DNA of 64,000 nt, from contig SUTU01000004.1 in NCBI GenBank assembly GCA_015152525.1, forward strand, positions 1 to 64,000, in the 5' to 3' direction. Positions 1 through 64,000 of this stretch are shown one piece after another. The notes under the pieces are model-generated. The model was not told the DNA's origin and did not search any database. It was given only the letters and a program-made list of their open reading frames with translations. The DNA is from Cyanobacteria bacterium SIG28. Its GTDB lineage: Bacteria; Cyanobacteriota; Vampirovibrionia; Gastranaerophilales; Gastranaerophilaceae. The position numbers were made by a program, and so were the translations under genes. Numbering within the stretch: the stretch's first letter is position 1; the number at the start of each line of letters is the position of its first letter.

Positions 1-260
1 TTATTACAACAATAAAAGGTATCAATGGAACAAATTAAAAATGGCACCTGTTGAATACAGGAACCATTTATTAAAAGTTTCGTGAACCACCTTTTTTACT
101 TTGTCTAGTTTTTAGGGTTCAGTTCAATTGATGTCGAGCCTTTTATTTTTTCCTAATTTTTCCCTTTTTCCTTTTTCCGCTTTAGCACTAATAAATATTA
201 TCTTAATATAATATTTATTAATAAAAATTTTATATCTGTATTCTACAGCATTGGTTATAC
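1..260. other. Non-coding stretch with an AT-only inverted repeat
   Basis: I see no convincing gene here. Positions 189-220 form a perfect inverted repeat: TAATAAATATTAT, a 6-nt loop, then its complement. It lies just past the 3' end of the leftward RHH gene, so it could act as a weak hairpin ending that transcript. It has no GC core, so terminator function is uncertain. Confidence 0.4.
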
Positions 261-449
261 TTAATCAAGCAGTGCTTCAAGAATAGCAGCATTTTTAGTA
301 GCCATTGCCGATGACTTTACTCTGCTTTTGTACATATATGTACGTAAAGCTTCTCTGATAAGTTCTGAACGAGTGCGGTTTTCGCCTTCTGCTACTTCGT
401 CAATTCTGTTTAAAAAATCTTCCGGCATGGAAATCAAAACTCTTGCCAT
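261..449 (-). CDS. Ribbon-helix-helix (CopG-type) DNA-binding protein
   Basis: A 62-aa protein starting MARVLISMPEDFL. It has the beta-strand plus two-helix pattern of the ribbon-helix-helix fold: strand RVLISMPE, helix FLNRIDEVAE, then the turn NRTRSELIREALRTYM typical of CopG/MetJ-like regulators and antitoxins. The start was placed at the ATG preceded by AAAGGAG with 7 nt spacing, rather than six codons upstream. RHH proteins of this size usually repress their own promoter. No toxin gene is adjacent, so a stand-alone regulator is at least as likely as an antitoxin. The Ala-rich tail after the RHH core is short and has no recognised domain. Confidence 0.8.
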   Translation of the reverse strand: MARVLISMPEDFLNRIDEVAEGENRTRSELIREALRTYMYKSRVKSSAMATKNAAILEALLD

Positions 450-611
450 TATATTTCTCCTTTGCAATATGTATACTGATATGTGATATCCTGTATATAT
501 AATAAGTAATCTAAAGAGAAAAAATTGCTCTTTTTATCTTAGTTTGTTAAGAAATGTTAAGATAAGTTTAATACAATTACCATTTGAAAATAAGTTTTAC
601 AGCTTAAATTG

Positions 612-620
612 TGCTATAAT
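612..620 (+). promoter_or_regulatory. Extended -10 promoter of the solute-binding protein gene
   Basis: The sequence TGC followed by TATAAT (615-620) is a perfect extended -10 element. No good -35 box sits 17 nt upstream, as is common for extended -10 promoters. The predicted start site is near 627, giving a leader of about 20 nt that contains AGGGAG before the ATG at 647. Confidence 0.6.
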
Positions 621-646
621 AACGAGGTTAGGGAGTTTGTTTTTTT

Positions 647-1852
647 ATGAAAAGAGTTTTAATATTTTTGTTTGCATTTTTAATTTTGACCGGATGTTCT
701 GCAAAAAAGGGTGAAAAAGAGATTACTTTTTGGACTCTGCAAATGGGTGATTTTGCGCCATATATAAATAAAATAATTTCTGATTACGAATTTGAACATA
801 AAGATATAAAAATAAAATGGATAGACGTGCCATTCTCAGAAGGTGAAAAACGTACTTTGGCGGCGGTAATGACAGATTGTCCTCCTGATTTAATTAATCT
901 TAATCCGGATTTTACGGCACTTTTGGCGCAAAAAGGTACTTTGCAAGAGATAAATTCATCGGAACTATCTGAATTCACGCCGGAAATTGTAGAAGCTTTG
1001 AAATACAATGACAAAAATTATTCGATACCTTGGTATGCAACGAGTGCAATAACTATTTATAATAAGGATTTGTTCAATAAATCCGGACTTGTTAGAGTTC
1101 CAAAAACATATAAAGAATTAGCTTCTATTTCTGGAAAAATAAAAGAAAGTACTGGTGCTTATTCATATTTACCTACTATTACAGAAAATGATACTATGGT
1201 TAAAATTCTTAATAAATATGGTGTTTCAGAAGTTAAAGATTTTAATTCTACGGTGAGTATAAATGTTTTTGAGATGTTTAAGACACTTTATCAAGAGGGT
1301 ACGATACCGCCTGAAACTATTACTATGACTCATAGAGAAGCCTTAGAACAATATATGGCAGGAAAAATTGTGTTTTATCAAGGTGGTGCGAATTTCTTGA
1401 ATATGATTAAGGAAAATGCACCGAAGATATATAGTCAGACGGATGTTTCAGAACAGATAAAAGGTTCTGTCGGTCAGAATGATTTTTCTGTTATGAATTT
1501 TGTTATTCCTCTTAGAGCAAAATATAAAAAAGAGGCTTTGGATTTTTGTTTATATTTGACAAATGAGGAAAATCAATTAGAATTGGCAAGGCTAACAAAT
1601 GTTATAGCTACAAATGCCAATGCTTTGAATGATAAATTTTATAATGATTATTCTGATTTAACTTCAAAATCACGATCAATAAGCGCAAAGCAAATCCAAA
1701 AAATTACACCTGCAATGAAGCAGAAATATGGTCAAAAAGAGATTAATCAGCAAGTAAATAATGCTGTGCAATCTGTTTTATTAAACAAAAAATCAACAAA
1801 AGAAATTTTGGATGATATGGTAAAAAATCTTAGTGTTTTAAGTTCTCAATAA
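647..1852 (+). CDS. Extracellular solute-binding lipoprotein (ABC transporter, family 1)
   Basis: A 401-aa protein with a lipoprotein signal: hydrophobic residues 4-14 followed by the lipobox LTGC (Cys17). The mature part looks like a family 1 solute-binding protein, the class that captures sugars or oligosaccharides for ABC importers: ITFWTLQMGDF near the N-terminus, a hinge region PWYATSAITIYNKDLF, and PKTYKELASISGKI. By family, it would sit on the outer face of the inner membrane and deliver substrate to a permease/ATPase. No permease or ATPase gene adjoins it, so the transporter partners must lie elsewhere. The substrate cannot be read from sequence. The 3' end overlaps the convergent next gene by 23 bp. 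Confidence 0.85.
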   Translation: MKRVLIFLFAFLILTGCSAKKGEKEITFWTLQMGDFAPYINKIISDYEFEHKDIKIKWIDVPFSEGEKRTLAAVMTDCPPDLINLNPDFTALLAQKGTLQEINSSELSEFTPEIVEALKYNDKNYSIPWYATSAITIYNKDLFNKSGLVRVPKTYKELASISGKIKESTGAYSYLPTITENDTMVKILNKYGVSEVKDFNSTVSINVFEMFKTLYQEGTIPPETITMTHREALEQYMAGKIVFYQGGANFLNMIKENAPKIYSQTDVSEQIKGSVGQNDFSVMNFVIPLRAKYKKEALDFCLYLTNEENQLELARLTNVIATNANALNDKFYNDYSDLTSKSRSISAKQIQKITPAMKQKYGQKEINQQVNNAVQSVLLNKKSTKEILDDMVKNLSVLSSQ

Positions 1853-2513
1853 GTCCTTGAGTACTGTATTCTTCATTGGTTTTGCCAAGCTTTCTGAATA
1901 TTTTTAGCGCTTCGGTGAGTTTTTCTAATGCAATTTTTTTATTTGTATATAAATATTGTTTAGCAATTTCAACTTTTGCTAAACCCAATCTGAAATTATA
2001 TTCATCTTTATTTTTTGCATTTTTAGAAATTGTTTTAAAATTATCAGAACTTGTTTCAAAATTACGAACGATAGTTCTTAGTAATTTTTCTTCTGTAAAT
2101 AAATTTTTTATGTAATCTTTACGACGATTATTAATATCTTTGCGGTATAACATTTTTAAATCAACGGTTCGTCCGAGTTGATGTATTACATCGTTTTGTT
2201 TTTGAGCTATTTCAAAAGCTCTTTTTATAAATATTTCTTTTATGTCATCCGGTAAGATTTTTATTTTAATCAGCGATGCGTAAATAATACCGGTTAAATC
2301 AGTAAGTCCTCTTTTATCAAAATCTTCTGCTAATTCTTGAGTTCTTACGATATAATCTCCCATGCTACCGGCTCTTTTGTAAGATTTTTCATATTTTTGC
2401 AACTGAGAAACAACAAATGCTGCAGTCGGATTTTTTTCCTTCAGTGCGTGGATTTTAAAATGCTTGAAATTTTTATTTATTGTGTTGATATTAATACTTT
2501 TAGTTTCTAACAT
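1830..2513 (-). CDS. Hypothetical helical protein with a TPR-like C-terminus
   Basis: A 227-aa, Lys-rich, mostly helical protein with no signal peptide. The last 50 residues (KQYLYTNKKIALEKLTEALK then FRKLGKTNEEY) resemble one tetratricopeptide repeat; the rest has no recognised domain. It overlaps the convergent solute-binding protein gene by 23 bp. There is no Shine-Dalgarno before the ATG. A TTTTAT hexamer lies exactly 6 nt upstream, a weak echo of the leaderless layout seen at other genes in this window. Function unknown. Confidence 0.65.
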   Translation of the reverse strand: MLETKSININTINKNFKHFKIHALKEKNPTAAFVVSQLQKYEKSYKRAGSMGDYIVRTQELAEDFDKRGLTDLTGIIYASLIKIKILPDDIKEIFIKRAFEIAQKQNDVIHQLGRTVDLKMLYRKDINNRRKDYIKNLFTEEKLLRTIVRNFETSSDNFKTISKNAKNKDEYNFRLGLAKVEIAKQYLYTNKKIALEKLTEALKIFRKLGKTNEEYSTQGLIENLKH

Positions 2514-2615
2514 ATTTTTATAAAACTTGAGAAAATAAAATTTGCTAATAAATTTATATTTATTTCTGTTTATTTTATAATCAAGGTGTAAATGTAATTT
2601 AATAGAGGAAAGAAG

Positions 2616-4337
2616 ATGTTAAAAGATTATTTCTTAAATGAAGTTAAAGTTGCAATTAATAAAGCTATCGAAGCAGGAAAATTAGGCTCAATGGGACTTC
2701 AAGATGAATACAGTTTGATTATTGAAAAGCCTAAAAATGCTGATTTTGGTGATTTTGCGGTAAACGTTTCTTCACTTGCTCGTGTAGCAAAAATCGCTCC
2801 TCCTATGATTGCTCAGGCTATTGTAGAAGGTGTAAGTGGTGTAGGATATACGACTTCTGTTGTTGGTGGATTTATTAACTTCAAAATCGAAAACTCTCTT
2901 TTAGCAAATTCTGTAGCAGAAATTCTTGAGAGAAGAGAAAATTATGGTCGCCCTCAAGATGTTCCTACAGAAAAAATTCTTTTAGAATATGTTTCTGCTA
3001 ACCCTACAGGACCTTTCCATATCGGGCATGGTCGTTGGGCTGCTATGGGTAGCGCTTTAGCTAATTTATTAAAATTCTATGGTCATGAAGTTCATCAAGA
3101 GTTTTATATAAATGATGCAGGTAGCCAAATCCAAAAATTAGGTAATTCTTTAAGAATAAGAATTGGTCAAGAATTAGGCGAAGACATCGATTTCCCTACT
3201 GATGAAATTGAAAAGAAAAACTTTTACCCGGGAGATTATTTAGTACCGGTTGCTAAAAAATTCCTTGAACAAAATAAAGTTGAAAAAAGTTCTGATGTTG
3301 AATTACAGGTTCTTTGTGATTTTGCAAAAGCTGAAATGGAAGCTTGCCAAAAAGCTTTATTAGAAGATTTTAGAGTGCATTTTGATGAGTTTTATTCAGA
3401 ATTATCACTTCACAACTCTGGTAAAGTTGAAGAAAGCTATCAAGAATTAATAGACAAAGGTATGCTTTACGAACAAGAAGGCGCTATGTGGTTTAAATCA
3501 ACTCAGTTTGGCGATGATCAAGATAGAGTTATTAAAAAGGCAGACGGTTCAAATACTTATTTAACAGCAGATATTGCTTATCATATTGATAAATTAAGAC
3601 GTGGTTATGACAGATTAATCAATATTTGGGGTGCAGACCACCACGGTTATGTTGCACGTGTAAAAGCTTCAATCGAGGCTTTAGGATATGACCCAAATAA
3701 ATTGGAAGTTCTTTTAGGACAATTGGTTAATCTCGTTATTAACGGTGAAGAAGTTCGTATGGGTAAACGTAAAAACATGGTTACTTTAGACGATTTAATT
3801 GATGAAGTTGGTATTGATGCAACTCGTTATTGGATGGCAATGAGAAATATTGATATGACTTTGGATTTTGATATTGAATTGGCTAAACGCTCTACTGATG
3901 AAAACCCTGTGTTCTATGTTCAATACGCTTATGCAAGAGTTTGTTCAATTTTAAGAAATGCTATTTCTGAAAAATTAAATACTGAAACCGGTGAAAAATC
4001 TCCTGCACCTTTAACAGAAGTTGAGTTAGAAGATTTGGTTAAAAACTTTGATAAAGAAGCTTTCTTAAAAACTGCTGATTGTGCGAAATCTTTGGTATTA
4101 AAACTTGAAGAATTTAAGTCTGTAATCGTTCTTTCTGCTCAAAACAGAACTGTTTATACAATTTGCAGATATGTTCAAGAATTAGCAGCAGAATTTCATT
4201 CTTTCTACAACGCAAACAGAGTTATTTGTGATGATAAAGAATTGATGAAATCAAGATTAGCGTTGATGGTTGCAATTAAAACAACGTTAAAGAATGCGCT
4301 TGATATTTTGGCAGTTTCAGCACCTGAGCGCATGTAG
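2616..4337 (+). CDS. argS: Arginyl-tRNA synthetase
   Basis: A 573-aa class I aminoacyl-tRNA synthetase that charges tRNA-Arg in the cytoplasm. The N-terminal Arg-specific domain includes KPKNADFGDFAVNVS. The HIGH signature reads FHIGHGRW (His135-His138). A KMSKS-equivalent loop reads MGKRKNMV (about residues 382-389), and the C-terminal DALR anticodon-binding domain ends in NALDILAVSAPERM. Length is normal for bacterial ArgS. The start follows GAGGAAAG with good spacing. It appears to be a single-gene transcript, with a hairpin-forming repeat immediately after the stop. Confidence 0.97.
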   Translation: MLKDYFLNEVKVAINKAIEAGKLGSMGLQDEYSLIIEKPKNADFGDFAVNVSSLARVAKIAPPMIAQAIVEGVSGVGYTTSVVGGFINFKIENSLLANSVAEILERRENYGRPQDVPTEKILLEYVSANPTGPFHIGHGRWAAMGSALANLLKFYGHEVHQEFYINDAGSQIQKLGNSLRIRIGQELGEDIDFPTDEIEKKNFYPGDYLVPVAKKFLEQNKVEKSSDVELQVLCDFAKAEMEACQKALLEDFRVHFDEFYSELSLHNSGKVEESYQELIDKGMLYEQEGAMWFKSTQFGDDQDRVIKKADGSNTYLTADIAYHIDKLRRGYDRLINIWGADHHGYVARVKASIEALGYDPNKLEVLLGQLVNLVINGEEVRMGKRKNMVTLDDLIDEVGIDATRYWMAMRNIDMTLDFDIELAKRSTDENPVFYVQYAYARVCSILRNAISEKLNTETGEKSPAPLTEVELEDLVKNFDKEAFLKTADCAKSLVLKLEEFKSVIVLSAQNRTVYTICRYVQELAAEFHSFYNANRVICDDKELMKSRLALMVAIKTTLKNALDILAVSAPERM

Positions 4338-4369
4338 TAACTTTTTCTTTACTAAAAAGAAAAAGTTAC
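4337..4369. repeat. Hairpin-forming dispersed repeat after argS
   Basis: Two perfect 14-bp arms (GTAACTTTTTCTTT and its complement) flank a 5-nt loop and begin on the last base of the argS stop codon. No U-run follows on the + strand, so it is not a textbook terminator, although it could stabilise the argS 3' end. A related CTTT-rich hairpin follows nth at 7491-7534, suggesting a small dispersed repeat family. Confidence 0.6.
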
Positions 4370-4488
4370 CAAAAAGAAAAGAATATTTGGTCGGGTAACA
4401 TTGGTGAAAATACAAAATTATATAAAAACTACAAGTTACCCTCAAAGTGAAAAACTAATTCATTATAAAAATAATGTGTAAAAGGTCG

Positions 4489-4509
4489 GTTGGGGATTTC
4501 TACCCCAAC
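4489..4509 (+). promoter_or_regulatory. GC-rich leader hairpin upstream of hepT
   Basis: Arms GTTGGGG and CCCCAAC with a 7-nt loop lie 19 nt before the hepT ATG, between a likely -10 region (TATAAA near 4465) and the Shine-Dalgarno. This is the only GC-rich stem in an AT-rich stretch. There is no U-run, so translational control or mRNA stability is more likely than termination. Confidence 0.4.
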
Positions 4510-4528
4510 AATAAAAAAGGAAAATATT

Positions 4529-4927
4529 ATGATTAGAACAGAAAATTTAGAAAATGCATATAATACGTTGTTAGAATGTTATAATGATTATTTAGATAAT
4601 CAAAATTCTGTTTTACTTCAATATATTGCGGATTCTTGTGTGAAAAGGTTTGAACATACTCTTGAAACTTCTTGGAAATTAGCAAAAAAAATCTTTATTC
4701 AAAAATATGGTAAATCAGAACAAGAATTAACTATAAATAATATTTTTCGTTTTATGCAAGGTTATGGTTATTCGGAAAATTGGGAAAATTGGAGAGATTA
4801 TTATCAGAAAAGAAATAATACAGCACACGAATACAGTTTAGAAAAATCTCGCCAACTGATAGAAATAATTCCTGATTTTATAAAAGATGTTAAATTCTTT
4901 TTAGATAAACTACAAGAGGAAAAATAA
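4529..4927 (+). CDS. hepT: HepT-like HEPN toxin (HI0074 family)
   Basis: A 132-aa helical protein of the HI0074/HepT family, once called nucleotidyltransferase substrate-binding proteins and now known as HEPN-domain toxins. The RNase signature R-x4-H-x-Y is visible as RNNTAHEY near residue 105. The start was moved 13 codons in from the longest frame because AAAAAAGG lies 8 nt before this ATG. The stop is immediately followed by the mntA-like ATG, so the two are translationally coupled. In characterised HepT/MntA (type VII) systems the nucleotidyltransferase AMPylates the tyrosine of this motif and silences the toxin. The intact R, H and Y suggest an active toxin here. Confidence 0.85.
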   Translation: MIRTENLENAYNTLLECYNDYLDNQNSVLLQYIADSCVKRFEHTLETSWKLAKKIFIQKYGKSEQELTINNIFRFMQGYGYSENWENWRDYYQKRNNTAHEYSLEKSRQLIEIIPDFIKDVKFFLDKLQEEK

Positions 4928-5218
4928 ATGCTTGGCGTTACACAAGAGGAATTAAATATAATTAAATCTATAATTGAACCATACAAAAATGAATATAAGT
5001 TTTGTGCCTATGGTTCAAGGGTTAAGGGAAATTTTCGCCCTCTTTCAGATTTAGATTTAATGATAAAAGGTAAAACTAATGCAAATTTGAATGATATTGA
5101 GAGTTTAAAAGAACTTTTTGACGAAAGCAATTTGCCTTATGTTGTTAATATTTGTGATTATTACAACTTATCCGAAAGTTTTTATGATATTATAAAACAA
5201 GATTTAGTAGAAATATAA
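4928..5218 (+). CDS. mntA: MntA-like minimal nucleotidyltransferase antitoxin
   Basis: A 96-aa minimal nucleotidyltransferase. The family motif GSx10DxD is present as GSRVKGNFRPLSDLDL, containing the glycine-serine and the two metal-binding aspartates needed for nucleotide transfer. It starts on the base after the hepT stop, with AGAGG 8 nt upstream inside the hepT end. By family it would modify the adjacent HEPN toxin using ATP. Nothing appears truncated. Together with hepT it forms a complete toxin-antitoxin cassette at the upstream edge of an accessory island. Confidence 0.87.
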   Translation: MLGVTQEELNIIKSIIEPYKNEYKFCAYGSRVKGNFRPLSDLDLMIKGKTNANLNDIESLKELFDESNLPYVVNICDYYNLSESFYDIIKQDLVEI

Positions 5219-5240
5219 ATAGTTATAAGGAATGTGTATT

Positions 5241-5624
5241 ATGAAAATCCAATCTATTAATAGCAATTACAATCAAAACAATATTTCACACAAAGCGCAT
5301 TTTAAAGTAAATAACAATTTCGAAAAACTTTATAAAGAACAGTGTAAACATAGTGAGTTTAATTATTTTTCAACGCTTTTTAAGGAAACATTGCCAAAAC
5401 ATGAGATAGAAATTACTCAATTAAAAGATATTGCAAGAAGTGAAGAAAGAGCTTGTGAATTTGTTAATAATACAACAAAACAAGTATATAACACTATCAT
5501 TCCTTGTAGAAAGGAAGGTTTACTTTATTTAACAAGTTTAATAGGTTTAATGAAACAAGATTCTTTTTTTAAAGGTGTTGATAATAAAACATATGATTGT
5601 TTAGACATTTTAACAAAAGAATAA
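5241..5624 (+). CDS. Hypothetical protein, N-terminal SHKAHFK-motif family
   Basis: A 127-aa protein with no recognised domain. Its first 24 residues (MKIQSINSNYNQNNISHKAH...) are almost the same as those of the next gene, while the remainder diverges except for the shared stretch LPKHEIEI. The start was set at the ATG with AAGGA 8 nt upstream. There is no classical signal peptide or membrane segment; the N-terminus is polar and Asn-rich and ends in a basic-aromatic SHKAHFK. It lies 22 bp after mntA and 14 bp before the next family member, so these genes are probably co-transcribed. Function unknown; see findings for the motif. Confidence 0.7.
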   Translation: MKIQSINSNYNQNNISHKAHFKVNNNFEKLYKEQCKHSEFNYFSTLFKETLPKHEIEITQLKDIARSEERACEFVNNTTKQVYNTIIPCRKEGLLYLTSLIGLMKQDSFFKGVDNKTYDCLDILTKE

Positions 5625-5638
5625 AAGGGGTATATATT

Positions 5639-6112
5639 ATGAAAATCCAATCAATTAATAATAATTACAATCAAAATAAAGTTTCACATAAAGCACATTT
5701 TAAACCGAACATGTATTTAAAAGAATTATGTGATGTTGCGGAGAAAAATGAAAAATTAATCAGCTATCTTGATACATTTCAAAAAGAATTACCAAAACAC
5801 GAAATAGAAATAGTATCAAAAACAAAAACCAACTTAAAAAATGTTTATCTGTATAAATTGATGAACAATAAAACATATAAAGAATATAATGTTGCTTCCA
5901 GTCAAAATGAAGATGGGTTAGTAGGTTTAATATCAGGTATCTTTTTTGCGGCACAGTCAACTAAATTCTTTGAAGAAAAACCTTGTGAACTGACAAATTC
6001 TTATGGATTTTTAACAAATACTGAATATGAACCTGAAATTAAAGAAAATATTCACGAAAAATTTACAAATGGAATGCGTAATTTAAGTAAAGGTATCGTT
6101 GAAAATAAATAA
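5639..6112 (+). CDS. Hypothetical protein, N-terminal SHKAHFK-motif family (paralogue)
   Basis: A 157-aa protein whose first 24 residues match the preceding gene at nearly every position (MKIQSINNNYNQNKVSHKAH...). The internal LPKHEIEI is also shared, so the two are tandem paralogues. The start is the ATG with AGGGG upstream, not the longer frame that runs back into the previous gene. A weakly hydrophobic segment (GLVGLISGIFFAAQ, about residues 88-101) may be buried or membrane-associated. No catalytic motif is seen. Function unknown. Confidence 0.7.
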   Translation: MKIQSINNNYNQNKVSHKAHFKPNMYLKELCDVAEKNEKLISYLDTFQKELPKHEIEIVSKTKTNLKNVYLYKLMNNKTYKEYNVASSQNEDGLVGLISGIFFAAQSTKFFEEKPCELTNSYGFLTNTEYEPEIKENIHEKFTNGMRNLSKGIVENK

Positions 6113-6132
6113 ACTAAAAAGGAGTTAATAAA

Positions 6133-6636
6133 ATGATACAACCGGTTTCAAATATAAATTTCAAAGGTTTTTATTCAAGGAAAAACGAACTTTATTCCGA
6201 CTCTCAAAATAGATGTATTGAAAATATAAAAACAGAATTAGGTGATTTAGTTAACTCAAAAAATTTTGAAGTTCAGGCCGGAGAACACGATACGGTTGAA
6301 CTTTATCATATAGAAGGACTTAGAGAAGGAGTTGGAACAGGAAGTTCTTATTGTTCGCATGTTGATAAAATCGGAACTTTTGACGAGAAGCATCCTTTTA
6401 AAATTGATGATTTGAAAAAGTATGAGAAAGAATCTACGGCAAATATGTTAACTCTTGCAATTCCTACTATAATGCTACTTTGTGGGGCAATTGGTTTAGG
6501 TATGAAAGCTTGTACTAACGGTGTTAAAAAAGCTTTAAATCAAAAACAATTAACTGAACAGGTAGTTCTTACTGTTAAAGATTCTGCAACTTTAGCAAAA
6601 GATCTTAGTGAATCTTTTATAAAACAAAAAAGATAA
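6133..6636 (+). CDS. Hypothetical single-TM protein with N-terminal NINFKGF motif
   Basis: A 167-aa protein beginning MIQPVSNINFKGFYSRKNE, a shorter version of the N-terminal motif in the two genes before it. One clear hydrophobic segment, MLTLAIPTIMLLCGAIGLGM (about residues 104-123), suggests a membrane anchor that would leave the N-terminal 100 residues on one side and a Lys-rich tail on the other. AAAGGAG precedes the start with good spacing. It belongs to the same run of small genes (20-bp gap). No recognised enzyme motif. Function unknown. Confidence 0.7.
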   Translation: MIQPVSNINFKGFYSRKNELYSDSQNRCIENIKTELGDLVNSKNFEVQAGEHDTVELYHIEGLREGVGTGSSYCSHVDKIGTFDEKHPFKIDDLKKYEKESTANMLTLAIPTIMLLCGAIGLGMKACTNGVKKALNQKQLTEQVVLTVKDSATLAKDLSESFIKQKR

Positions 6637-6667
6637 ATCAATCTATTCTATATTAGGTATAAATTTT

Positions 6668-6828
6668 ATGAGAATTCAGCCAATCAGAAATAATAACAGT
6701 AATAATTATAAATATAGTGAAGTTTCGCATAAGGCTTATTTTAAAAATATTTAGTAACTTCCGGTAATGGTTATTGGATAAAATCACCTAAAAAAGAGTT
6801 TTATTCAAAAATTACAAATAAAGGTTAA
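6668..6828 (+). pseudogene. Remnant of an SHKAHFK-motif family gene
   Basis: The ATG at 6668 opens a 28-codon frame beginning MRIQPIRNNNSNNYKYSEVS and continuing HKAYFK, clearly the same N-terminal motif as the three genes upstream. It then hits TAG at 6752. Reading resumes in another frame from 6754 (VTSGNGYWIKSPKKEF...) and ends at TAA 6826, three bases before the nth start. The simplest reading is a family member that lost its body by deletion plus frameshift. A genuine 28-aa peptide cannot be excluded. Confidence 0.55.
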
Positions 6829-6831
6829 AAT

Positions 6832-7455
6832 ATGATTGATAAAATTGTTCAAAATTTAAAAGAAGCAAATCAACCACGAAGCGAGTTTGTGGAATTAATG
6901 GAACAATTTCAGGACCCATATTTGGTTTTAATCGGTTGTATTTTAAGTTTAAGAACAAATGATAAAACAACTTATCCAGCAACTTTGAGAATGCTTGAAC
7001 TTGCAAAAACACCTCAAGAAATGATGTTGGTAAATGCAGAAGCTCTCGCAAAAGCTATTTATCCAGTTGGGTTTTATGAGAATAAAGCTAAACAAATTAT
7101 AGAATTATCTCGACAAATAGTAGAAGAATTAGACGGAAAAGTTCCTGATGAGATTGAAGAGTTAATAAAATTCAATGGTGTAGGCAGAAAAACTGCTAAT
7201 CTTGTACTAGCAAAAGGATTTAATAAACCTGCAATTTGCGTTGATGTTCACGTACATAGAATCTTTAACAGATTAGGCTATGTAAAAACAAAAACACCTG
7301 AAGAAACAGAGTTTGCTTTAAGAAAAAAATTACCTGAAAAATATTGGATTGATATTAATACCTTAATCGTAACCCACGGACAAAACGTGTGCAAACCTCA
7401 AAAACCGGATTGTAAAAATTGTCCAATATGTGAATTTTGCAAAAAAAATATATAA
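6832..7455 (+). CDS. nth: Endonuclease III
   Basis: A 207-aa DNA glycosylase/AP lyase that removes oxidised pyrimidines and cuts at abasic sites in base-excision repair. The helix-hairpin-helix reads LIKFNGVGRKTANLVLAKGF and contains the catalytic Lys. The catalytic Asp lies in VDVHVHRIFNRLG. The C-terminus carries the [4Fe-4S] ligands as C-x6-C-x2-C-x5-C. Length is normal. It begins 3 bp after the pseudogene remnant with AAAGG upstream, so it may be transcribed with the island before it. Confidence 0.96.
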   Translation: MIDKIVQNLKEANQPRSEFVELMEQFQDPYLVLIGCILSLRTNDKTTYPATLRMLELAKTPQEMMLVNAEALAKAIYPVGFYENKAKQIIELSRQIVEELDGKVPDEIEELIKFNGVGRKTANLVLAKGFNKPAICVDVHVHRIFNRLGYVKTKTPEETEFALRKKLPEKYWIDINTLIVTHGQNVCKPQKPDCKNCPICEFCKKNI

Positions 7456-7490
7456 TTTGATGTGTTTTAGTTTTGAGTTTTTATTCTTCC

Positions 7491-7534
7491 ACTTTCTTTT
7501 CTTCTTTGGCTCGCAAATAAAGAAGAAAAAAAGT
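7491..7534. repeat. CTTT-rich hairpin repeat after nth
   Basis: Arm ACTTTCTTTTCTTCTTT (7491-7507) pairs with 7519-7534, one base shorter, around the loop GGCTCGCAAAT. It resembles the hairpin after argS in composition and placement, just downstream of a gene. Similar pyrimidine/purine hairpins with a GGCTCGC-like loop occur as intergenic repeats in other bacteria. No U-run follows it. Confidence 0.5.
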
Positions 7535-7593
7535 ACAAATGCAGAAACTTTTAAATAAAAAATAATTATTGATACAAATACATCAAAATATAT

Positions 7594-7628
7594 AAAAAGA
7601 ACCTCTATCTAAAATAGAGGTCCTTTTC
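7594..7628 (-). terminator. Rho-independent terminator of nrdD
   Basis: On the - strand, GGACCTCTAT and its partner ATAGAGGTTC flank a 5-nt loop and are followed by TTTTTATA. It lies 17 bp past the nrdD stop. A shorter U-run in the opposite direction could also stop readthrough from nth. Confidence 0.8.
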
Positions 7629-7644
7629 TATAATTTTCTAAAAT

Positions 7645-9933
7645 TTACATGCTAACTCTATCAGCAATTTCTTTCATTTTATGATCAGCCAATCTTGTAT
7701 CACCTTTAACACGAGAATATGATAAATAGCCGTTCATTCTGTCAATCTTAGTCAAATTTCTGCTTCCGCATTTTGGACAAACATCCATATTCAACTCTTC
7801 ATGACCGCAATCATCACAGTATGAAAGTGATAGGTTTACACCTTCATAAAATCCCATATCCATTGCTCTGTGAACAAGTGTTTCTACAGCTTTTGTATTG
7901 TATCCTAGAGGATATTTAACATATTGAATTTTTCCGCCATTCAATAAATCCCAAAATCTTTTTTCACAGTCTTGTTTTTCAATAGGACCGATATTTTCAC
8001 TAACGTGGCAGTGGAAACTGTTTGAAACATATGCTCTGTCTGAAACATTTTCTACAACGCCATATTTTTTACGGAATTGTTGAACTTGTAAACCGCAAAG
8101 ATTTTCAGCAGGTGTTCCGTAAAGTGCGTATAAATAACCGTCTGCTTCCTTAAATTCAGCAACTTTTTTGTTAATATATTCCATTACTTCGATTGCAAAA
8201 TTACCATCTTCAACCAATGATTTGCCGTTGTGAAGCTGTTGTAATTCATTTAGCGCTGTAATACCAAAAGATGCTGTAGCATACTTCATAAGCGGTTTAA
8301 TTTTGTCATGAATACCTAAATTACCACCCAAGAAACCACCTTCACAATATGCAAGAGGGTTAACAGAAGCCTTCATTTCTCCTAAGTATTCATAAGTTCT
8401 GATATGAAGTTGTCTGATGATTTCCATATAGTAATCAAGAACTTCGTAAAAATCTTTGCTTTCTTTTTTAGCCTTTGCATATATCATTGGTAAGTGTAAA
8501 CTGATTGCACCAATGTTGAAACGACCTACAAAAATTGGTTTGTCGTCTTCATCAGCAGGTTTCATTCCGCCTCTTTCAAACCAAGGAGATAGGAATGCTC
8601 TACAACCCATTGGTGAAACAACTCTTCCATATTTTTTGTACATTTCTGCAACATATCCTTCGCCGGTTAATGATAACCAGTCAGGATACATAGCTTTTTT
8701 AGAACATTCAATACCTGCATTGAATAAATCTTCAGAAATTTTGCCTGGTCCGTGTAAGTTCTCATCATATAGGAAAACTATTTTAGGGAACAATACAGGT
8801 TTTTTACATTCTTTTTTACCTTGACCGCCCATTCTGATTTTTAACATTGCTAAAGTAGCCATTTTTTCGTAAGGTTCTGTTCCTAAACCTGTTGTTACGG
8901 TAATAAACGGATAATCACCTCTTGAAGAAGCTACGGTATTGAACTTGTATTCCCAACCTTGGAAACCTTGTTCAAAATCTTTTTTAACATCGTCTAAAGC
9001 AATTTCTCTGGCTTTTTCAAAGGACAAACCTAAACACAAATACTTGTTATTTTGTCTTTCAAATGTTTTTTCAGCGTATGGCGCAAGAATTTTATCAACT
9101 TCCGGAATTGTAAACCCACCGTATTGTTGACTTGCTGCTGCCATAACAATATCACCGATTACATCAAACGCAACGTCAAGAGATTTTGGCTCATTGTACC
9201 ATAGGTTGCCCATTTCAAAACCGCCTTTAAGAACGTTTGAAACATCAAATAAACAACAGTTCATTGTATCACGTCTTGCTGACATGTCATGAATATAAAT
9301 GTAGCCATCTCTGATTGCTTGCAATTCGTCAACAGTTAAGAAGAATTTTTTGTATAATTCTTTGTTTAACTCGTTGAAAATTAACGAACGTTTTGTTGAT
9401 ACTAAGGTTGAATCTGCATTAGAATTTTCTTTGTCGCCAATGTACATAATTCTTTGTGATTCTTGGTAAACTTTGTCTAGCATATGTACGAAATCCTGTT
9501 TGTAATTTCTGTAGTTTCTATAACTAGCTGCAACTTGTGGGTATAAATGTTCAAGCGCACCTTCAACAAGGTTGTGCATATCTGCAATAGATATTTCTTC
9601 CTTGTTCATCTTTATAATATTATTATCAACGAAGTTGCATATCTCTTTCAAGTCCCCCTCTGTTAAATTAACAAGAGCTCTTGTTGCAGATTTTGTAACA
9701 GCCTTAATAATCTTACTATTGTCAAATGGTTCTGAAGTACCGTCTTTTTTAATTACAAATACGGGTTTGGTTTTTATTGGGGTTACTTGTGCAACTTTTT
9801 GTATATCTTGTTGCATATTAAATTTAGGAACTTGTGAAGAAAGTTCATTAGGTACAGTAGCACCTTTAAGCTCTGATGTAGTTTTTGAGGCAAATTCTAC
9901 TATATTTCTTTCCTTATTCAAACTATTTTGCAT
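7645..9933 (-). CDS. nrdD: Anaerobic (class III) ribonucleoside-triphosphate reductase
   Basis: A 762-aa glycyl-radical enzyme that makes dNTPs from NTPs without oxygen. An N-terminal ATP-cone (PVFVIKKDGTSEPFDNSKII) gives allosteric control. The catalytic barrel follows, then a C-terminal zinc site with paired cysteines (CDDC and CPKC) and the radical loop RMNGYLS, with the radical glycine at about residue 735. Most NrdD proteins have a Cys or Val before GY; Asn here is a variant. The start was set at the ATG after AGGAGG. The activase gene nrdG is not adjacent. The enzyme implies an obligate or facultative anaerobe. Confidence 0.96.
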   Translation of the reverse strand: MQNSLNKERNIVEFASKTTSELKGATVPNELSSQVPKFNMQQDIQKVAQVTPIKTKPVFVIKKDGTSEPFDNSKIIKAVTKSATRALVNLTEGDLKEICNFVDNNIIKMNKEEISIADMHNLVEGALEHLYPQVAASYRNYRNYKQDFVHMLDKVYQESQRIMYIGDKENSNADSTLVSTKRSLIFNELNKELYKKFFLTVDELQAIRDGYIYIHDMSARRDTMNCCLFDVSNVLKGGFEMGNLWYNEPKSLDVAFDVIGDIVMAAASQQYGGFTIPEVDKILAPYAEKTFERQNNKYLCLGLSFEKAREIALDDVKKDFEQGFQGWEYKFNTVASSRGDYPFITVTTGLGTEPYEKMATLAMLKIRMGGQGKKECKKPVLFPKIVFLYDENLHGPGKISEDLFNAGIECSKKAMYPDWLSLTGEGYVAEMYKKYGRVVSPMGCRAFLSPWFERGGMKPADEDDKPIFVGRFNIGAISLHLPMIYAKAKKESKDFYEVLDYYMEIIRQLHIRTYEYLGEMKASVNPLAYCEGGFLGGNLGIHDKIKPLMKYATASFGITALNELQQLHNGKSLVEDGNFAIEVMEYINKKVAEFKEADGYLYALYGTPAENLCGLQVQQFRKKYGVVENVSDRAYVSNSFHCHVSENIGPIEKQDCEKRFWDLLNGGKIQYVKYPLGYNTKAVETLVHRAMDMGFYEGVNLSLSYCDDCGHEELNMDVCPKCGSRNLTKIDRMNGYLSYSRVKGDTRLADHKMKEIADRVSM

Positions 9934-10338
9934 CGATACGTAACCTCCTAATTTAATACGATACAAAGGTTAGCTATTCTATTTCGTATTATTACTTATA
10001 ACTATCCTTTAATAAGAGAATAACATTCTCTTCCCCAAAATTTATCCACTAAATTAATGATAATTCAAACCAAATTTTATATCAAGAATTTCACAAAAGT
10101 ACACAAACCCTGAAACTCAATAAAATCAATAACTTTACTTTTCTCAACATTCTTAACATTGTTACGATTTTTTCATGAAAAATCATGCAAAAAATAATAA
10201 AATTTTGAAAACACTTTATGGGTGTAATTTTGACAATATTTGCATAAAAACAATCACTTTAAAAAAGCCATGCCTTGTCATGGATAAATCGAAAAAAGAT
10301 TATTTTTATATTAAAATTCATGTAGAGGGAATATATGT
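9934..10338. other. 405-bp divergent intergenic region
   Basis: An AT-rich spacer between the divergent nrdD and TPR genes, which must hold both promoters. A TTGACA lies at 10229, but I find no matching -10 at proper spacing. A small palindrome, CCATG-6 nt-CATGG, is near 10268. I looked for paired NrdR-type boxes upstream of nrdD and did not find a convincing pair. No ORF with an SD is seen. Confidence 0.5.
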
Positions 10339-10827
10339 ATGAATGATTATAAATATTATTTAGATCAAGCGATTTTTGATATTCAAGACGGGCATTATCA
10401 GTTAGCGATAGAAAAACTTGATGAGTCGTTAAATATTAAAAATGATTGGGAAATTCCTTATTTTTACAGAGCGGTAGCAAATCAAGCTCTCGAAAATTTT
10501 GACGATGCGATTTTGGATTATACTAAAGCCTTGCAGTTAAATGAAAAGATGACTGATGCTTATTATAACAGAGCTAAAATACTTCTATCTCGTAAAGATA
10601 TTGAAAATCCTGATTTTAACAGAGCTATAGCAGATTTAGAAAAAGCGCTGGAACTTGATCCTAATTTTGTTGAAGCACTTTATGCAATGGGTGCGGCGCA
10701 AAAAAAGGTTGAAAATTATCATAAAGCTTTAGAGTATTTAAACAGAGCTGTGGAATTGAATCCTGATTTTATTCATGCCAAGGCTTTGCAGAAGTTAATA
10801 TTAACAAAATATCTTAATAAGCTTTAA
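10339..10827 (+). CDS. Tetratricopeptide repeat protein
   Basis: A 162-aa protein made of about four TPR units, for example WEIPYFYRAVANQALENFDD, AYYNRAKILL, FVEALYAMGAAQKKVENYHK and ALEYLNRAVELNPDF. There is no signal peptide or membrane segment, so it is probably a cytoplasmic scaffold mediating protein-protein contacts. The partner cannot be inferred. AGAGGGA lies upstream of the chosen ATG. It is followed 78 bp later by an acyl-CoA synthetase gene with its own SD. Confidence 0.85.
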   Translation: MNDYKYYLDQAIFDIQDGHYQLAIEKLDESLNIKNDWEIPYFYRAVANQALENFDDAILDYTKALQLNEKMTDAYYNRAKILLSRKDIENPDFNRAIADLEKALELDPNFVEALYAMGAAQKKVENYHKALEYLNRAVELNPDFIHAKALQKLILTKYLNKL

Positions 10828-10905
10828 TTTATTGACAAAAAAGCTTGTGCGACGTAAACTGGTTAAGTATTTAGAGTTTATTATAACAATGTGTGGAGTT
10901 AAGAG

Positions 10906-12579
10906 ATGGGATTAAGAAAAGACAACATTTTGCAATTTTTAGAAGATAGGACAAAAGATTACTCAGAAAGGGTTGCTCTTGGAATTAAGACAACTTTGGG
11001 TTGGGAAGAATTTACATACAGCGGTTTGGGTATGATGTCCAGAAAACTTGCGCACTACCTTATGAATGTTTTAGAGGTAGAGAAAGGTGAAAAGCTGGCT
11101 ATTCTTTCAGAATCAAAACCTGCTTATGGTGCTTGTGTGTTTGCATCGGTTTTATCAGGTATGGTAACTGTTCCTTTGGATATAAAATTAACTGAATTTG
11201 AATTAGAATCAATTTTGTCAGATTGCTTACCTACAACGATGTTAGTTTCTAAGAGTTATATTGAAACAGCTAAAAAATTACAGCAAAAAATAACTTCGAT
11301 TAAACACATTTTGGTTATGGATGAGCCGACATATGGCATGGATTTACAAAGCATTTATACTTTGCCCGATAATTATAATTGCAAATGGCGTCATAGAAGC
11401 TCTAAATCTACAGCTTTAATAATTTATACATCAGGTACTACAGGTGCACCAAAAGGTGTTGAAATTTCTTTCAAGAATATGTTCTCTCAATTGCATGCCG
11501 TTCAAAAACCATTGGAAGCAATTTTACCTTATAAAAAAGTTAATGTTCTTTCAATATTACCTATGAACCACTTATTCGAGATGACAGTAGGTTTTTCTAT
11601 ATTCTTAAATTTAGGATTTTCAATATACTATGCAAAAAGCTTAAAACCTAAAGATATTTTGGGAATAATGCGTGAAAAAGGTGTAGAGTTTATGATTGTT
11701 GTACCTGCATTTTTAAAGCTTTTAAAAACAGGTATTGAAACAGAGCTTTCTGCATCACCTAAATTTGTTCAAATCATGTTCAAATTAATGTTTAATTTAG
11801 CTAAGTTTATACCGTTCTATGGTATTAAGAAAATGATGTTCAAAAAAATTCATGATAAATTTGGCGGACATTTTATGGGATGTATTTCCGGTGGTGCGCC
11901 TTTAGATGTTGAAGTTGGTAGATTTTTTGAAACTATAGGTATAAAAGTTTATCAAGGTTATGGACTTTCTGAAACCAGTCCTGTTGTTGCCGTTAACTAT
12001 GATAAGCGTCATGACATTGCATCAGTTGGCAGACCTTTACCTGGGTTTGAAGCAAGAATAGATAAGGAATCCGGCGAATTATTGCTTAGAGGTGATTCTG
12101 TAATGAAGGGTTATCATAATCAACCTGAAATGACAGCTGAGGTTATTGATTCTGACGGCTGGTTGCATACAGGTGATATTGCGAAAATAACTCGTGATGG
12201 TCATATTTATATTACCGGTAGAATTAAAAATATGATTGTTTTATCAGGCGGTAAAAAGGTATTTCCTGAAGAGGTTGAGGCAGTTCTTGAAAAAAGTCCT
12301 TATTTTGCAGAAGTTTGCGTATTAGGCATGAAACGCACTTTTGGTGCTAAAGACGGAACTGAAGAAGTTGTGGCAGTTATTGTTCCAAGAGATGATTTTG
12401 CAGCAAAATACGATTGGGAAACAGTAGAAAAAATGGTTAGAGAAGAAGTTAAAAAATTATCTTTGCAGTTAACTTCTTATAAACGACCTGTAAATATTGT
12501 AGTTCATAAAGAACCGCTTCCTAGAACTACAACAAGAAAAGTTAAAAGAAAAGATGTAAGAGAGTTAGTAAAGGTTTAA
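10906..12579 (+). CDS. Long-chain acyl-CoA synthetase-like AMP-forming ligase
   Basis: A 557-aa member of the ANL superfamily, which activates a carboxylate (usually a fatty acid) as an acyl-adenylate and then passes it to CoA or an acyl carrier. The P-loop motif is YTSGTTGAPKGVE (about residue 175). The A5-type motif is YQGYGLSETSPVV, and WLHTGDIAK and GRIKNMIVLSGGKKVFPEE mark the hinge and C-terminal domain. The catalytic Lys region is RTTTRKVKRKDV at the end. Substrate chain length cannot be read. It is a stand-alone gene with GGAG upstream and a strong terminator after it. Supplying activated fatty acids to phospholipids is the likely role. Confidence 0.88.
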   Translation: MGLRKDNILQFLEDRTKDYSERVALGIKTTLGWEEFTYSGLGMMSRKLAHYLMNVLEVEKGEKLAILSESKPAYGACVFASVLSGMVTVPLDIKLTEFELESILSDCLPTTMLVSKSYIETAKKLQQKITSIKHILVMDEPTYGMDLQSIYTLPDNYNCKWRHRSSKSTALIIYTSGTTGAPKGVEISFKNMFSQLHAVQKPLEAILPYKKVNVLSILPMNHLFEMTVGFSIFLNLGFSIYYAKSLKPKDILGIMREKGVEFMIVVPAFLKLLKTGIETELSASPKFVQIMFKLMFNLAKFIPFYGIKKMMFKKIHDKFGGHFMGCISGGAPLDVEVGRFFETIGIKVYQGYGLSETSPVVAVNYDKRHDIASVGRPLPGFEARIDKESGELLLRGDSVMKGYHNQPEMTAEVIDSDGWLHTGDIAKITRDGHIYITGRIKNMIVLSGGKKVFPEEVEAVLEKSPYFAEVCVLGMKRTFGAKDGTEEVVAVIVPRDDFAAKYDWETVEKMVREEVKKLSLQLTSYKRPVNIVVHKEPLPRTTTRKVKRKDVRELVKV

Positions 12580-12601
12580 TCTTAAATCTTAAAGAGAGCT
12601 T

Positions 12602-12639
12602 AACGGTTGATTAGATTATTCTAATTAACCGTTTTTTTT
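12602..12639 (+). terminator. Strong Rho-independent terminator
   Basis: Arm AACGGTTGATTAGA pairs over 14 bp (one G-U) with TCTAATTAACCGTT around a 4-nt loop and runs straight into eight T residues. It ends the acyl-CoA synthetase transcript and separates it from the convergent Cys-cluster gene. Confidence 0.93.
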
Positions 12640-12671
12640 GAGTGATGTGGGTTTAGGGTACAATACTTAAT

Positions 12672-13064
12672 TTATTTTTTTAAATAGCTTTCAAAACTTT
12701 TATCTTCAACTTTGTACCCGCAACCTTCGTGAAGTTTACCTGGGTAGCCGATTTTGGTTGCCGGATATTTTTTACACATTCTTAAGCGTTTGTCGTAAAC
12801 AGAACAAAGTCCTTCTTCCGTTACATATTTGCAGGCAAAAATTAAATTCCCTTCAGGATCTTTGCCTCTGATATAAAATCTTCGATATGCAGGAAACAAA
12901 AATTGCATTATTTTAAAATCAGTTGTCGTATATGTATCAAAGCTGTACATATATCTGCAACACTTCCCGCATTTTAAACAGCTTCCGGTGATTTTGTACT
13001 CCATTTTTTCGGGTACAAAATATGAAAGAAATTCATTTTTAATTGTTTCTAAAAAACTTAACAT
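12672..13064 (-). CDS. YkgJ-family cysteine-cluster protein
   Basis: A 130-aa protein with the YkgJ/CxxCxxCC signature CLKCGKCCRYMYS and a second set of cysteines (CKYVTEEGLC, RMCKKYPATK), a pattern predicted to bind a metal or Fe-S centre. The function of the family is not settled. A start 24 codons upstream (13136) is possible. I prefer 13064 because a fair promoter (TTGTTT, 17 nt, TACTAT on the - strand) lies inside that longer N-terminus, and the longer start would leave only 12 bp to the divergent PBP gene. Neither start has a good SD. Confidence 0.75.
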   Translation of the reverse strand: MLSFLETIKNEFLSYFVPEKMEYKITGSCLKCGKCCRYMYSFDTYTTTDFKIMQFLFPAYRRFYIRGKDPEGNLIFACKYVTEEGLCSVYDKRLRMCKKYPATKIGYPGKLHEGCGYKVEDKSFESYLKK

Positions 13065-13148
13065 ATTATTTTTATTTGATAAAATATTGTTATGACTATT
13101 TAATATAGTATCTGTTTTGTGTGAAAAAAACAACATGAGGGGATATGA

Positions 13149-15368
13149 ATGAAATCATATACTGTGCCTAAAAGGAGAAGCTCAAAAAAATCAAAAAGAA
13201 TTACCTTTGAAAATAAGGTTTTAAAATTTATAACCTATATTCTTGTTTTTGCAATAGGTGTAGGATTGGCAGGCTTATTAGCTTTGAAATTATATTTAAT
13301 TTCTCTGCCGCCAATTAAAAATTTAAATAGTTTAAAGCCAAATATTGTAACAACGTTTTGCGCTAATAATGGTGAAGTAATAAAAACTTTTGCTGCATAT
13401 ACTTTTTCTAATGTTGAACTAAAAGAAGTTCCAAAACAATTAACACAGGCACTTATTGCAACAGAGGATAAGAATTTTTATAAACACCCTGGCTATGACA
13501 TGATTGGGCTTGGTCGTTCTATTGTTGCAAATATATTAGCAGGTAAAGTTGTGCAGGGTGCAAGTACTTTAACTCAGCAGTTGTCCAGAATTTTATTCTT
13601 ATCTAATGAAAAAACTTTTACAAGAAAAATTAAAGAACTTCAGGTTGCTGCTCAAATAGAAAAGACTATTTCAAAAGATAAAATTTTAGAGATGTATCTT
13701 AATAATGTTTATTTGGGTTCAGGTGCATATGGTGTTAAGAGTGCTGCTAAAATATATTTTGATAAAAGTTTGCACGAATTAAGTTTGTCTGAAATGGCGT
13801 TGATTGCAGGGCTTCCTCAAGCACCAAGCGTTTATTCACCATATAACAATATCGACTTGGCAAAAAAACGTAGAAATCAAGTTCTTGGCAGAATGTATAA
13901 GATGAAATATATTGATAAGCAAACTTATGAATCAGCTAAAGCTGAGCAAATAAAGCTTTCAACAATGCCAAGAATGTACGCTACAAATAAAGCGCCGTAT
14001 TTTTGTGATTATGTTGTAAAAGAAATGCAAAAATTAGGATTTTCAGAAGATAATATTATCAATGGCGGTTATAAGGTAATAACAACATTAAATTACGATG
14101 CACAGTTAAAGGCGAATGAATCTATAATAAATAACCTTAATGCTTGGGGATTGAGGAATGATAAAAACCAAGCAGCTGTATTTTCCTACAGTCCTATAGA
14201 CGGCAGAATTTTAGTTTATGCAGGTGGAAAAGATTATTCAAAAAGTCAGTTTGATAGAGTTACTCAGTCTTTAAGACCTTCCGGTTCCGCATTCAAACCT
14301 TTCATTTATACTGCAGCAATTGAAAAAGGTTATTCACCAAATGACATGGTTGATGACTTACCGTATAAAATAGGTGATTGGACACCAAAGAATTATGGCA
14401 ATAAATACAGAGGTCCTATTCCGATTTACACAGCGTTGATGATTTCTTCAAACGTTTGTACTGCCAGATTAATGGATGCGATAGGAATCAGACCTGTAAT
14501 TCAAATTGCACGTGTAATGGGTATTTCTACACCTATTCCTTATGATTATACAATATCTTTAGGCTCTAATAGCGTTAAACTTTTTGAAATGACAAGAGCG
14601 TATGGTGTCTTTGCAAATGGTGGTTTTAGAGTGGAACCATATGCCATTGAGAGAGTAGAGTCTTCCAGAGGTACTATTTTATATGAAGCAAGAAAAACTA
14701 AAACAAGTAAGGTTCTAAATATAAATACAGCTGCAACAATGACAGCTATAATGCAAACAGTTATAAAAAACGGTACCGGACGTGCTGCTGATATCGGAAA
14801 ACCTGCAGCAGGAAAAACCGGAACTACTGATGACTGCAAAGATGCCTACTTTATAGGGTTTACTCCTGATGTAGTAACCGGTGTTTGGGTTGGTAATGAC
14901 GATAATTCTAAAATGGGCGAATTAACAGGCGGTACTGTTCCTGCAAAAATTTGGAAAGATGTTATGTTGGTTGCAACTGAACCATATGGAAAGTCTGAAT
15001 TTGAGTATCCGGAAATTGTTTTAAAACCGTTTAGAGCATCATCTGTTTCTGTTATTCCTCAGGAAGAAGCAAGAAAAGCATTTGAAGAACAGGAAGAAAA
15101 AGAGCGACTTGAAAAAGAAATGAAAAATAATCCGGATTATCAGTTGCAAATAAAACCGGATTCTATTAAACCGACTGAAGTTATTCCGCAGACTTTCTTT
15201 CCGATTAAAAAGAAAGAAAATTCAACAAATCCTGTATCTGTAGAAACTAAAATGCCGGTGAATGTTGAACCGCTTGCTTCAAAAACAATAGAGGTTAAAT
15301 CTGAGCGAGAAGAAGTTCAGACAGAACAGTTTGCGCCAATTCCGGTTGATACGACACCAATGGATTAA
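13149..15368 (+). CDS. Penicillin-binding protein 1A (bifunctional transglycosylase/transpeptidase)
   Basis: A 739-aa class A PBP that polymerises and cross-links peptidoglycan in the periplasm. A cytoplasmic basic start precedes one TM segment (about residues 30-55). The GT51 domain shows EDKNFYKHPGYD (with the catalytic Glu) and QGASTLTQQLSR. The transpeptidase domain shows S-x-x-K as SAFK (about residue 380), SSN in MISSNVC, and KTGT in AGKTGTTDDC. From about residue 630 the protein has a charged, Pro-rich tail of about 110 residues, longer than in typical PBP1A. GAGGGGA precedes the start. Confidence 0.95.
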   Translation: MKSYTVPKRRSSKKSKRITFENKVLKFITYILVFAIGVGLAGLLALKLYLISLPPIKNLNSLKPNIVTTFCANNGEVIKTFAAYTFSNVELKEVPKQLTQALIATEDKNFYKHPGYDMIGLGRSIVANILAGKVVQGASTLTQQLSRILFLSNEKTFTRKIKELQVAAQIEKTISKDKILEMYLNNVYLGSGAYGVKSAAKIYFDKSLHELSLSEMALIAGLPQAPSVYSPYNNIDLAKKRRNQVLGRMYKMKYIDKQTYESAKAEQIKLSTMPRMYATNKAPYFCDYVVKEMQKLGFSEDNIINGGYKVITTLNYDAQLKANESIINNLNAWGLRNDKNQAAVFSYSPIDGRILVYAGGKDYSKSQFDRVTQSLRPSGSAFKPFIYTAAIEKGYSPNDMVDDLPYKIGDWTPKNYGNKYRGPIPIYTALMISSNVCTARLMDAIGIRPVIQIARVMGISTPIPYDYTISLGSNSVKLFEMTRAYGVFANGGFRVEPYAIERVESSRGTILYEARKTKTSKVLNINTAATMTAIMQTVIKNGTGRAADIGKPAAGKTGTTDDCKDAYFIGFTPDVVTGVWVGNDDNSKMGELTGGTVPAKIWKDVMLVATEPYGKSEFEYPEIVLKPFRASSVSVIPQEEARKAFEEQEEKERLEKEMKNNPDYQLQIKPDSIKPTEVIPQTFFPIKKKENSTNPVSVETKMPVNVEPLASKTIEVKSEREEVQTEQFAPIPVDTTPMD

Positions 15369-15384
15369 TAATAGGAAGGTAAAG

Positions 15385-16272
15385 ATGAAAATAGATGATA
15401 TAAAATTAATTAACGGTGAAAACTTATTTCAAAATGCTACTATAGAATCAAATGACAAGACAATAGATTATGAAGTTAGTAAAAATCTTTCTTATGTTCA
15501 GATTTTGTCATTGATAAAAGGGCTAAATTTAATATCTGAATTTTATGATGTAAATGCAGCTTGTTCTATTAAAGGTTCCGGAATTTGTGCAGTTGCTTTA
15601 GGGCAATCTTTGGCAGATGCCGTGCAAAAGATTATGGATTCAAATCCGATTGACTTCATGTCTGCAGTGATTGTTGTATCTCAAGAAGTTGATAGTGAAA
15701 TTGCCAGATTTTTAAAAGAGTCAAATATAATTGCAGCACCAAAATTTACTAAAAATGCGATTGAATTTTTGGACTCACATAATATTAACTATGTAACAAT
15801 CAATACACCTCTAAAAGATTATAAAAATTATTTGTCTAATGATGTGAAAATAACTCCGTTAGGTACCTTAACTCAAACACCAAATTTGAGTGAACTTGAC
15901 AAAGATACTTTTAAGGTTGTTTCAAAACAAAAACCTACTGTTGAACAAATTGAAGATGCCGTTTTTGCTTGGAAAGTTGCAAAACACAATACTTCCCAAT
16001 CAATAGTTGTGGCAAAAGATTTGAAAACAACCGCTATATCTCAAGGACTGCAAACTGCATCGGTTGAATTTGCTCTTGATTATTCTTGTGATATGTCTAA
16101 GGATGCGGTTTTAGCTTCTGATATGCCAATAACATTGCACGATGTTAATGTTGCTTCTCAGGGCAGAATTTCAACAATTATAATACCTTTTGCGGACAAA
16201 GAAATTGTTGCGCAAGCTGATAAATATTCGATGTCAGTGATAACAACAGGCTTTACAAATATACTATATTAA
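15385..16272 (+). CDS. Degenerate PurH-like protein (AICAR transformylase fold only)
   Basis: A 295-aa protein resembling the C-terminal AICAR transformylase half of PurH, which adds a formyl group in purine synthesis. Family landmarks include FAWKVAKHNTSQSIVVAKD, then DAVLASDMPITLHD and the closing SVITTGF. The N-terminal IMP cyclohydrolase domain is absent. The usual KHxNPCG active-site segment is replaced by CSIKGSGICAVALG (residues 60-73), losing the Lys-His pair, so transformylase activity is doubtful. The start was chosen at the ATG after AGGAAGG, 16 bp after the PBP stop, suggesting co-transcription with PBP1A. It may be a regulatory or repurposed paralogue. Confidence 0.72.
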   Translation: MKIDDIKLINGENLFQNATIESNDKTIDYEVSKNLSYVQILSLIKGLNLISEFYDVNAACSIKGSGICAVALGQSLADAVQKIMDSNPIDFMSAVIVVSQEVDSEIARFLKESNIIAAPKFTKNAIEFLDSHNINYVTINTPLKDYKNYLSNDVKITPLGTLTQTPNLSELDKDTFKVVSKQKPTVEQIEDAVFAWKVAKHNTSQSIVVAKDLKTTAISQGLQTASVEFALDYSCDMSKDAVLASDMPITLHDVNVASQGRISTIIIPFADKEIVAQADKYSMSVITTGFTNILY

Positions 16273-16300
16273 ATGTTTTTTAATATATTTTCCATTTAAC

Positions 16301-16329
16301 TTGACAACCTATATTAGGTTGTGTATTAT
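16301..16329 (+). promoter_or_regulatory. Consensus promoter with palindromic operator in the spacer
   Basis: TTGACA (16301-16306), a 17-nt spacer and TATTAT (16324-16329) form a near-consensus sigma-70 promoter. The palindrome CAACCTA-TAT-TAGGTTG (16305-16321) fills most of the spacer and overlaps the end of the -35 box, the classic position for a repressor. The predicted start site is near 16336. Confidence 0.75.
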
Positions 16330-16356
16330 ATTAAATTGTAGATGGTTGGAAAATAT

Positions 16357-16548
16357 ATGAAAAAAATTACAGAAATTGAGGAAAAACTAAATTTAACAAT
16401 AGGAATTCTTGATTTAATGAGAGCTTATTGTGAAGTGAATGCAGGGCAATCCGATAAAATACCCACACTAATCCCGACTTTAGATTTAGTGTTGGGTATT
16501 CAAAAAACACTCATGAATGATATAGAGCCACTGGTTAAAGTAAATTAA
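16357..16548 (+). CDS. Small hypothetical protein under an operator-controlled promoter
   Basis: A 63-aa helical protein (MKKITEIEEKLNLTIGILDL...) with no recognised domain, signal peptide or membrane segment. The in-frame ATG at 16342 is too close to the predicted transcription start (about 16336), so the second ATG at 16357, which has GGA upstream, was preferred. The strong promoter and palindromic operator directly upstream suggest a tightly regulated single gene. It ends 20 bp before the convergent gdhA. Function unknown. Confidence 0.6.
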   Translation: MKKITEIEEKLNLTIGILDLMRAYCEVNAGQSDKIPTLIPTLDLVLGIQKTLMNDIEPLVKVN

Positions 16549-16568
16549 TCTCGTTGCATTGTTTGATT

Positions 16569-17921
16569 TTAAACAACGCCTTGTGCAACCATTGCTTCTG
16601 CAAGTTTTTTAAACGCTGCTAAATTTGCACCGGCAACGTAATTTCCAGGGCATCCATATTGTTCAGCATTTTCACGACAAGCTTTGAAAATGTTAACCAT
16701 AATTCTATCTAATTTTGCTTCAACTTCTTCAAAAGAATAATAAAATCTCATACTGTTCTGAGACATTTCGATTGCTGAAGTTGCAACACCACCGGCATTA
16801 GCAGCTTTAGCAGGTGCAACAAGAACTCCTTTTTCTAATAGATAATCTGTAGCTTCTTGTGTACAAGGCATATTAGCACCTTCACCAACAGCAAGAACAC
16901 CGTTTTCAACAAGTTTTTTAGCTGAATTTAAAGTAAGTTCGTTTTGGGTAGCACATGGCAGAGCAATATCGGTTTTGATTTCCCAAATTGGTGAATCTTC
17001 GCTTGTTCTTTCTGTATAAATTGCATCATAATGCTGGTTTAAATATTCACTTATTCTACCACGCTCAACTTCTTTTATTTGTTTAATAAGATCTAAATCA
17101 ATTCCTTTGTAATCGTAAATACAACCGTTTGAGTCGCTCATTGCAACAACTTTAGCACCGTATTCCATAGCTTTTTGAGCTGCATATATTGCTACATTGC
17201 CGGAACCGGAAATTGTAACTGTTTTTCCTTGTAGGGAATCTTTGTGAGCTTTTAGCATTTCTCTTACATAGAAAATTAAACCAAATCCTGTAGCTTCTTT
17301 TCTTGCTAAAGAACCGCCGTAACATATAGCTTTACCGGTTAGAACACCGCCTTCGTATGCGTTTCTTATTTTTCTGTATTGACCGAACATATATCCGATT
17401 TCTCTTGCGCCTACACCGATATCGCCTGCAGGAACGTCAACATCTTGTCCGATGTGTCTGTAAAGTTCTGCCATAAAACTTTGGCAAAAATGCATGATTT
17501 CTGTGTCTGATTTTCCTTTAGGGTCAAAATCCGAACCGCCCTTAGCGCCACCGATAGGTAAACCTGTAAGTGCATTTTTGAAAATTTGTTCAAAGCCTAA
17601 AAATTTCATAATTGATTGGTTAACACTCGGATGAAATCTTAAACCTCCTTTGTATGGACCAATAAGCGAATTAAATTGTATTCTGTAGCCTCTGTTAACA
17701 AGAATTTCGCCTTTGTCATTAACCCAAGGTACTCTGAAGATTATAATTCTTTCAGGTTCAACAAGTCTTTCTAAAATTGCTAGTTTTTCGTATTCAGAAT
17801 GCTTATCAAGAACAGGTTCTACCGTTGATAATACCTCTTTTACAGCCTGCAAAAATTCAGGTTCATTCGGATTATTTTGTTTAACTTGTTCTAAAACTTT
17901 ACTTAAATATGCATTCGACAT
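16569..17921 (-). CDS. gdhA: Glutamate dehydrogenase (NADP-type)
   Basis: A 450-aa hexameric-type glutamate dehydrogenase that fixes ammonia onto 2-oxoglutarate using NAD(P)H. Signatures: GPYKGGLRFHPSVN, PIGGAKGGSDFDPKGKSD (substrate-binding lysines) and PAGDIGVGAREIGYMFGQY. The Rossmann loop is GSGNVAIYAAQKA with SDSN after the second strand, which favours NADP over NAD. Length matches the bacterial biosynthetic class. GGAGG lies 6 nt before the ATG. It is a stand-alone gene; assimilation of ammonia in the gut or a similar niche is the likely role. Confidence 0.96.
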   Translation of the reverse strand: MSNAYLSKVLEQVKQNNPNEPEFLQAVKEVLSTVEPVLDKHSEYEKLAILERLVEPERIIIFRVPWVNDKGEILVNRGYRIQFNSLIGPYKGGLRFHPSVNQSIMKFLGFEQIFKNALTGLPIGGAKGGSDFDPKGKSDTEIMHFCQSFMAELYRHIGQDVDVPAGDIGVGAREIGYMFGQYRKIRNAYEGGVLTGKAICYGGSLARKEATGFGLIFYVREMLKAHKDSLQGKTVTISGSGNVAIYAAQKAMEYGAKVVAMSDSNGCIYDYKGIDLDLIKQIKEVERGRISEYLNQHYDAIYTERTSEDSPIWEIKTDIALPCATQNELTLNSAKKLVENGVLAVGEGANMPCTQEATDYLLEKGVLVAPAKAANAGGVATSAIEMSQNSMRFYYSFEEVEAKLDRIMVNIFKACRENAEQYGCPGNYVAGANLAAFKKLAEAMVAQGVV

Positions 17922-18056
17922 AGCGACCTCCAGTAGGTTAATTAACGAAAATCATAATATAATAATCGTCAAAATTTTTCAAGTAAAACTTTACTTATAA
18001 GTTGAATTATAAGCTTGAAAATAGGATTTTAACCAATTGAATTTTTGATAAAATAT

Positions 18057-18683
18057 TTACTTAATATTTGGAAAAGCATAAATTATGCCGTCATCACTTC
18101 GCCATCTTAGAAAGCCTGTTTTAGGTGTTTTATCCAAATCTTGAACAGAAACTAAAGCCCAATTTCCACGCAAAACAGTTAATTTAATCTGTTTTATATA
18201 GCGTAATTTAGAAACAATTTGTGAGTTGTCTTCGCTTTTTGATTTCAAAACTTCTATATCTTCCGGAGTATCTTTTAATAGTCTAAGTCCATATTTTCTG
18301 CCATACATATTGTAAAAATTAAGCCAAGGCAAAAATTGCATTCTATCTATAGTTTGCACCCAGCCTTTTGCACCGGTCCTTTTGTCATAAATAACTTGAA
18401 CCCAGCCATCATCGTCAATATCTGATACGTACAAAAAGCCTAATTTTTTGTCATTAATTAATACTCCAAAAACATTATCAGGCATTGTTTCTGGCTGGTA
18501 TGAAAAACTCATTTTTTTTATGATATTTGAATTTGCATCAGGATGAGAAAAAAGAGTTATTTCAGCGTCTGTCTGGTATACTCCTAAAGTCTGTTTAGGA
18601 ATAGAATTGATGTAAAAAGGCATTGTGTCGGCAAAAACCGGTAGAGCCATAAATATTAACAAAACTAATAAAAATCTTTTCAT
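18057..18683 (-). CDS. Exported SH3-like domain protein
   Basis: A 208-aa protein with a clear Sec signal (MKRFLLVLLIFMALPVFA, cleavage after VFA). The mature part is beta-rich and shows two segments resembling bacterial SH3 repeats: around ITLFSHPDANSNIIKKM and around EVLKSKSEDNSQIVSKLRYI with LRGNWALVSVQD. Such domains often bind peptidoglycan or act as spacers in cell-wall proteins. No enzymatic domain is attached. AAGGA precedes the start. It is divergent from the HEMVH protein gene. Probable periplasmic wall-associated protein; exact role unknown. Confidence 0.72.
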   Translation of the reverse strand: MKRFLLVLLIFMALPVFADTMPFYINSIPKQTLGVYQTDAEITLFSHPDANSNIIKKMSFSYQPETMPDNVFGVLINDKKLGFLYVSDIDDDGWVQVIYDKRTGAKGWVQTIDRMQFLPWLNFYNMYGRKYGLRLLKDTPEDIEVLKSKSEDNSQIVSKLRYIKQIKLTVLRGNWALVSVQDLDKTPKTGFLRWRSDDGIIYAFPNIK

Positions 18684-18766
18684 AAAATATCCTTATGATA
18701 ATTATTTTACAATTTTTTGTTAAAAAAGCAAATTTTATTTTTAGATGTTTTGTTTATGATATGAAT

Positions 18767-20443
18767 ATGCAATTGCCTAAAATCGGAATAGGAAATTTTA
18801 ATTTATTTAAGCCTAAAGTAAAAGTAGAGTCGATGAAAAAACTTTTATCTACAGGTGAAATTCCTGCTTTATTCAAAAAAGATTTAGCAACGATTCAAGA
18901 TGATCAGACTAGAGAGATTTTAACAAAGACAATGCAGTATTTTCTTGATATGAAAGGTTCAAAGGCAAGAAGTAAGGCTCTGCAAATAGATGACATTGTT
19001 CATAAATATAATTCTTGTGAGGACGCAGGTTATAAAAAAAGTTTTGAAACATTTATTCCTGAGATTTTGGATAAATCAGCAAAAGAAAAAGGATGGATTT
19101 TGGATGTTGTAGAGACGGGTTTTGACGCTATTAATTCTGCTAATGAACAATATATTAATTTTAAAAATCATAAGGCTTCACCTGCTGTTATTATGGCAAC
19201 TAAGTTAATGCTTCTTTTTAAAAGGATTACTGAGCCTAAGAATAAAAATTACAAAAATACACCTTATAACTACTTAGATACTAAAAAACTTACATATTGT
19301 AATGCCGGTATAACTTATTTTGTTGCTAAAAAGAAGGGTGTGGATATAAATCCTGAAAGTAAAGAATTTCAAGATTATTGTAAATATGAACCCTTAGAAA
19401 GATTTATCAAAAAATACAGTTCAGATTATAAAAAATTGTCGAATTATTTGTGGAAAAAATGTTTTCTAAATAAACAATCAGTTGATAAAAGAGATTTTTA
19501 TGCAAAAATTGACAAATGGTACGATACAAAAGTTTTGGATTATTCTGATGATAGTAAATTAGATGAGGAGAAAAAATATTTTGTTTTATCAGAGCTAAAG
19601 TGTTTTAAAGATGCAGGTAAAGATAAGGCATATTTTCCGAATATTATAAAAGTAAATCCTAATGATATAAGTTTTTTGATGAAAGTTAATGGGGGATATT
19701 ATACTTTTTTTGATGATATAATTGTACTTCCTCAATGGAATACCAAAAGAACATTGCGTCATGAAATGGTACACTTGAATGACAATAATCTTTATGAAGG
19801 TTGGAAAGGGCATGAATTTACTCCTGAAATTGAAGAAGAAATGCGAAAGCTTGGGTTTTCGGAGAGTTATATCAAATATGCTAAAACAGCATTAATAGAA
19901 GCTAAAGCAGTAATTGGTACCGGTGTTTTCGACAGATTTTCCGATAATCTTAAAAATTATGTTGTTGATGCAGGTCTACCTAGTTGGATTTTAGGTTTAA
20001 AGAAAACATCATTCAAAAATTTTATTCTTGATACAAAGAAGGGAAAATTAAAACCGGAACAAGTTAAAATGCTTGATGAATTAGAGAAAAAAATGACTTT
20101 CATAAGTTATAATGCATATCAAAGAATAGTTAAAGATGACATGCAACATTTAGGAGAATTTTATAAATTATTTAAAGACAAAAACGAAGTTAATGTCAGA
20201 GATTTTGTAAAAACTTGTGATTTATATTTTGAAATTCGTTTAAAGAGAAGTCGTATAAAATCTTTTGACGTTACAATTGATTGTATGGAAAAAGAAGTAG
20301 AAAGGATTAAACAAGAGGAACCTTGTTGGATTGATATGTTGAAAAAATACGAAACCTTAATTGATGATTTGACAACGGAAAAGAAAAAATTATTTGAAGA
20401 AATTAACCAAGCTGAAATTAGGTTGCAAGATTTGACTAAATAA
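18767..20443 (+). CDS. Putative HEMVH zincin-like protein
   Basis: A 558-aa protein with no signal peptide and no overall family match that I recognise. Residues 332-336 read HEMVH inside LRHEMVHLNDNNL, the HExxH pattern of zinc metallopeptidases. A downstream Glu in ALIEAKAVIGTG (about 33 residues on) could be the third ligand. The C-terminal 100 residues are a charged coiled coil. The start was placed at the ATG exactly 6 nt after TATGAT, since no SD exists; the ATG two codons earlier is an alternative. Being without a signal, it may act in the cytoplasm or be delivered by a signal-independent route. Peptidase activity is inferred only from the motif. Confidence 0.6.
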   Translation: MQLPKIGIGNFNLFKPKVKVESMKKLLSTGEIPALFKKDLATIQDDQTREILTKTMQYFLDMKGSKARSKALQIDDIVHKYNSCEDAGYKKSFETFIPEILDKSAKEKGWILDVVETGFDAINSANEQYINFKNHKASPAVIMATKLMLLFKRITEPKNKNYKNTPYNYLDTKKLTYCNAGITYFVAKKKGVDINPESKEFQDYCKYEPLERFIKKYSSDYKKLSNYLWKKCFLNKQSVDKRDFYAKIDKWYDTKVLDYSDDSKLDEEKKYFVLSELKCFKDAGKDKAYFPNIIKVNPNDISFLMKVNGGYYTFFDDIIVLPQWNTKRTLRHEMVHLNDNNLYEGWKGHEFTPEIEEEMRKLGFSESYIKYAKTALIEAKAVIGTGVFDRFSDNLKNYVVDAGLPSWILGLKKTSFKNFILDTKKGKLKPEQVKMLDELEKKMTFISYNAYQRIVKDDMQHLGEFYKLFKDKNEVNVRDFVKTCDLYFEIRLKRSRIKSFDVTIDCMEKEVERIKQEEPCWIDMLKKYETLIDDLTTEKKKLFEEINQAEIRLQDLTK

Positions 20444-20485
20444 ACAAAACTTGTATTTAATTAAAAAGTCGCTTCAATTCAATAT

Positions 20486-20694
20486 TTAATTTTTCCTGAT
20501 AAAAACTATATCGTAGCCTAATTTTTCAGCAATAATTGCTATTTCATTAGCATTTACGGTTCCTTTTTTAAGTTTTGAAGATAAATTTTGAACAGAATAT
20601 GGCTTTTTTTCTGCTCAGAAATATATTCTGCTAATGTCGTTAAAGTAACACAATTATCTATTGCAATTTTTTTAATTTCATTTCCTATATTCAT
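20486..20694 (-). pseudogene. Frameshifted small HTH gene, homologous to the gene at 63699
   Basis: From ATG at 20694 the frame reads MNIGNEIKKIAIDNCVTLTT and on to ISEQKK, then is interrupted at a run of seven A (20604-20610 on the complement). In the -1 frame it continues PYSVQNLSSKLKKGTVNANE and ends GYDIVFIRKN. Joined, it is a 69-aa protein matching the 71-aa HTH protein at 63699 in length and in the endings GYDIVF/GYDIIF. The single missing base may be a real mutation or a homopolymer sequencing error. Confidence 0.6.
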
Positions 20695-20725
20695 ACTTTA
20701 AAAGAGATTAAATTTTTATTATAAA

Positions 20726-20878
20726 TTAATTTTCTTCTTCTTTTTTTATTATTAAAACTTTTTTATCAAATTCAATTTCGGCTTGTTCATTTTCTGGATC
20801 GATATCAAGCATTTCAAGCATTGTTTTGGTGAATAACATCGCCCAACTATTTCCGATTTTCGTAAACTTCTTTTTCAT
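20726..20878 (-). CDS. AbrB/MazE-type small DNA-binding protein
   Basis: A 50-aa protein (MKKKFTKIGNSWAMLFTKTM...) with the swapped-hairpin AbrB/MazE pattern: KIGNSWAMLFTKTMLEMLDI followed by an acidic stretch and VLIIKKEEEN. Such proteins are usually antitoxins or transition-state regulators. AGAGGT lies before the ATG. It is too small for many gene finders. The frameshifted HTH gene lies 31 bp downstream in the same direction, so the two may form a broken regulatory pair. No recognisable toxin is beside it. Confidence 0.65.
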   Translation of the reverse strand: MKKKFTKIGNSWAMLFTKTMLEMLDIDPENEQAEIEFDKKVLIIKKEEEN

Positions 20879-20905
20879 TTGTACCTCTGTTATAATAAAG
20901 ATTTT

Positions 20906-20952
20906 ACAATGTTAAAACATTGTGGTATATTAAACATTGTTTAAACATTGTT
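20906..20952. promoter_or_regulatory. Operator cluster: AACATTGT repeats between AbrB-type and XRE genes
   Basis: A perfect palindrome, ACAATGTT-AA-AACATTGT (20906-20923), is followed by two direct copies of AAACATTGTT starting at 20932 and 20943, 11 bp (one helical turn) apart. The cluster sits in the divergent gap ahead of the XRE gene, so binding and autoregulation by that XRE protein is the natural reading. Confidence 0.7.
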
Positions 20953-20968
20953 ATTATGAGGTGATTTT

Positions 20969-21211
20969 ATGAAAATTAATGAATATTTTAAACAAAAATT
21001 AATTTTGCTTGGTTTGCGTATTAAACAACTTAGAGAAGAACGTAATTTAACTATAAAAGATGTTGCTTTAAAAACGGGCATAAGAATTCAATATTTGCAA
21101 AAAATTGAAAAAGGTCTTGCTTATGGTGTTCTGATTGATAAACATTTATTAAAAATTGCAAATGCTTTATCTGTAAAACTAGGGGAATTATTTGATTTTC
21201 AAGAAAAATAA
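20969..21211 (+). CDS. XRE-family HTH regulator
   Basis: An 80-aa Cro/CI-type protein. The HTH lies at about residues 16-70: GLRIKQLREERNLTIKDVAL, then KTGIRIQYLQKIEKG, with LLKIANALSVKLGELF closing the fold. There is no effector domain. GAGGTG precedes the ATG. The palindrome and direct repeats immediately upstream are good candidates for its own operator, and it may also control the divergent AbrB-type gene. Small stand-alone XRE regulators of this kind are common next to toxin-antitoxin or mobile loci. Confidence 0.88.
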   Translation: MKINEYFKQKLILLGLRIKQLREERNLTIKDVALKTGIRIQYLQKIEKGLAYGVLIDKHLLKIANALSVKLGELFDFQEK

Positions 21212-21250
21212 ACCTTATAAGTTTGTTTTACTATACCAACATTAATTGTT

Positions 21251-21282
21251 ATAAAAAAGGTGAGAATATTTTTTCTCACCTT
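21251..21282 (-). terminator. Terminator of the pyruvate formate-lyase operon
   Basis: On the - strand, AAGGTGAGAA and TTCTCACCTT form a 10-bp stem followed by TTTTTTAT. It lies 28 bp past the glycyl-radical gene stop. In the + direction it follows the XRE gene but with a poorer U-run. Confidence 0.85.
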
Positions 21283-21309
21283 AGTTGTTGTTATTTTTAT
21301 TTTATTATT

Positions 21310-21546
21310 TTACATAGAACCGTGGAAAGTTCTTGAGATAACATCATCTTGTTGTTCTTTAGTTAGTTTAATGAAATTAACTGCATACCCTGAAACTCTT
21401 ACTGTAAGTTGAGGATATTTTTCAGGGTGTTTTTGAGCATCAAGTAATGTTTCTCTGTTAAACACATTTACGTTCAAATGGTGTCCGCCTTTTTCAACGT
21501 AACCGTCTAATAAATTTATTAAGTTTTCTTCTTGTTGAGTAGTCAT
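21310..21546 (-). CDS. Glycyl-radical domain protein (C-terminal piece of split pyruvate formate-lyase)
   Basis: A 78-aa protein equal to the last part of ordinary Pfl[21 protein letters not shown], then [15 protein letters not shown] and [17 protein letters not shown]. The radical glycine is Gly53 in RVSGYAV. It starts at the ATG after GAGGTG, 19 bp past the stop of the large PflB gene that lacks this domain. By analogy to GrcA/YfiD, which restores oxygen-damaged PFL by supplying a fresh glycyl-radical domain, this piece should bind the large subunit and carry the radical. Here, however, it seems to be the only source of that domain for this enzyme, not a spare. Confidence 0.88.
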
Positions 21547-21565
21547 AATTATCACCTCATTCTTC

Positions 21566-23734
21566 TTATATTGTTGTATAGTCTTTTTGGTGTTCTGAAA
21601 CTTTTTCAGATTTTTTAATCAATGGAGTCATATAGCTGGAAGATTTTTCTGAAACAGTACCTTCGCAACATCCGCAATTTATCTCAAAATCTAAATCCAA
21701 ATCACCCATAAACACTTCATCTTTACCCAAAGCATTAGGAATAATTGAGAAAGTGTTTGAGATACCATCTTGACAATCTTCAAACGGAAGTTTTGCTACA
21801 GATGCTAATGACGCAACTGCACCGTGTGTATCACGTCCATGCATTGGATTTGCCCCTGGTGCCAATGGAATACCCATTTTTCTTCCGTCAGGTGTGTTTC
21901 CTGTTTTCTTTCCGTAAACAACGTTTGATGTAATTGTTAATATTGACATTGTAGGAATAGAATTTCTGTAAGTATAATGTTTACGAATCATGTTCATAAA
22001 TTTAGAAACTAAGCTTACCGCAATCGAATCTACTCTGTCATCATTGTTTCCGTATTTAGGAAAATCGCCTGTTGTTTCATAATCAACAACTATACCGTTT
22101 TCATCTCTTATTGTTTTAACTTGAGCATACTTAATAGCAGAAAGCGAATCTGCTACAACAGAAAGTCCGGCAATTCCTGTTGCGAAATATCTTTTTACAT
22201 CTCTGTCATGCAATGCCATTTGAGAGCGTTCATAACAATATTTGTCGTGCATGTAGTGAATAACATTCAATGTATTAACATACAAGCCGGCTAACCATTC
22301 CATCATGTTTTCAAATTTTTCCATAACTTCTTCATAATTTAATATTTCAGAAGTAATTGGTGCATACTTAGGGCCGATTTGTTCTTTCAATTTTTCATCA
22401 ACACCGCCGTTGATTGCGTATAACAAACATTTAGCGAGGTTTGCTCTTGCGCCGAAGAACTGCATTTCTTTCCCAACTACCATTGAAGAAACACAACAAG
22501 CAATAGCATAATCATCGCCGTGAGTAACTCTCATCATATCGTCATTTTCATATTGTATTGATGAAGTTTTAATTGAAATATGCGCTGCATATTCTTTAAA
22601 TCCTCTTGGTAGATTTTTTGACCAAAGTACGGTTAAATTCGGTTCCGGTGCTGTGCCTAGGTTTTCAAGAGTATGTAAATAGCGGAAAGAGTTTTTTGTA
22701 ACCAATGGTCTGCCATCGATACCCATTCCGGCAATTGATTCCGTAACCCAAGTCGGATCACCGGAGAACAGAGCATTGTATTCCGGTGTTCTTGCAAATT
22801 TTACTAATCTAAGTTTCATTATGAAATGGTCAATCATTTCTTGAGCTTGAGCCTCAGTAATCAACCCTCTTTTCAAATCTCTTTCGATATAAATATCTAG
22901 GAAAGTTGAAGTTCTGCCGATTGACATGGCTGCACCGTTTTGTTCTTTAACAGCTGATAAGTAACCAAAATATAACCATTGAATAGCTTCTTTGGCGTTA
23001 CTTGCCGGTTTAGAAATATCAAAACCATAAATTTTACCTAGTTCAATCATTTCTTTAAGAGCACGAATTTGTTCGGTAATTTCTTCTCTTAATTGAATTC
23101 TTTCAGGTGTCATTTCGCCTTCAAGAGATTTAAACTGTTCTTTTTTATCTTCTATTAATCTATCTATGCCGTAGAGTGCCACACGTCTGTAATCGCCTAT
23201 AATACGACCACGACCATAAGCATCCGGCAAACCCGTAATTATTGCAGAATGTCTTGCTGCTTTCATCTCAGGTGTGTAAACATCAAAAACACCTTGGTTG
23301 TGTGTTTTGCGATATTTTGTAAATATTTCACTTACTTCCGGATCTACCTGATAACCGTATGAAGAACAAGAAGTTTCAGCCATTCTTATTCCGCCAAAAG
23401 GTTGCAATGAACGTTTTAGAGGTGCATCTGTTTGTAAACCTACAATTGTTTCTAAGTTCTTGTCAATATAGCCTGCTCCGTGTGAAGTTATAGAAGATAC
23501 AATCTTGGTGTCTAAATCTAAAACTCCACCGTTTTCACGTTCTTTTTTAAATAAATTGCAACATTCTTCCCATAATTTTGTAGTTGCAGCTGTAGGTTCA
23601 GCTAAAAAGCTTGAATCGCCATAGTATGGCTTGTAGTTTTTTTGTATGAAATCTCGAACGTTGATTTCGTGTTGCCATTTCCCGCCAACGAAATCAGACG
23701 TAGAATTTCTTGCGTCTAAAGTTATATTTGTCAT
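21566..23734 (-). CDS. pflB: Pyruvate formate-lyase large piece, lacking the glycyl-radical domain
   Basis: A 722-aa enzyme converting pyruvate and CoA to acetyl-CoA and formate, central to mixed-acid fermentation. Visible PFL features: [39 protein letters not shown], and the catalytic cysteine pair in [15 protein letters not shown]. After [17 protein letters not shown] it ends in a Cys/Ser-rich tail ([16 protein letters not shown]...) instead of the usual DGYF...RVSGYAV module, which is encoded by the next gene. AAGGAAATAACT precedes the start. The activating enzyme gene pflA is not adjacent. Confidence 0.94.
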
Positions 23735-23836
23735 AGTTATTTCCTTTTGTACTTATTATCCCAAAGTCTATTATACGTTAATACTGTCATGATATTATAG
23801 CATTAATAAGACAAACTGAAAAGATTTGTAAAGAAA

Positions 23837-24943
23837 TTATAACTTTTTAATAAGATTAACTATATTATCTGTTGCATCGAGTTTTGCCAACATTGAAACA
23901 TTTTGTTTTATGTAATTTAGCTTTATCGGATTATCGATAAGTGAATGAATTAATTTCCTCAACATATTCGGATCAAGTTCACTTTCATCAAGATATACAC
24001 AAGCACCTTTTTCAAGCAAATACTTTGCATTTAATCTTTGATGGTTAGCTGCAGCGTGTGGATATGGTATAAAAATTGGTGCCGCATTTGAAGCGCAAAT
24101 CTCTGAAATACTTAAAGAACCGGCTCTGGATACAACAATGTCAGAAGCTTTTAGTACAGAAATCATATCTGAAAAATACGGTTTAACTATTAATCCGGAT
24201 TCTTGTTCCCATCCTGGGTAAATTAGTTTTAGTTTTTCAACAATATCTTTGTAATTTTTTTTGCCGGTTTGGAAAATAATTTGTACACCGACATCTTGAA
24301 CAAATTCTTTTAAGATTTCAACAGCTGTATTGTTTATGGCTTTTGCACCTTGAGAACCGCCCATTATTGTTAGTGTTAACTGATTTTTTAGCCCTAAATT
24401 TTTTCTCGCATCTTCTTTTGAGATTGTTGTAAATTCCGGTCTGATAGGGTTTCCGGTTATAATCGTATGCTTGTTAGGGATATATTTTTTTGCTTTTTCA
24501 AAAGCTAAAGAAACATATTTTGCTCTGGAAGATAATCTTCTTGTAACAAGTCCCGGCATGATATCGCAATCATGCATCATATAAGGTGTTTTTGTTATGA
24601 TACACGCAAAAATCATTGGTGCTGAAACATAACCGCCGGTAGCAAAAACGGCATTTGGTTTATATTTTTTGATGTATCTTATTGAATATAGAATTGCTCT
24701 TACAAGTCTTATACCCCAATAAAAGAATTTAGGATTAAGTTTTCTTGGCATTCCGGAGATACCTACATGTAAAAATTTATATCCTTTTTTTGTAGCAAGT
24801 TCGTGTTCCATGTTTCGTTTATTACCAACGTAATACACTTTAGCATTTTCGCTCAAAGCGTCTGCAACAGCCATGGCAGGGTAAATGTGTCCACCGGTTC
24901 CGCCGCCTGTAACAAAATATACCTTATTATATGTTTCTGACAT
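23837..24943 (-). CDS. murG: UDP-GlcNAc:lipid I GlcNAc transferase
   Basis: A 368-aa GT28 enzyme that makes lipid II on the inner face of the membrane. The N-terminal glycine loop is VTGGGTGGHIYPAMAVADAL. The second domain shows LTIMGGSQGAKAIN and the donor-binding SRAGSLSISEICASNAAPIF. Length is typical. AAGGA lies before the start, which overlaps the ftsW 3' end by 17 bp, so murD-ftsW-murG are translationally coupled as in many division/cell-wall clusters. murC and murB are not next in line here. Confidence 0.97.
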   Translation of the reverse strand: MSETYNKVYFVTGGGTGGHIYPAMAVADALSENAKVYYVGNKRNMEHELATKKGYKFLHVGISGMPRKLNPKFFYWGIRLVRAILYSIRYIKKYKPNAVFATGGYVSAPMIFACIITKTPYMMHDCDIMPGLVTRRLSSRAKYVSLAFEKAKKYIPNKHTIITGNPIRPEFTTISKEDARKNLGLKNQLTLTIMGGSQGAKAINNTAVEILKEFVQDVGVQIIFQTGKKNYKDIVEKLKLIYPGWEQESGLIVKPYFSDMISVLKASDIVVSRAGSLSISEICASNAAPIFIPYPHAAANHQRLNAKYLLEKGACVYLDESELDPNMLRKLIHSLIDNPIKLNYIKQNVSMLAKLDATDNIVNLIKKL

Positions 24944-26081
24944 TAGAGTAATTCCTTATCCTTTTCACATTGTCTTTTGAGATATTTAATAAAATTCCAA
25001 CCATCCATAATGATACCATAACCGAAGAACCACCGTAACTAACAAATGGCATCGGCACACCTGTTGCAGGTGTAAATGAACTTGCAACCCACATATTTAA
25101 AAATCCTTGAAAACATATCGAGAAGGTTAATCCGAGTGCAAGTAATTTTCCGTACATATCTTGACATTTTGTAGCAATTAAAAATCCTCGTTGTAAAATT
25201 GTCCAGAATAGACAAATTATCATCAGGCATCCTATAAATCCGTGTTCTTCACCAATAACGGCATATATAAAGTCTGTGTGAGATTCAGGAAGCCATGCAA
25301 GTTTTTGTTTGGAACTTCCGTAACCAACGCCGACAATTCCGCCTGAAGCAAAAGCTACTAATGATTGTAGAACATTGTATCCTGCACCCAGAGGATCTGC
25401 TTCCGGATGTAACCACGTTGTAATTCTTGACGATTGATAGCCTCTCATCCCTTTCAAAAGTAAAAGAGGTATAAAACAAGAAGCACTGATTAAAAATAAC
25501 TTTACAGAACCGCCTGCACATATATAAATTGCAACAGATGTTGCTAAAAGTAGCATTAGCATACTTAAGTTAGGTTGAACAAATATTAAACCTAACATAA
25601 TTAATATAGGAATAAATGCAACTACAATTTTATTATTGTCAAAAATTTGCGTATTTCGATAGAAAACTCCGGCTAAAAGGAGTACAATTGCAGGTTTTGC
25701 AAATTCTGACGGTTGTAAATTCAAAGGTCCTATATTAATCCATCTTTGAGCACCGTTAACAGTAACACCTGCAACTTTTACCATAATAAGCATTACAATT
25801 ACAAATAATGCAAACGGAAGAGTATATGTCATTAATTTTTTATAATGAAAATTTGATAAAAATTTTAACCCTACAAAACCGGCAATTACACCGAGAAATT
25901 GTTGAATAACAAATTTAGCGGGATTAATGTTCATCTCAATACATTTTGGAGCAGTTGCAGAAAAAATAGTCATCAAGCCGATTACAACAAGAAAAATTAC
26001 TGCAATCAAAAGAGGACCGTCAGATTGCATATTTTGTGTATCAATATTTTCTGTGTTTATTTCATTATTTTGATAAGACAT
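24927..26081 (-). CDS. ftsW: FtsW, SEDS-family septal peptidoglycan polymerase
   Basis: A 384-aa polytopic membrane protein with about ten hydrophobic segments. SEDS motifs: RWINIGPLNLQPSEFAKPA, the loop YQSSRITTWLHPEADPLGAG, GEEHGFIGCLMI, and GVPMPFVSYGGSSVM. FtsW polymerises lipid II at the division septum. The chosen start overlaps the murD stop by 17 bp. ATGs 5 and 10 codons upstream are possible, and the SD-like GAGGAG within murD does not clearly decide. FtsW rather than RodA is favoured by the murD/murG context. Confidence 0.92.
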   Translation of the reverse strand: MSYQNNEINTENIDTQNMQSDGPLLIAVIFLVVIGLMTIFSATAPKCIEMNINPAKFVIQQFLGVIAGFVGLKFLSNFHYKKLMTYTLPFALFVIVMLIMVKVAGVTVNGAQRWINIGPLNLQPSEFAKPAIVLLLAGVFYRNTQIFDNNKIVVAFIPILIMLGLIFVQPNLSMLMLLLATSVAIYICAGGSVKLFLISASCFIPLLLLKGMRGYQSSRITTWLHPEADPLGAGYNVLQSLVAFASGGIVGVGYGSSKQKLAWLPESHTDFIYAVIGEEHGFIGCLMIICLFWTILQRGFLIATKCQDMYGKLLALGLTFSICFQGFLNMWVASSFTPATGVPMPFVSYGGSSVMVSLWMVGILLNISKDNVKRIRNYSNVRNI

Positions 26082-27393
26082 ATTCTTTAAAAACATCTCC
26101 TCTGTGTTCATAACTTTTGAACATATCAAAACTTGCGCAAGCAGGTGATAATAATACTATATCAGGTTTCAATTCGATTGCCGAATCAATAGCTTTTTCC
26201 ATTGTAGATTCTTTTATAATATTATTAAACCCGTTTTTAATAAGATTTTCTTCAAAGCGTTCAGTTGCTTCACCGATTAAAAAGACGGTTTTTATATGTT
26301 TATTAATAGATTTACACATTTGAGTTAAATCAGTATTTTTATCTCTGCCACCCAGTATAAGAGCAACATCAACATTATTAAAAGAGTCAATTGCAACAAT
26401 AGAAGCTTCCGGATTTGTGGCTTTAGAATCGTTATAGAATGTTATTCCGTCCAGTTCTCTAACTTTTTCTAAACGATGTTCCGGAGCCTTAAATGAAATT
26501 ATTTGTTCTGCAATTGTTTCATTTTCCATGCCACAAAGTTTAGCACAAATAATGCCGCACATAATATTTTGATAATTATGGTTTCCTACTAGCGGACAAA
26601 GTTTTAATTCAATGATTTTTTCTTCTATATTGTCTTCTTTAAACCAAATTGCTTCATTTTTTATATAACATGCATTTGGATAATCTTCTGTGTCAAAAAG
26701 GAAAACTTTTGATTTTTTGCATTTTTTAGCAAATTCTAGAAGTTTCTCGTCTTTAGCGTTTAAAATCGCATAATGAGGCGCTTGTTTTTCTAAAAATATT
26801 TTTGCTTTAGCATTAAAATAATTATCCAAACCGCCATGCCAATCAATGTGGTCTGGCGTAAAGTTTGTCCAGCAGGAGATGAACGGTTTAAAACTATCAG
26901 TCATTTGTGCTTGGAAAGAACTTATTTCGCAAACAAGAAAATCTAATTCATCATCAGTTAGTCCTGAGGGTGGAATTCCTATATTTCCGCAAACCGGTGC
27001 TGAAAAATCCGCATTCAAAATATGCGAAACCAAAGATGTTGTTGTAGTTTTTCCATTAGTTCCTGTTATTGCAATAAATGGAATATCTGTGTTTTGATAA
27101 GCAAATTCTACTTCTGAAATTATTGGAATATTTTTTGATAAAATTTTCTGAAAAATTTCGGATTTTGGCGGAATTCCAGGGCTTGTTACCACAAAAGCGG
27201 AATTTTCAATAAAGTTGTCTGAATGTTTACCGTATTCAACTTTTATTCCAAGTTTTTCTAATTCTTGTATCTGTTCTTGGTTAACTTCTGATTTCCCTTC
27301 AGAAAGGTAAACTTCATATCCTCTTTTTATACCCAATTTTGCTGCAGCTATTCCACTTTTAGAAAGCCCTAATATTAAAACTTTTTCTGCCAT
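26065..27393 (-). CDS. murD: UDP-N-acetylmuramoylalanine-D-glutamate ligase
   Basis: A 442-aa cytoplasmic Mur ligase adding D-Glu to UDP-MurNAc-L-Ala. The N-terminal Rossmann-like domain starts VLILGLSKSGIAAAKLG. The ATP-binding loop is AITGTNGKTTTTSLVSHI, the central domain has CWTNFTPDHIDWHGGLDNY, and the C-terminal domain has APEHRLEKV and FYNDSKATNPEA. Length is normal. GGAGAG precedes the ATG. It is the first gene of the coupled murD-ftsW-murG set. Confidence 0.97.
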   Translation of the reverse strand: MAEKVLILGLSKSGIAAAKLGIKRGYEVYLSEGKSEVNQEQIQELEKLGIKVEYGKHSDNFIENSAFVVTSPGIPPKSEIFQKILSKNIPIISEVEFAYQNTDIPFIAITGTNGKTTTTSLVSHILNADFSAPVCGNIGIPPSGLTDDELDFLVCEISSFQAQMTDSFKPFISCWTNFTPDHIDWHGGLDNYFNAKAKIFLEKQAPHYAILNAKDEKLLEFAKKCKKSKVFLFDTEDYPNACYIKNEAIWFKEDNIEEKIIELKLCPLVGNHNYQNIMCGIICAKLCGMENETIAEQIISFKAPEHRLEKVRELDGITFYNDSKATNPEASIVAIDSFNNVDVALILGGRDKNTDLTQMCKSINKHIKTVFLIGEATERFEENLIKNGFNNIIKESTMEKAIDSAIELKPDIVLLSPACASFDMFKSYEHRGDVFKEYVLSK

Positions 27394-27452
27394 AATTTAT
27401 TCTCTCCGATATGTTTAATTTTACTTCAAAAAAGTTATGAAATAAAATAGTT

Positions 27453-28364
27453 TTATAAAAAGAATTTTGAACCCTGATAACTATTTCTCGATATAAATTC
27501 TCTGTCAATACGATTGAGTGTATCGAGTTTTTTGCCTATCCATCTTGGAGCAACTAACTCTGTTCTTAATCCGTTTCCTGCCAATCTGTGAATAGTTGTT
27601 TGTGGCGGTAAATATTCCAAAAAATCGCAAACGGTTGACACATACTCATCTTCATTCATAAAGCTCAATTCTCCATTGTTGTAAATATCAGCAACCTTAG
27701 TGCCTTCTAAAGCGCATAGCATGTGAATTTTTACTCCATCAGGTTCAAGTTTTGCAATTGTTTTGGCGGTTTCCATCATTTCGTCGTATGTTTCAAAAAG
27801 GTTTAAAATAACGTGTAAACAAATATTTATGTTATTGTTTTTGGTTTTTTCATATGCTTCAAGAAAACATTTGTAGTCATGCCCTCTGTTTATTTTTAAT
27901 AAAGTTTTATCGTGAACGCTTTGTAAACCGTACTCAATCCAAGTATAGTAATCAGAAGAAAAAGATGATATTAATTTTAATTTCTCCTCATCAATGCAAT
28001 CAGGTCTTGTGCCAATTGAAATTCCTACGATATCAGGATGAGTAAGTGAGGCTTTGTAAATTTTTTCTAATTCATTTACAGGTTTATATGTGTTTGAAAA
28101 AGCTTGAAAATATGACATAAATTTTTGCGTTTTAAATCTTTTGGTTAGAGTTTCAACGCCTGTTTTTACTTGTTCTTCTATTGATAATTTGTTTGAATGT
28201 GCTTGGGAAAAACTTCCGCCGTCATCACAGAATATACATCCGCTATTTGAGATTGTTCCATCACGATTAGGGCATGAGAAACCTGCATCAAGAGTTATCT
28301 TATAAACTTTTGCGCCAAATTTTTGCTTTAAGTGTTCAGAGTATGCGTTGTAGCGTTTTTCCAT
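27453..28364 (-). CDS. TIGR01212/YhcC-family radical SAM protein
   Basis: A 303-aa radical SAM protein of the YhcC group. The family N-terminus is clear (RYNAYSEHLKQKFGAKVYKI), followed by the cluster cysteines in GFSCPNRDGTISNSGCIFCD. The Cys spacing is the extended form used by this family rather than plain CxxxCxxC. The biochemical role of YhcC is not firmly established, though it is related to Elp3-like radical SAM enzymes. There is no SD. TGC-TAAACT lies exactly 6 nt upstream of the ATG, suggesting a leaderless transcript. Confidence 0.88.
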   Translation of the reverse strand: MEKRYNAYSEHLKQKFGAKVYKITLDAGFSCPNRDGTISNSGCIFCDDGGSFSQAHSNKLSIEEQVKTGVETLTKRFKTQKFMSYFQAFSNTYKPVNELEKIYKASLTHPDIVGISIGTRPDCIDEEKLKLISSFSSDYYTWIEYGLQSVHDKTLLKINRGHDYKCFLEAYEKTKNNNINICLHVILNLFETYDEMMETAKTIAKLEPDGVKIHMLCALEGTKVADIYNNGELSFMNEDEYVSTVCDFLEYLPPQTTIHRLAGNGLRTELVAPRWIGKKLDTLNRIDREFISRNSYQGSKFFL

Positions 28365-28404
28365 AGTTAAAGTTTAGCATAAAATCTAAAACGTTTTTAT
28401 ATTT

Positions 28405-28439
28405 TAATAAAAAAACTGACTTCATTTTTTGAAGCCAGT
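28405..28439 (-). terminator. Rho-independent terminator, - strand specific
   Basis: On the - strand, ACTGGCTTC and GAAGTCAGT pair fully with one G-U and run into TTTTTTT. In the + direction the same bases give an A-C mismatch, so the signal is designed for leftward transcription. It lies about 170 bp past the rpsA terminator with no ORF between. Confidence 0.75.
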
Positions 28440-28610
28440 ATAAGTATTATCTCTAATAATTTTGGGAGGAGATTTGGGGATAGTTGATACATGGCATGTT
28501 ACTATAAATTTTTAAATCATGGCACATGCCCGAAAATAAAGTTTTACATATCTTAACATGTGGGAGTTTTTACGAAATTTGCTTGGGATTTTAATGCCTT
28601 AATAGCAAAA
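28440..28610 (-). ncRNA. Candidate non-coding RNA between two terminators
   Basis: This 171-bp stretch follows the rpsA terminator and ends in its own terminator, yet holds no plausible ORF. On the - strand it has pairing potential: CATGTTA with TAACATG about 60 nt apart, and GGCATG with CATGCC inside. TAAAAT near its upstream end is a possible -10. It could be a small RNA, or simply a long rpsA trailer with a back-up terminator. I could not match it to 6S, SRP or tmRNA features. Confidence 0.3.
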
Positions 28611-28646
28611 CAAAACCTCTAAAACTAAAAAGTTTTAGAGGTTTTG
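28611..28646 (-). terminator. Terminator of rpsA
   Basis: A perfect 16-bp stem (CAAAACCTCTAAAACT and its complement) with a 4-nt loop, 17 bp past the rpsA stop. The trailing U-run on the - strand is short (TTTTG). Confidence 0.8.
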
Positions 28647-28663
28647 TTTGTTTTCATTTCTTA

Positions 28664-29722
28664 CTAAACTTCATCAGTTGGCAAGCCTAAAGAAATTCTC
28701 TTGTCCTTAGGGTTAAATTTGATAATTTTAGTATCAATTTTATCGCCTGTTTTTACAATAATATTTTTAGTATTTTGTAACTCTGCTAAAGCTGATTGTG
28801 GAAGTAATGCTTCAACCCCGGGTAAAACTTCAACGAATGCGCCGAAAGCTTTTATTCTGGTTACAACACCTTCTTTTATTTCACCTTCTTTAAGTTCTTC
28901 CTCTGCTTTAATCCACGGATCAGGCTCAGTGTTTTTCAAACTCAAACTGATTCTTTGTTTGTCGTGATCAATATCAATAATTTCAACATTAATTTCTTGA
29001 CCAACTTTTAGCAAGTCTGTAGGATGTTCAACCCATTTCCAAGAAATTTGAGAAAGAGGTAGTAAACAATCCACACCGCCAATATTAACAAAAGCGCCAA
29101 AATCAGTGATTCTTACAACTTCGCCTTTAACAATTTGACCAACTTCGATTTGAGCAAAAACGCTCTTGCGAGTTTCTGCCATATTTGTTTCGTAAACTTT
29201 TCTGTTTGAAAGAATTAAATTATTTTGAGCTTTATCTAATGTTAGAATTTTAACTTCGATTTTGTCGCCAACATTGCAAATAGCTTCTCTCGCGCAAAGC
29301 TGACCTTGCGGAATAAATCCTTGTACGCCTGAAACATCAACAATTAAACCGCCTTTAACTGTATTTACAACAGTTGCGGCAATTGTTTCATCAGCTTCTT
29401 TAACTTTAGCCAATTCGCTCCAAGTATGAGCAAGGTGAACTTTTTTGTATGAAAGATTAAATTTTCCGTTTTCATCACAATCGTTTAGAATTAAAAATTC
29501 GTATTCAACACCTTTTTCAAGAACATCTTCTGCTTTAGCTTTTCTATCAGAAGAAACTTCGTAACTTGGGACAAAAGCCGTACTTTTTGAGCCTATATCA
29601 ATGATTGCCCCATCTGATTCGTATGCACACACAACACCTTTGACGATATCTCCTCGTTTAAAACTGTAATCATACTTCGTTAATAATGATTCGAATTCCT
29701 CGTCAGAATACTTTTCTACCAT
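28664..29722 (-). CDS. rpsA: 30S ribosomal protein S1
   Basis: A 352-aa RNA-binding protein with four S1 (OB-fold) domains: KRGDIVKGVVCAYESDGAII, ETIAATVVNTVKGGLIVDVS, VGQIVKGEVVRITDFGAFVN, and GEIKEGVVTRIKAFGAFVEV. S1 helps load mRNA on the 30S subunit. Proteobacterial S1 has six domains. The short form seen here is typical of several other phyla, including relatives of Cyanobacteria. AAAGGAG precedes the start. It is monocistronic, with its own terminator. Confidence 0.92.
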   Translation of the reverse strand: MVEKYSDEEFESLLTKYDYSFKRGDIVKGVVCAYESDGAIIDIGSKSTAFVPSYEVSSDRKAKAEDVLEKGVEYEFLILNDCDENGKFNLSYKKVHLAHTWSELAKVKEADETIAATVVNTVKGGLIVDVSGVQGFIPQGQLCAREAICNVGDKIEVKILTLDKAQNNLILSNRKVYETNMAETRKSVFAQIEVGQIVKGEVVRITDFGAFVNIGGVDCLLPLSQISWKWVEHPTDLLKVGQEINVEIIDIDHDKQRISLSLKNTEPDPWIKAEEELKEGEIKEGVVTRIKAFGAFVEVLPGVEALLPQSALAELQNTKNIIVKTGDKIDTKIIKFNPKDKRISLGLPTDEV

Positions 29723-29811
29723 TTAGCATTCTCCTTTTTCCAAATAAACACGAGGGTATTATAACATATTTAAGTGCCAAATACAATAGGCATCGCAAAA
29801 TTTCGGAAATC

Positions 29812-29841
29812 TTGACAGAAAATGCCCATGCAGATTAGAAT
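29812..29841 (+). promoter_or_regulatory. Promoter of the single-TM Glu-rich protein gene
   Basis: TTGACA (29812-29817), an 18-nt spacer and TAGAAT (29836-29841). The predicted start site is near 29848, downstream of the first in-frame ATG (29822), which supports the internal ATG at 29867 as the true start. Confidence 0.7.
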
Positions 29842-29866
29842 AGAACTTGAAAGCAGGAACGATTTT

Positions 29867-30328
29867 ATGGATAAAAAAACTATTTTAACAATAATTTTAG
29901 CCCTTGTGTTGGCATTGATTTCAGCACTTCTATTATTTAATAAGAAAGATGTTGAAAAAAATACCGATACAATTTCTCAACAAGAAGAAATTGTTTCAGA
30001 GGAAATTGAATTAGAGCAAGATATAGAGGATGCTAACGAAACAATTTCGGAAGAAGAACAGCAAGAAGTTCTAAAATCTGAAAAAATAGTTAAACCGCAA
30101 TATCAACAAATTCAGAAAACAGTTGTGAAACCTGTTGTAAATTCAGAATCCGTATCAGAAAATGTTAAGATACAAGAAGCTACAATCGTTGAAGAAGCTA
30201 CTGATTACGGAATTATAAAAGACGAAAAGACTAATACTATTACAATAACACGAGAATTTAGACCTTCTTCAAAATCTAAGTATTTGTTTAAGGGTTACGG
30301 ACAATTGGTTGAAACAACAACTAAATAA
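29867..30328 (+). CDS. Single-TM protein with Glu-rich extracytoplasmic region
   Basis: A 153-aa protein with a short basic N-terminus and one TM segment (ILTIILALVLALISALLLF), followed by a Glu/Gln-rich stretch and a more ordered C-terminus (GIIKDEKTNTITITREFRP). The topology suggests an inner-membrane anchor with the acidic part outside. No known domain. The start was set by CAGGAA and by a promoter whose start site lies after the upstream ATG. It overlaps convergent truB by 8 bp. Confidence 0.7.
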   Translation: MDKKTILTIILALVLALISALLLFNKKDVEKNTDTISQQEEIVSEEIELEQDIEDANETISEEEQQEVLKSEKIVKPQYQQIQKTVVKPVVNSESVSENVKIQEATIVEEATDYGIIKDEKTNTITITREFRPSSKSKYLFKGYGQLVETTTK

Positions 30329-31172
30329 AAACTTTAGAAATTTTTGCTTTGTTGTTTTCAACTTCTGCAACAGCTATTAATTCGTTATTTTGTGTCAAGA
30401 TTACGGTTCCGTCTTTGGAATTTATATTAATAGCCATACCGTGTGAAACCTTTTCTTTTTCGTCAGAATTAAGTTCGTATTTGTTGTAATCTAAATAATC
30501 TAATGGGTAAATTAGCTTTGATTTAACTTGTTCGATTGTTTGTAATTCATCTAAATTTACGGCTTTATTAAGTTCAAATTTTCCGGCTTTTGTTCTGACA
30601 AGTTTTATTAAATGTCCGCCACAGCCTAAATTTTCACCTAAATCGTGTGCAATTGAACGAATGTAAGTTCCTTTTGAACATTCAATATGCAATTGAAGTG
30701 TTTGATTTTCTTCATCAAAATCAATAATTTCAAGCTTGTGAATATTTACGCTTCTTGGCTGAATTTCGACTTCTTCACCGTTTCTTGCATATTCATAAAG
30801 CTTTTTGCCTTTAACTTTTATTGCAGAATAAATTGGTGGAAGTTGCTGAATTTCTCCTCTGAATTGCGGTAAACAATTTTCGATATCTATTAATGATATT
30901 TTTTTATTTGAAGTTTTTACGATTTCGCCTTCAGTATCGTATGTTGTAGTGGTTTTTCCAAATTGTACTGTACCAATATAGGCTTTATCGTCGTTTAAAT
31001 ATTCAATAAGTCTGGTTGCTTTTCCGATACAAATTGGTAAAACACCTTCTGCAAAAGGGTCGAGTGTGCCGGTGTGTCCGATTTGTTTAATTTTAGTAAC
31101 CCGCCTTAAAACAGCAACAACATCGTGAGATGTTTTGCCTTGAGGTTTGTATATGTTTAAAAAACCAAACAT
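30321..31172 (-). CDS. truB: tRNA pseudouridine-55 synthase
   Basis: A 283-aa enzyme forming pseudouridine 55 in the T-loop of tRNAs. The N-terminal GFLNIYKPQGKTSHDVV and the catalytic motif HTGTLDPFAEGVLPICIG (with the active Asp in TLDP) are clear. A small C-terminal PUA-like part follows. The start codon overlaps the rbfA stop (TAATG), so rbfA-truB is one translationally coupled unit, a classic pairing in ribosome/tRNA maturation clusters. infB is not adjacent. Confidence 0.96.
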   Translation of the reverse strand: MFGFLNIYKPQGKTSHDVVAVLRRVTKIKQIGHTGTLDPFAEGVLPICIGKATRLIEYLNDDKAYIGTVQFGKTTTTYDTEGEIVKTSNKKISLIDIENCLPQFRGEIQQLPPIYSAIKVKGKKLYEYARNGEEVEIQPRSVNIHKLEIIDFDEENQTLQLHIECSKGTYIRSIAHDLGENLGCGGHLIKLVRTKAGKFELNKAVNLDELQTIEQVKSKLIYPLDYLDYNKYELNSDEKEKVSHGMAININSKDGTVILTQNNELIAVAEVENNKAKISKVFI

Positions 31173-31519
31173 TACTTAATTTCGCCTTTAGAAATTTTGT
31201 CAATCAAATCCAGAACTCTGGAACCTTGTTCTAAGCCGTCGCTGTATACAAATTTAATTTCAGGAGTAACTCTTAAGCGGATTCTCTTTCCAACTTCATA
31301 GCGAACTTTTCCTGTATTTTTTTCAATAATTTCTTTATCTTTTTCAACTTGTTCCGCTGAACCAAGAACACTGTAGATAACTTTAGCAAAAGAATTGTCG
31401 TGAGATACTTCTACATCAAGTATAGACACAACCCCTTCCAATCCTCTGATTTCACGGTGTAAAATCTCAGATATATCACGCATTAATTCTTTTCTAACCC
31501 TTTCATTACGTAAAGACAT
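31172..31519 (-). CDS. rbfA: Ribosome-binding factor A
   Basis: A 115-aa KH-fold protein that binds the 30S precursor and helps 16S rRNA 5'-end maturation. Family features: NERVRKELMRDISEILHREI, VSHDNSFAKVIYSVLG, and the end IRLRVTPEIKFVYSDGLEQG. The start was moved to the ATG after AAAGGAG, nine codons inside the longest frame. It is coupled to truB by TAATG. Confidence 0.95.
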   Translation of the reverse strand: MSLRNERVRKELMRDISEILHREIRGLEGVVSILDVEVSHDNSFAKVIYSVLGSAEQVEKDKEIIEKNTGKVRYEVGKRIRLRVTPEIKFVYSDGLEQGSRVLDLIDKISKGEIK

Positions 31520-31620
31520 TGTGTTCTCCTTTAAAACTGTCTGCAACCTTATTATATCATAACTTGTTAAAAAATAAATGTGATGAAAAGTTCGTGTTAA
31601 TTGGGTTTTTAAAAAGGTTG

Positions 31621-31714
31621 CTTAATATTTCTTAATAAAAAGTGAAGAAAAAGGCAATTGTTTAAAGAGTATATACTTAATATAAATATACACGAGTTTA
31701 ACGAGGGAAAAAAT
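31621..31714 (+). repeat. 94-bp duplicated promoter/leader, copy 1
   Basis: This block ends exactly at the ATG of the next gene and is repeated at 32307-32400 with about 9 mismatches in 94 positions and no gaps. It contains TTGTTT (31658), a 17-nt spacer holding the palindrome AGTATATACT, and TATAAA (31681), then a Shine-Dalgarno (GAGGGA). A core of about 40 bp covering the promoter is identical in both copies. Confidence 0.85.
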
Positions 31715-32230
31715 ATGGTATCTTATGCATTAGAACTTTTTAAGGCAAATTCTGCACTATATAAGCTTGCTAATGAATGTAATAATTCAGGATTGGGTAC
31801 TGATAAGTATGCATTAGATGGTGGTGAGATAGCTCTTTTCCAACAAAAAATAAATGAAGCAGGTATTGATTTTGAGTTTGGTTGGTTAGATGAAGAAAAT
31901 GCAACTGCATACTTGGATTCTATAGGGAATAATTACCAAAGAAATTTGGATAATAAAAAATTACAGCGTTCATTGAGTGATAAATATGGTTTTGAAAACT
32001 ATGAAGATAACAATGTCAAAATGTTAAAAATAACTATTAAAAAAGACAAAACTACAAAAGCACAATTATGTGATGATCTAAAAATACCGGCAACTGAGGT
32101 AAAAGGTGATAAATTTAATGCAGGTGATGTGGTTTGTATTAAAGCAGGCGCAGTAAACACAGAAGGCTTTGCTGCAAGTTTAAGGAATTATTATAATTTA
32201 TTTAAAGGTATAATTAGTTATTTGTTTTAG
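31715..32230 (+). CDS. Hypothetical protein with LysM-like C-terminal segment (paralogue 1)
   Basis: A 171-aa protein without a signal peptide. Near the C-terminus, MLKITIKKDKTTKAQLCDDL followed by GDKFNAGDVVCIKAG resembles the end of a LysM module (KxGDxVxI). The next gene has a matching layout (FYKITIKE ... AKLKAGDVIYLP) and nearly the same promoter, so the two are diverged tandem duplicates. The N-terminal half is helical (LFQQKINEAGIDFEF; paralogue MLQQISNKAGVAGVL). Function unknown; probable cell-wall or surface role only by the LysM-like end. Confidence 0.65.
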   Translation: MVSYALELFKANSALYKLANECNNSGLGTDKYALDGGEIALFQQKINEAGIDFEFGWLDEENATAYLDSIGNNYQRNLDNKKLQRSLSDKYGFENYEDNNVKMLKITIKKDKTTKAQLCDDLKIPATEVKGDKFNAGDVVCIKAGAVNTEGFAASLRNYYNLFKGIISYLF

Positions 32231-32306
32231 ATTTTTAATAAAAATATCTTAATTTATGTTTGTGTGGGGGTAAAAACACTTGTACTAATAGTTTTTTAAA
32301 AGCGTT

Positions 32307-32400
32307 CTTAATAATTCTTAATAAAGATTAAAGAAAAAGGCAATTATTTAAAGAGTATATACTTAATATAAATATACACGAGTTTAATAAGGAGAAAAAT
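32307..32400 (+). repeat. 94-bp duplicated promoter/leader, copy 2
   Basis: The second copy of the block at 31621-31714, again ending at an ATG. TTATTT (32344), a 17-nt spacer with the same AGTATATACT palindrome, TATAAA (32367), and SD AAGGAG. The Shine-Dalgarno differs slightly from copy 1 and is stronger here. Confidence 0.85.
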
Positions 32401-32952
32401 ATGGCAACTACAATTACATTAAATATTACAGATTCTAATGGGGCTAAATTAAAAACGGCGAAATTACTGGGTGATGCTAGTTGTATAAAATCTATTTTTC
32501 CAAATTTTGAGGATAACAAAGTAACATCAGAACAATTTGCTATGTTACAACAAATTTCTAATAAAGCGGGTGTTGCTGGTGTTCTTGAAATTGAGGATTT
32601 AGAACCTTTGCAACAAGCTGAATATTATGGCTTTAATGAATATTATGACATAGAACAAACTGAAAAGAATGGAAAAGCTTTTTACAAGATAACTATTAAA
32701 GAAACACCATTTTATTATCCGGATCCAAAAGCACAAAATATTGTTATAGATTACAATTTAGAAGAACCGGGTGTTTTATTAGAGCATAATAGAGAATTAC
32801 TTGAATCAAGATATAACTATACAGGTGATGAAGGTGATAGTTATAATCATGCAAAACTTAAGGCTGGTGATGTAATTTATTTACCGGTAGAAAAAGTTTC
32901 ATTCGATTCTTCACCTTGTGGGTTTTTCAGCCGACTAATAAGTGTAAGTTAG
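32401..32952 (+). CDS. Hypothetical protein with LysM-like C-terminal segment (paralogue 2)
   Basis: A 183-aa protein, beta-rich at the start (ATTITLNITDSNGAKLKTAK), with a central MLQQISNKAGVAGVLEIEDL region and a C-terminal AKLKAGDVIYLPVEKV that looks like the last strand of a LysM fold. No signal peptide or TM. It is a diverged paralogue of the preceding gene and is controlled by a near-identical 94-bp upstream region, so the two are likely co-regulated but separately transcribed. Function unknown. Confidence 0.65.
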   Translation: MATTITLNITDSNGAKLKTAKLLGDASCIKSIFPNFEDNKVTSEQFAMLQQISNKAGVAGVLEIEDLEPLQQAEYYGFNEYYDIEQTEKNGKAFYKITIKETPFYYPDPKAQNIVIDYNLEEPGVLLEHNRELLESRYNYTGDEGDSYNHAKLKAGDVIYLPVEKVSFDSSPCGFFSRLISVS

Positions 32953-32964
32953 AGATATTTATAC

Positions 32965-33717
32965 TTACTCCATCAACGTAGTCAATAAAACAGGTTCATC
33001 GTCTGTAGCTAGAACGGTATGTTCAAAATGCGCAGACGGTTTTCCGTCTTTAGTTACAACAGTCCATTCATCATCTAAAACTTTAACATCATCGCAACCG
33101 AGGTTAAGCATTGGTTCAATTGCAATAACCATACCTGATTTTATAGGTGTTTTGTCGCCAACACGGAAGTTGAATAAAAACGGATCTTCGTGCATTGAAT
33201 GACCTACACCGTGTCCGCCGTATTGACGAACAATTCCCATTTTATAAGAGTTTGCAACGTCTTCTATTGCGCCTGAAATATCATCTAAAATATTTCCTGC
33301 TCTCATTTTTTCTATACCTGCAAAAAGAGATTCTTCAGTAGCTTTCATCAATAAAGCTTTTTCTTCCGAGATTTTACCTACAGCATATGACCAAGCACTA
33401 TCGCCAACCATACCGCCGTATGTAGCACCAACATCAACGGCTATAATATCTCCTTCTTTAAGGATAACGTTTTCAGAAGGGATTCCGTGTACAATTTCTT
33501 CATTTATGGATGCACAAATACATCCGGGAAATCCGTGATAACCCAAAAAAGTCGGAATAGCTTTGTTTTCTTTAATAATTTGCATGGCAATAGAATCAAG
33601 CTCTTTTGTAGAAATTCCCGGTTCTATAACTTCTCTCATTTTTTTGTGTACAAGTGCCACAATGTGTCCGGCATGGCGCATTCTTTTTATTTCATCACGA
33701 GATTTTCTGGTTATCAT
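32965..33717 (-). CDS. map: Methionine aminopeptidase, type I
   Basis: A 250-aa cytosolic metallopeptidase removing N-terminal Met. The five metal ligands fall in the usual places: Asp in VDVGATYGGMVGDSAW (two), His in GHGVGHSMHEDP, Glu in AIEPMLNLG, and Glu in HFEHTVLATD. Length is standard for type Ia without an N-terminal extension. GAGGTAGTT precedes the ATG. It stands alone rather than in the ribosomal-protein operon next to adk/secY. Confidence 0.97.
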   Translation of the reverse strand: MITRKSRDEIKRMRHAGHIVALVHKKMREVIEPGISTKELDSIAMQIIKENKAIPTFLGYHGFPGCICASINEEIVHGIPSENVILKEGDIIAVDVGATYGGMVGDSAWSYAVGKISEEKALLMKATEESLFAGIEKMRAGNILDDISGAIEDVANSYKMGIVRQYGGHGVGHSMHEDPFLFNFRVGDKTPIKSGMVIAIEPMLNLGCDDVKVLDDEWTVVTKDGKPSAHFEHTVLATDDEPVLLTTLME

Positions 33718-33804
33718 AACTACCTCTTTTTATAACAAATATTTAATATAAAACTATTTTAAAATTAATAGCTAGGAAAAGCAAGGCAAAAAACTTTTTA
33801 AAAA

Positions 33805-34620
33805 TTATTTATCAACCTTGTAATAATTTACAAGTTGAGTTCTGTATCGAATGTAACTTTGGTTTAAATCAGTTCGTTCAATAGCTTTATTTATTGCAGA
33901 GATTGCGTTTTCGTAATCCTTGATTTGTTCGTAAGCGTAAGCCAGATAATAATAAGCAAAAGCTGAATCTTCAACTTCGGCACGACGTTTTAGTGCGTGA
34001 ACCCGCTTGATATCTACTTTTGATTTTAGGGCTTCATACTTTTCAAAATCCTCTTTAGCACCGACATGGTTTCCCATTGCTTCTTTAATTTTTCCACGTT
34101 TTTTGTATAAAAAATAACTTTCTATATCACCTTCAACTTCCGCTATTGCGAGATTTATATATTTTAGAGCTTCTGCTCTGTCTGAGTATGAGTATTTTTT
34201 AGCAAGTTCGTAATACTCTTTCATTTTGTCCGTTTTAACCAGTGTTGTATCAAAACAATAATTTATGGTGATAGTTTGTCTTGTGCTGGTTTCAGGAAAT
34301 TCGCCAAACGGTTCGGATTTTTGTATGGCATTAACTGCTGATTCGTCATAAATATTGTTGCCGGAGCTTTCTAAAATATCTCCGGATATAACATTTCCAT
34401 GCCGGTCGAGCTTAAACAAAACCCTAATATGCCCTTCTTCCAAAAAATCAGGTGAAACCCAGTTTGATTTAAGCTTTTTTTGAACATTTGCCATATATTC
34501 ACTAAAATCATTTTGAACCTGAATATTTGAAGTCGGTTTGTTGTAATAATTTGAATAATTGGCTTGTGTTGAAGGATTTGAACAAATACACATTAATATT
34601 AGTAAAAATAATCTTTTCAT
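33805..34620 (-). CDS. Exported TonB-C domain protein with TPR repeats
   Basis: A 271-aa protein with a Sec signal (MKRLFLLILMCICSN...). Residues about 45-125 form a TonB C-terminal-type domain: MANVQKKLKSNWVSPDFLEE, VLFKLDRHGNVISGDILESS, AVNAIQKSEPFGEFP. The rest contains TPR-like helices, such as DSAFAYYYLAYAYEQIKDYE. No transmembrane anchor is present apart from the signal, so it is likely periplasmic. TonB-C domains without ExbBD context may bind outer-membrane or wall partners. There is no SD; TAAAAT ends exactly 6 nt before the ATG, suggesting a leaderless mRNA. Confidence 0.8.
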   Translation of the reverse strand: MKRLFLLILMCICSNPSTQANYSNYYNKPTSNIQVQNDFSEYMANVQKKLKSNWVSPDFLEEGHIRVLFKLDRHGNVISGDILESSGNNIYDESAVNAIQKSEPFGEFPETSTRQTITINYCFDTTLVKTDKMKEYYELAKKYSYSDRAEALKYINLAIAEVEGDIESYFLYKKRGKIKEAMGNHVGAKEDFEKYEALKSKVDIKRVHALKRRAEVEDSAFAYYYLAYAYEQIKDYENAISAINKAIERTDLNQSYIRYRTQLVNYYKVDK

Positions 34621-34715
34621 AGAAATATTTTAGATAAAACAGTTTTAAAATACAAATACAATGGGCAAAATTTTTGAAAAAAATTTTGCCCATAGTTAAC
34701 ATCATTTATATGTTT

Positions 34716-35243
34716 TTAATTATTTTTATTTGTCAAATATAGTGTTAATTTTGACATACCTTTGATTAATAGAGCTATACCGCTAAGCATTGCAACCAAC
34801 CAAAATGACATTATCGGTAATCCGACAACAATTGCTAAGCCGACTGTAAATAAAACTATTGCGCCAAAATATTTGCAACTCATGAAATTAAACATGTTTT
34901 CTATATGTGAAATAAAGGCTGTTAATGAGATGCTTTCAAGTAAAAAATAAACACCGATTAGTGCAATTAACCAAAGTAAACTAATTTTTGGTACTAAAAG
35001 TAATAAAATCCCGAGTGTTAGCACAAATGCACCAAGAAAAACTCGCCATAAAATATTAAGCGCATAATTTCTGTTAACAAAAGCAAAAATAATTTTGTAA
35101 AGTCCGTATGCAATAAATGCGGAACTCAGCATTACACCAAATGTAAGCGATGTTAATTTCGGTAAAATCAGTACACATAATCCAAGTGTTATCAGTATTA
35201 AACTTTCAATAAAAACAAAACCTAAAAATCTTCTTTCTGACAT
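34716..35243 (-). CDS. HdeD/DUF308 family membrane protein
   Basis: A 175-aa inner-membrane protein with six hydrophobic segments arranged as the HdeD/DUF308 family: SLILITLGLCVLILPKLTSL, VFLGAFVLTLGILLLLVPK, and IVLFTVGLAIVVGLPIMSFW. HdeD is tied to acid resistance in E. coli, but most family members are uncharacterised. GAAGGAG lies before the start. It is leftward and 95 bp upstream of the TonB-C/TPR gene, which has its own promoter. Confidence 0.85.
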   Translation of the reverse strand: MSERRFLGFVFIESLILITLGLCVLILPKLTSLTFGVMLSSAFIAYGLYKIIFAFVNRNYALNILWRVFLGAFVLTLGILLLLVPKISLLWLIALIGVYFLLESISLTAFISHIENMFNFMSCKYFGAIVLFTVGLAIVVGLPIMSFWLVAMLSGIALLIKGMSKLTLYLTNKNN

Positions 35244-35361
35244 TGTATTTTTCTCCTTCTATAATATAGGATAACTTTTTATTCAAAAATTACGTTATAT
35301 TATTTGGTAATTTTTCGGAATAATTTATTTTTTTATTCAATTTATATGCTAGAATTTATAT

Positions 35362-36099
35362 ATGATAAAAAACGGATATTCAAAAAAACTAAATGTTAAG
35401 TATTCTGAAATCGACCAAAATAAGGCTTTAAAACCTTACTCGCTTTTAAACTTTTTGCAAGATATTGCGAGTGAAAACGCTGAGGAGTGGGGATTTGGAT
35501 ATTCATTTATACATCCTAGAAATTACGCTTGGTTTTTGATTAAGTACAGAATGGAGTTTACGGATTACCCTTTTGATGTTCAGGATTTAACTCTTGTAAC
35601 AGAACCAAGAGGATATAATAAACTATTCGCTTTTCGTGATTTTGAGTTTTATAAAGATGAAAAACTTATAGGTAGAGTTGCCAGTATGTGGTCATTGGTG
35701 GATTATGAGTCCCGTGCTATGGTTAATATAGGTACTGCTCTTGGCGAAAACCCAAATATGCCTCTTTATGAAAAAAGGGAAGACGATTTAAGTTTCTCGA
35801 AGATTACACCGTTATCTAATCCGAGTTTGGAGATGGAATTTGAAGTCCGTTATAATGATTTGGATGTTAACGGACATGCTAATAATGGGAATTATATAGT
35901 TTGGGCTTTTGAACCATTAAGCTTTGAGTTTAAGAATGAGCATAAACTTAAAACTTTGGATATGGTTTATAAAAAAGAGGTTAAATTTGGAGAAAAATTG
36001 GTTTCTCAGATTGAGTTTAAAGACGAACGAACGACAATCCACAGGCTAAAAAATTCTGCAGACGAAGATTTGTGTCTTTTGGAATGTGTTTGGGCATAA
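35362..36099 (+). CDS. Acyl-ACP thioesterase (FatA/FatB-like)
   Basis: A 245-aa double hot-dog thioesterase that releases fatty acids from acyl carrier protein. First hot-dog: VKYSEIDQNKALKPYSLLNF with LQDIASENAEEWGFG and AWFLIKYRMEFTDYP. Second: VRYNDLDVNGHANNGNYIVW, holding the Asn-His catalytic pair of plant and bacterial acyl-ACP thioesterases. No signal. TGC-TAGAAT ends 6 nt before the ATG and there is no SD, so translation probably starts from a leaderless message. Confidence 0.88.
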   Translation: MIKNGYSKKLNVKYSEIDQNKALKPYSLLNFLQDIASENAEEWGFGYSFIHPRNYAWFLIKYRMEFTDYPFDVQDLTLVTEPRGYNKLFAFRDFEFYKDEKLIGRVASMWSLVDYESRAMVNIGTALGENPNMPLYEKREDDLSFSKITPLSNPSLEMEFEVRYNDLDVNGHANNGNYIVWAFEPLSFEFKNEHKLKTLDMVYKKEVKFGEKLVSQIEFKDERTTIHRLKNSADEDLCLLECVWA

Positions 36100-36164
36100 C
36101 AAAATTTAACTTTATTTTTTAGGATAGATATGTTAGTTTAAATTTTATAGGAAAGGGGGAAAAT

Positions 36165-36446
36165 ATGAAAAAGATTTTATCAGTTTTAGTTTTGTTAATG
36201 ATGTTTTCAATGGCAACACCGGTTTTTGCTACAGAAGGTAAACCCGGTGAAATTTCAGGTCGTTCAGTAGGTGCGGCAGTATTATCGCTTTTAGTATGGC
36301 CTGGGTTGGGTCAATTGATTAATGAAAACCCTGTTGATAAGAATGTTACACACGCTGTTTTAGGCTTAACAGGTATTTTTAGATTTTGGTCTTGCTATGA
36401 CGCGTTGGTTGATAGAACCGGCGGTGTATGGCATAACAGAATTTAG
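36165..36446 (+). CDS. Small exported or membrane protein
   Basis: A 93-aa protein with a Sec signal (KKILSVLVLLMMFSMATPVF, then A) and a further hydrophobic stretch (VGAAVLSLLVWPGLGQLINE). The end (WSCYDALVDRTGGVWHNRI) is conserved-looking but not one I can assign. AAAGGGGG precedes the start. A terminator follows 15 bp after the stop, so it is monocistronic or the last gene of its unit. Function unknown. Confidence 0.7.
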   Translation: MKKILSVLVLLMMFSMATPVFATEGKPGEISGRSVGAAVLSLLVWPGLGQLINENPVDKNVTHAVLGLTGIFRFWSCYDALVDRTGGVWHNRI

Positions 36447-36461
36447 GTTATGTAAAGTTTT

Positions 36462-36494
36462 AGGGAGTCCTGTCGCCCGATGGGACTCTTTTTA
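36462..36494 (+). terminator. Rho-independent terminator
   Basis: GAGTCC and GGACTC form the core of a stem around a GC-rich loop (TGTCGCCCGATG), followed by TTTTTAT. It closes the small exported-protein gene. Confidence 0.75.
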
Positions 36495-36506
36495 TAGGTA
36501 GATAGA

Positions 36507-36848
36507 ATGTTAAGACAATTATTACCAATACTATTATTAACTATTTCAAATATATTTATGACTTTTGCTTGGTATGGTCATCTCAGATACAAGGGTTCGG
36601 CGTTGTGGATTGTAATTCTTGTAAGTTGGGGGATTGCATTTTTGGAATATTGTTTTCAGGTTCCGGCAAATAGAATTGGTCATGAATATTTTTCAGCGGC
36701 GCAACTTAAAACAATGCAGGAGGCAATAACTCTTGTTGTTTTTAGTGTTTTTTCTGTTTTGTATTTAAAAGAAGATTTTCAGTGGAATCATTTGGTCGGT
36801 TTTGCGTTAATCATTTTAGCAGTATTTTTTATTTTTAAAAAGTGGTAA
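36507..36848 (+). CDS. DMT-type small membrane protein (DUF486)
   Basis: A 113-aa protein with four hydrophobic helices. The DUF486 signature is clear: LLLTISNIFMTFAWYGHLRY, the loop FLEYCFQVPANRIGHEYFSA, AQLKTMQEAITLVVFSVFSV, and the final FKKW. The family belongs with small drug/metabolite-type transporters, but no substrate is known. It starts 59 bp after the previous stop, just past the terminator. It ends 10 bp before a strong promoter that drives the tRNA-Lys array. Confidence 0.88.
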   Translation: MLRQLLPILLLTISNIFMTFAWYGHLRYKGSALWIVILVSWGIAFLEYCFQVPANRIGHEYFSAAQLKTMQEAITLVVFSVFSVLYLKEDFQWNHLVGFALIILAVFFIFKKW

Positions 36849-36858
36849 ATAAAAAATG

Positions 36859-36887
36859 TTGATTTGAAATTTTGTGTTAGTTATAAT
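36859..36887 (+). promoter_or_regulatory. Promoter of the repeat array and tRNA-Lys
   Basis: TTGATT (36859-36864), a 17-nt spacer and TATAAT (36882-36887). The predicted start is near 36894, 20 nt before the first 123-bp unit. No terminator is seen until 37486, so one transcript of about 620 nt would cover four units and the tRNA. Confidence 0.75.
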
Positions 36888-36913
36888 TATTTTATTGATT
36901 GACAATTAAATAT

Positions 36914-37405
36914 GGGTGCGTGGCACTCTGCCGATGAAAATCCGAACCATTGAGGATTTTCAGAGAGGTAAGGTAGCGCCGGAGCGAAGCTCCCCGCTAA
37001 CGACTGCTACACATCAAGTTTGAAAATTAAATATATGGGTGCGTGGCACTCTGCCGATGAAAATCCGAACCGTTGAGGATTTTCAGAGAGGTAAGGTAGC
37101 GCCGGAGCAAAGCTCCTCGCTAACGACTGCTACACATCAAGTTTGAAAATTAAATATATGGGTGCGTGGCACTCTGCCGAAGAAAATCCGAACCGTTGAG
37201 GATTTTCAGAGAGGTAAGGTAGCGCCGGAGCAAAGCTCCTCGCTAACGACTGCTACACATCAAGTTTGAAAATTAAATATATGGGTGCGTGGCACTCTGC
37301 CGATGAAAATCCGAACCGTTGAGGATTTTCAGAGAGGTAAGGTAGCGCCGGAGCAAAGCTCCCCGCTAACGACTGCTACACATCAAGTTTGAAAATTAAA
37401 TATAT
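36914..37405 (+). repeat. Four 123-bp tandem units in register with tRNA-Lys; probable structured RNA array
   Basis: Units start at 36914, 37037, 37160 and 37283, each exactly 123 bp, and the tRNA begins at 37406 as the next step. Every unit opens with GGGTGCGTGGC, the first 11 nt of the tRNA, and contains GGTAGCGC, another stretch of it. Each unit can fold as a three-way junction: closing stem GTGGCA/TGCTAC, arm 2 GAAAATCC/GGATTTTC (extended by CTCT/AGAG), and arm 3 TAGCG-GGAGC/GCTCC-CGCTA. Almost all differences between copies fall in loops (A/G in the arm 2 loop, GAA/AAA in the arm 3 loop). No ORF. It does not match an RNA family I know. Confidence 0.85.
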
Positions 37406-37478
37406 GGGTGCGTGGCGCAGTCGGTAGCGCAGTTGACTCTTAATCAATTGGTCGTGGGTTCGAGTCCCACCACACCCA
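37406..37478 (+). tRNA. tRNA-Lys (anticodon CTT)
   Basis: A 73-nt cloverleaf: acceptor GGGTGCG/CACACCC with a C-A mismatch at pair 6-67, D-arm GCGC/GCGC, anticodon stem GTTGA/TCAAT with loop CTCTTAA giving anticodon CTT, T-arm GTGGG/CCCAC with TTCGAGT, discriminator A. CCA is not encoded. The acceptor mismatch is unusual and shares its 5' strand with the four upstream repeats. The gene is the last element of the 123-bp array. Confidence 0.92.
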
Positions 37479-37485
37479 TTTTATT

Positions 37486-37511
37486 AAGGTAGGCATAAGC
37501 CTACCTTTTTT
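37486..37511 (+). terminator. Terminator of the tRNA-Lys transcript
   Basis: AAGGTAGGC and GCCTACCTT with loop ATAA, running into a T-run, 7 nt past the tRNA. A strong intrinsic terminator for the whole array transcript. Confidence 0.92.
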
Positions 37512-37815
37512 GATATTGATATTTAAAAGGGGACGAGTACCTTTTAACATGACTTTTGGTCGGAAGTGTTTCATGTCATTGTGAGTCTGTAAAGGCGAAG
37601 CAATCCAGCTTTTGCCGATTTATTAAGGTCGGAAATTGAGTGAACCAAATTACCTCAAAAGTTCATTTTCAGTCCTCAAAATTCCAAATTTGGAATTTTG
37701 AAATGGTAAATATTCGTCTCAAATACCGACAAAATATAAAACACACAAAAGGACAAAAATAGGTAATTTAAATAATTTTATTGATTAATACAAATAAATT
37801 TGATAAAATTAGCTT
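37512..37815. other. Intergenic region with dispersed-repeat remnant and ORF6N promoter
   Basis: There is no gene in these 304 bp. The segment around 37573-37606 (TCATTGTGAGTCTGTAAAGG, then CGAAGCAATCCAGC) resembles the widespread intergenic repeat with CGAAGCAATCC. A perfect 26-bp palindrome is at 37676-37701. TTGATT (37781), 17 nt and TAAAAT (37804-37809) form a promoter whose -10 ends 6 nt before the ORF6N ATG. Confidence 0.65.
37676..37701. promoter_or_regulatory. 26-bp perfect palindrome upstream of the ORF6N gene
   Basis: The half-site TCAAAATTCCAAA is followed directly by its exact complement. It lies about 80 bp upstream of the promoter of the ORF6N gene. A perfect palindrome of this length with no spacer suggests a dimeric protein site rather than an RNA hairpin. 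Confidence 0.6.
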
Positions 37816-38328
37816 ATGAATAGCTTGGTTGAAGTAAAAAATCTAATATATGAAGTCAGAGGGTATAAAGTCATGTTAGACTCTGATTTGGCAGATTTAT
37901 ATGAAGTTCCAACAAAGCGATTGAATGAAGCTGTAAAGCGTAATTTGGCACGTTTTCCTACACATTATATGTTTCAATTGACTAATGAAGAATTTGAAAG
38001 TTTGAGGTCGCAAATTGCGACCTCAAACAAAACTCGTGGCGGACGACGTTACATGCCATATGTTTTTACTGAACAAGGAGTAGCAATGCTTTCTACTGTT
38101 TTGAATTCAGAAAAAGCTATTCAAATAAATATCAAAATTATTGATACATTTGTACAGATGCGTCAATGGGCATTGGATAATAAAGAATTGACAAAAAGAG
38201 TTGCAGACATAGAAAACTATCTGATAAACTATGCAAAAGACAACAACAAAGAAATAGAAAAAATCTATGAAGCAATAGATTTACTAATGGACAGAACAAA
38301 ACCAAGAAAAATAGGATTTAATACATAA
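37816..38328 (+). CDS. ORF6N-domain DNA-binding protein
   Basis: A 170-aa protein with the phage/mobile-element ORF6N domain: RGYKVMLDSDLADLYEVPTK, RLNEAVKRNLARFPTHYMF, RGGRRYMPYVFTEQGVAMLS, TVLNSEKAIQINIKIIDTFV. A coiled-coil tail follows. The family is linked to regulation in phages and integrated elements. Inside the coding sequence, at 38000-38028, two perfect 14-bp arms (GTTTGAGGTCGCAA and complement) surround a single base, encoding SLRSQIATSN. There is no SD. TTGATT-17-TAAAAT ends 6 nt upstream of the ATG, consistent with a leaderless start. Confidence 0.88.
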   Translation: MNSLVEVKNLIYEVRGYKVMLDSDLADLYEVPTKRLNEAVKRNLARFPTHYMFQLTNEEFESLRSQIATSNKTRGGRRYMPYVFTEQGVAMLSTVLNSEKAIQINIKIIDTFVQMRQWALDNKELTKRVADIENYLINYAKDNNKEIEKIYEAIDLLMDRTKPRKIGFNT

Positions 38329-38329
38329 A

Positions 38330-38650
38330 ATGTCTAAAGAATTGAAAAAAATAATAATTAATTCCTATTTATTTACATTATTTGGTGCATATATTTTGTT
38401 TTTCATTTGGGCTATGGGACCGGCATTAATGGGTTCAGATATTGCTGTCATAGGTGGTGTTGTATTTTATATAATATATTTAGTTCCTATATTAATATTT
38501 ACGTTTAGAATTTTTAAAGAACCTAAAGATAATAAAATTTTTATTTTTTACCTAGTTGGTATATATGCAATTTTAATTTTTAATACAATCCAATTTATTA
38601 ATTGTTTTTTACCATATTCTATTTTTGATTATCAAATTATTTGGAAATAA
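38330..38650 (+). CDS. Hypothetical three-helix membrane protein
   Basis: A 106-aa protein with three hydrophobic segments (SYLFTLFGAYILFFIWAMG, VVFYIIYLVPILIFTFRIF, FIFYLVGIYAILIFNTIQF). No recognised family. It begins 1 bp after the ORF6N stop with AGGA upstream, so the pair is probably co-transcribed. Function unknown. Confidence 0.65.
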   Translation: MSKELKKIIINSYLFTLFGAYILFFIWAMGPALMGSDIAVIGGVVFYIIYLVPILIFTFRIFKEPKDNKIFIFYLVGIYAILIFNTIQFINCFLPYSIFDYQIIWK

Positions 38651-38787
38651 TTCTCAAAATTTATGTTCAAAATACTCAAACCGACTGTTTATTTGCAACC
38701 AAAATTGTGTAAGCAATTTTAAGGCAAAAATTAGTGCTTTAATGAGTGGTTTGGGCGGGAGTAAGAAGTAAAAATGTTATCCTTGTA

Positions 38788-38811
38788 TGTGTCAACCAAT
38801 TATTTGACACA
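38788..38811. other. Inverted repeat in the gap after the membrane protein
   Basis: Arms TGTGTCAA and TTGACACA with an 8-nt centre. It sits 30 bp past the 3' end of a leftward gene, so it might be a weak terminator, but there is no U-run. The rest of 38651-38840 shows nothing else. Confidence 0.35.
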
Positions 38812-38840
38812 AATCAATATATAATTCACTAATTTTTGGA

Positions 38841-39302
38841 TTAAATTTTTGCTTTTGCCATATATTTTTTATATTTAATAACTTGTTTTCCGTTGAATTT
38901 TAGCTCATTATAAATCTTTTTATAATGGTTGAATGTTGAAATGCTAAAAATACCACCGTGATAAGAGTGTTTTCTCATAGTTATTAAGGTATCATTACCA
39001 TTGTTTAAAGGTTTTAATTGACAAGAAAAAGCAGCTTGTGCATATTTACCTTTTGCCCATTTATCGTTGCTAACACCTATATAAGCTAAAGCCGTATGTT
39101 TGTTGTAATCAACGACATAAGTATTTTTTTGCAAGTCTTTTTCTTTTACTGTTACAACACCCTCATATTGCTTAATCACATCTAAAACAATTTGTTGTGC
39201 TTCTTGAATATTAGTATCAATAGCAACTCTTCTATCAATTTCTGCAGCAAAACAAGTATTTGTGATTAATAGCATTGATAACAAAAATAAAATCTTTTTC
39301 AT
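38841..39302 (-). CDS. Exported hypothetical protein
   Basis: A 153-aa protein with a Sec signal (MKKILFLLSMLLITNTCFAA, cleavage after FAA). The mature part is mixed alpha/beta with a basic end (QVIKYKKYMAKAKI). The segment DVIKQYEGVVTVKEKDLQKN with TYVVDYNKHTALAYIGV looks like one conserved unit, but I cannot assign it. GGAGTTACT precedes the chosen ATG, 12 codons inside the longest frame. Probably periplasmic. Function unknown. Confidence 0.7.
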   Translation of the reverse strand: MKKILFLLSMLLITNTCFAAEIDRRVAIDTNIQEAQQIVLDVIKQYEGVVTVKEKDLQKNTYVVDYNKHTALAYIGVSNDKWAKGKYAQAAFSCQLKPLNNGNDTLITMRKHSYHGGIFSISTFNHYKKIYNELKFNGKQVIKYKKYMAKAKI

Positions 39303-39468
39303 AGTAACTCCATTCCTTAACTTGATGTTAAAATACAACTTTTATTAAATTCCATTGCCCTATATGCATATTTATTGCACTTAATCACAAGATTGTCAAG
39401 TTTGTATGTAGTTCCGATTAATTCATTTTTGCAATTATTTAATTGAGAATTAATAGAAAGGAGCTATT

Positions 39469-39792
39469 ATGTCAGAGATTAAAAAACTTTTAGGCAAAAG
39501 AATAAGAGAAGTTAGAATTTTAAGAAATCTTACACAAGAAGATTTATCAGAATTGACTGATATTGGAGCTTCAAGCATAAGTAAAATTGAAAGCGGACAT
39601 TTTCACCCAACTGATGAAAACCTTGAAAAAATAGCAAAGGCTCTAAAAATAGAGCCGTATAAGCTATACATGTTTAATCATCAGAAAGATACAAGAGAAT
39701 TAATAGAAGATTTAGAAAATATCTTAAAATCTGCAACAGATGATGAGATTAAACTTGTTCATAGAGTTGTAACAAGCATTTTAGATAAATAA
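39469..39792 (+). CDS. XRE-family HTH regulator
   Basis: A 107-aa protein with an N-terminal Cro/CI HTH: GKRIREVRILRNLTQEDLSE, ASSISKIESGHFHPTDENLE, then KIAKALKIEPYKLYMF. A short helical tail (DTRELIEDLENILKSATDDE) may give dimerisation. AAGGAG precedes the ATG. It lies directly upstream of a ten-base C tract and the hpf gene. Target genes unknown; autoregulation is likely by family. Confidence 0.88.
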   Translation: MSEIKKLLGKRIREVRILRNLTQEDLSELTDIGASSISKIESGHFHPTDENLEKIAKALKIEPYKLYMFNHQKDTRELIEDLENILKSATDDEIKLVHRVVTSILDK

Positions 39793-39796
39793 TTAT

Positions 39797-39806
39797 CCCC
39801 CCCCCC
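39797..39806. repeat. Poly-C(10) tract
   Basis: Ten consecutive C residues stand out sharply in a very AT-rich gap, 4 bp after the XRE stop and just ahead of the hpf promoter region (TAAAAT at 39830-39835). Tracts like this are prone to slipped-strand changes in length and drive phase variation in some bacteria. Confidence 0.75.
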
Positions 39807-39861
39807 TTTTAAAATCTTTAAAAATAGTGTAAAATAAAAGAGGTAGTCATAGGAGGTGTAA

Positions 39862-40230
39862 ATGTATATACACGTAAACGGAAAAAACATTGAGATTACA
39901 GATGCTATTAAAGCTTATGTAAAAGAAAAATTAGGCAAAGTGGTAAACCATTATGACCAAATTACGGGCATGGATGTAATTCTCTCCGTTATCAAAAATC
40001 CGGCTGCAACAGGCAAACATATTGCTGAAGTAGCTTGTAAAACAAACACAAGCGTTATTAGATGCGAAGAATCTGCTGATTCTATGTACGAAAGTATCGA
40101 TTTGCTTGCAGACAAACTTGACAGACAAGTGAAGAAATTCAAAAACAAGGCTCTTTATTCTGACAAAACTTCTATCCGTTCAGGTATTGAAGAAAAAGTT
40201 GTTGAAGAAGAAGAGACTGTAGAAAGTTAG
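39862..40230 (+). CDS. hpf: Ribosome hibernation promoting factor (short form)
   Basis: A 122-aa HPF/RaiA-type protein that binds the 30S subunit and parks ribosomes in poor conditions. Family features: YIHVNGKNIEITDAIKAYVK, EKLGKVVNHYDQITGMDVIL, and DSMYESIDLLADKLDRQVKK. It lacks the C-terminal dimerisation domain of long HPF; a Glu-rich tail ends the protein. AGGAGGTG lies before the ATG. A poly-C tract upstream of its promoter could influence expression. Confidence 0.92.
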   Translation: MYIHVNGKNIEITDAIKAYVKEKLGKVVNHYDQITGMDVILSVIKNPAATGKHIAEVACKTNTSVIRCEESADSMYESIDLLADKLDRQVKKFKNKALYSDKTSIRSGIEEKVVEEEETVES

Positions 40231-40285
40231 TATATAATTAAAGTTTTTTAGCAGGTAAGTTGGGGTTAAGACTGAGGTCAGCAAA

Positions 40286-41074
40286 ATGATAAATAATAAA
40301 AAAGTCGTAGTGATAATGCCTGCTTATAATGCTGAAAAAACTTTAGAAAAAACTTATAATGAGATTTATAAAAATTTCGTCGATGAGATTATTCTTGTCG
40401 ACGATTTTTCTTCCGATGAAACTAAAGAAATTGCGAAACAGTTAAATATAACTACTATAGTTCACGAAAAAAATATAGGTTATGGCGGAAACCAAAAATC
40501 TTGTTATAGGGCAGCTTTAAAAGCAGGCGCCGATATTGTAATTATGTTACATCCGGATTATCAATATACGCCAAAACTTGTGCCCGCAATGGCATCAATG
40601 CTTGCTTTTGACGAATATGATGCAGTTATAGGCTCCAGAATTATCGGAAACTCCGCTCTTAAAGGCGGTATGCCTTTGTATAAATATATTTCCAATAGAT
40701 TTTTGACCTGTTTCCAAAATATTGTTATAGGTGAAAAATTATCTGAATATCATACCGGTTTCAGAGGGTTTACACGTGAGATTTTGGAAAAGTTACCTCT
40801 GGAAGATTGTAGTGATGATTTTATTTTTGATAACCAAATGCTGGCTCTAATTTTCTATTATGGATATAAAATCGGTGAAATTTCCTGCCCTACAAAATAT
40901 TTTAAAGAAGCTTCTTCTATCAATTTTGTCAGATCTTGCAAATATGGTTTAGAGGTTTTAGGTGTTAGTATAAAATATCGCCTTGCTAAAATGGGTTTAG
41001 GGATAAAACTTTTTAACAAGACAGGTCGTGTGTTAGATTTAGAAAAAGAATTGAATTATTATTACAAAGGTTAA
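40286..41074 (+). CDS. Glycosyltransferase family 2
   Basis: A 262-aa GT-A enzyme transferring a sugar from a nucleotide donor. It has [20 protein letters not shown], the metal-binding region [18 protein letters not shown], and [15 protein letters not shown], the layout of dolichyl/undecaprenyl-phosphate glycosyltransferases. No C-terminal membrane segment, so it is probably peripheral. GAGGT precedes the start, and the gene ends 1 bp before rdgB. The substrate is unknown; cell-envelope sugar assembly is the usual context. Confidence 0.87.
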
Positions 41075-41075
41075 T

Positions 41076-41642
41076 ATGAAAATTGTTTTAGCAACCTCAA
41101 ATGAGCATAAAGTTAAAGAGATTAACGCAATTGTGGCGCAAGAAAATATTTCGTTTATTTTGCCACCGTCCGGTTTTGATCCGATTGAGGACGGGTTAAC
41201 TTTTGAAGAAAATTCTTTAATAAAAGCTCGTGCAGCTTGGGAACTTTCTAAAACTTGGGTTTTAGCAGATGATTCCGGATTGTGTATTGATGCATTAAAT
41301 GGCGCTCCCGGGATTCATTCAGCACGATATGCTCAAACACCTCAAGAAAGAATTGACAGAGTATTGTCAGAGTTAGAGGGTGTGAATAATCGCTCAGCAC
41401 GTTTCAAATGCTGTATGACGCTGATTAATCCGAGTGGTGAAGTTGAATTTTCTTATACCGGTGTTTGTGAAGGTTCTATTGTTAATGAACAGCGTGGAAC
41501 CAACGGTTTTGGGTATGATCCGATTTTTTTACTTGATAACTCTGACAGAACAATGGCAGAACTTAGTGAAGAAGAGAAAAACAAATTATCTCATCGTGGA
41601 AAAGCTTTAACTGCAGTAATTGAATATTTGAATAAAAAATAA
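41076..41642 (+). CDS. rdgB: Non-canonical purine NTP pyrophosphatase (RdgB/HAM1)
   Basis: A 188-aa house-cleaning enzyme hydrolysing dITP, ITP and XTP. Motifs: the N-terminal VLATSNEHKVKEINAIV, VLADDSGLCIDALNGAPGIH with SARYA, GTNGFGYDPIFLL, and the closing SHRGKALTAVIEYL. Length is normal. It begins 1 bp after the glycosyltransferase stop and is therefore co-transcribed. It protects DNA and RNA from deaminated purines. Confidence 0.96.
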   Translation: MKIVLATSNEHKVKEINAIVAQENISFILPPSGFDPIEDGLTFEENSLIKARAAWELSKTWVLADDSGLCIDALNGAPGIHSARYAQTPQERIDRVLSELEGVNNRSARFKCCMTLINPSGEVEFSYTGVCEGSIVNEQRGTNGFGYDPIFLLDNSDRTMAELSEEEKNKLSHRGKALTAVIEYLNKK

Positions 41643-41858
41643 AAGAATATAACAACATTAAAATCAGTTCTTTTTAATAAAGTTATATTAGAATTAATCT
41701 TTACAAAATTTAACAAATGAGTTAAAATATAAAGTGTTGTTTAATACTTTGTTACAATATAGCAAATAAATTTGTTTTGATGTTTTAATTAGAATTATAA
41801 TGTTATTAAATAACAAAGTACAACCCATTATTATTTAAAAATTAGGAATTCGGATACT

Positions 41859-43625
41859 ATGAAAAGAAATATTTGCTATTTGTTGGCTCTATTTGCTCTA
41901 ATCTCGATGAATCAAGTAAAAGCTGATCCTTTTGCAGGTGAAGTTGGTGCTAATGTTAGAGGTTATGAAGCCGGTGCTTTCAATACAATGGAGCAATCAC
42001 AAAAGAACAACTATCAATTAGAAAAAAGTTATGTGCAATCTTTAGATCATTTGAGTAATGATGAAAGGATTTATGATGCAGGTGTAGAAGAAGATGTTGC
42101 ACGTGAGGGTATGTTATACAACCCACACTTCTTGCTTGAAAAAATAAATTTTGAAGGCAATACAAAGTTTGATGATGCTGAGCTTCAAAAATTAGGTCTT
42201 GAAATTCTTGGTGAAGATATTTTCTTTGACGAATTATTAGAAGTTTGCTCAAAAGTTACAAAATTGTATCATGAAAATGGGTATTTAACTTCGTATGCAA
42301 CTGTTCCGCCTCAAAGAATTGTTGACGGTGTGGCAACAATTAAAATTGTTGAAAGTAAAGTTGGTGAAATGAATATCGAAGGCGAGAAATGGACTCGTGA
42401 GTGGTATTTAAAACATATAATTATGGGTAAAGCCGGACTTAGAGAAGGTGATGTATTTAACGCAAAAAACCTTCAAAGAGCAATGAAGGAAATCAATAGA
42501 GAAGATTATGTTCAAATCCAAACAGAAGTTGAGCGTCAGGCAACAACTGAACAAAATACTTCTATAACATTGAATGTAAGAGATAGATTTCCTGTTAATC
42601 TTGGTTTCATGTATGATGACTATGGTAGATCTTATACCGGTGCGCAAAGAGTTTCTTTCCTTGTGGGTATGGATAATTTAACCGGTTTAGGCGATAAAAT
42701 CTATGGTGGTACAATTTTATCATCAGGTGCAACAGGTTGGATGGCAGGATATTCATTACCGGTAAGTTCATACGGTACAAGATTGTCTTTCGATTTTTCA
42801 GATTCGCATGTTAAATTAGGCGGTCCTTACAGAGGAATGAATGTTAAAGGTAATGCTCAAAGCTATTTCTTTAAATTAACTCATCCGCTTATTCAAAACG
42901 CAAAAACTGATTTGTTCTTATATTCAGGTTATGATTTTGTAAATGCTGCAACTTCTTGGAACCCTGCAGGTGTTAAAACATATATTTCTGATTATAACTT
43001 ACACGTATGGCGTTCAGGATTATATGGTATGACTGATGATTCATACGGTCGTTGGATTGGAAACCTTGGTCTTGACTTTGGTATGTCAGGCAAAGATAAG
43101 TTACATTCAGATGCAGATACAACATTCTTCAAAATGACAGCGAATGCAACACGTGTTCAACGTTTATTCTCAAGAAGTATGGGTGTTGTAAGGGTTAGCG
43201 GTCAATATTCACCAAATAATTTATTTGCAGCTGAACAAATGCAACTTGGTGGACCTTACACATTAAGAGGTTATCAACCAGCTGAAATCATTGGTGATTA
43301 TGGTTTATCCGGTACTCTTGAATACAGAACGCCGTTCCCATTCTTAGATAGAGTATGGCCTTGGTTGGATGATAGATTGAAATTAGCATTCTTCTATGAT
43401 TGGGGTTGGATTGGTACTAATAATAATGCTTATGATTATCCGTCAAGATTTTTACACAGCGTTGGCTTTGGTACATATATCAACTTAACAGATTGGTTGG
43501 CTGCTCAAATCGGTGTTGGCTTCCCATTCGGAAACGATTATAACGAAAGCACAGCAAGATTCTACTTCTGTATTAATTCTGATTTAGATAGACTAATACC
43601 GTTGAGAAATCCTGAAAAATTATAA
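41859..43625 (+). CDS. ShlB/FhaC-type outer-membrane transporter (TpsB/Omp85 superfamily)
   Basis: A 588-aa outer-membrane protein of two-partner secretion. Sec signal (MKRNICYLLALFALISM...). POTRA-type repeats: NPHFLLEKINFEGNTKFDDA, LYHENGYLTSYATVPPQRIV, and GDVFNAKNLQRAMKEINRED. The C-terminal 16-strand barrel starts near PVNLGFMYDDYGRSYTGAQR and holds the family motif YTLRGYQPAEIIGDYGLSG. The exported TpsA partner is not adjacent. Its presence shows a true outer membrane. AGGA lies before the start, and a strong terminator follows. Confidence 0.9.
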   Translation: MKRNICYLLALFALISMNQVKADPFAGEVGANVRGYEAGAFNTMEQSQKNNYQLEKSYVQSLDHLSNDERIYDAGVEEDVAREGMLYNPHFLLEKINFEGNTKFDDAELQKLGLEILGEDIFFDELLEVCSKVTKLYHENGYLTSYATVPPQRIVDGVATIKIVESKVGEMNIEGEKWTREWYLKHIIMGKAGLREGDVFNAKNLQRAMKEINREDYVQIQTEVERQATTEQNTSITLNVRDRFPVNLGFMYDDYGRSYTGAQRVSFLVGMDNLTGLGDKIYGGTILSSGATGWMAGYSLPVSSYGTRLSFDFSDSHVKLGGPYRGMNVKGNAQSYFFKLTHPLIQNAKTDLFLYSGYDFVNAATSWNPAGVKTYISDYNLHVWRSGLYGMTDDSYGRWIGNLGLDFGMSGKDKLHSDADTTFFKMTANATRVQRLFSRSMGVVRVSGQYSPNNLFAAEQMQLGGPYTLRGYQPAEIIGDYGLSGTLEYRTPFPFLDRVWPWLDDRLKLAFFYDWGWIGTNNNAYDYPSRFLHSVGFGTYINLTDWLAAQIGVGFPFGNDYNESTARFYFCINSDLDRLIPLRNPEKL

Positions 43626-43648
43626 TGGAATTTTAGATATTGATAATG

Positions 43649-43692
43649 TAATGGCGGAAATTCTGAAAGAATTTCCGCCGTTACAATTTTTT
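43649..43692. terminator. Bidirectional terminator between convergent genes
   Basis: TAATGGCGGAAATTC pairs over 15 bp (one G-U) with GAATTTCCGCCGTTA around TGAAA, then CAATTTTTT. It ends the ShlB-type gene and, in the other direction, the small NTF2-like gene. Confidence 0.92.
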
Positions 43693-43709
43693 ATAAAGAA
43701 TTTAAATAT

Positions 43710-44186
43710 TTATTTTTTATCTGCATATCTTAAGAATGTTTGAACTTTTGTTTGCATAAGTTCTTCGGTGATAAGCCATTTGTTGTTAGGTTGTTTTGTT
43801 ACAACCATGTATGTTTTAAGTTTGTAATCTTCGCCTGAAGGTTGACGTAGCGAAGAAACTTTATAGCTGTTATTTGCTAACGGTGTTACAACAATATTAG
43901 TATAATTATTTTTGTATTTTCTTAATTTAGCACCGGCTTGTCCAATTTTCATTTGTTTTATGTAAGTTGCTGTATCAGTTTCAACATTAACAGTAGTGCC
44001 GTCAGGTTTTATAACTTGTCTGATAATTTTCGCATTAGGTGAATATTTTTCAGCAACCTCCGGACTGTAATTATTTGCTGCATCAACATAGCTGTTGAAA
44101 AATTTTAGTGCTTCTGTTGAATCATCTGCAAATGCGCAAGACGATACAAATAATAGGGTTAGTATTGATAATATAGTTTTTTTCAT
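43710..44186 (-). CDS. Exported NTF2/SnoaL-like protein
   Basis: A 158-aa protein with a Sec signal (MKKTILSILTLLFVSSCAFA). The mature part (LKFFNSYVDAANNYSPEVAE, then YSPNAKIIRQVIKPDG) has the cone-shaped NTF2-like pattern often used for small-molecule binding or as a periplasmic module. GGAG lies before the chosen ATG; the first ATG just after lysC is less likely. It follows lysC closely (12 bp), so it may share its message, but the function is unrelated or unknown. Confidence 0.7.
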   Translation of the reverse strand: MKKTILSILTLLFVSSCAFADDSTEALKFFNSYVDAANNYSPEVAEKYSPNAKIIRQVIKPDGTTVNVETDTATYIKQMKIGQAGAKLRKYKNNYTNIVVTPLANNSYKVSSLRQPSGEDYKLKTYMVVTKQPNNKWLITEELMQTKVQTFLRYADKK

Positions 44187-44198
44187 TTTTTTCTCCAT

Positions 44199-45464
44199 TT
44201 ATACATTAGGTAAATCGCCTTTAACTTCGGCAATTTCGTCTGAATCCAAGCCAAACACGGAGTGTAGAGTTTCTACAGCTTCGTTAGCCTTAGATTCATC
44301 TACAAGACAGCTTATTTTAACTTCACTTGTAGAAATCATTTTGATATTTATGCCAATGTTAGCCAGTGTTCTAAACATTTTTGCAGCAATACCCGGACGA
44401 TTAATCATTCCTGCACCGACAATCGAAACTTTAGCAATTTTGTCATCGATGTAAATATTGCTGTATCCAAGTTCTTGTTTTAATCCTGATATAACTTCTT
44501 TAGTTTTTGTCAAATCTTCTTTGTTAATAGTAAAAGCAATATCGTTAGTATTTAAAGCTTTTCTTGCGTAAGATTGGATAATCATATCTACAGAAATATT
44601 TTCATTCGCCAACCCGTCAAAAAGTGCAGCTGCTGTACCCGGATTATCTATAACATCACATACTACAACTCTTAGTCTTGAGGTATCTGCAGCAACTCCG
44701 GTTACCGGTCTTTGTAATTCCATTTCATCAACTCCTAATATTAATGTTCCTAAGTTATCTAATTTGAATGAGCTTCTGACTCTAACCGGCATGTTATGCT
44801 GAGTTGCAGCTTCAACAGCTCTTGGATGTATAACACCTGCACCACCATTCGCCAGTTCTATCATTTCATCATAAGATATTTGTTCAAGTCTTGTTGCACG
44901 AGGAACAATGCGAGGATCCGTAGTATAAACACCTTCAACATCGGTATATATATCGCATCTTTTAGCTTTCAAAGCGCCTGCAAGAGCAACTGCAGATGTA
45001 TCCGAACCACCTCTGCCTAATGTGGTGATTTCAAAATCATCTGTTACACCTTGGAAACCTGCAATAACAACAACTTCTCCTTTATCAAGATGTTCTTGTA
45101 TTTTTTCGGTTTTTATTTCCAAGATTCTTGCTTTTGAGTGGATTTTTTCTGTGATAATACCAACTTGCATGGCGTTCATACTCACAGCATTGCACCCTTG
45201 AGCTTGTAATGCCATAGCCAAAAGTGCAATTGATACTCCCTCACCGGTTGATAGTAACATATCCATTTCTCTAAGTGATGGATTTGGAGTAATCTCTTTT
45301 GCTAATTTTACAAGCACATCAGTTGTGTGTCCCATTGCAGAAACAACAACTACAACATTATTACCGTTATTTTTTTCTTTTATTACGGCACGGGCAACAT
45401 TTTTTATCTTATCTGTATCGGCAACAGATGTCCCGCCAAATTTTTGAACTATTATATCTTTCAT
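44199..45464 (-). CDS. lysC: Aspartate kinase
   Basis: A 421-aa monofunctional aspartokinase, first step of lysine, threonine, methionine and diaminopimelate synthesis. N-terminal kinase signature VQKFGGTSVADTDKIKNVA, then FQGVTDDFEITTLGRGGSDT and YTDVEGVYTTDPRIVPRA. Two ACT domains at the end (for example KVSIVGAGMINRPGIAAKMF) give feedback control. Length fits the alpha/beta-type class, and no homoserine dehydrogenase is fused. In this cell-wall-building organism its diaminopimelate role is prominent. Confidence 0.96.
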   Translation of the reverse strand: MKDIIVQKFGGTSVADTDKIKNVARAVIKEKNNGNNVVVVVSAMGHTTDVLVKLAKEITPNPSLREMDMLLSTGEGVSIALLAMALQAQGCNAVSMNAMQVGIITEKIHSKARILEIKTEKIQEHLDKGEVVVIAGFQGVTDDFEITTLGRGGSDTSAVALAGALKAKRCDIYTDVEGVYTTDPRIVPRATRLEQISYDEMIELANGGAGVIHPRAVEAATQHNMPVRVRSSFKLDNLGTLILGVDEMELQRPVTGVAADTSRLRVVVCDVIDNPGTAAALFDGLANENISVDMIIQSYARKALNTNDIAFTINKEDLTKTKEVISGLKQELGYSNIYIDDKIAKVSIVGAGMINRPGIAAKMFRTLANIGINIKMISTSEVKISCLVDESKANEAVETLHSVFGLDSDEIAEVKGDLPNV

Positions 45465-45721
45465 CTCTTTTATACCTTAATCAGCAAGAAATATTATATA
45501 TACAAATAACGATTTTTACAAGAATATGTTCAAAAAAACCAATTTTGTTAAATTTTGTAAAGTTGAATTTTAGATTGGAATGCAGTATTTACGGCGTTTT
45601 TTAGAAGTATTCACATGTTTTGCTTAAAAAAAACTGTTAAACTAGCAAAAAAAAAATTCACCGTTTTTAATACTATTATCTAAAAGTGTAAATAATTTAT
45701 ATGTAAAGGAGTATAGATTTT

Positions 45722-48700
45722 ATGAACATTAATTCAAATGAAATCATGTTGTTAAGAAGAAAAAATAACAACAATTTAAGAGCAGGTGAAACTGTATCAA
45801 CAACAGTTACAAATCCGGAAGCACCTGTATCAAATCCGGAAAATTCAATGAGAGCTTTAGATGCAGTTGCTCAAAACAATATTGCATTCCAAGCTGTTAA
45901 GATTCCGAACAAAATCGGTAATAAATTAAAACCTATGTTAACAGCTTTATTATTAGGTATTGGCGGTATGACACTTACTACATCTTGTGAACCTGAGCCA
46001 GATATTGAAGTAATTGAAATTCCAAGTAAAAATCCAACACAAATTACAGTTACACAAAGTATAGATTTTTCTTGGTTAGAAACTCTTATTGGTCAATATT
46101 TTGCCGGTAATCAAGAAATAATGCAAGATTTATTAGATGAATTACAAGATATTAAAAGTCAACTTGCAACTAATGCTGAACAACAAGCAGCAAGAGATCA
46201 ACAACTTTATGACGTATTGCTTCAAATATTGGATCAAAGTGTTGCAATTTATGACCAACAAGTTGCTAACGGTGCTAAATTAGATAGTATTGATGCTGCA
46301 ACTTTAGATCTAGTTGAACAACTTGCTGCATTAAGAGAAGCTCAACAATTATCTGATTTACAAGAACAACAAAGAGATGAAAAATTATTTGGAACAATTT
46401 CTTTAATTTTAACAAGAACAGAAGAAGGTAATGCTAAGTTAGCTGAAATCAATGCAAAAATAGAAGAAAACGGTTTAACAGTTTCTGAGGCTTTAGATTT
46501 AGCACTAGACTACTTGAAAAACATTGATAAAAACGTTCAAGATATTGAAACTATTGTTACTAATATTGATAAATCATTAGAAGAATTTAGAAATGGTAAT
46601 GCCGAAGCTTTAGGTCAAATTGTAAAAGAAATTCAAACAGCAAGAGAAGAAAATGCACAACATGCAGATGACCAAGCACAACGTGATTCAGTATTAATGG
46701 AAAAAGTTATCGAAGTAATCGGTGCAGTAGGTGAAAATACTGATAAAGTAAGCGTAGTAGATAAATCAGTTCAAGAATTGATAGACGAAGTAGTAGCTCT
46801 AAGAGATAGCCAAGAAATCAGTGCAGCAGAAGAAGCAGCAAGAGATGAAAAATTGTATACAAAACTTCTTGTATTGATTAATACAACAAAAGAAGGCAAC
46901 GCTCTAATGTCTACAATCAGTGCTCAAATAGATTCACACGCAATAACATTTGGTCAAGCAGTTGATAAAATGTTAGACTACTTGAAAAACATTGACCAAA
47001 ATGTTCAAGATATCGAAAACATTGTTACAAACATCGACAAATCATTAACAGAGTTCAAAAACGGTAATATGGCAGCATTGGCTCAAATTGTAACAGAAAT
47101 CCAAACTGTAAGAGCAGAAAATGCACAACATGCAGATGAACAAGCACAACGTGATTCAGTATTAATGGAAAAAGTTATCGAAGTAATCGATGCAGTAGGT
47201 GAAAATACTGATAAAGTAAGCGTAGTAGATAAATCAGTTCAAGAATTGATAGACGAAGTAGTAGCTCTAAGAGATAGCCAAGAAATCAGTGCAGCAGAAG
47301 AAGCAGCAAGAGATGAAAAATTGTATACAAAACTTCTTGTATTGATTAATACAACAAAAGAAGGCAACGCTCTAATGTCTACAATCAGTGCTCAAATAGA
47401 TTCACACGCAATAACATTTGGTCAAGCAGTTGATAAAATGTTAGACTACTTGAAAAACATTGACCAAAATGTTCAAGATATCGAAAACATTGTTACAAAC
47501 ATCGACAAATCATTAACAGAGTTCAAAAACGGTAATATGGCAGCATTGGCTCAAATTGTAACAGAAATCCAAACTGTAAGAGCAGAAAATGCACAACATG
47601 CAGATGAACAAGCACAACGTGATTCAGTATTAATGGAAAAAGTTATCGAAGTAATCGATGCAGTAGGTGAAAATACTGATAAAGTAAGCGTAGTAGATAA
47701 ATCAGTTCAAGAATTGATAGACGAAGTAGTAGCTCTAAGAGATAGCCAAGAAATCAGTGCAGCAGAAGAAGCAGCAAGAGATGAAAAATTGTATACAAAA
47801 CTTCTTGTATTGATTAATACAACAAAAGAAGGCAACGCTCTAATGTCTACAATCAGTGCTCAAATAGATTCACACGCAATAACATTTGGTCAAGCAGTTG
47901 ATAAAATGTTAGACTACTTGAAAAACATTGACCAAAATGTTCAAGATATCGAAAACATTGTTACAAACATCGACAAATCATTAACAGAGTTCAAAAACGG
48001 TAATATGGCAGCATTGGCTCAAATTGTAACAGAAATCCAAACTGTAAGAGCAGAAAATGCACAACATGCAGATGAACAAGCACAACGTGATTCAGTATTA
48101 ATGGAAAAAGTTATCGAAGTAATCGATGCAGTAGGTGAAAATACTGATAAAGTAAGCGTAGTAGATAAATCAGTTCAAGAATTGATAGACGAAGTAGTAG
48201 CTCTAAGAGATAGCCAAGAAATCAGTGCAGCAGAAGAAGCAGCAAGAGATGAAAAATTGTATACAAAACTTCTTGTATTGATTAATACAACAAAAGAAGG
48301 CAACGCTCTAATGTCTACAATCAGTGCTCAAATAGATTCACACGCAATAACATTTGGTCAAGCAGTTGATAAAATGTTAGACTACTTGAAAAACATTGAC
48401 CAAAATGTTCAAGATATCGAAAACATCGTTACAAACATCGACAAATCATTAACAGAGTTCAAAAACGGTAATATGGCAGCATTGGCTCAAATTGTAACAG
48501 AAATCCAAACTGTAAGAGCAGAAAATGCACAACATGCAGATGACCAAGCACAACGTGATTCAGTATTGATGGAAAAAGTTGTCGAAGTAATCGATGCAGT
48601 AGGTAAAAACACTGATAAAGTAAGCGTAGTAGATAAATCAGTTCAAGAATTGATTGACGAAGTGGTTGCTTTAAGAGATAGCCAAGAGCTAAGTGCAGCA

Positions 48701-50875
48701 GAAGAAGCAGCAAGAGATGAAAAATTATATACAAAACTTCTTGTATTGATTAATACAACTGCTGAAGGTAACGCTCTAATGTCTACAATCAGTGCTCAAA
48801 TAGATTCACACGCAATGACATTTGGTCAAGCAGTTGATAAAATGTTAGATTTCTTGAAAAACATTGACCAAAACGTTCAAGATATCGAAGCTAATACTGA
48901 AAAAATTCTTTCTGAATTACAAGCGTTCCACGCTGATTATTTAGCAGGCAGAAAAGCAATCGGTGATGCTTTAGGTAAATTAATTGAACAAGGCATTATT
49001 AACAAAGAAGCTATGAAAACATTGAATGAAAATGTAATCATTGTTAAAGATAATATTAAAGATATTAATAAAACAACAACTGATTTATTAGAAGAAGTTC
49101 AAGATCCGGCAAGATTCAACAAATTGATAGCAACTCTTGATAATATGTCAGCATCACAAAAAGCAATGTTTGAAATGTTACACATTGATATCAATGACTT
49201 AAAAGAAACCGCTTCAAAAGATATTCATAAAGCTATAACTATTGTTACAGGTGCTATTAAAAACTTCCAATCACAAGAGTTAGCTCAAGATAAAGTTGAA
49301 GCAGAACAATTAGATCAAATCAGCCAAAAATTAGATGTTGTTCAAAAATTCCCTGAAATAATAACTCAAGGACTTGAAAATGCTACAGATAAATTATCTG
49401 AAGAAATGAAGAATAACACAACTAATGTAACAAATTCAATTAATGTAGTTCAACAACAATTAGATACAGTTATTAAAAAACTTGAAGATATTGCTGTTCA
49501 ATTCGGTAAATTCGCAAAAGAATCAATGGGCTATAACAAAGCAATGTTAAGTACTCAAAATGCGTTGTTAAAAGAAGTTATCGGAATGAACAGAGATATT
49601 AATGTATTAATCGCACTTCAAAAAGATAACAATGCTAATGTTGCTAAATTGAAATCAATGATTCCTACTATCATTACTCAATTAAATACATTGATTGAAA
49701 CAACTAACAAACAGTTGACAATGAATGATTTAAAAACAATTAGCGAAGATGCTTACAACAAGTTCACAGCTTTAATTGAAGAATACAATTTCGATAATCT
49801 TCCTGGTGATGTTCAAACAATTAAAGATTATGTTTCAGCTTTCGAAAAACATATCGTTAATGTTGATAACAATACAACACACATTGCTAAACTTCTTGAA
49901 ACTTGGCCAATCGTTGGTGAGTTCCCAGGCTTAACAAGCGAAGAACTTGATGCAGCATTAGGTCGCTTAACAGTTGCTTTAGATAAAGATAAAAATGATA
50001 TCACTGCTGAACTTAAAGAAGTTCAACAACAATTATCAAAATTACAAAAATCAATTGATAACATGGCAGCTAATATCGCAAAATATACTAAGATTTCAAC
50101 AGATTATCAAGTTAAATTCGATAGATACTTCCAATCTGCATTGAAGAAAATGGGTCATTATGAATACTTAATGAACTCTATCTTAAGTGCACAAAATAAC
50201 GCAAGTGTAAGTATCGCAAACGTTGAAGCAGCTATGAAAGAAGTTCTTGCAGGTTTGAAAGCTCTAGTAGCAGCAAGTGAAAACCAATTAACATTTGCTG
50301 ACTTGAAAGAACTTAATGCAGAAGCTTATGCTAACTTGAACGCATTGTTAGAAGCTTACAATATCGATAATATTGCCGGCGATGTTCAAACAATTAAAGA
50401 TTATGTTTCAATTATCGAAGGTAAAATGGGTCAAGATGTTGATAACAGTGAAGCTCTAGGTACTATAACTAAGCAATTGAGCATACTAATCAATTATGCA
50501 GCTCTAGATAGAAGTGATTTAGAAGCAGCAATTGAAAAAGTTGTAGCAGCTATTGATTCAAATGCTGATGATCTTTCAGCTGAAATTCAAGCTCTTAAAA
50601 ACGCTGTATGTTCAAAAATAGACGGTTTAGCTGGTCAACTTGGTGCTATCGTAGATTTGATTAAAAACTTAGATAGTAATCACGGAACTAACCCTGATTA
50701 TTCAGCTCAAATCCAAGAAATTAAGAATTTCTTAGCTTCATTGAATGAAGAAGTTCTTAAAAACAATCAATTGATGCAAAAAATCTATGACAGAATCGCT
50801 GAGTTCGAACACAATTGTAATTGTGGAAAATCTGATGAATCAATCAAAGGTGATTTAGACGATATTTTAGGATAA
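45722..50875 (+). CDS. Giant repetitive coiled-coil lipoprotein-like protein
   Basis: A 1717-aa Glu/Gln/Asn-rich helical protein. Residues 1-60 are polar and include NIAFQAVK, like the N-terminal motif at 5.2-6.8 kb. A hydrophobic stretch (KPMLTALLLGIGGMTLTTSC, residues 70-89) ends in a lipobox-like TTSC at Cys89, giving a signal with an unusually long lead. From about residue 155, 156-residue repeats follow (QEISAAEEAARDEKLYTKLL..., AQHADEQAQRDSVLMEKVIE...), four of them near-identical at DNA level. The C-terminal third has a second repeat (GDVQTIKDYVS twice) and ends in a Cys-containing tail (NCNCGKSDES). Likely a surface-anchored rod or adhesin; function unknown. Confidence 0.8.
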   Translation: MNINSNEIMLLRRKNNNNLRAGETVSTTVTNPEAPVSNPENSMRALDAVAQNNIAFQAVKIPNKIGNKLKPMLTALLLGIGGMTLTTSCEPEPDIEVIEIPSKNPTQITVTQSIDFSWLETLIGQYFAGNQEIMQDLLDELQDIKSQLATNAEQQAARDQQLYDVLLQILDQSVAIYDQQVANGAKLDSIDAATLDLVEQLAALREAQQLSDLQEQQRDEKLFGTISLILTRTEEGNAKLAEINAKIEENGLTVSEALDLALDYLKNIDKNVQDIETIVTNIDKSLEEFRNGNAEALGQIVKEIQTAREENAQHADDQAQRDSVLMEKVIEVIGAVGENTDKVSVVDKSVQELIDEVVALRDSQEISAAEEAARDEKLYTKLLVLINTTKEGNALMSTISAQIDSHAITFGQAVDKMLDYLKNIDQNVQDIENIVTNIDKSLTEFKNGNMAALAQIVTEIQTVRAENAQHADEQAQRDSVLMEKVIEVIDAVGENTDKVSVVDKSVQELIDEVVALRDSQEISAAEEAARDEKLYTKLLVLINTTKEGNALMSTISAQIDSHAITFGQAVDKMLDYLKNIDQNVQDIENIVTNIDKSLTEFKNGNMAALAQIVTEIQTVRAENAQHADEQAQRDSVLMEKVIEVIDAVGENTDKVSVVDKSVQELIDEVVALRDSQEISAAEEAARDEKLYTKLLVLINTTKEGNALMSTISAQIDSHAITFGQAVDKMLDYLKNIDQNVQDIENIVTNIDKSLTEFKNGNMAALAQIVTEIQTVRAENAQHADEQAQRDSVLMEKVIEVIDAVGENTDKVSVVDKSVQELIDEVVALRDSQEISAAEEAARDEKLYTKLLVLINTTKEGNALMSTISAQIDSHAITFGQAVDKMLDYLKNIDQNVQDIENIVTNIDKSLTEFKNGNMAALAQIVTEIQTVRAENAQHADDQAQRDSVLMEKVVEVIDAVGKNTDKVSVVDKSVQELIDEVVALRDSQELSAAEEAARDEKLYTKLLVLINTTAEGNALMSTISAQIDSHAMTFGQAVDKMLDFLKNIDQNVQDIEANTEKILSELQAFHADYLAGRKAIGDALGKLIEQGIINKEAMKTLNENVIIVKDNIKDINKTTTDLLEEVQDPARFNKLIATLDNMSASQKAMFEMLHIDINDLKETASKDIHKAITIVTGAIKNFQSQELAQDKVEAEQLDQISQKLDVVQKFPEIITQGLENATDKLSEEMKNNTTNVTNSINVVQQQLDTVIKKLEDIAVQFGKFAKESMGYNKAMLSTQNALLKEVIGMNRDINVLIALQKDNNANVAKLKSMIPTIITQLNTLIETTNKQLTMNDLKTISEDAYNKFTALIEEYNFDNLPGDVQTIKDYVSAFEKHIVNVDNNTTHIAKLLETWPIVGEFPGLTSEELDAALGRLTVALDKDKNDITAELKEVQQQLSKLQKSIDNMAANIAKYTKISTDYQVKFDRYFQSALKKMGHYEYLMNSILSAQNNASVSIANVEAAMKEVLAGLKALVAASENQLTFADLKELNAEAYANLNALLEAYNIDNIAGDVQTIKDYVSIIEGKMGQDVDNSEALGTITKQLSILINYAALDRSDLEAAIEKVVAAIDSNADDLSAEIQALKNAVCSKIDGLAGQLGAIVDLIKNLDSNHGTNPDYSAQIQEIKNFLASLNEEVLKNNQLMQKIYDRIAEFEHNCNCGKSDESIKGDLDDILG
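46185..48890 (+). repeat. 468-bp in-frame tandem repeats inside the giant protein gene
   Basis: Units of 468 bp (156 codons) begin near 46185 (divergent), 46653, 47121, 47589, 48057 and 48525 (partial). The middle copies differ by only a few bases, for example GATGAC versus GATGAA at the unit start and one C/T change near 48427. Such identity indicates recent duplication or gene conversion and makes copy number prone to change and to assembly error. Confidence 0.95.
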
Positions 50876-50900
50876 TAAAAATTCTAGAATATAAAAAAAG

Positions 50901-50936
50901 AAAAGAGGTTGTTTAATTAAAAACGACCTCTTTTTT
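50901..50936. terminator. Bidirectional terminator between two large genes
   Basis: AAAAGAGGTTGTTT pairs over 14 bp (one G-U) with AAACGACCTCTTTT, loop AATTAA, followed by TT on the + strand and AAAA-rich sequence giving U on the other. It separates the convergent 1717-aa and 874-aa genes. Confidence 0.88.
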
Positions 50937-50965
50937 AACGAAAAAAACCATCTTATATCTGTAAA

Positions 50966-53590
50966 TTATTTATTGTTCCATTTGTCTAAAAGTTCTTGTT
51001 CATTTGTATAATCTTTGCCTGTTGTTGCTTTTAATTTGTCTAAAGCTTCTTTTGCAGAACCTGCTGAGGCAGTTTTACCTGTACAATCATCAGTAGCAAT
51101 ATAAATCTCTGCACCAGGGATTACTTTAACACGTGCTTTGTATTCTTCTTTACCGGCTTCTTTAACTGTTGATTTGCCTGTGCCGGTTATTGGTTTACCG
51201 GAAGGATCACCGTTGTCATTTCTTACAATGCCGTTTATCATTTTAGGTAGACGCATGTTTTTAGGTAAATCGCCTTCTTTTAATAATTTGTTATAAAGTT
51301 CTTCGTTGCGTGTTCCGTCAGCGTTGTATGCTAATGCATCTTTTAATGCACCGATAGCACCACGCTTAATAAGCACGCCATTTTCCCTTATATCAAAGAT
51401 TTGACCACCAAATTTTTCAATCAAACCAGGGTAAAATTCTCTAACCATTTTTTCCCAAGTTTCGCCACCTTTTTTAGTGTAGTCCATATGTAATTGTTCT
51501 TTACCATCAGGAATTACTTGAGTATTTTGTCTTTCTTTTTTAATTTGAGCTGTACAATCATCATCACAATCATCATTCGGATTTGGTTTAGTTGTTTTTT
51601 CCGGTACATCTTTAAGCATTAATTCAAGCATTGCACCGATAGCTTCTTCTTTATTAATTTTGCCACCTTCACCGGCAACTGCATTTAAGAATTGTTTATA
51701 GCCTTGAACATCCCAGTTTCCGTTTTTATCTACATATGCTTCTGCAAACATTGTAAATAATGGTCCATAACTCTTACCGGCTATAGTCTTTTTGTATTCT
51801 TCAATATCAGTTGAACTGAAGTTTGAACCCATTACGGCAATTTCGCCTCTATCGCCTTCGCTCAATCCGTCTAGCAAGCCCACTAAACCTGCTGTAATTC
51901 CAGGGATAATAGCAGCTCTGCCGAAGTCTTTGGCAATGTTAATTATCGTATCATCGCACCATTCAATTACTTTTACGCCCATCCAAGTGTGAGCTTCATC
52001 AAGCCAAGTAAGTTCAGCACCTTCAGCTACAGGCAATTCGTCCATATATTTACCCATATCACCGATATATAATTTTGTTTCAAGTTCAAAGCCGTCGCCT
52101 CTTTTAATAATTTGGTATGCAGGTCTTTCCCATTCAGCTGCTGCACCTGATGCTGCGCCGATAGCTCCTGCACCTAAAGCCTTTCCGATAATTTTTAACC
52201 AGTTTTTCTTTTCGATTTCGAAACCGCAAAGTTTAGCCAAATCTTTAACTTCGTCATCTGAAAGAGATTCAAGTGTTGTTTTCGCTTGGATTAGAGCTTT
52301 TGTGCCTAATCTTTCTGCAATATCTTTGTCAATATCAGCATAACGGTTCATTTTATAATCTGCACCAACACCCATTTTAATTGTTGCAGCAAGGTTTCTT
52401 AAATCATAAGTGCCATCGCCGTTATCTTTAATTAAAGCTTCGTTTCCATTGTATGGTGTTAGTAAAGCATCAAAAGTTGTTGATTTTTTACCAAGAACAT
52501 CAACGATTTCTTCTTTTGTTTTAGAAATTGATTCTTTTTGAACATTGTTATGTCTTGCAACAACTTTATAAAGAGTCCTTGTGTTGCTGATTTCTGTCCA
52601 ATATTGTTCTTGTTCTTTTTCGGTTTTTTCATTTGGTTTCCAGTCAACTAAAGGAGTTTTTGCAGCTTCTAATTGGTATTTATCGCCACCTTCTTTTTTA
52701 ATTTCTTCTTTAACTTCTTTTTTGACTTTTCTCCATTTTGTATCTGATTCTGTTGCAACTTCATCCCCAACAACAGCATGTTCTACTATTTTTTGGCGAA
52801 CTGCTTGTTTGGCTTGTTTTTTAACAGCTTCTTCAAAATTTTTGAATGCAATTTTGTATTCATCTTTTAGTTTGAGTTCATCTTTTAAAGTTTGAACAGC
52901 ATCGTAATCTGTCATATCAGGATTTTCTTTTTTGATTTTATCAAATTTTGCTTCAATGTCTGCATATGCTTTTTTAACAAATTCAACTTTGCTCATATCT
53001 TGTAAGTGTGCTTGCACTTCTTGATAGAAATCGCCTCTTAAGTCTTTATTTTTTCTTGCTTTTGTAAGTTTTCTTTCAGAATCTTCAACGTCATCATAAG
53101 ATTTATATTCAGGCATCAAATTTTTAATTTGTTGAATATCATCAAGCAATTCTTGGTAGTAAGCTTGTTTGTTCGCATCTTGATTTACACCGATTCTTTT
53201 TGTTAAAATCTTCATCATATCTTCATGATTTTCAGCAGAACTTACTGCATATGCCATTTGTTCAAGAACTCTGTCTTTTGCATTTTTCTTTTCTTGTTTT
53301 GTAAGTTTATCAGAATCGCCTTTTACTGTAGTTTTATTTTCTTTTGATTCTTTAACAGGATTTGTTGTACCGGAAGTTTCTGTTTTTGAAGCCGGTAAAG
53401 TTTTATATAATCCCATTGCTTCTGCAAATTCTCTTGCTTCTATTTCGCCTTTTGCATAGCTTAGTGTTATTTCTTTTTCAAATAAAGATACTTCATGTTG
53501 TGTATCGATTTCTTGTGTGTTACCTTCTAATACCTTAACTCTGTCAATGATTGCTTTTACTACTGCATTTTCTCTAATATCATTGCTCAT
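50966..53590 (-). CDS. Large hypothetical protein with glycine-zipper segments
   Basis: An 874-aa protein without a signal peptide. The first 450 residues are highly charged helices (KEITLSYAKGEIEAREFAEA, then many Lys/Glu repeats). Two Gly/Ala-rich hydrophobic stretches follow: IGKALGAGAIGAASGAAAEW and AAIIPGITAGLVGLLDGLSE, resembling glycine-zipper membrane-inserting segments. A short Cys-rich joint (CDDDC) precedes a C-terminal region (GGETWEKMVREFYPGLIEKF...) that might be LysM-like. AAGGAG precedes the start. No family recognised; a surface or effector-like role is a guess from layout. Confidence 0.7.
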   Translation of the reverse strand: MSNDIRENAVVKAIIDRVKVLEGNTQEIDTQHEVSLFEKEITLSYAKGEIEAREFAEAMGLYKTLPASKTETSGTTNPVKESKENKTTVKGDSDKLTKQEKKNAKDRVLEQMAYAVSSAENHEDMMKILTKRIGVNQDANKQAYYQELLDDIQQIKNLMPEYKSYDDVEDSERKLTKARKNKDLRGDFYQEVQAHLQDMSKVEFVKKAYADIEAKFDKIKKENPDMTDYDAVQTLKDELKLKDEYKIAFKNFEEAVKKQAKQAVRQKIVEHAVVGDEVATESDTKWRKVKKEVKEEIKKEGGDKYQLEAAKTPLVDWKPNEKTEKEQEQYWTEISNTRTLYKVVARHNNVQKESISKTKEEIVDVLGKKSTTFDALLTPYNGNEALIKDNGDGTYDLRNLAATIKMGVGADYKMNRYADIDKDIAERLGTKALIQAKTTLESLSDDEVKDLAKLCGFEIEKKNWLKIIGKALGAGAIGAASGAAAEWERPAYQIIKRGDGFELETKLYIGDMGKYMDELPVAEGAELTWLDEAHTWMGVKVIEWCDDTIINIAKDFGRAAIIPGITAGLVGLLDGLSEGDRGEIAVMGSNFSSTDIEEYKKTIAGKSYGPLFTMFAEAYVDKNGNWDVQGYKQFLNAVAGEGGKINKEEAIGAMLELMLKDVPEKTTKPNPNDDCDDDCTAQIKKERQNTQVIPDGKEQLHMDYTKKGGETWEKMVREFYPGLIEKFGGQIFDIRENGVLIKRGAIGALKDALAYNADGTRNEELYNKLLKEGDLPKNMRLPKMINGIVRNDNGDPSGKPITGTGKSTVKEAGKEEYKARVKVIPGAEIYIATDDCTGKTASAGSAKEALDKLKATTGKDYTNEQELLDKWNNK

Positions 53591-53683
53591 GATAATTCTC
53601 CTTTAATTAATAATCCTCTTGTTATATTAAAGTTTTTTTATTCTGAGAAATTGCCTATTTTTTTTAAAAAAGTTAACATTTGT

Positions 53684-55012
53684 TTACAAACATTGCATAA
53701 GTACATCAATAGAGCGTTTTGCCAGCAGTTCATTTTTTAGTTTTTTGTTTTTACGTTCTTTTTTAGGTAAATCGATAGGTGGAACAAGAGCCCAGTTCGA
53801 GTTTATTGGTTGAAAAGAGTTTTTATTTTTTAAGTGTTCTGTGTCGGAAATATAGCGTGTTAATGCGCCAAGAATTGTTTCTTGTGGAAGAATTATTGGT
53901 TCTTCGCCCATAACACGTTTTGCCATATTAATACCGGCAAGCATACCTGTTGCAATAGATTCTGTGTAGCCTTCGGTTCCTGTTAATTGTCCGGCAAAGA
54001 ACAAACCTTTTCGTTCTCGTGCTTCGAGTGTCGGATTTAAGACTTGTGGACTATTTATAAAAGTGTTTCTGTGCATAACACCGTATCTGACAATTTTAGC
54101 ATTTTCTAACCCGGGAATAGCTTGTAATAATTCTTTTTGCGCACTCCATTTAAGGTTTGTCTGAAAACCTACCAGATTAAATAATGTCTTTGCCGAATTA
54201 TCTTGTCTAAGTTGTACAACAGCATAATTTTCAATACCAGTACGTTTATCAACCAGTCCTACCGGTTTTAGCGGTCCAAAGCGGAGAGTATCAACTCCTC
54301 TTGAGGCAAGAACTTCAACCGGCAAACAGGATTCAAAGAACTTAGATTTTTTATCTATTTCGTGCTGTTCAATTCTTGGTGCGTTAATTAATATATTATA
54401 GAAGTTTTCATATTCTTCTTTATTCATTGGACAATTTATATATGAAGCCTCGCCTTTATCATATCTGGAAGCCCAAAAAGCTTTGTCAAAATTTATAGAT
54501 TCAACTTCTACAATAGGCGCTATTGCATCAAAAAAGTGAAGGTGCTCGCTTTTTGTGAAGCTTTTAATAGATTCTGCTAAAGTATCACTTGTAAGAGGTC
54601 CGGAAGCTATAATGACGTTTCCTTCAGGGATTTCGGTTATTTCTTCTCGGATAAGTTTAATATTAGGTTCGTTTTGAATTTTTTCAGTTACTGCTTTTGA
54701 AAAATCTTCTCTTGCTATTGCTAAAGCATTACCGGCAGGAACGGAGTTTTCGATTGCTATTTTTATTAATTCACCACCGAGAATTTCCATTTCTTTTTTT
54801 AATAATCCGCTGGCATTTGTTATATCAGCTGAACCCAAACTGTTTGAGCAGACAAATTCTGCGCAATCGCTTCCTGTATGTGCGCCTGTTGTTTTGTTTG
54901 GTCGCATTTCATAAAGCTTAACTTTTATTCCATGTTTAGCTAATTGTAGTGCTGCCTCTGAGCCTGCTAAACCTGCACCGATTATAGTAACTTCATTTGT
55001 CATATTATTCAT
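53684..55012 (-). CDS. trmFO: tRNA (uracil-54-C5) methyltransferase, folate-dependent
   Basis: A 442-aa FAD protein methylating U54 to ribothymidine in tRNA using methylenetetrahydrofolate. N-terminal FAD-binding VTIIGAGLAGSEAALQLAKH, the family motif GAHTGSDCAEFVCSNSLGSA, and the later ATGMLAGINMAKRVMGEEPI. TrmFO rather than TrmA is typical of Gram-positives, Cyanobacteria and some other phyla. The start chosen overlaps the upstream cyclase gene by 8 bp. An ATG three codons later is possible. Confidence 0.95.
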   Translation of the reverse strand: MNNMTNEVTIIGAGLAGSEAALQLAKHGIKVKLYEMRPNKTTGAHTGSDCAEFVCSNSLGSADITNASGLLKKEMEILGGELIKIAIENSVPAGNALAIAREDFSKAVTEKIQNEPNIKLIREEITEIPEGNVIIASGPLTSDTLAESIKSFTKSEHLHFFDAIAPIVEVESINFDKAFWASRYDKGEASYINCPMNKEEYENFYNILINAPRIEQHEIDKKSKFFESCLPVEVLASRGVDTLRFGPLKPVGLVDKRTGIENYAVVQLRQDNSAKTLFNLVGFQTNLKWSAQKELLQAIPGLENAKIVRYGVMHRNTFINSPQVLNPTLEARERKGLFFAGQLTGTEGYTESIATGMLAGINMAKRVMGEEPIILPQETILGALTRYISDTEHLKNKNSFQPINSNWALVPPIDLPKKERKNKKLKNELLAKRSIDVLMQCL

Positions 55013-56828
55013 TTTTTCCGACTTGATTTCTTCCGTGTTCTTTGGCGTAATATAGGCCTTTATCTGCAAATTCTATTAAATCTTGAGGGGTTTCACCATT
55101 GTTAGGATATGTTGAAACTCCTAAGCTTATGGTAACTTTGCCGGATTGTGTTGCGTTAAACTGAAAATCTTTTTCGGCAACTGCTTTACAAATTCTGTTT
55201 GCATTGAATAAAGCTTCTTCTGCATTTGTGTTAGGAAGAATTATGCTCATTTCTTCACCACCGTATCTGCAAACAACATCGGTTGTACGTGAGTTTTTCT
55301 TAAGAGTTTGTGCCACTTGTTTTAAAACTGCATCACCGGCTTGGTGCCCGTAAGTATCGTTGAATTTTTTGAAGAAATCTATATCTATAATTATTAGTGA
55401 GAACGGTTGTTCATAACGTTTGGATATTTCTATTTGGTTTTTCAATGTTTCTTGGAAATATCTGTGGTTGTATAATTCTGTTAAACCGTCGATTGTTGCT
55501 AATTTATATTGATATTCAAAATCTCTCGATTTTATCAAATATTTTGCCAAGAATGATAGTGCAAAAGCTATGATAACTGATATTATAGGCATAACTATAG
55601 GAATCCATAGATTAGCTATTTCCATTAAATAATAAGAAATAAATAGATATGCAATTGCAAATAGTACTGTAGAAAGTAGTGCTATAACAGTTGAGGAAGA
55701 TAGCATTACAATAAATCCGACAATTGAAACTACTGCTAAAATAATTAAGCAATTGGTGAATTTTTCTGTTTGTTTAATAAAATTATTATCAAGCATGTTA
55801 TTAAAGAAAGTTGCGTGTATTTCTACACCCGGATAAACTTCGCTTTGAATAGGTACGCTTTTTGTATCATGTAAAGCCATTGCTGTTGTTCCGATAATAA
55901 CAATTTTATCTTTAAAATCGATAGCTTCTGAAACTGATTTTCCTTCAATTTCGTTGATAACTTTGTATAGCGGAATAACTGTGTGGGTTTTACTTTCACC
56001 ATACCAATTAAGGATAGCTTCGCCTTCATTAGTTAAAGGTATAACGGTATCACCTGCAATAAGGTTTGAATTTCTGTCTATAATAAAATCGTTTTTGTCA
56101 GATCCGTTTAAGTAGTCGTTTCCGGCAAGGAAAGAAAGATAAGGGTAGTAATTTCCTTTATATTCCATTAAAGGTGCAACTTTTCTGATAATACCATCAC
56201 TGCTTCTAAATACATTAGTTATACCAATATTGACTTTTCCGTTAATAAGTTCACTAAGTATTGCTCTGCAGTTACTAAAACTTCTGTTCTTTTTAATATC
56301 AATATTTGATTTGTTTTCAAGCTTTAGGCTAAGTCGTTCAGGTAGATTAATCGGTAATCTAACGTCAGTCGGTTGGTCATCAAAGTTCATTCCTGTATAT
56401 ATATTATTATAGCTGTTCATTGCTTTTGTTAATACTTTGTCAGCCTCTAATGTAGCTCTCATTGATTTTATGAACATTAAATCAAAAATAATAGCTTGCG
56501 GTTTGTCTTTTTCTATACGATTAATTAGTTGAGCATATACATTTCGTGGAATAGGCCATTCACCATATTTATCCCAAAGCATTTCAAAGCTGGCATCGTC
56601 TATCGCTAAAATAACGATGTCTTTATTTGGTAACGGTTGTTTGTGTATAATCCTAAGACTTTGTCTGTAGTCAAAAGTTCTATTTTCTGCTACTTCAAAA
56701 AATGAAGTGATAACTTTGTTTAGAGATTTGTTGTTTTGTAATAAAACAAATCCTATTAATAAAGTTGCAAACACAAGTAAAATATATGTCCCAAATGAAA
56801 ACCACTTTGTTTTTATAAATTTTTTCAC
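55005..56828 (-). CDS. CHASE2-GGDEF diguanylate cyclase
   Basis: A 607-aa membrane signal protein. One N-terminal TM (SFGTYILLVFATLLIGFVLL) leads to a large extracytoplasmic CHASE2 domain (RQSLRIIHKQPLPNKDIVIL through VYPGVEIHATFFNNMLDNNF). Three TM helices follow, then a cytoplasmic GGDEF domain with LYNHRYFQETLKNQIEI and the active-site loop RYGGEEMSIILPN. GGEEM is one residue from GGEEF and keeps the catalytic Glu, so c-di-GMP synthesis is likely. GTG is the start codon, with GGGGA upstream. The ligand of CHASE2 is unknown. It is linked to trmFO by overlap. Confidence 0.93.
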   Translation of the reverse strand: MKKFIKTKWFSFGTYILLVFATLLIGFVLLQNNKSLNKVITSFFEVAENRTFDYRQSLRIIHKQPLPNKDIVILAIDDASFEMLWDKYGEWPIPRNVYAQLINRIEKDKPQAIIFDLMFIKSMRATLEADKVLTKAMNSYNNIYTGMNFDDQPTDVRLPINLPERLSLKLENKSNIDIKKNRSFSNCRAILSELINGKVNIGITNVFRSSDGIIRKVAPLMEYKGNYYPYLSFLAGNDYLNGSDKNDFIIDRNSNLIAGDTVIPLTNEGEAILNWYGESKTHTVIPLYKVINEIEGKSVSEAIDFKDKIVIIGTTAMALHDTKSVPIQSEVYPGVEIHATFFNNMLDNNFIKQTEKFTNCLIILAVVSIVGFIVMLSSSTVIALLSTVLFAIAYLFISYYLMEIANLWIPIVMPIISVIIAFALSFLAKYLIKSRDFEYQYKLATIDGLTELYNHRYFQETLKNQIEISKRYEQPFSLIIIDIDFFKKFNDTYGHQAGDAVLKQVAQTLKKNSRTTDVVCRYGGEEMSIILPNTNAEEALFNANRICKAVAEKDFQFNATQSGKVTISLGVSTYPNNGETPQDLIEFADKGLYYAKEHGRNQVGKNE

Positions 56829-56846
56829 GTCAAATTCCCCGCTAAA

Positions 56847-57014
56847 TTAATTTCTAGTAACTGTATATTTGATATTAAGTCTTTTGTTATGGTTGCTGCC
56901 ACTTAGATTTTCTTTCGCAATAATTGCGTTGTTTAATTTTAAAAGCTCAGTTGAATGAGCTAAATCTAAAGGGTTTAGAAGATATTTCAATAAGCATTCT
57001 TCATGTAAATTCAT
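56847..57014 (-). CDS. Small hypothetical protein upstream of the cyclase
   Basis: A 55-aa protein (MNLHEECLLKYLLNPLDLAH...) with AAGGA before its ATG. Its stop is 18 bp before the GTG of the CHASE2-GGDEF gene, so it is likely co-transcribed with it. No recognised domain or signal. Its fit with the operon and good SD argue it is real. Confidence 0.5.
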   Translation of the reverse strand: MNLHEECLLKYLLNPLDLAHSTELLKLNNAIIAKENLSGSNHNKRLNIKYTVTRN

Positions 57015-57174
57015 ATAGTAAGTCCTTATTTAATGTTAATAAAACTAACGGTAAATTATTGACAAATCTTTAATACTCATTAAAAACGATAGTACAAACG
57101 TATGATTTTTCGGTTCTAAAGTTAAAATTTAGTGAAATTTATCCGTTTTGTTTATTAATAAAAGAGGTGCTATT

Positions 57175-57513
57175 ATGTTCAACGGTTACATACCACGTTA
57201 CGATTTAGAAGCAAGAATTCAACATTCAAAAATAGATTCTTGGGGAAATATTCCTTCTGCAAGAATGAATCGTGTTGAAGAAGTCGGAACAGCTGATTTT
57301 TCTTCTGTTATGTCCGGTTTGGTAGAAAACCTTAATACAACTATGGAAGCACCTGATAACTTGTTAAAAGAAGTTATGATGGGTTCTGAGAATGTAGATG
57401 TTCATGATGTTATGACAGCGATGTCAAAGGCAGAATTAAGTGTATCAATTGCAACTACAATTACAGGAAAAGTCATCCAAGCGTATGATAAAATAATGCA
57501 ATTACAGATTTAG
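57175..57513 (+). CDS. fliE: Flagellar hook-basal body protein FliE
   Basis: A 112-aa protein. The C-terminal half matches FliE: SSVMSGLVENLNTTMEAPDN, VHDVMTAMSKAELSVSIATT, ITGKVIQAYDKIMQLQI. FliE joins the MS-ring to the proximal rod and recruits the export apparatus. The N-terminal 40 residues are less typical. GAGGTG precedes the chosen ATG. It is followed by fliF 48 bp on, the usual partner. The rest of the flagellar genes are not in this window. Confidence 0.9.
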   Translation: MFNGYIPRYDLEARIQHSKIDSWGNIPSARMNRVEEVGTADFSSVMSGLVENLNTTMEAPDNLLKEVMMGSENVDVHDVMTAMSKAELSVSIATTITGKVIQAYDKIMQLQI

Positions 57514-57561
57514 TATTTCCATTATTACTTAAAATGTGTATAATAAAGTAGGGAAGGACAT

Positions 57562-59226
57562 ATGGATTTTAAACAATTACTGGAAAATAAAGTTTTACTT
57601 GCCTCCATAGTAGGTGGGGTAGTTTTTCTGCTTGTTGTTTTTATTGTGTGCGGAACAATTGCTTCATCATCAAAATCCGGTAATGAACAAATTGAAGTAT
57701 CTAATATTCCTTTAAAAACTTCTGTTGATTTACTAACAACTGATAATTTAGGAAAAGCCTTAGAAATCCAAGCTCTTTTAGCAAAACACGGTATTGTTGC
57801 ATCAAGAGCTGTTGACGGTACAAAATCAGTTTTGAGGCTTGACCCTAAAAGTTGTACAACTACACCTGGTAAATGTACTACTGAAAAACGTGATATGGCA
57901 ATTATGTTAATTGTTGAAAGCGGACTTTATGACCAAAATGTAGGTTTGGAAGTTTTTGATAAAGGTGATTTTACATCAACAAAAGAAGATAAACGTATAC
58001 GCTTGGTAAGAGCAATGAATGGTGAGTTGGCTCGTTTAATCAAGAGAATTGACGGTATTGAAAACGCATCAGTATTTATATCAATTCCGGAACAGTCAAT
58101 GTTTTCTTCAATGCAGAAGCCTGTTACAGCAACAGTGCAGTTGACGGTTTCTGTCGGTCAAGTTCTTAATATGAGTACAATAAAAGCAGTTTCTAACCTT
58201 CTTTTAGGTAGTGTTTCAGGATTAACAGCTCAAAATATTTCAATAACCGATACAAACGGTCATGTTTATAACAGTCTTGTTGATGCACAATCAGAGATGT
58301 TGCAAAGATTGCAAGAAAATGATAAATATATGCAAGAAAAAGTTCAAGCTCAATTAAATCGCTTGATTGGTTCCGGAAAATATGTGGTAACGGTTAGTAC
58401 ATTCTTAAAGCAAGCACCTGTTGAAAGATTTACTATTGCATATGATCCGAATAGTAAAACTGCTGTCAATGAGCAAACTTTCTCAGAAGGTTTAGGCGAC
58501 CAAACTCAAGATACTAATAAAAATACTAATGCTGTTAGTGTATATTTACCAAACGGTTTACCTGCTGGAAGTTCTGATTCTTCACAAAACAGAAGTTATT
58601 CAAGAACGGCGAGAGAAACTCAATTTGGAGTAACAAAGGTTCAGACAAACGAATATATGTCTCCGGGCACTTTGGAAGAAATCTCTATTGCTGTAACATT
58701 AGAAAAAGACGCTTTACCTGTTGAATTAACTCTTGAAGAGCTAAAAGAACTTGTAGCTCATGCAGCTAGTCCTAAAGCAGATCCTGATAATGTAACTATA
58801 GCGTTTGCGGAAACTATTGATCCGTTTATGGCGGCTGATAAAAACGTTAAAGCACCTATCAAGGCTGAACACGGTAATCCTTGGTGGTTGGCAATAGCAC
58901 TTCTTGCTTTTGGGTTATTGTTCGGTCATAAATTGTTAACTCAAAAAATCAATGCTGCAAAAGCTGCTCAGGAAGAAGAGATGCAACGTTTAAGACAGCA
59001 AAATGAGGCTCAAGAAAAACAAATTAAGGATTTGAGCATGAATGCTGCTGATTTGATAGAAAAACAATCACAGTTACAACAAGGTTTAATAGAACAGCAA
59101 AACAGACCGGCTTTACGTTCATCCGGCTCTGAAATAAGAGATGCATTAAGAGAACTTAAAAAAGAGTTTGATGGTGTTGACGAATCAGAAGCTGGTGAAA
59201 GAATACGTAGTTGGATTGAACAATAG
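57562..59226 (+). CDS. fliF: Flagellar MS-ring protein FliF
   Basis: A 554-aa protein forming the inner-membrane MS-ring. TM1 is at about residues 14-34 and TM2 at about 438-456 (WWLAIALLAFGLLFGHKLL). Between them are ring-building motifs: LLTTDNLGKALEIQALLAKH, VRAMNGELARLIKRIDGIEN, and ASVFISIPEQSMFSS. The C-terminal tail, which normally binds FliG, is retained (GERIRSWIEQ at the end). fliG is not the next gene; a TPR protein follows instead. An injectisome SctJ would be about half this length, so flagellar FliF is favoured. Confidence 0.92.
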   Translation: MDFKQLLENKVLLASIVGGVVFLLVVFIVCGTIASSSKSGNEQIEVSNIPLKTSVDLLTTDNLGKALEIQALLAKHGIVASRAVDGTKSVLRLDPKSCTTTPGKCTTEKRDMAIMLIVESGLYDQNVGLEVFDKGDFTSTKEDKRIRLVRAMNGELARLIKRIDGIENASVFISIPEQSMFSSMQKPVTATVQLTVSVGQVLNMSTIKAVSNLLLGSVSGLTAQNISITDTNGHVYNSLVDAQSEMLQRLQENDKYMQEKVQAQLNRLIGSGKYVVTVSTFLKQAPVERFTIAYDPNSKTAVNEQTFSEGLGDQTQDTNKNTNAVSVYLPNGLPAGSSDSSQNRSYSRTARETQFGVTKVQTNEYMSPGTLEEISIAVTLEKDALPVELTLEELKELVAHAASPKADPDNVTIAFAETIDPFMAADKNVKAPIKAEHGNPWWLAIALLAFGLLFGHKLLTQKINAAKAAQEEEMQRLRQQNEAQEKQIKDLSMNAADLIEKQSQLQQGLIEQQNRPALRSSGSEIRDALRELKKEFDGVDESEAGERIRSWIEQ

Positions 59227-59278
59227 TTTATATCGTAACTAATTTATAAAATTTGCCGAGTTATGCTATAATCTTTTT

Positions 59279-60364
59279 ATGGGCAACGAAATAGAAAATC
59301 TTCAGGAATTATTACAAAAAGATCCTTCAAATTTTCAAGCAAGAAGGGAACTTTCAATACTTTTAGCTAATAATGGTTTTAATGAAGAAGCTTTGTCAAA
59401 CCTTAAATATTTAGCTAAATATTTTCCTGAGGACGCTGAAATCTTTTATAATTTAGGTATACTTCACGAGAAATTAAGAGATTTTAAAAATGCAGAAAAA
59501 GCTTATAGAAGAGCTATAGAAATTTCCCCTCAAGAGGATTTTTATTATAATCTTGGTGAAGTTTTGATAGAATTGGAATCTTGGGATGATGCTTTAGAAG
59601 CATTTAAACAGGTTTTAAGGACTGATTATAATGACGGTAATTGCTATTTTAATATAGGACTTTGCTATTTTAAAAAAGATGAAATAAATTTAGCAACTGA
59701 CAATCTGCAAAAAGCTGTTGAATTAAATCCGGATGACGTTTTTGCTTATTTTTATTTGGGATTTATTTATCAAAATAACGGACTTACAAATTTTGCTGTT
59801 GAATGTTATCAAAAAGTTTTGGCGATTTCTCCTGATTATAGTTGGGCATATTTTAATTTAGCATCAATTTCTTATAACAATGGCGATTTAGAAGAAGCTA
59901 AGCGATATCTTTTAAAAACTATTGAATATAATGATTCAGATATTGAAGCTTATAAGCTTTTGGTAAAAATTTGTATTCGTGATAATGAGATTGAAGAAAT
60001 AATTACTATTTTGCAAACAAGACTGCAAAAAGAAGAAAATGGCGATTTATTTTATTCTTTATCACAAGTATATAAACATATAGGGAATTTTGCTGAATAT
60101 GTTTCAGCACTTCAAAAAGCTTTAGAAAACCATTTGACACTTACTTATCAAAAAGAAATTGTTAAAAAAGAACTTGACTATGTGCAGAGAAAGTATGGTG
60201 TTGCGGAAAGTTCAAACGGTGAATATGAAGAATATGACGGAACTTATACAGAAGAAGTTGATGATGAAGAAGAAATGTTTGATGAAACTGATGAAATAGA
60301 AGAAAACGAAGATGAAGAAGAATATTTTTCTGAAGAAGATGAATATGAAGATGATGAAGAATAG
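59279..60364 (+). CDS. TPR protein with acidic tail
   Basis: A 361-aa protein of about eight TPR units, for example FYNLGILHEKLRDFKNAEKA, YRRAIEISPQEDFYYNLGEV, and YFYLGFIYQNNGLTNFAVEC. The last 45 residues are almost all Glu, Asp and Tyr (EEVDDEEEMFDETDEIEENE...). No signal. It is a cytoplasmic interaction scaffold. There is no SD. TGC-TATAAT ends exactly 6 nt before the ATG, an extended -10 that would start the message at or next to the start codon. Position after fliF does not prove a flagellar role. Confidence 0.87.
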   Translation: MGNEIENLQELLQKDPSNFQARRELSILLANNGFNEEALSNLKYLAKYFPEDAEIFYNLGILHEKLRDFKNAEKAYRRAIEISPQEDFYYNLGEVLIELESWDDALEAFKQVLRTDYNDGNCYFNIGLCYFKKDEINLATDNLQKAVELNPDDVFAYFYLGFIYQNNGLTNFAVECYQKVLAISPDYSWAYFNLASISYNNGDLEEAKRYLLKTIEYNDSDIEAYKLLVKICIRDNEIEEIITILQTRLQKEENGDLFYSLSQVYKHIGNFAEYVSALQKALENHLTLTYQKEIVKKELDYVQRKYGVAESSNGEYEEYDGTYTEEVDDEEEMFDETDEIEENEDEEEYFSEEDEYEDDEE

Positions 60365-60370
60365 TGTGAT

Positions 60371-62014
60371 ATGTTAAGCAAAATTTTTATAAAAAATTAT
60401 ATTTTAATAAATGAACTGGAACTTGATTTTTCAAAAGGTTTAAATATTATAACCGGTGAAACAGGTGCCGGCAAAAGTATTTTAATTAATGCAATTGATA
60501 TTGCTTTTGGTGCAAAAGTCGGAAAAGAGGTTATAAAAAATGGCGCTGATAAGGCTATAATTGAGTTGACTATTAATAACCAAAATCAAGATTTGACAGC
60601 ACTCTTTGAAGAATACGGGATTGACGATTGTACAAATGAGATAATTTTATCTAAAGAAATTACTCAAACCGGTTCTCGCTCAAGAGTTAATGGCTGTTTG
60701 GTAAACCAAGAGTTTGTGAGAATTTTTAGAGAAATGTTTTTGGATATTCATTCTCAACACCAAACGTATTCTTTTTTACAACCAAAATTCCATATTAATT
60801 TATTAGATTCTTATATCAAAAACCCTCTTTTGGATGAATATAAAAAAGGGTTTGAACACTATAAAAACTTGTTACAAGAGTTAGAAAGACTAAAAAATGC
60901 TTCTGATAAAACAGAAGAACAAATTGATTTTTTGAAATTTCAAGTAAATGAAATAGAAGAAGCAAATTTGAATTCTTTAACCGAAGACGAGGATTTGAAT
61001 AATGAGCTTTCTGTTCTGGAAAATGTCGAAAAATTAAAAGAACTTACGGGGAGTGCATATTGGACACTCTCTGGAGATGACAATTCTGTTTTAGAAGCCC
61101 TTTATCAAATGAAATCAGTTCTTTCAAAAGCTACAAGTTATGATAGTACGTTAGAAGAAAATGAAACAGAATTAATTAATGCAATAGAATCTTTAAAATC
61201 GGTTTCGGCAAATCTCAGAGATTACTCCTCTTCTTTAGAAAATGATACTGAGCGAATTAATCTTATCCAAGAACGATTATTTTTATTGGATAAGTTAAAA
61301 CGCAAATATGGCGGAAGTATAGAAAAAGTTCTTACTTCTTATGAACAATTAAAAAAAGAACTGGACAGCATTGAATTTTCTACACAAAATATTGATGAGC
61401 TTGAAAAAGAGATTTCAAATCTTAAATCAAAATTATTAAATTTAGCTAAAGGAGTTTCCGATACAAGAAAAGAGTGGGCAAGTAAGCTATCTAACTTAAT
61501 TGTTGAAAAACTTGAACATTTAGAATTGCCTAAAGTTCAGTTTCAGATAGGGTTTGAGCCTTGCGAATTATCTAATAATGGTATTGATAAGGTTGAATTT
61601 TTAATCTCAACAAATGTTTCAGAAGGTTTGAAACCGTTAGCAAAAGTTGCTTCCGGCGGTGAAATTTCCAGAGTAATGCTTGCGATAAAAACGATTTTTG
61701 CTCAAGCTGATAATATTGATACCGTTATTTTTGATGAAATTGATACCGGAATATCAGGAAAAACTTCACAGTCTGTAGCGGAAGAAGTTAAAGAACTTGC
61801 AAAATATATGCAAATAATCATGATTACTCACCAAGCAATAATTGCTTCTAAGTCTGATAAGCATTTTTATGTTAAAAAGACTCAAAATGATACAACAAGC
61901 GTTAACATTTATATTTTAGAAGGTGAGAATAAACTTAAAGGTATTGCAGAACTTGCTGCAGGTGAAATTACTGATGAATCACTAAAACTGGCTCAAACTC
62001 TTATAAAAGGATAG
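60371..62014 (+). CDS. recN: DNA repair protein RecN
   Basis: A 547-aa SMC-like ATPase gathering broken DNA ends in recombinational repair. Walker A is GETGAGKSILINAIDIAFGA (residues about 32-51). A coiled coil fills the middle. The C-terminal ABC signature is KVASGGEISRVMLAIKTIF with Walker B TVIFDEIDTGISGKTSQSVA. Length is normal. The start is 6 bp after the TPR stop without a clear SD, so it is read through from it. prmA follows 4 bp later. Confidence 0.95.
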   Translation: MLSKIFIKNYILINELELDFSKGLNIITGETGAGKSILINAIDIAFGAKVGKEVIKNGADKAIIELTINNQNQDLTALFEEYGIDDCTNEIILSKEITQTGSRSRVNGCLVNQEFVRIFREMFLDIHSQHQTYSFLQPKFHINLLDSYIKNPLLDEYKKGFEHYKNLLQELERLKNASDKTEEQIDFLKFQVNEIEEANLNSLTEDEDLNNELSVLENVEKLKELTGSAYWTLSGDDNSVLEALYQMKSVLSKATSYDSTLEENETELINAIESLKSVSANLRDYSSSLENDTERINLIQERLFLLDKLKRKYGGSIEKVLTSYEQLKKELDSIEFSTQNIDELEKEISNLKSKLLNLAKGVSDTRKEWASKLSNLIVEKLEHLELPKVQFQIGFEPCELSNNGIDKVEFLISTNVSEGLKPLAKVASGGEISRVMLAIKTIFAQADNIDTVIFDEIDTGISGKTSQSVAEEVKELAKYMQIIMITHQAIIASKSDKHFYVKKTQNDTTSVNIYILEGENKLKGIAELAAGEITDESLKLAQTLIKG

Positions 62015-62018
62015 ATTT

Positions 62019-62912
62019 ATGAATAATTATTTTGAACTTAGAATTTCCATTAACCCTGAAATTGAAGAAATCGTATCTGATATTTGTTTTACAAATTTTG
62101 ATTGCGAAGGTGTTGTTTTGGCAGAAGAGGCTTGGAAAGATTTAGAAATGACCTCTACAACCAGAGGTACATTAAAAGTGTTTTTAACTTCTCTTAATAA
62201 TAACCCCTATGAAATTCTAAAGACTGAGCGTGAAATACTTAAAGCACGTGGTTTTAGTGATGAAGATTTGGGTAGCTGGGAAATTGAATTGGATGAAAAA
62301 GAAAATCAAGACTGGTCAAAAAAATGGAAAGAAAAATGGACAGTAACGCACGTTACTGATAAAGTTGCGGTTGTGCCAAGCTGGTTAAGTTATGAGCCTA
62401 AGGAAGGTGAAGTTACTATAACACTTGATCCGGGGTGTGCTTTTGGAACAGGAACACATCAAACAACGCAACTTTGTATGAAAGCTATCGAAAAATATCT
62501 TCAAAAAGGTAATTCTATGGCAGATATCGGAACCGGTTCCGGAATTTTAGCGATATTGGCTAAGAAATTTGGCGCATCTAATGTTTACGGGTGCGATAAT
62601 GATGAAACCGTTATTGATGTTTGTATTGAAAATGCACAAATAAATAACGTTTCTGATATTGTTTTCGAACTTAATACTGCTGATAAACTTACTGAAAAAT
62701 ATGATTTTGTGTGTGCTAATATTTTACATAATGTTCTTGCAGAAATTATGGGTGATTTAAAAAACATTATGAAACCTAACGGAAAAATGGTTTTGAGTGG
62801 AATTTTGGACGAGAAAAAGCCTGTAGTACTTGAAGCTATCGAAAGAGAAGGCTTGAAAATAATCGAAACATTACATCAAGATCAGTGGACTGCTTTTGTT
62901 GTAGAAAAATAA
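62019..62912 (+). CDS. prmA: Ribosomal protein L11 methyltransferase
   Basis: A 297-aa SAM-dependent methyltransferase trimethylating ribosomal protein L11. The N-terminal substrate domain is followed by LDPGCAFGTGTHQTTQLCMK and the SAM loop MADIGTGSGILAILAKKFGA, then VYGCDNDETVIDVCIENAQ and CANILHNVLAEIM. Length is typical. It starts 4 bp after recN and shares its message. Confidence 0.96.
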   Translation: MNNYFELRISINPEIEEIVSDICFTNFDCEGVVLAEEAWKDLEMTSTTRGTLKVFLTSLNNNPYEILKTEREILKARGFSDEDLGSWEIELDEKENQDWSKKWKEKWTVTHVTDKVAVVPSWLSYEPKEGEVTITLDPGCAFGTGTHQTTQLCMKAIEKYLQKGNSMADIGTGSGILAILAKKFGASNVYGCDNDETVIDVCIENAQINNVSDIVFELNTADKLTEKYDFVCANILHNVLAEIMGDLKNIMKPNGKMVLSGILDEKKPVVLEAIEREGLKIIETLHQDQWTAFVVEK

Positions 62913-62976
62913 TTATAATATTGATAATAGATACTTGGTGAATGTTAATTTGATATTATCAATCAATAATATAATT

Positions 62977-63366
62977 ATGTTTAACTCAGAATGGTATCAA
63001 AGCTTAATACAACCACCGTTAGCGCCACCGGCATGGATTTTTGCGCCGGTTTGGACTTTGTTATATATTTCTATGGTTGTTGCTCTTATTTTATATGCAA
63101 GAAAGGCTGTTTTAACCAATAAAACTTGGGGTTACGTCTTGTTTTTTACTCAAATATTGGTAAATTTTGCTTGGACACCTGCTTTTTTTGTTGCTAAAAA
63201 TATTGGGTTTGCTCTTGCGATTGTAGTGCTATTAGATATTCTTGTTTTATTTAATATAATTGAGTTTTCAAAAGTTTCTAAAACTTCTGCTAAAATTCTT
63301 ATTCCTTATTTCATTTGGATATTATTTGCTACATACTTAAACTTCGGGTATTTTGTTTTGAATTAA
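62977..63366 (+). CDS. tspO: TspO/MBR-family membrane protein
   Basis: A 129-aa protein with five TM helices and the TspO signature PPLAPPAWIFAPVWTLLYIS, then FFTQILVNFAWTPAFFVAKN and the family end LNFGYFVLN. TspO binds porphyrins and related molecules and can regulate stress responses. The start was set by the family N-terminus (MFNSEWYQSLIQPP); the longer frame uses a TTG start. No SD is present; AATAAT lies 6 nt upstream. It overlaps the convergent next gene by 30 bp. Confidence 0.88.
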   Translation: MFNSEWYQSLIQPPLAPPAWIFAPVWTLLYISMVVALILYARKAVLTNKTWGYVLFFTQILVNFAWTPAFFVAKNIGFALAIVVLLDILVLFNIIEFSKVSKTSAKILIPYFIWILFATYLNFGYFVLN

Positions 63367-63567
63367 AAAATGTTTAATTTTTTGCGCAAAGTTGTCTGAT
63401 ATTTCTGTCAAAATTTTAGAAATATAGTAGACGTCATCTTCTCTAACTTCCCAATTATCATTATTGAGAATTTCTTTAGTTAGTCTAATTAAGCAATCAA
63501 TTTTCCAGAAATCATCAGTAAATTCTTGTATAAATTTGTTTAAAGTTTCTTTTTCAGAATTTTTCAT
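63337..63567 (-). CDS. Small hypothetical helical protein
   Basis: A 76-aa protein (MKNSEKETLNKFIQEFTDDF...) with no recognised domain, predicted helical and charged. AAAGGAG lies 6 nt before the ATG, a good indicator that it is real. It faces the leaderless HTH gene across 131 bp holding AATAGCA operators, so the two may be co-regulated, for example as a small regulatory or toxin-antitoxin-like pair. Function unknown. Confidence 0.65.
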   Translation of the reverse strand: MKNSEKETLNKFIQEFTDDFWKIDCLIRLTKEILNNDNWEVREDDVYYISKILTEISDNFAQKIKHFLIQNKIPEV

Positions 63568-63622
63568 AACATCTCCTTTTGGTTAAGTTTTATAACAAAT
63601 TAATTCGCATATAAACTATTAA

Positions 63623-63692
63623 AATAGCAAATATGCTATTTATTTTATATTAAAATAGCAATTTTGTCAATTTTATTGCATATAAGTATAAT
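63623..63692 (+). promoter_or_regulatory. Leaderless promoter with AATAGCA operators
   Basis: TTGTCA (63664-63669), a 17-nt spacer and TATAAT (63687-63692); the -10 ends 6 nt before the ATG at 63699, so transcription should begin at or next to the start codon. AATAGCA-AATA-TGCTATT (63623-63640) is a palindrome, and a third AATAGCA (63654-63660) sits next to the -35. It probably serves the divergent gene at 63567 too. Confidence 0.8.
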
Positions 63693-63698
63693 ATTAGT

Positions 63699-63914
63699 AT
63701 GAAATTGTTAGTAAGAGAACAAATAAAGACACTTTTAGCTCAAGAGGGAGTTAAATTAAAAGATTTGGCAGCTATGATTACTTCTGAAACAGGTAAAAAT
63801 TGCGCTCCAAATGTTTTATCAAGAAAGCTTACAAGAGGTACTTTGTCTTATAATGAAACCCTTATGATAGCTGAGTTGTTGGGATATGATATAATATTCC
63901 AAAAAAAAGAATAA
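63699..63914 (+). CDS. Small HTH protein, probably leaderless
   Basis: A 71-aa protein: REQIKTLLAQEGVKLKDLAA, AMITSETGKNCAPNVLSRKL, TRGTLSYNETLMIAELLGYD. This is the compact helix-turn-helix found in phage-derived and plasmid regulators. It resembles the frameshifted gene at 20486-20694, including the ending GYDIIF. There is no room for an SD, since the -10 box lies 6 nt upstream. It likely represses its own promoter through the AATAGCA sites. Confidence 0.82.
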   Translation: MKLLVREQIKTLLAQEGVKLKDLAAMITSETGKNCAPNVLSRKLTRGTLSYNETLMIAELLGYDIIFQKKE

Positions 63915-63917
63915 TTG

Positions 63918-64000
63918 TATGAAAAAAAGATTTAAAGAGTTTTGGTTTAAGCTACCTGATAAGATACGTTTTTTGCTTATCGGTGGGTTTAATACGGCTT
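63918..64000 (+). CDS. GtrA-like membrane protein (5' end only)
   Basis: The window ends after 27 codons. The visible part, KLPDKIRFLLIGGFNTA, matches the start of GtrA-family proteins, small four-helix membrane proteins thought to flip or move undecaprenyl-linked sugars for surface glycan decoration. It starts 3 bp after the HTH stop with no clear SD, so it is probably co-transcribed with it. Confidence 0.65.

What the first reader, a model, noticed from the sequence alone, without database searches (positions are those of the whole stretch)
36859..37511. Tandem array of a structured 123-nt RNA in exact register with tRNA-Lys(CTT)
Seen: four 123-bp units start at 36914, 37037, 37160 and 37283, and the tRNA starts at 37406, the same 123-bp step. 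Each unit begins with the tRNA's first 11 nt and also carries GGTAGCGC. Each can fold as a three-way junction (GTGGCA/TGCTAC closing stem; GAAAATCC/GGATTTTC arm; GGAGC/GCTCC arm inside TAGCG/CGCTA). Copy differences fall almost only in loops. One promoter (TTGATT-17-TATAAT) precedes and one terminator follows the set. Inference: a polycistronic precursor yields four copies of an undescribed small RNA plus tRNA-Lys, perhaps cut by RNase P at the shared tRNA-like 5' end. The units may have arisen by tRNA duplication with insertion into the D-arm.
Basis: partly seen in the sequence, partly recalled or inferred. Interest (0 to 1): 0.85.

Follow-up and report, generated by a model that had tools for sequence, protein, structure and literature searches.

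The report
Hairpin-carrying partial-tRNA repeats before tRNA-Lys
In a whole order of gut bacteria, many tRNA genes are preceded by one or more truncated copies of their own front end, each carrying the same foreign hairpin; the four-copy array here is one case of an apparently undescribed, spreading family of tRNA-linked repeats whose effect on the tRNA is unknown.

Summary
Four 123-bp units (36914-37405) step exactly into tRNA-Lys(CTT) at 37406. They fold as a three-way junction, and Rfam has no match except the tRNA.

The array is not a private RNA of this locus. Each unit is a partial copy of the adjacent tRNA's 5' end. A hairpin "core" (ACTCTGCCGA-stem-GAGAGG) is set into the D-arm, and a strand antisense to the D-arm of the real tRNA follows. 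In this genome 9 of 30 tRNA loci surveyed have such upstream partial copies, and 6 have 3'-end copies downstream. The core occurs in 58/58 genus genomes and 168/192 order genomes, and in 0/161 genomes elsewhere in the phylum. Its stem shows strong compensatory covariation.

At tRNA-Lys, units are present in 22 of 29 readable relatives and absent in 7, with at least two different hairpin inserts. Mirror-image units sit at tRNA 3' ends with the core antisense to the tRNA. These facts favour a proliferating palindromic DNA repeat, REP/MITE-like, built from tRNA-gene ends and carried passively in the leader transcript.

A rival stays open: the antisense strand could act as a tRNA-folding switch. 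Release of an sRNA by RNase P is not supported. Expression was not testable.

The parts
36859..36887 (+). promoter-like site TTGATT-17-TATAAT upstream of the array
   Evidence: consensus scan, 10/12 matches; relatives also show promoter-like sequence before the first unit
36899..36913 (+). leader motif TTGACAATTAAATAT before unit 1 (the TTGAAAATTAAATA-type motif recurs before every unit and the tRNA)
   Evidence: sequence; same motif at other tRNAs
36914..37036 (+). unit 1: partial tRNA-Lys 5' copy + core + arm + antisense strand + leader
37037..37159 (+). unit 2
37160..37282 (+). unit 3
37283..37405 (+). unit 4
36925..36968 (+). hairpin core of unit 1 (ACTCTGCCGA-stem-GAGAGG); further copies at 37048-37091, 37171-37214, 37294-37337
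   Evidence: pattern search; covariation
36972..36979 (+). GGTAGCGC, remnant of the 3' half of the tRNA D-arm in unit 1 (repeats at +123 steps)
   Evidence: sequence; same arrangement at other tRNAs
36980..36993 (+). arm hairpin of unit 1, GGAGC-GAA-GCTCC (repeats at +123 steps)
   Evidence: RNAfold
36995..37015 (+). antisense strand of unit 1; 37001-37007 CGACTGC is complementary to tRNA-Lys D-arm GCAGTCG (37417-37423), which is absent from the unit's own 5' copy; TGCTAC and CATC close the unit's stem (repeats at +123 steps)
37406..37478 (+). intact tRNA-Lys(CTT)
   Evidence: Rfam RF00005 70.4 bits; ARAGORN
37486..37507 (+). intrinsic-terminator-like hairpin after the tRNA

Best explanation
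The array is one member of a lineage-wide family of palindromic repeat units built from the ends of tRNA genes. A unit is leader + first ~11-19 nt of the neighbouring tRNA + a hairpin core replacing or inserted in the D-arm + a short arm + a strand complementary to the intact D-arm + leader again, ending at the real tRNA. Inferred origin: a duplication plus inverted duplication of the tRNA end (template-switch-like), combined with insertion or exchange of a proliferating, non-autonomous hairpin element (REP/MITE-like). Each unit leaves an intact tRNA behind, so it is tolerated, and tandem copies then arise by duplication. The units lie downstream of the promoter and are probably transcribed as a structured leader of pre-tRNA-Lys, with no demonstrated function. 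Shown here: anatomy, recurrence, covariation, lineage restriction, presence/absence at orthologous sites. Inferred: mobility, template switching, transcription, lack of function.
For: Second array in this genome at tRNA-Met with that tRNA's own 5' end and leader. In the own genome 9 of 30 tRNA loci have upstream partial 5' copies and 6 have downstream 3' copies. Core in 58/58 genus genomes with 0 control hits, 168/192 order genomes, 0/161 outside the order in the phylum. Copy number 0 to 86 (nested matches counted), including non-tRNA repeats. Of 81 core copies in nine genomes, 40 lie upstream of an intact tRNA on its strand and 8 lie in mirror-image units at tRNA 3' ends, core antisense to the tRNA. 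At orthologous tRNA-Lys: units in 22 of 29 readable genomes, none in 7, and different inserts. The post-core region is antisense to its own tRNA: mean score 17.0 against 11.7 for other tRNAs and 9.9 shuffled. The same 44-nt core occurs in the Lys and Met arrays of this genome.
Against: No cognate enzyme was found: Y1/RAYT genes are in 19 of 32 genomes and a core lies near only 2 of 30 RAYT loci. No clean target-site duplication or boundary was defined. Strong conservation of the core, and of the antisense strand at positions the unit's own copy has lost (181/188), suggests selection. The sense strand folds better than the antisense strand in 72/74 units, though GU pairs show no excess outside the core.
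Confidence: 0.5

Rival explanations
1. Regulatory leader: the chain sense-core-antisense-leader-(sense = tRNA) can fold in two registers. Closed units leave the tRNA free; in the shifted register the last antisense strand traps the D-arm of the real tRNA. A ligand or protein on the conserved core would bias the register and so tune tRNA-Lys maturation.
For: The antisense strand matches the real tRNA even at positions lost from the unit. In the window CGACTGC matches this genome's GCAGTCG, while relatives have CAACTGC and GCAGTTG. The predicted MFE of unit 4 + tRNA is the shifted fold. Core conservation and covariation.
Against: Units absent at tRNA-Lys in 7 of 29 relatives. Many units (Leu-TAG, some Val and Pro) lack the antisense strand. 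Joint folding separates cognate from shuffled units only weakly (54/74 against 36/74). 3'-side units carry the core antisense to the tRNA.
Confidence: 0.22
2. Polycistronic precursor that yields four copies of a functional small RNA, cut by RNase P at the tRNA-like 5' end.
For: Shared 5' end with the tRNA, promoter before and terminator after, stable fold.
Against: No T-arm or conserved RCCA in the units; no tRNA or other Rfam match to the units. The core lies in many unrelated contexts; units vary and are dispensable between species.
Confidence: 0.08
3. A site-specific mobile element with an unidentified enzyme that recognises tRNA D- and T-arm hairpins (DNA cruciform or single strand) and inserts cores there, always reading inward from the tRNA end.
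For: In the copies read, the core reads inward at both tRNA ends, at equivalent D-arm and T-arm positions; it also sits in a 5S rRNA-like fragment and in hairpin repeats.
Against: No linked enzyme gene found; the insertion usually replaces a few target bases instead of leaving a clean duplication.
Confidence: 0.17
4. Assembly artefact or chance repeat.
For: Draft genome in 26 contigs; arrays often sit at contig ends in relatives.
Against: Units carry distinguishing SNPs; independent genomes show the same architecture.
Confidence: 0.02

Closest known systems
RtT RNA / tyrT repeats of Escherichia coli (Rfam RF00391; recalled from own knowledge)
   Same: Repeats next to a tRNA gene that each contain one end of that tRNA (the 3' end in tyrT); the 3'-side copies seen here (Gly, fMet, Gln and others) resemble that layout.
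   Different: Here the main form is at the 5' end, at many different tRNAs, with a conserved hairpin core and an antisense D-arm strand; no Rfam match.
REP / BIME elements with RAYT (TnpA-REP) transposases
   Same: Short hairpin repeats in many copies, non-coding, lineage-restricted; RAYT-type Y1 genes exist in these genomes.
   Different: Cores are not found flanking RAYT genes (2 of 30) and are concentrated in tRNA-derived units.
Rickettsia palindromic elements and similar small selfish palindromes (own knowledge)
   Same: Small, palindromic, proliferating, able to sit in RNA or coding genes.
   Different: Unrelated lineage; there they are inserted in genes, here in duplicated tRNA ends with the intact gene preserved. 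Sequence relation not tested.
Kink-turn RNA motif (bulge followed by G.A and A.G pairs, PMC3651934)
   Same: The core can be read as CUC-UGCC-GA-stem ... stem-GA-GAG, with the tandem GA in all pattern hits.
   Different: Bulge would be 4 nt, not 3; the GA pairs are part of the search pattern, so their conservation is partly circular; no structure tested.

Membership tests
tRNA (RF00005) | cloverleaf covariance-model match | tested here: not met
   Only 37406-37478 matches; no unit matches even at E<=10
RtT RNA (RF00391) | covariance-model match | tested here: not met
   No hit at E<=10 on the array
RtT-like tRNA-end repeats | tandem units each containing one end of the adjacent tRNA | tested here: met
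   5'-end copies upstream of 9 of 30 tRNAs, 3'-end copies downstream of 6; in the window at the opposite end from tyrT
REP elements mobilised by RAYT | repeat flanks a RAYT gene | tested here: not met
   Core found in only 2 of 30 RAYT loci
MITE | terminal inverted repeats, target-site duplication and a related autonomous element | tested here: inconclusive
   The sense/antisense D-arm pair acts as inverted repeats and the leader is duplicated, but no autonomous partner was found and boundaries vary
Any described RNA family | Rfam 15 match of array or dispersed copies | tested here: not met
Structured RNA/DNA element under selection | compensatory covariation in the stem | tested here: met
   105 cells changed on both sides against 28.9 shuffled; score 0.369 against 0.108, 0/500
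RNase P substrate | cleavage at the 5' end of the unit | not testable with these tools
   needs an in vitro or RNA 5'-end assay
Kink-turn | 3-nt bulge, tandem sheared GA, kinked fold | not testable with these tools
   sequence is compatible with a 4-nt bulge only

The most novel reading that the evidence does not exclude
The units form a new class of cis-acting RNA switch: tandem decoys of a tRNA's own 5' end, each with a conserved sensor hairpin and an antisense D-arm strand that can trap the downstream tRNA, giving an order-wide mechanism for setting the output of individual tRNA genes.
Probability: 0.13. Interest if true: 0.92.

Novelty: new variant of a known kind. Interest (0 to 1): 0.7.

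Why it matters
tRNA genes are among the most conserved loci in a genome, and leaders with several hundred bases of tRNA-derived decoys are not expected. If selfish, this is a family that multiplies inside tRNA transcription units across a whole bacterial order while sparing the tRNA, which suggests how small palindromes find safe sites. If regulatory, it would be a new way to control single tRNA species. Either way it supplies many natural empty/occupied pairs for testing what a structured leader does to tRNA maturation.

Tried and rejected
RAYT/Y1 transposase as mobiliser: cores do not flank it. HEARO/omega-RNA identity of the large G145 repeat: no Rfam hit. GU excess as proof of RNA-level selection outside the core: none, 96 against 88 pairs; in the core GU 41 against AC 16 is suggestive but not independent. 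Joint folding of unit + tRNA as proof of a switch: shuffled units give nearly as much cross-pairing. A further insert class (AAGGACTCC-stem-GGATGGGAGG), searched by pattern, is rare (1 of 37 genomes), although it or close variants occur at tRNA-Lys in several species. Literature searches found no description of these repeats in the open-access library.

Full report
OBSERVATION. The four 123-bp units and the tRNA in register are real. They fold as a three-way junction with z about -3. Rfam sees only the tRNA at gathering thresholds; at E<=10 the other listed matches are weak and far below their families' cut-offs. Promoter- and terminator-like matches flank the set.

IT IS NOT A ONE-OFF. A search of the same genome found a fifth copy on another contig. 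There, two units precede tRNA-Met, and each begins with the leader and 5' end of tRNA-Met, not of tRNA-Lys. A pattern for the shared core, ACTCTGCC-stem-GAGAGG, also finds two units before tRNA-Leu(TAG) and one lone copy. Three 133-bp units before tRNA-Gly(TCC) carry a different insert. Of 30 tRNA loci read in this genome, 9 have upstream copies of their own 5' end (Lys-CTT, two Met, Gly-TCC, Asp, Asn, Arg-ACG, Ile, Leu-TAG), and 6 have 3'-end copies downstream.

ANATOMY OF A UNIT. In 76 unit/tRNA pairs covering 19 isoacceptors the unit is typically: first ~11-19 nt of that tRNA; core in the D-arm; often the rest of the D-arm; a short hairpin, often with a GNA or GNRA loop; in many units a strand complementary to the tRNA D-arm; then the leader, often with the motif TTGAAAATTAAATA, and the intact tRNA. 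The antisense strand tracks tRNA identity: mean score 17.0 for the own tRNA, 11.7 for other tRNAs, 9.9 for shuffled sequence; 43 of 73 units reach 14 against 6% of shuffles. It also matches the tRNA at positions that the unit's own sense copy has lost (181 of 188 positions in 38 units; the local aligner favours matches). In the window, CGACTGC (37001-37007) fits GCAGTCG of this genome's tRNA-Lys, whereas relatives pair CAACTGC with GCAGTTG.

THE CORE. In a same-length set of 47 distinct cores, the stem has 105 cells changed on both sides against 28.9 in shuffles, covariation score 0.369 against 0.108, 0/500. Among 180 distinct cores, 1718 stem cells are Watson-Crick, with all four pair types at several positions and a recurrent G.G mismatch. 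The tandem GA on each side could make a kink-turn-like bend, which is inference only.

DISTRIBUTION. The core pattern is in 58/58 genomes of the genus with no hit of the reversed control, in 168/192 genomes of the order, and in none of 161 genomes of the phylum outside the order (161 is my count of the rows). A more specific pattern in 84,980 species genomes gave 39 loci, nearly all labelled Gastranaerophilales, cyanobacterium or unnamed gut/rumen bacterium MAGs; one record is titled Acinetobacter. Copy number runs from 0 to 86 (nested matches counted). In the most amplified genome, many cores lie in large dispersed structured repeats away from tRNAs.

DNA OR RNA LEVEL? For DNA: at tRNA-Glu and tRNA-Phe the units are mirror images at the 3' end, reading inward from the terminator side, so the core is antisense to the tRNA. 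Cores also sit in a fragment resembling the reverse complement of 5S rRNA (recognised by eye) and in a G080 hairpin repeat. At tRNA-Lys the units are absent in 7 of 29 readable relatives, and other species carry a different insert at the same place. For RNA: the sense strand folds better in 72/74 units, but without the core the difference is smaller (41/58) and GU pairs are not in excess. In cores, GU 41 against AC 16 is suggestive only. Joint folding predicts that the last window unit can trap the tRNA D-arm, but shuffled controls blunt this argument.

CONCLUSION. The best-supported reading is a lineage-specific, proliferating palindromic repeat built from tRNA-gene ends, carried in the probably transcribed leader of tRNA-Lys here. 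A regulatory switch is the most interesting alternative and is testable. The data give no support for a dedicated small RNA released by RNase P. No relation to a described RNA family was found.

Noticed in passing
window 46506-48889: 468-bp coding tandem repeat (5.1 copies, 97% match) inside a 1717-aa ORF at 45722-50875.
   Followed up: no
L122 (G000:C21:18500-20500): tRNA-Gly(TCC) has three 133-bp 5' units with a different D-loop insert and, downstream, a second copy of its 3' end plus terminator around a repeat GAGCAGAGTGCGAAGTG...GCAAAACACGAAGGCACG; cores are inserted in copies of that repeat in G020 (L312).
   Followed up: partly
L392 (tRNA-Met CGCGGGATGG, G000:C7:77607-77680): Initiator-type tRNA-Met followed by three further copies of its 3' end at +125, +262 and +398.
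   Followed up: no
L461 1465-1720 (G145): Dispersed ~250-nt structured repeat (GTCTGAGTGGGACCTCGCTTG...GGGGTCAGTTGACTATATGAAA) with one or two cores inside; many copies, no Rfam match.
   Followed up: partly
L353-L363 (G080): Repeat CCCTCCCCTTGAGGGAGGGTCGAAATC...GATTTCGGGGTGGGG in which one arm is replaced by the core in several copies.
   Followed up: no
L006, tRNA-Met unit 1 (G000:C19): The core of this unit carries an ~80-nt interruption containing GGGGTAAAT, a sequence also seen near other arrays, suggesting nested small repeats.
   Followed up: no
window 37816-38325: Gene downstream of the array encodes an ORF6N-domain protein (PF10543), a domain common in phage antirepressors; a DUF486 (DMT_6) gene lies just upstream.
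   Followed up: no
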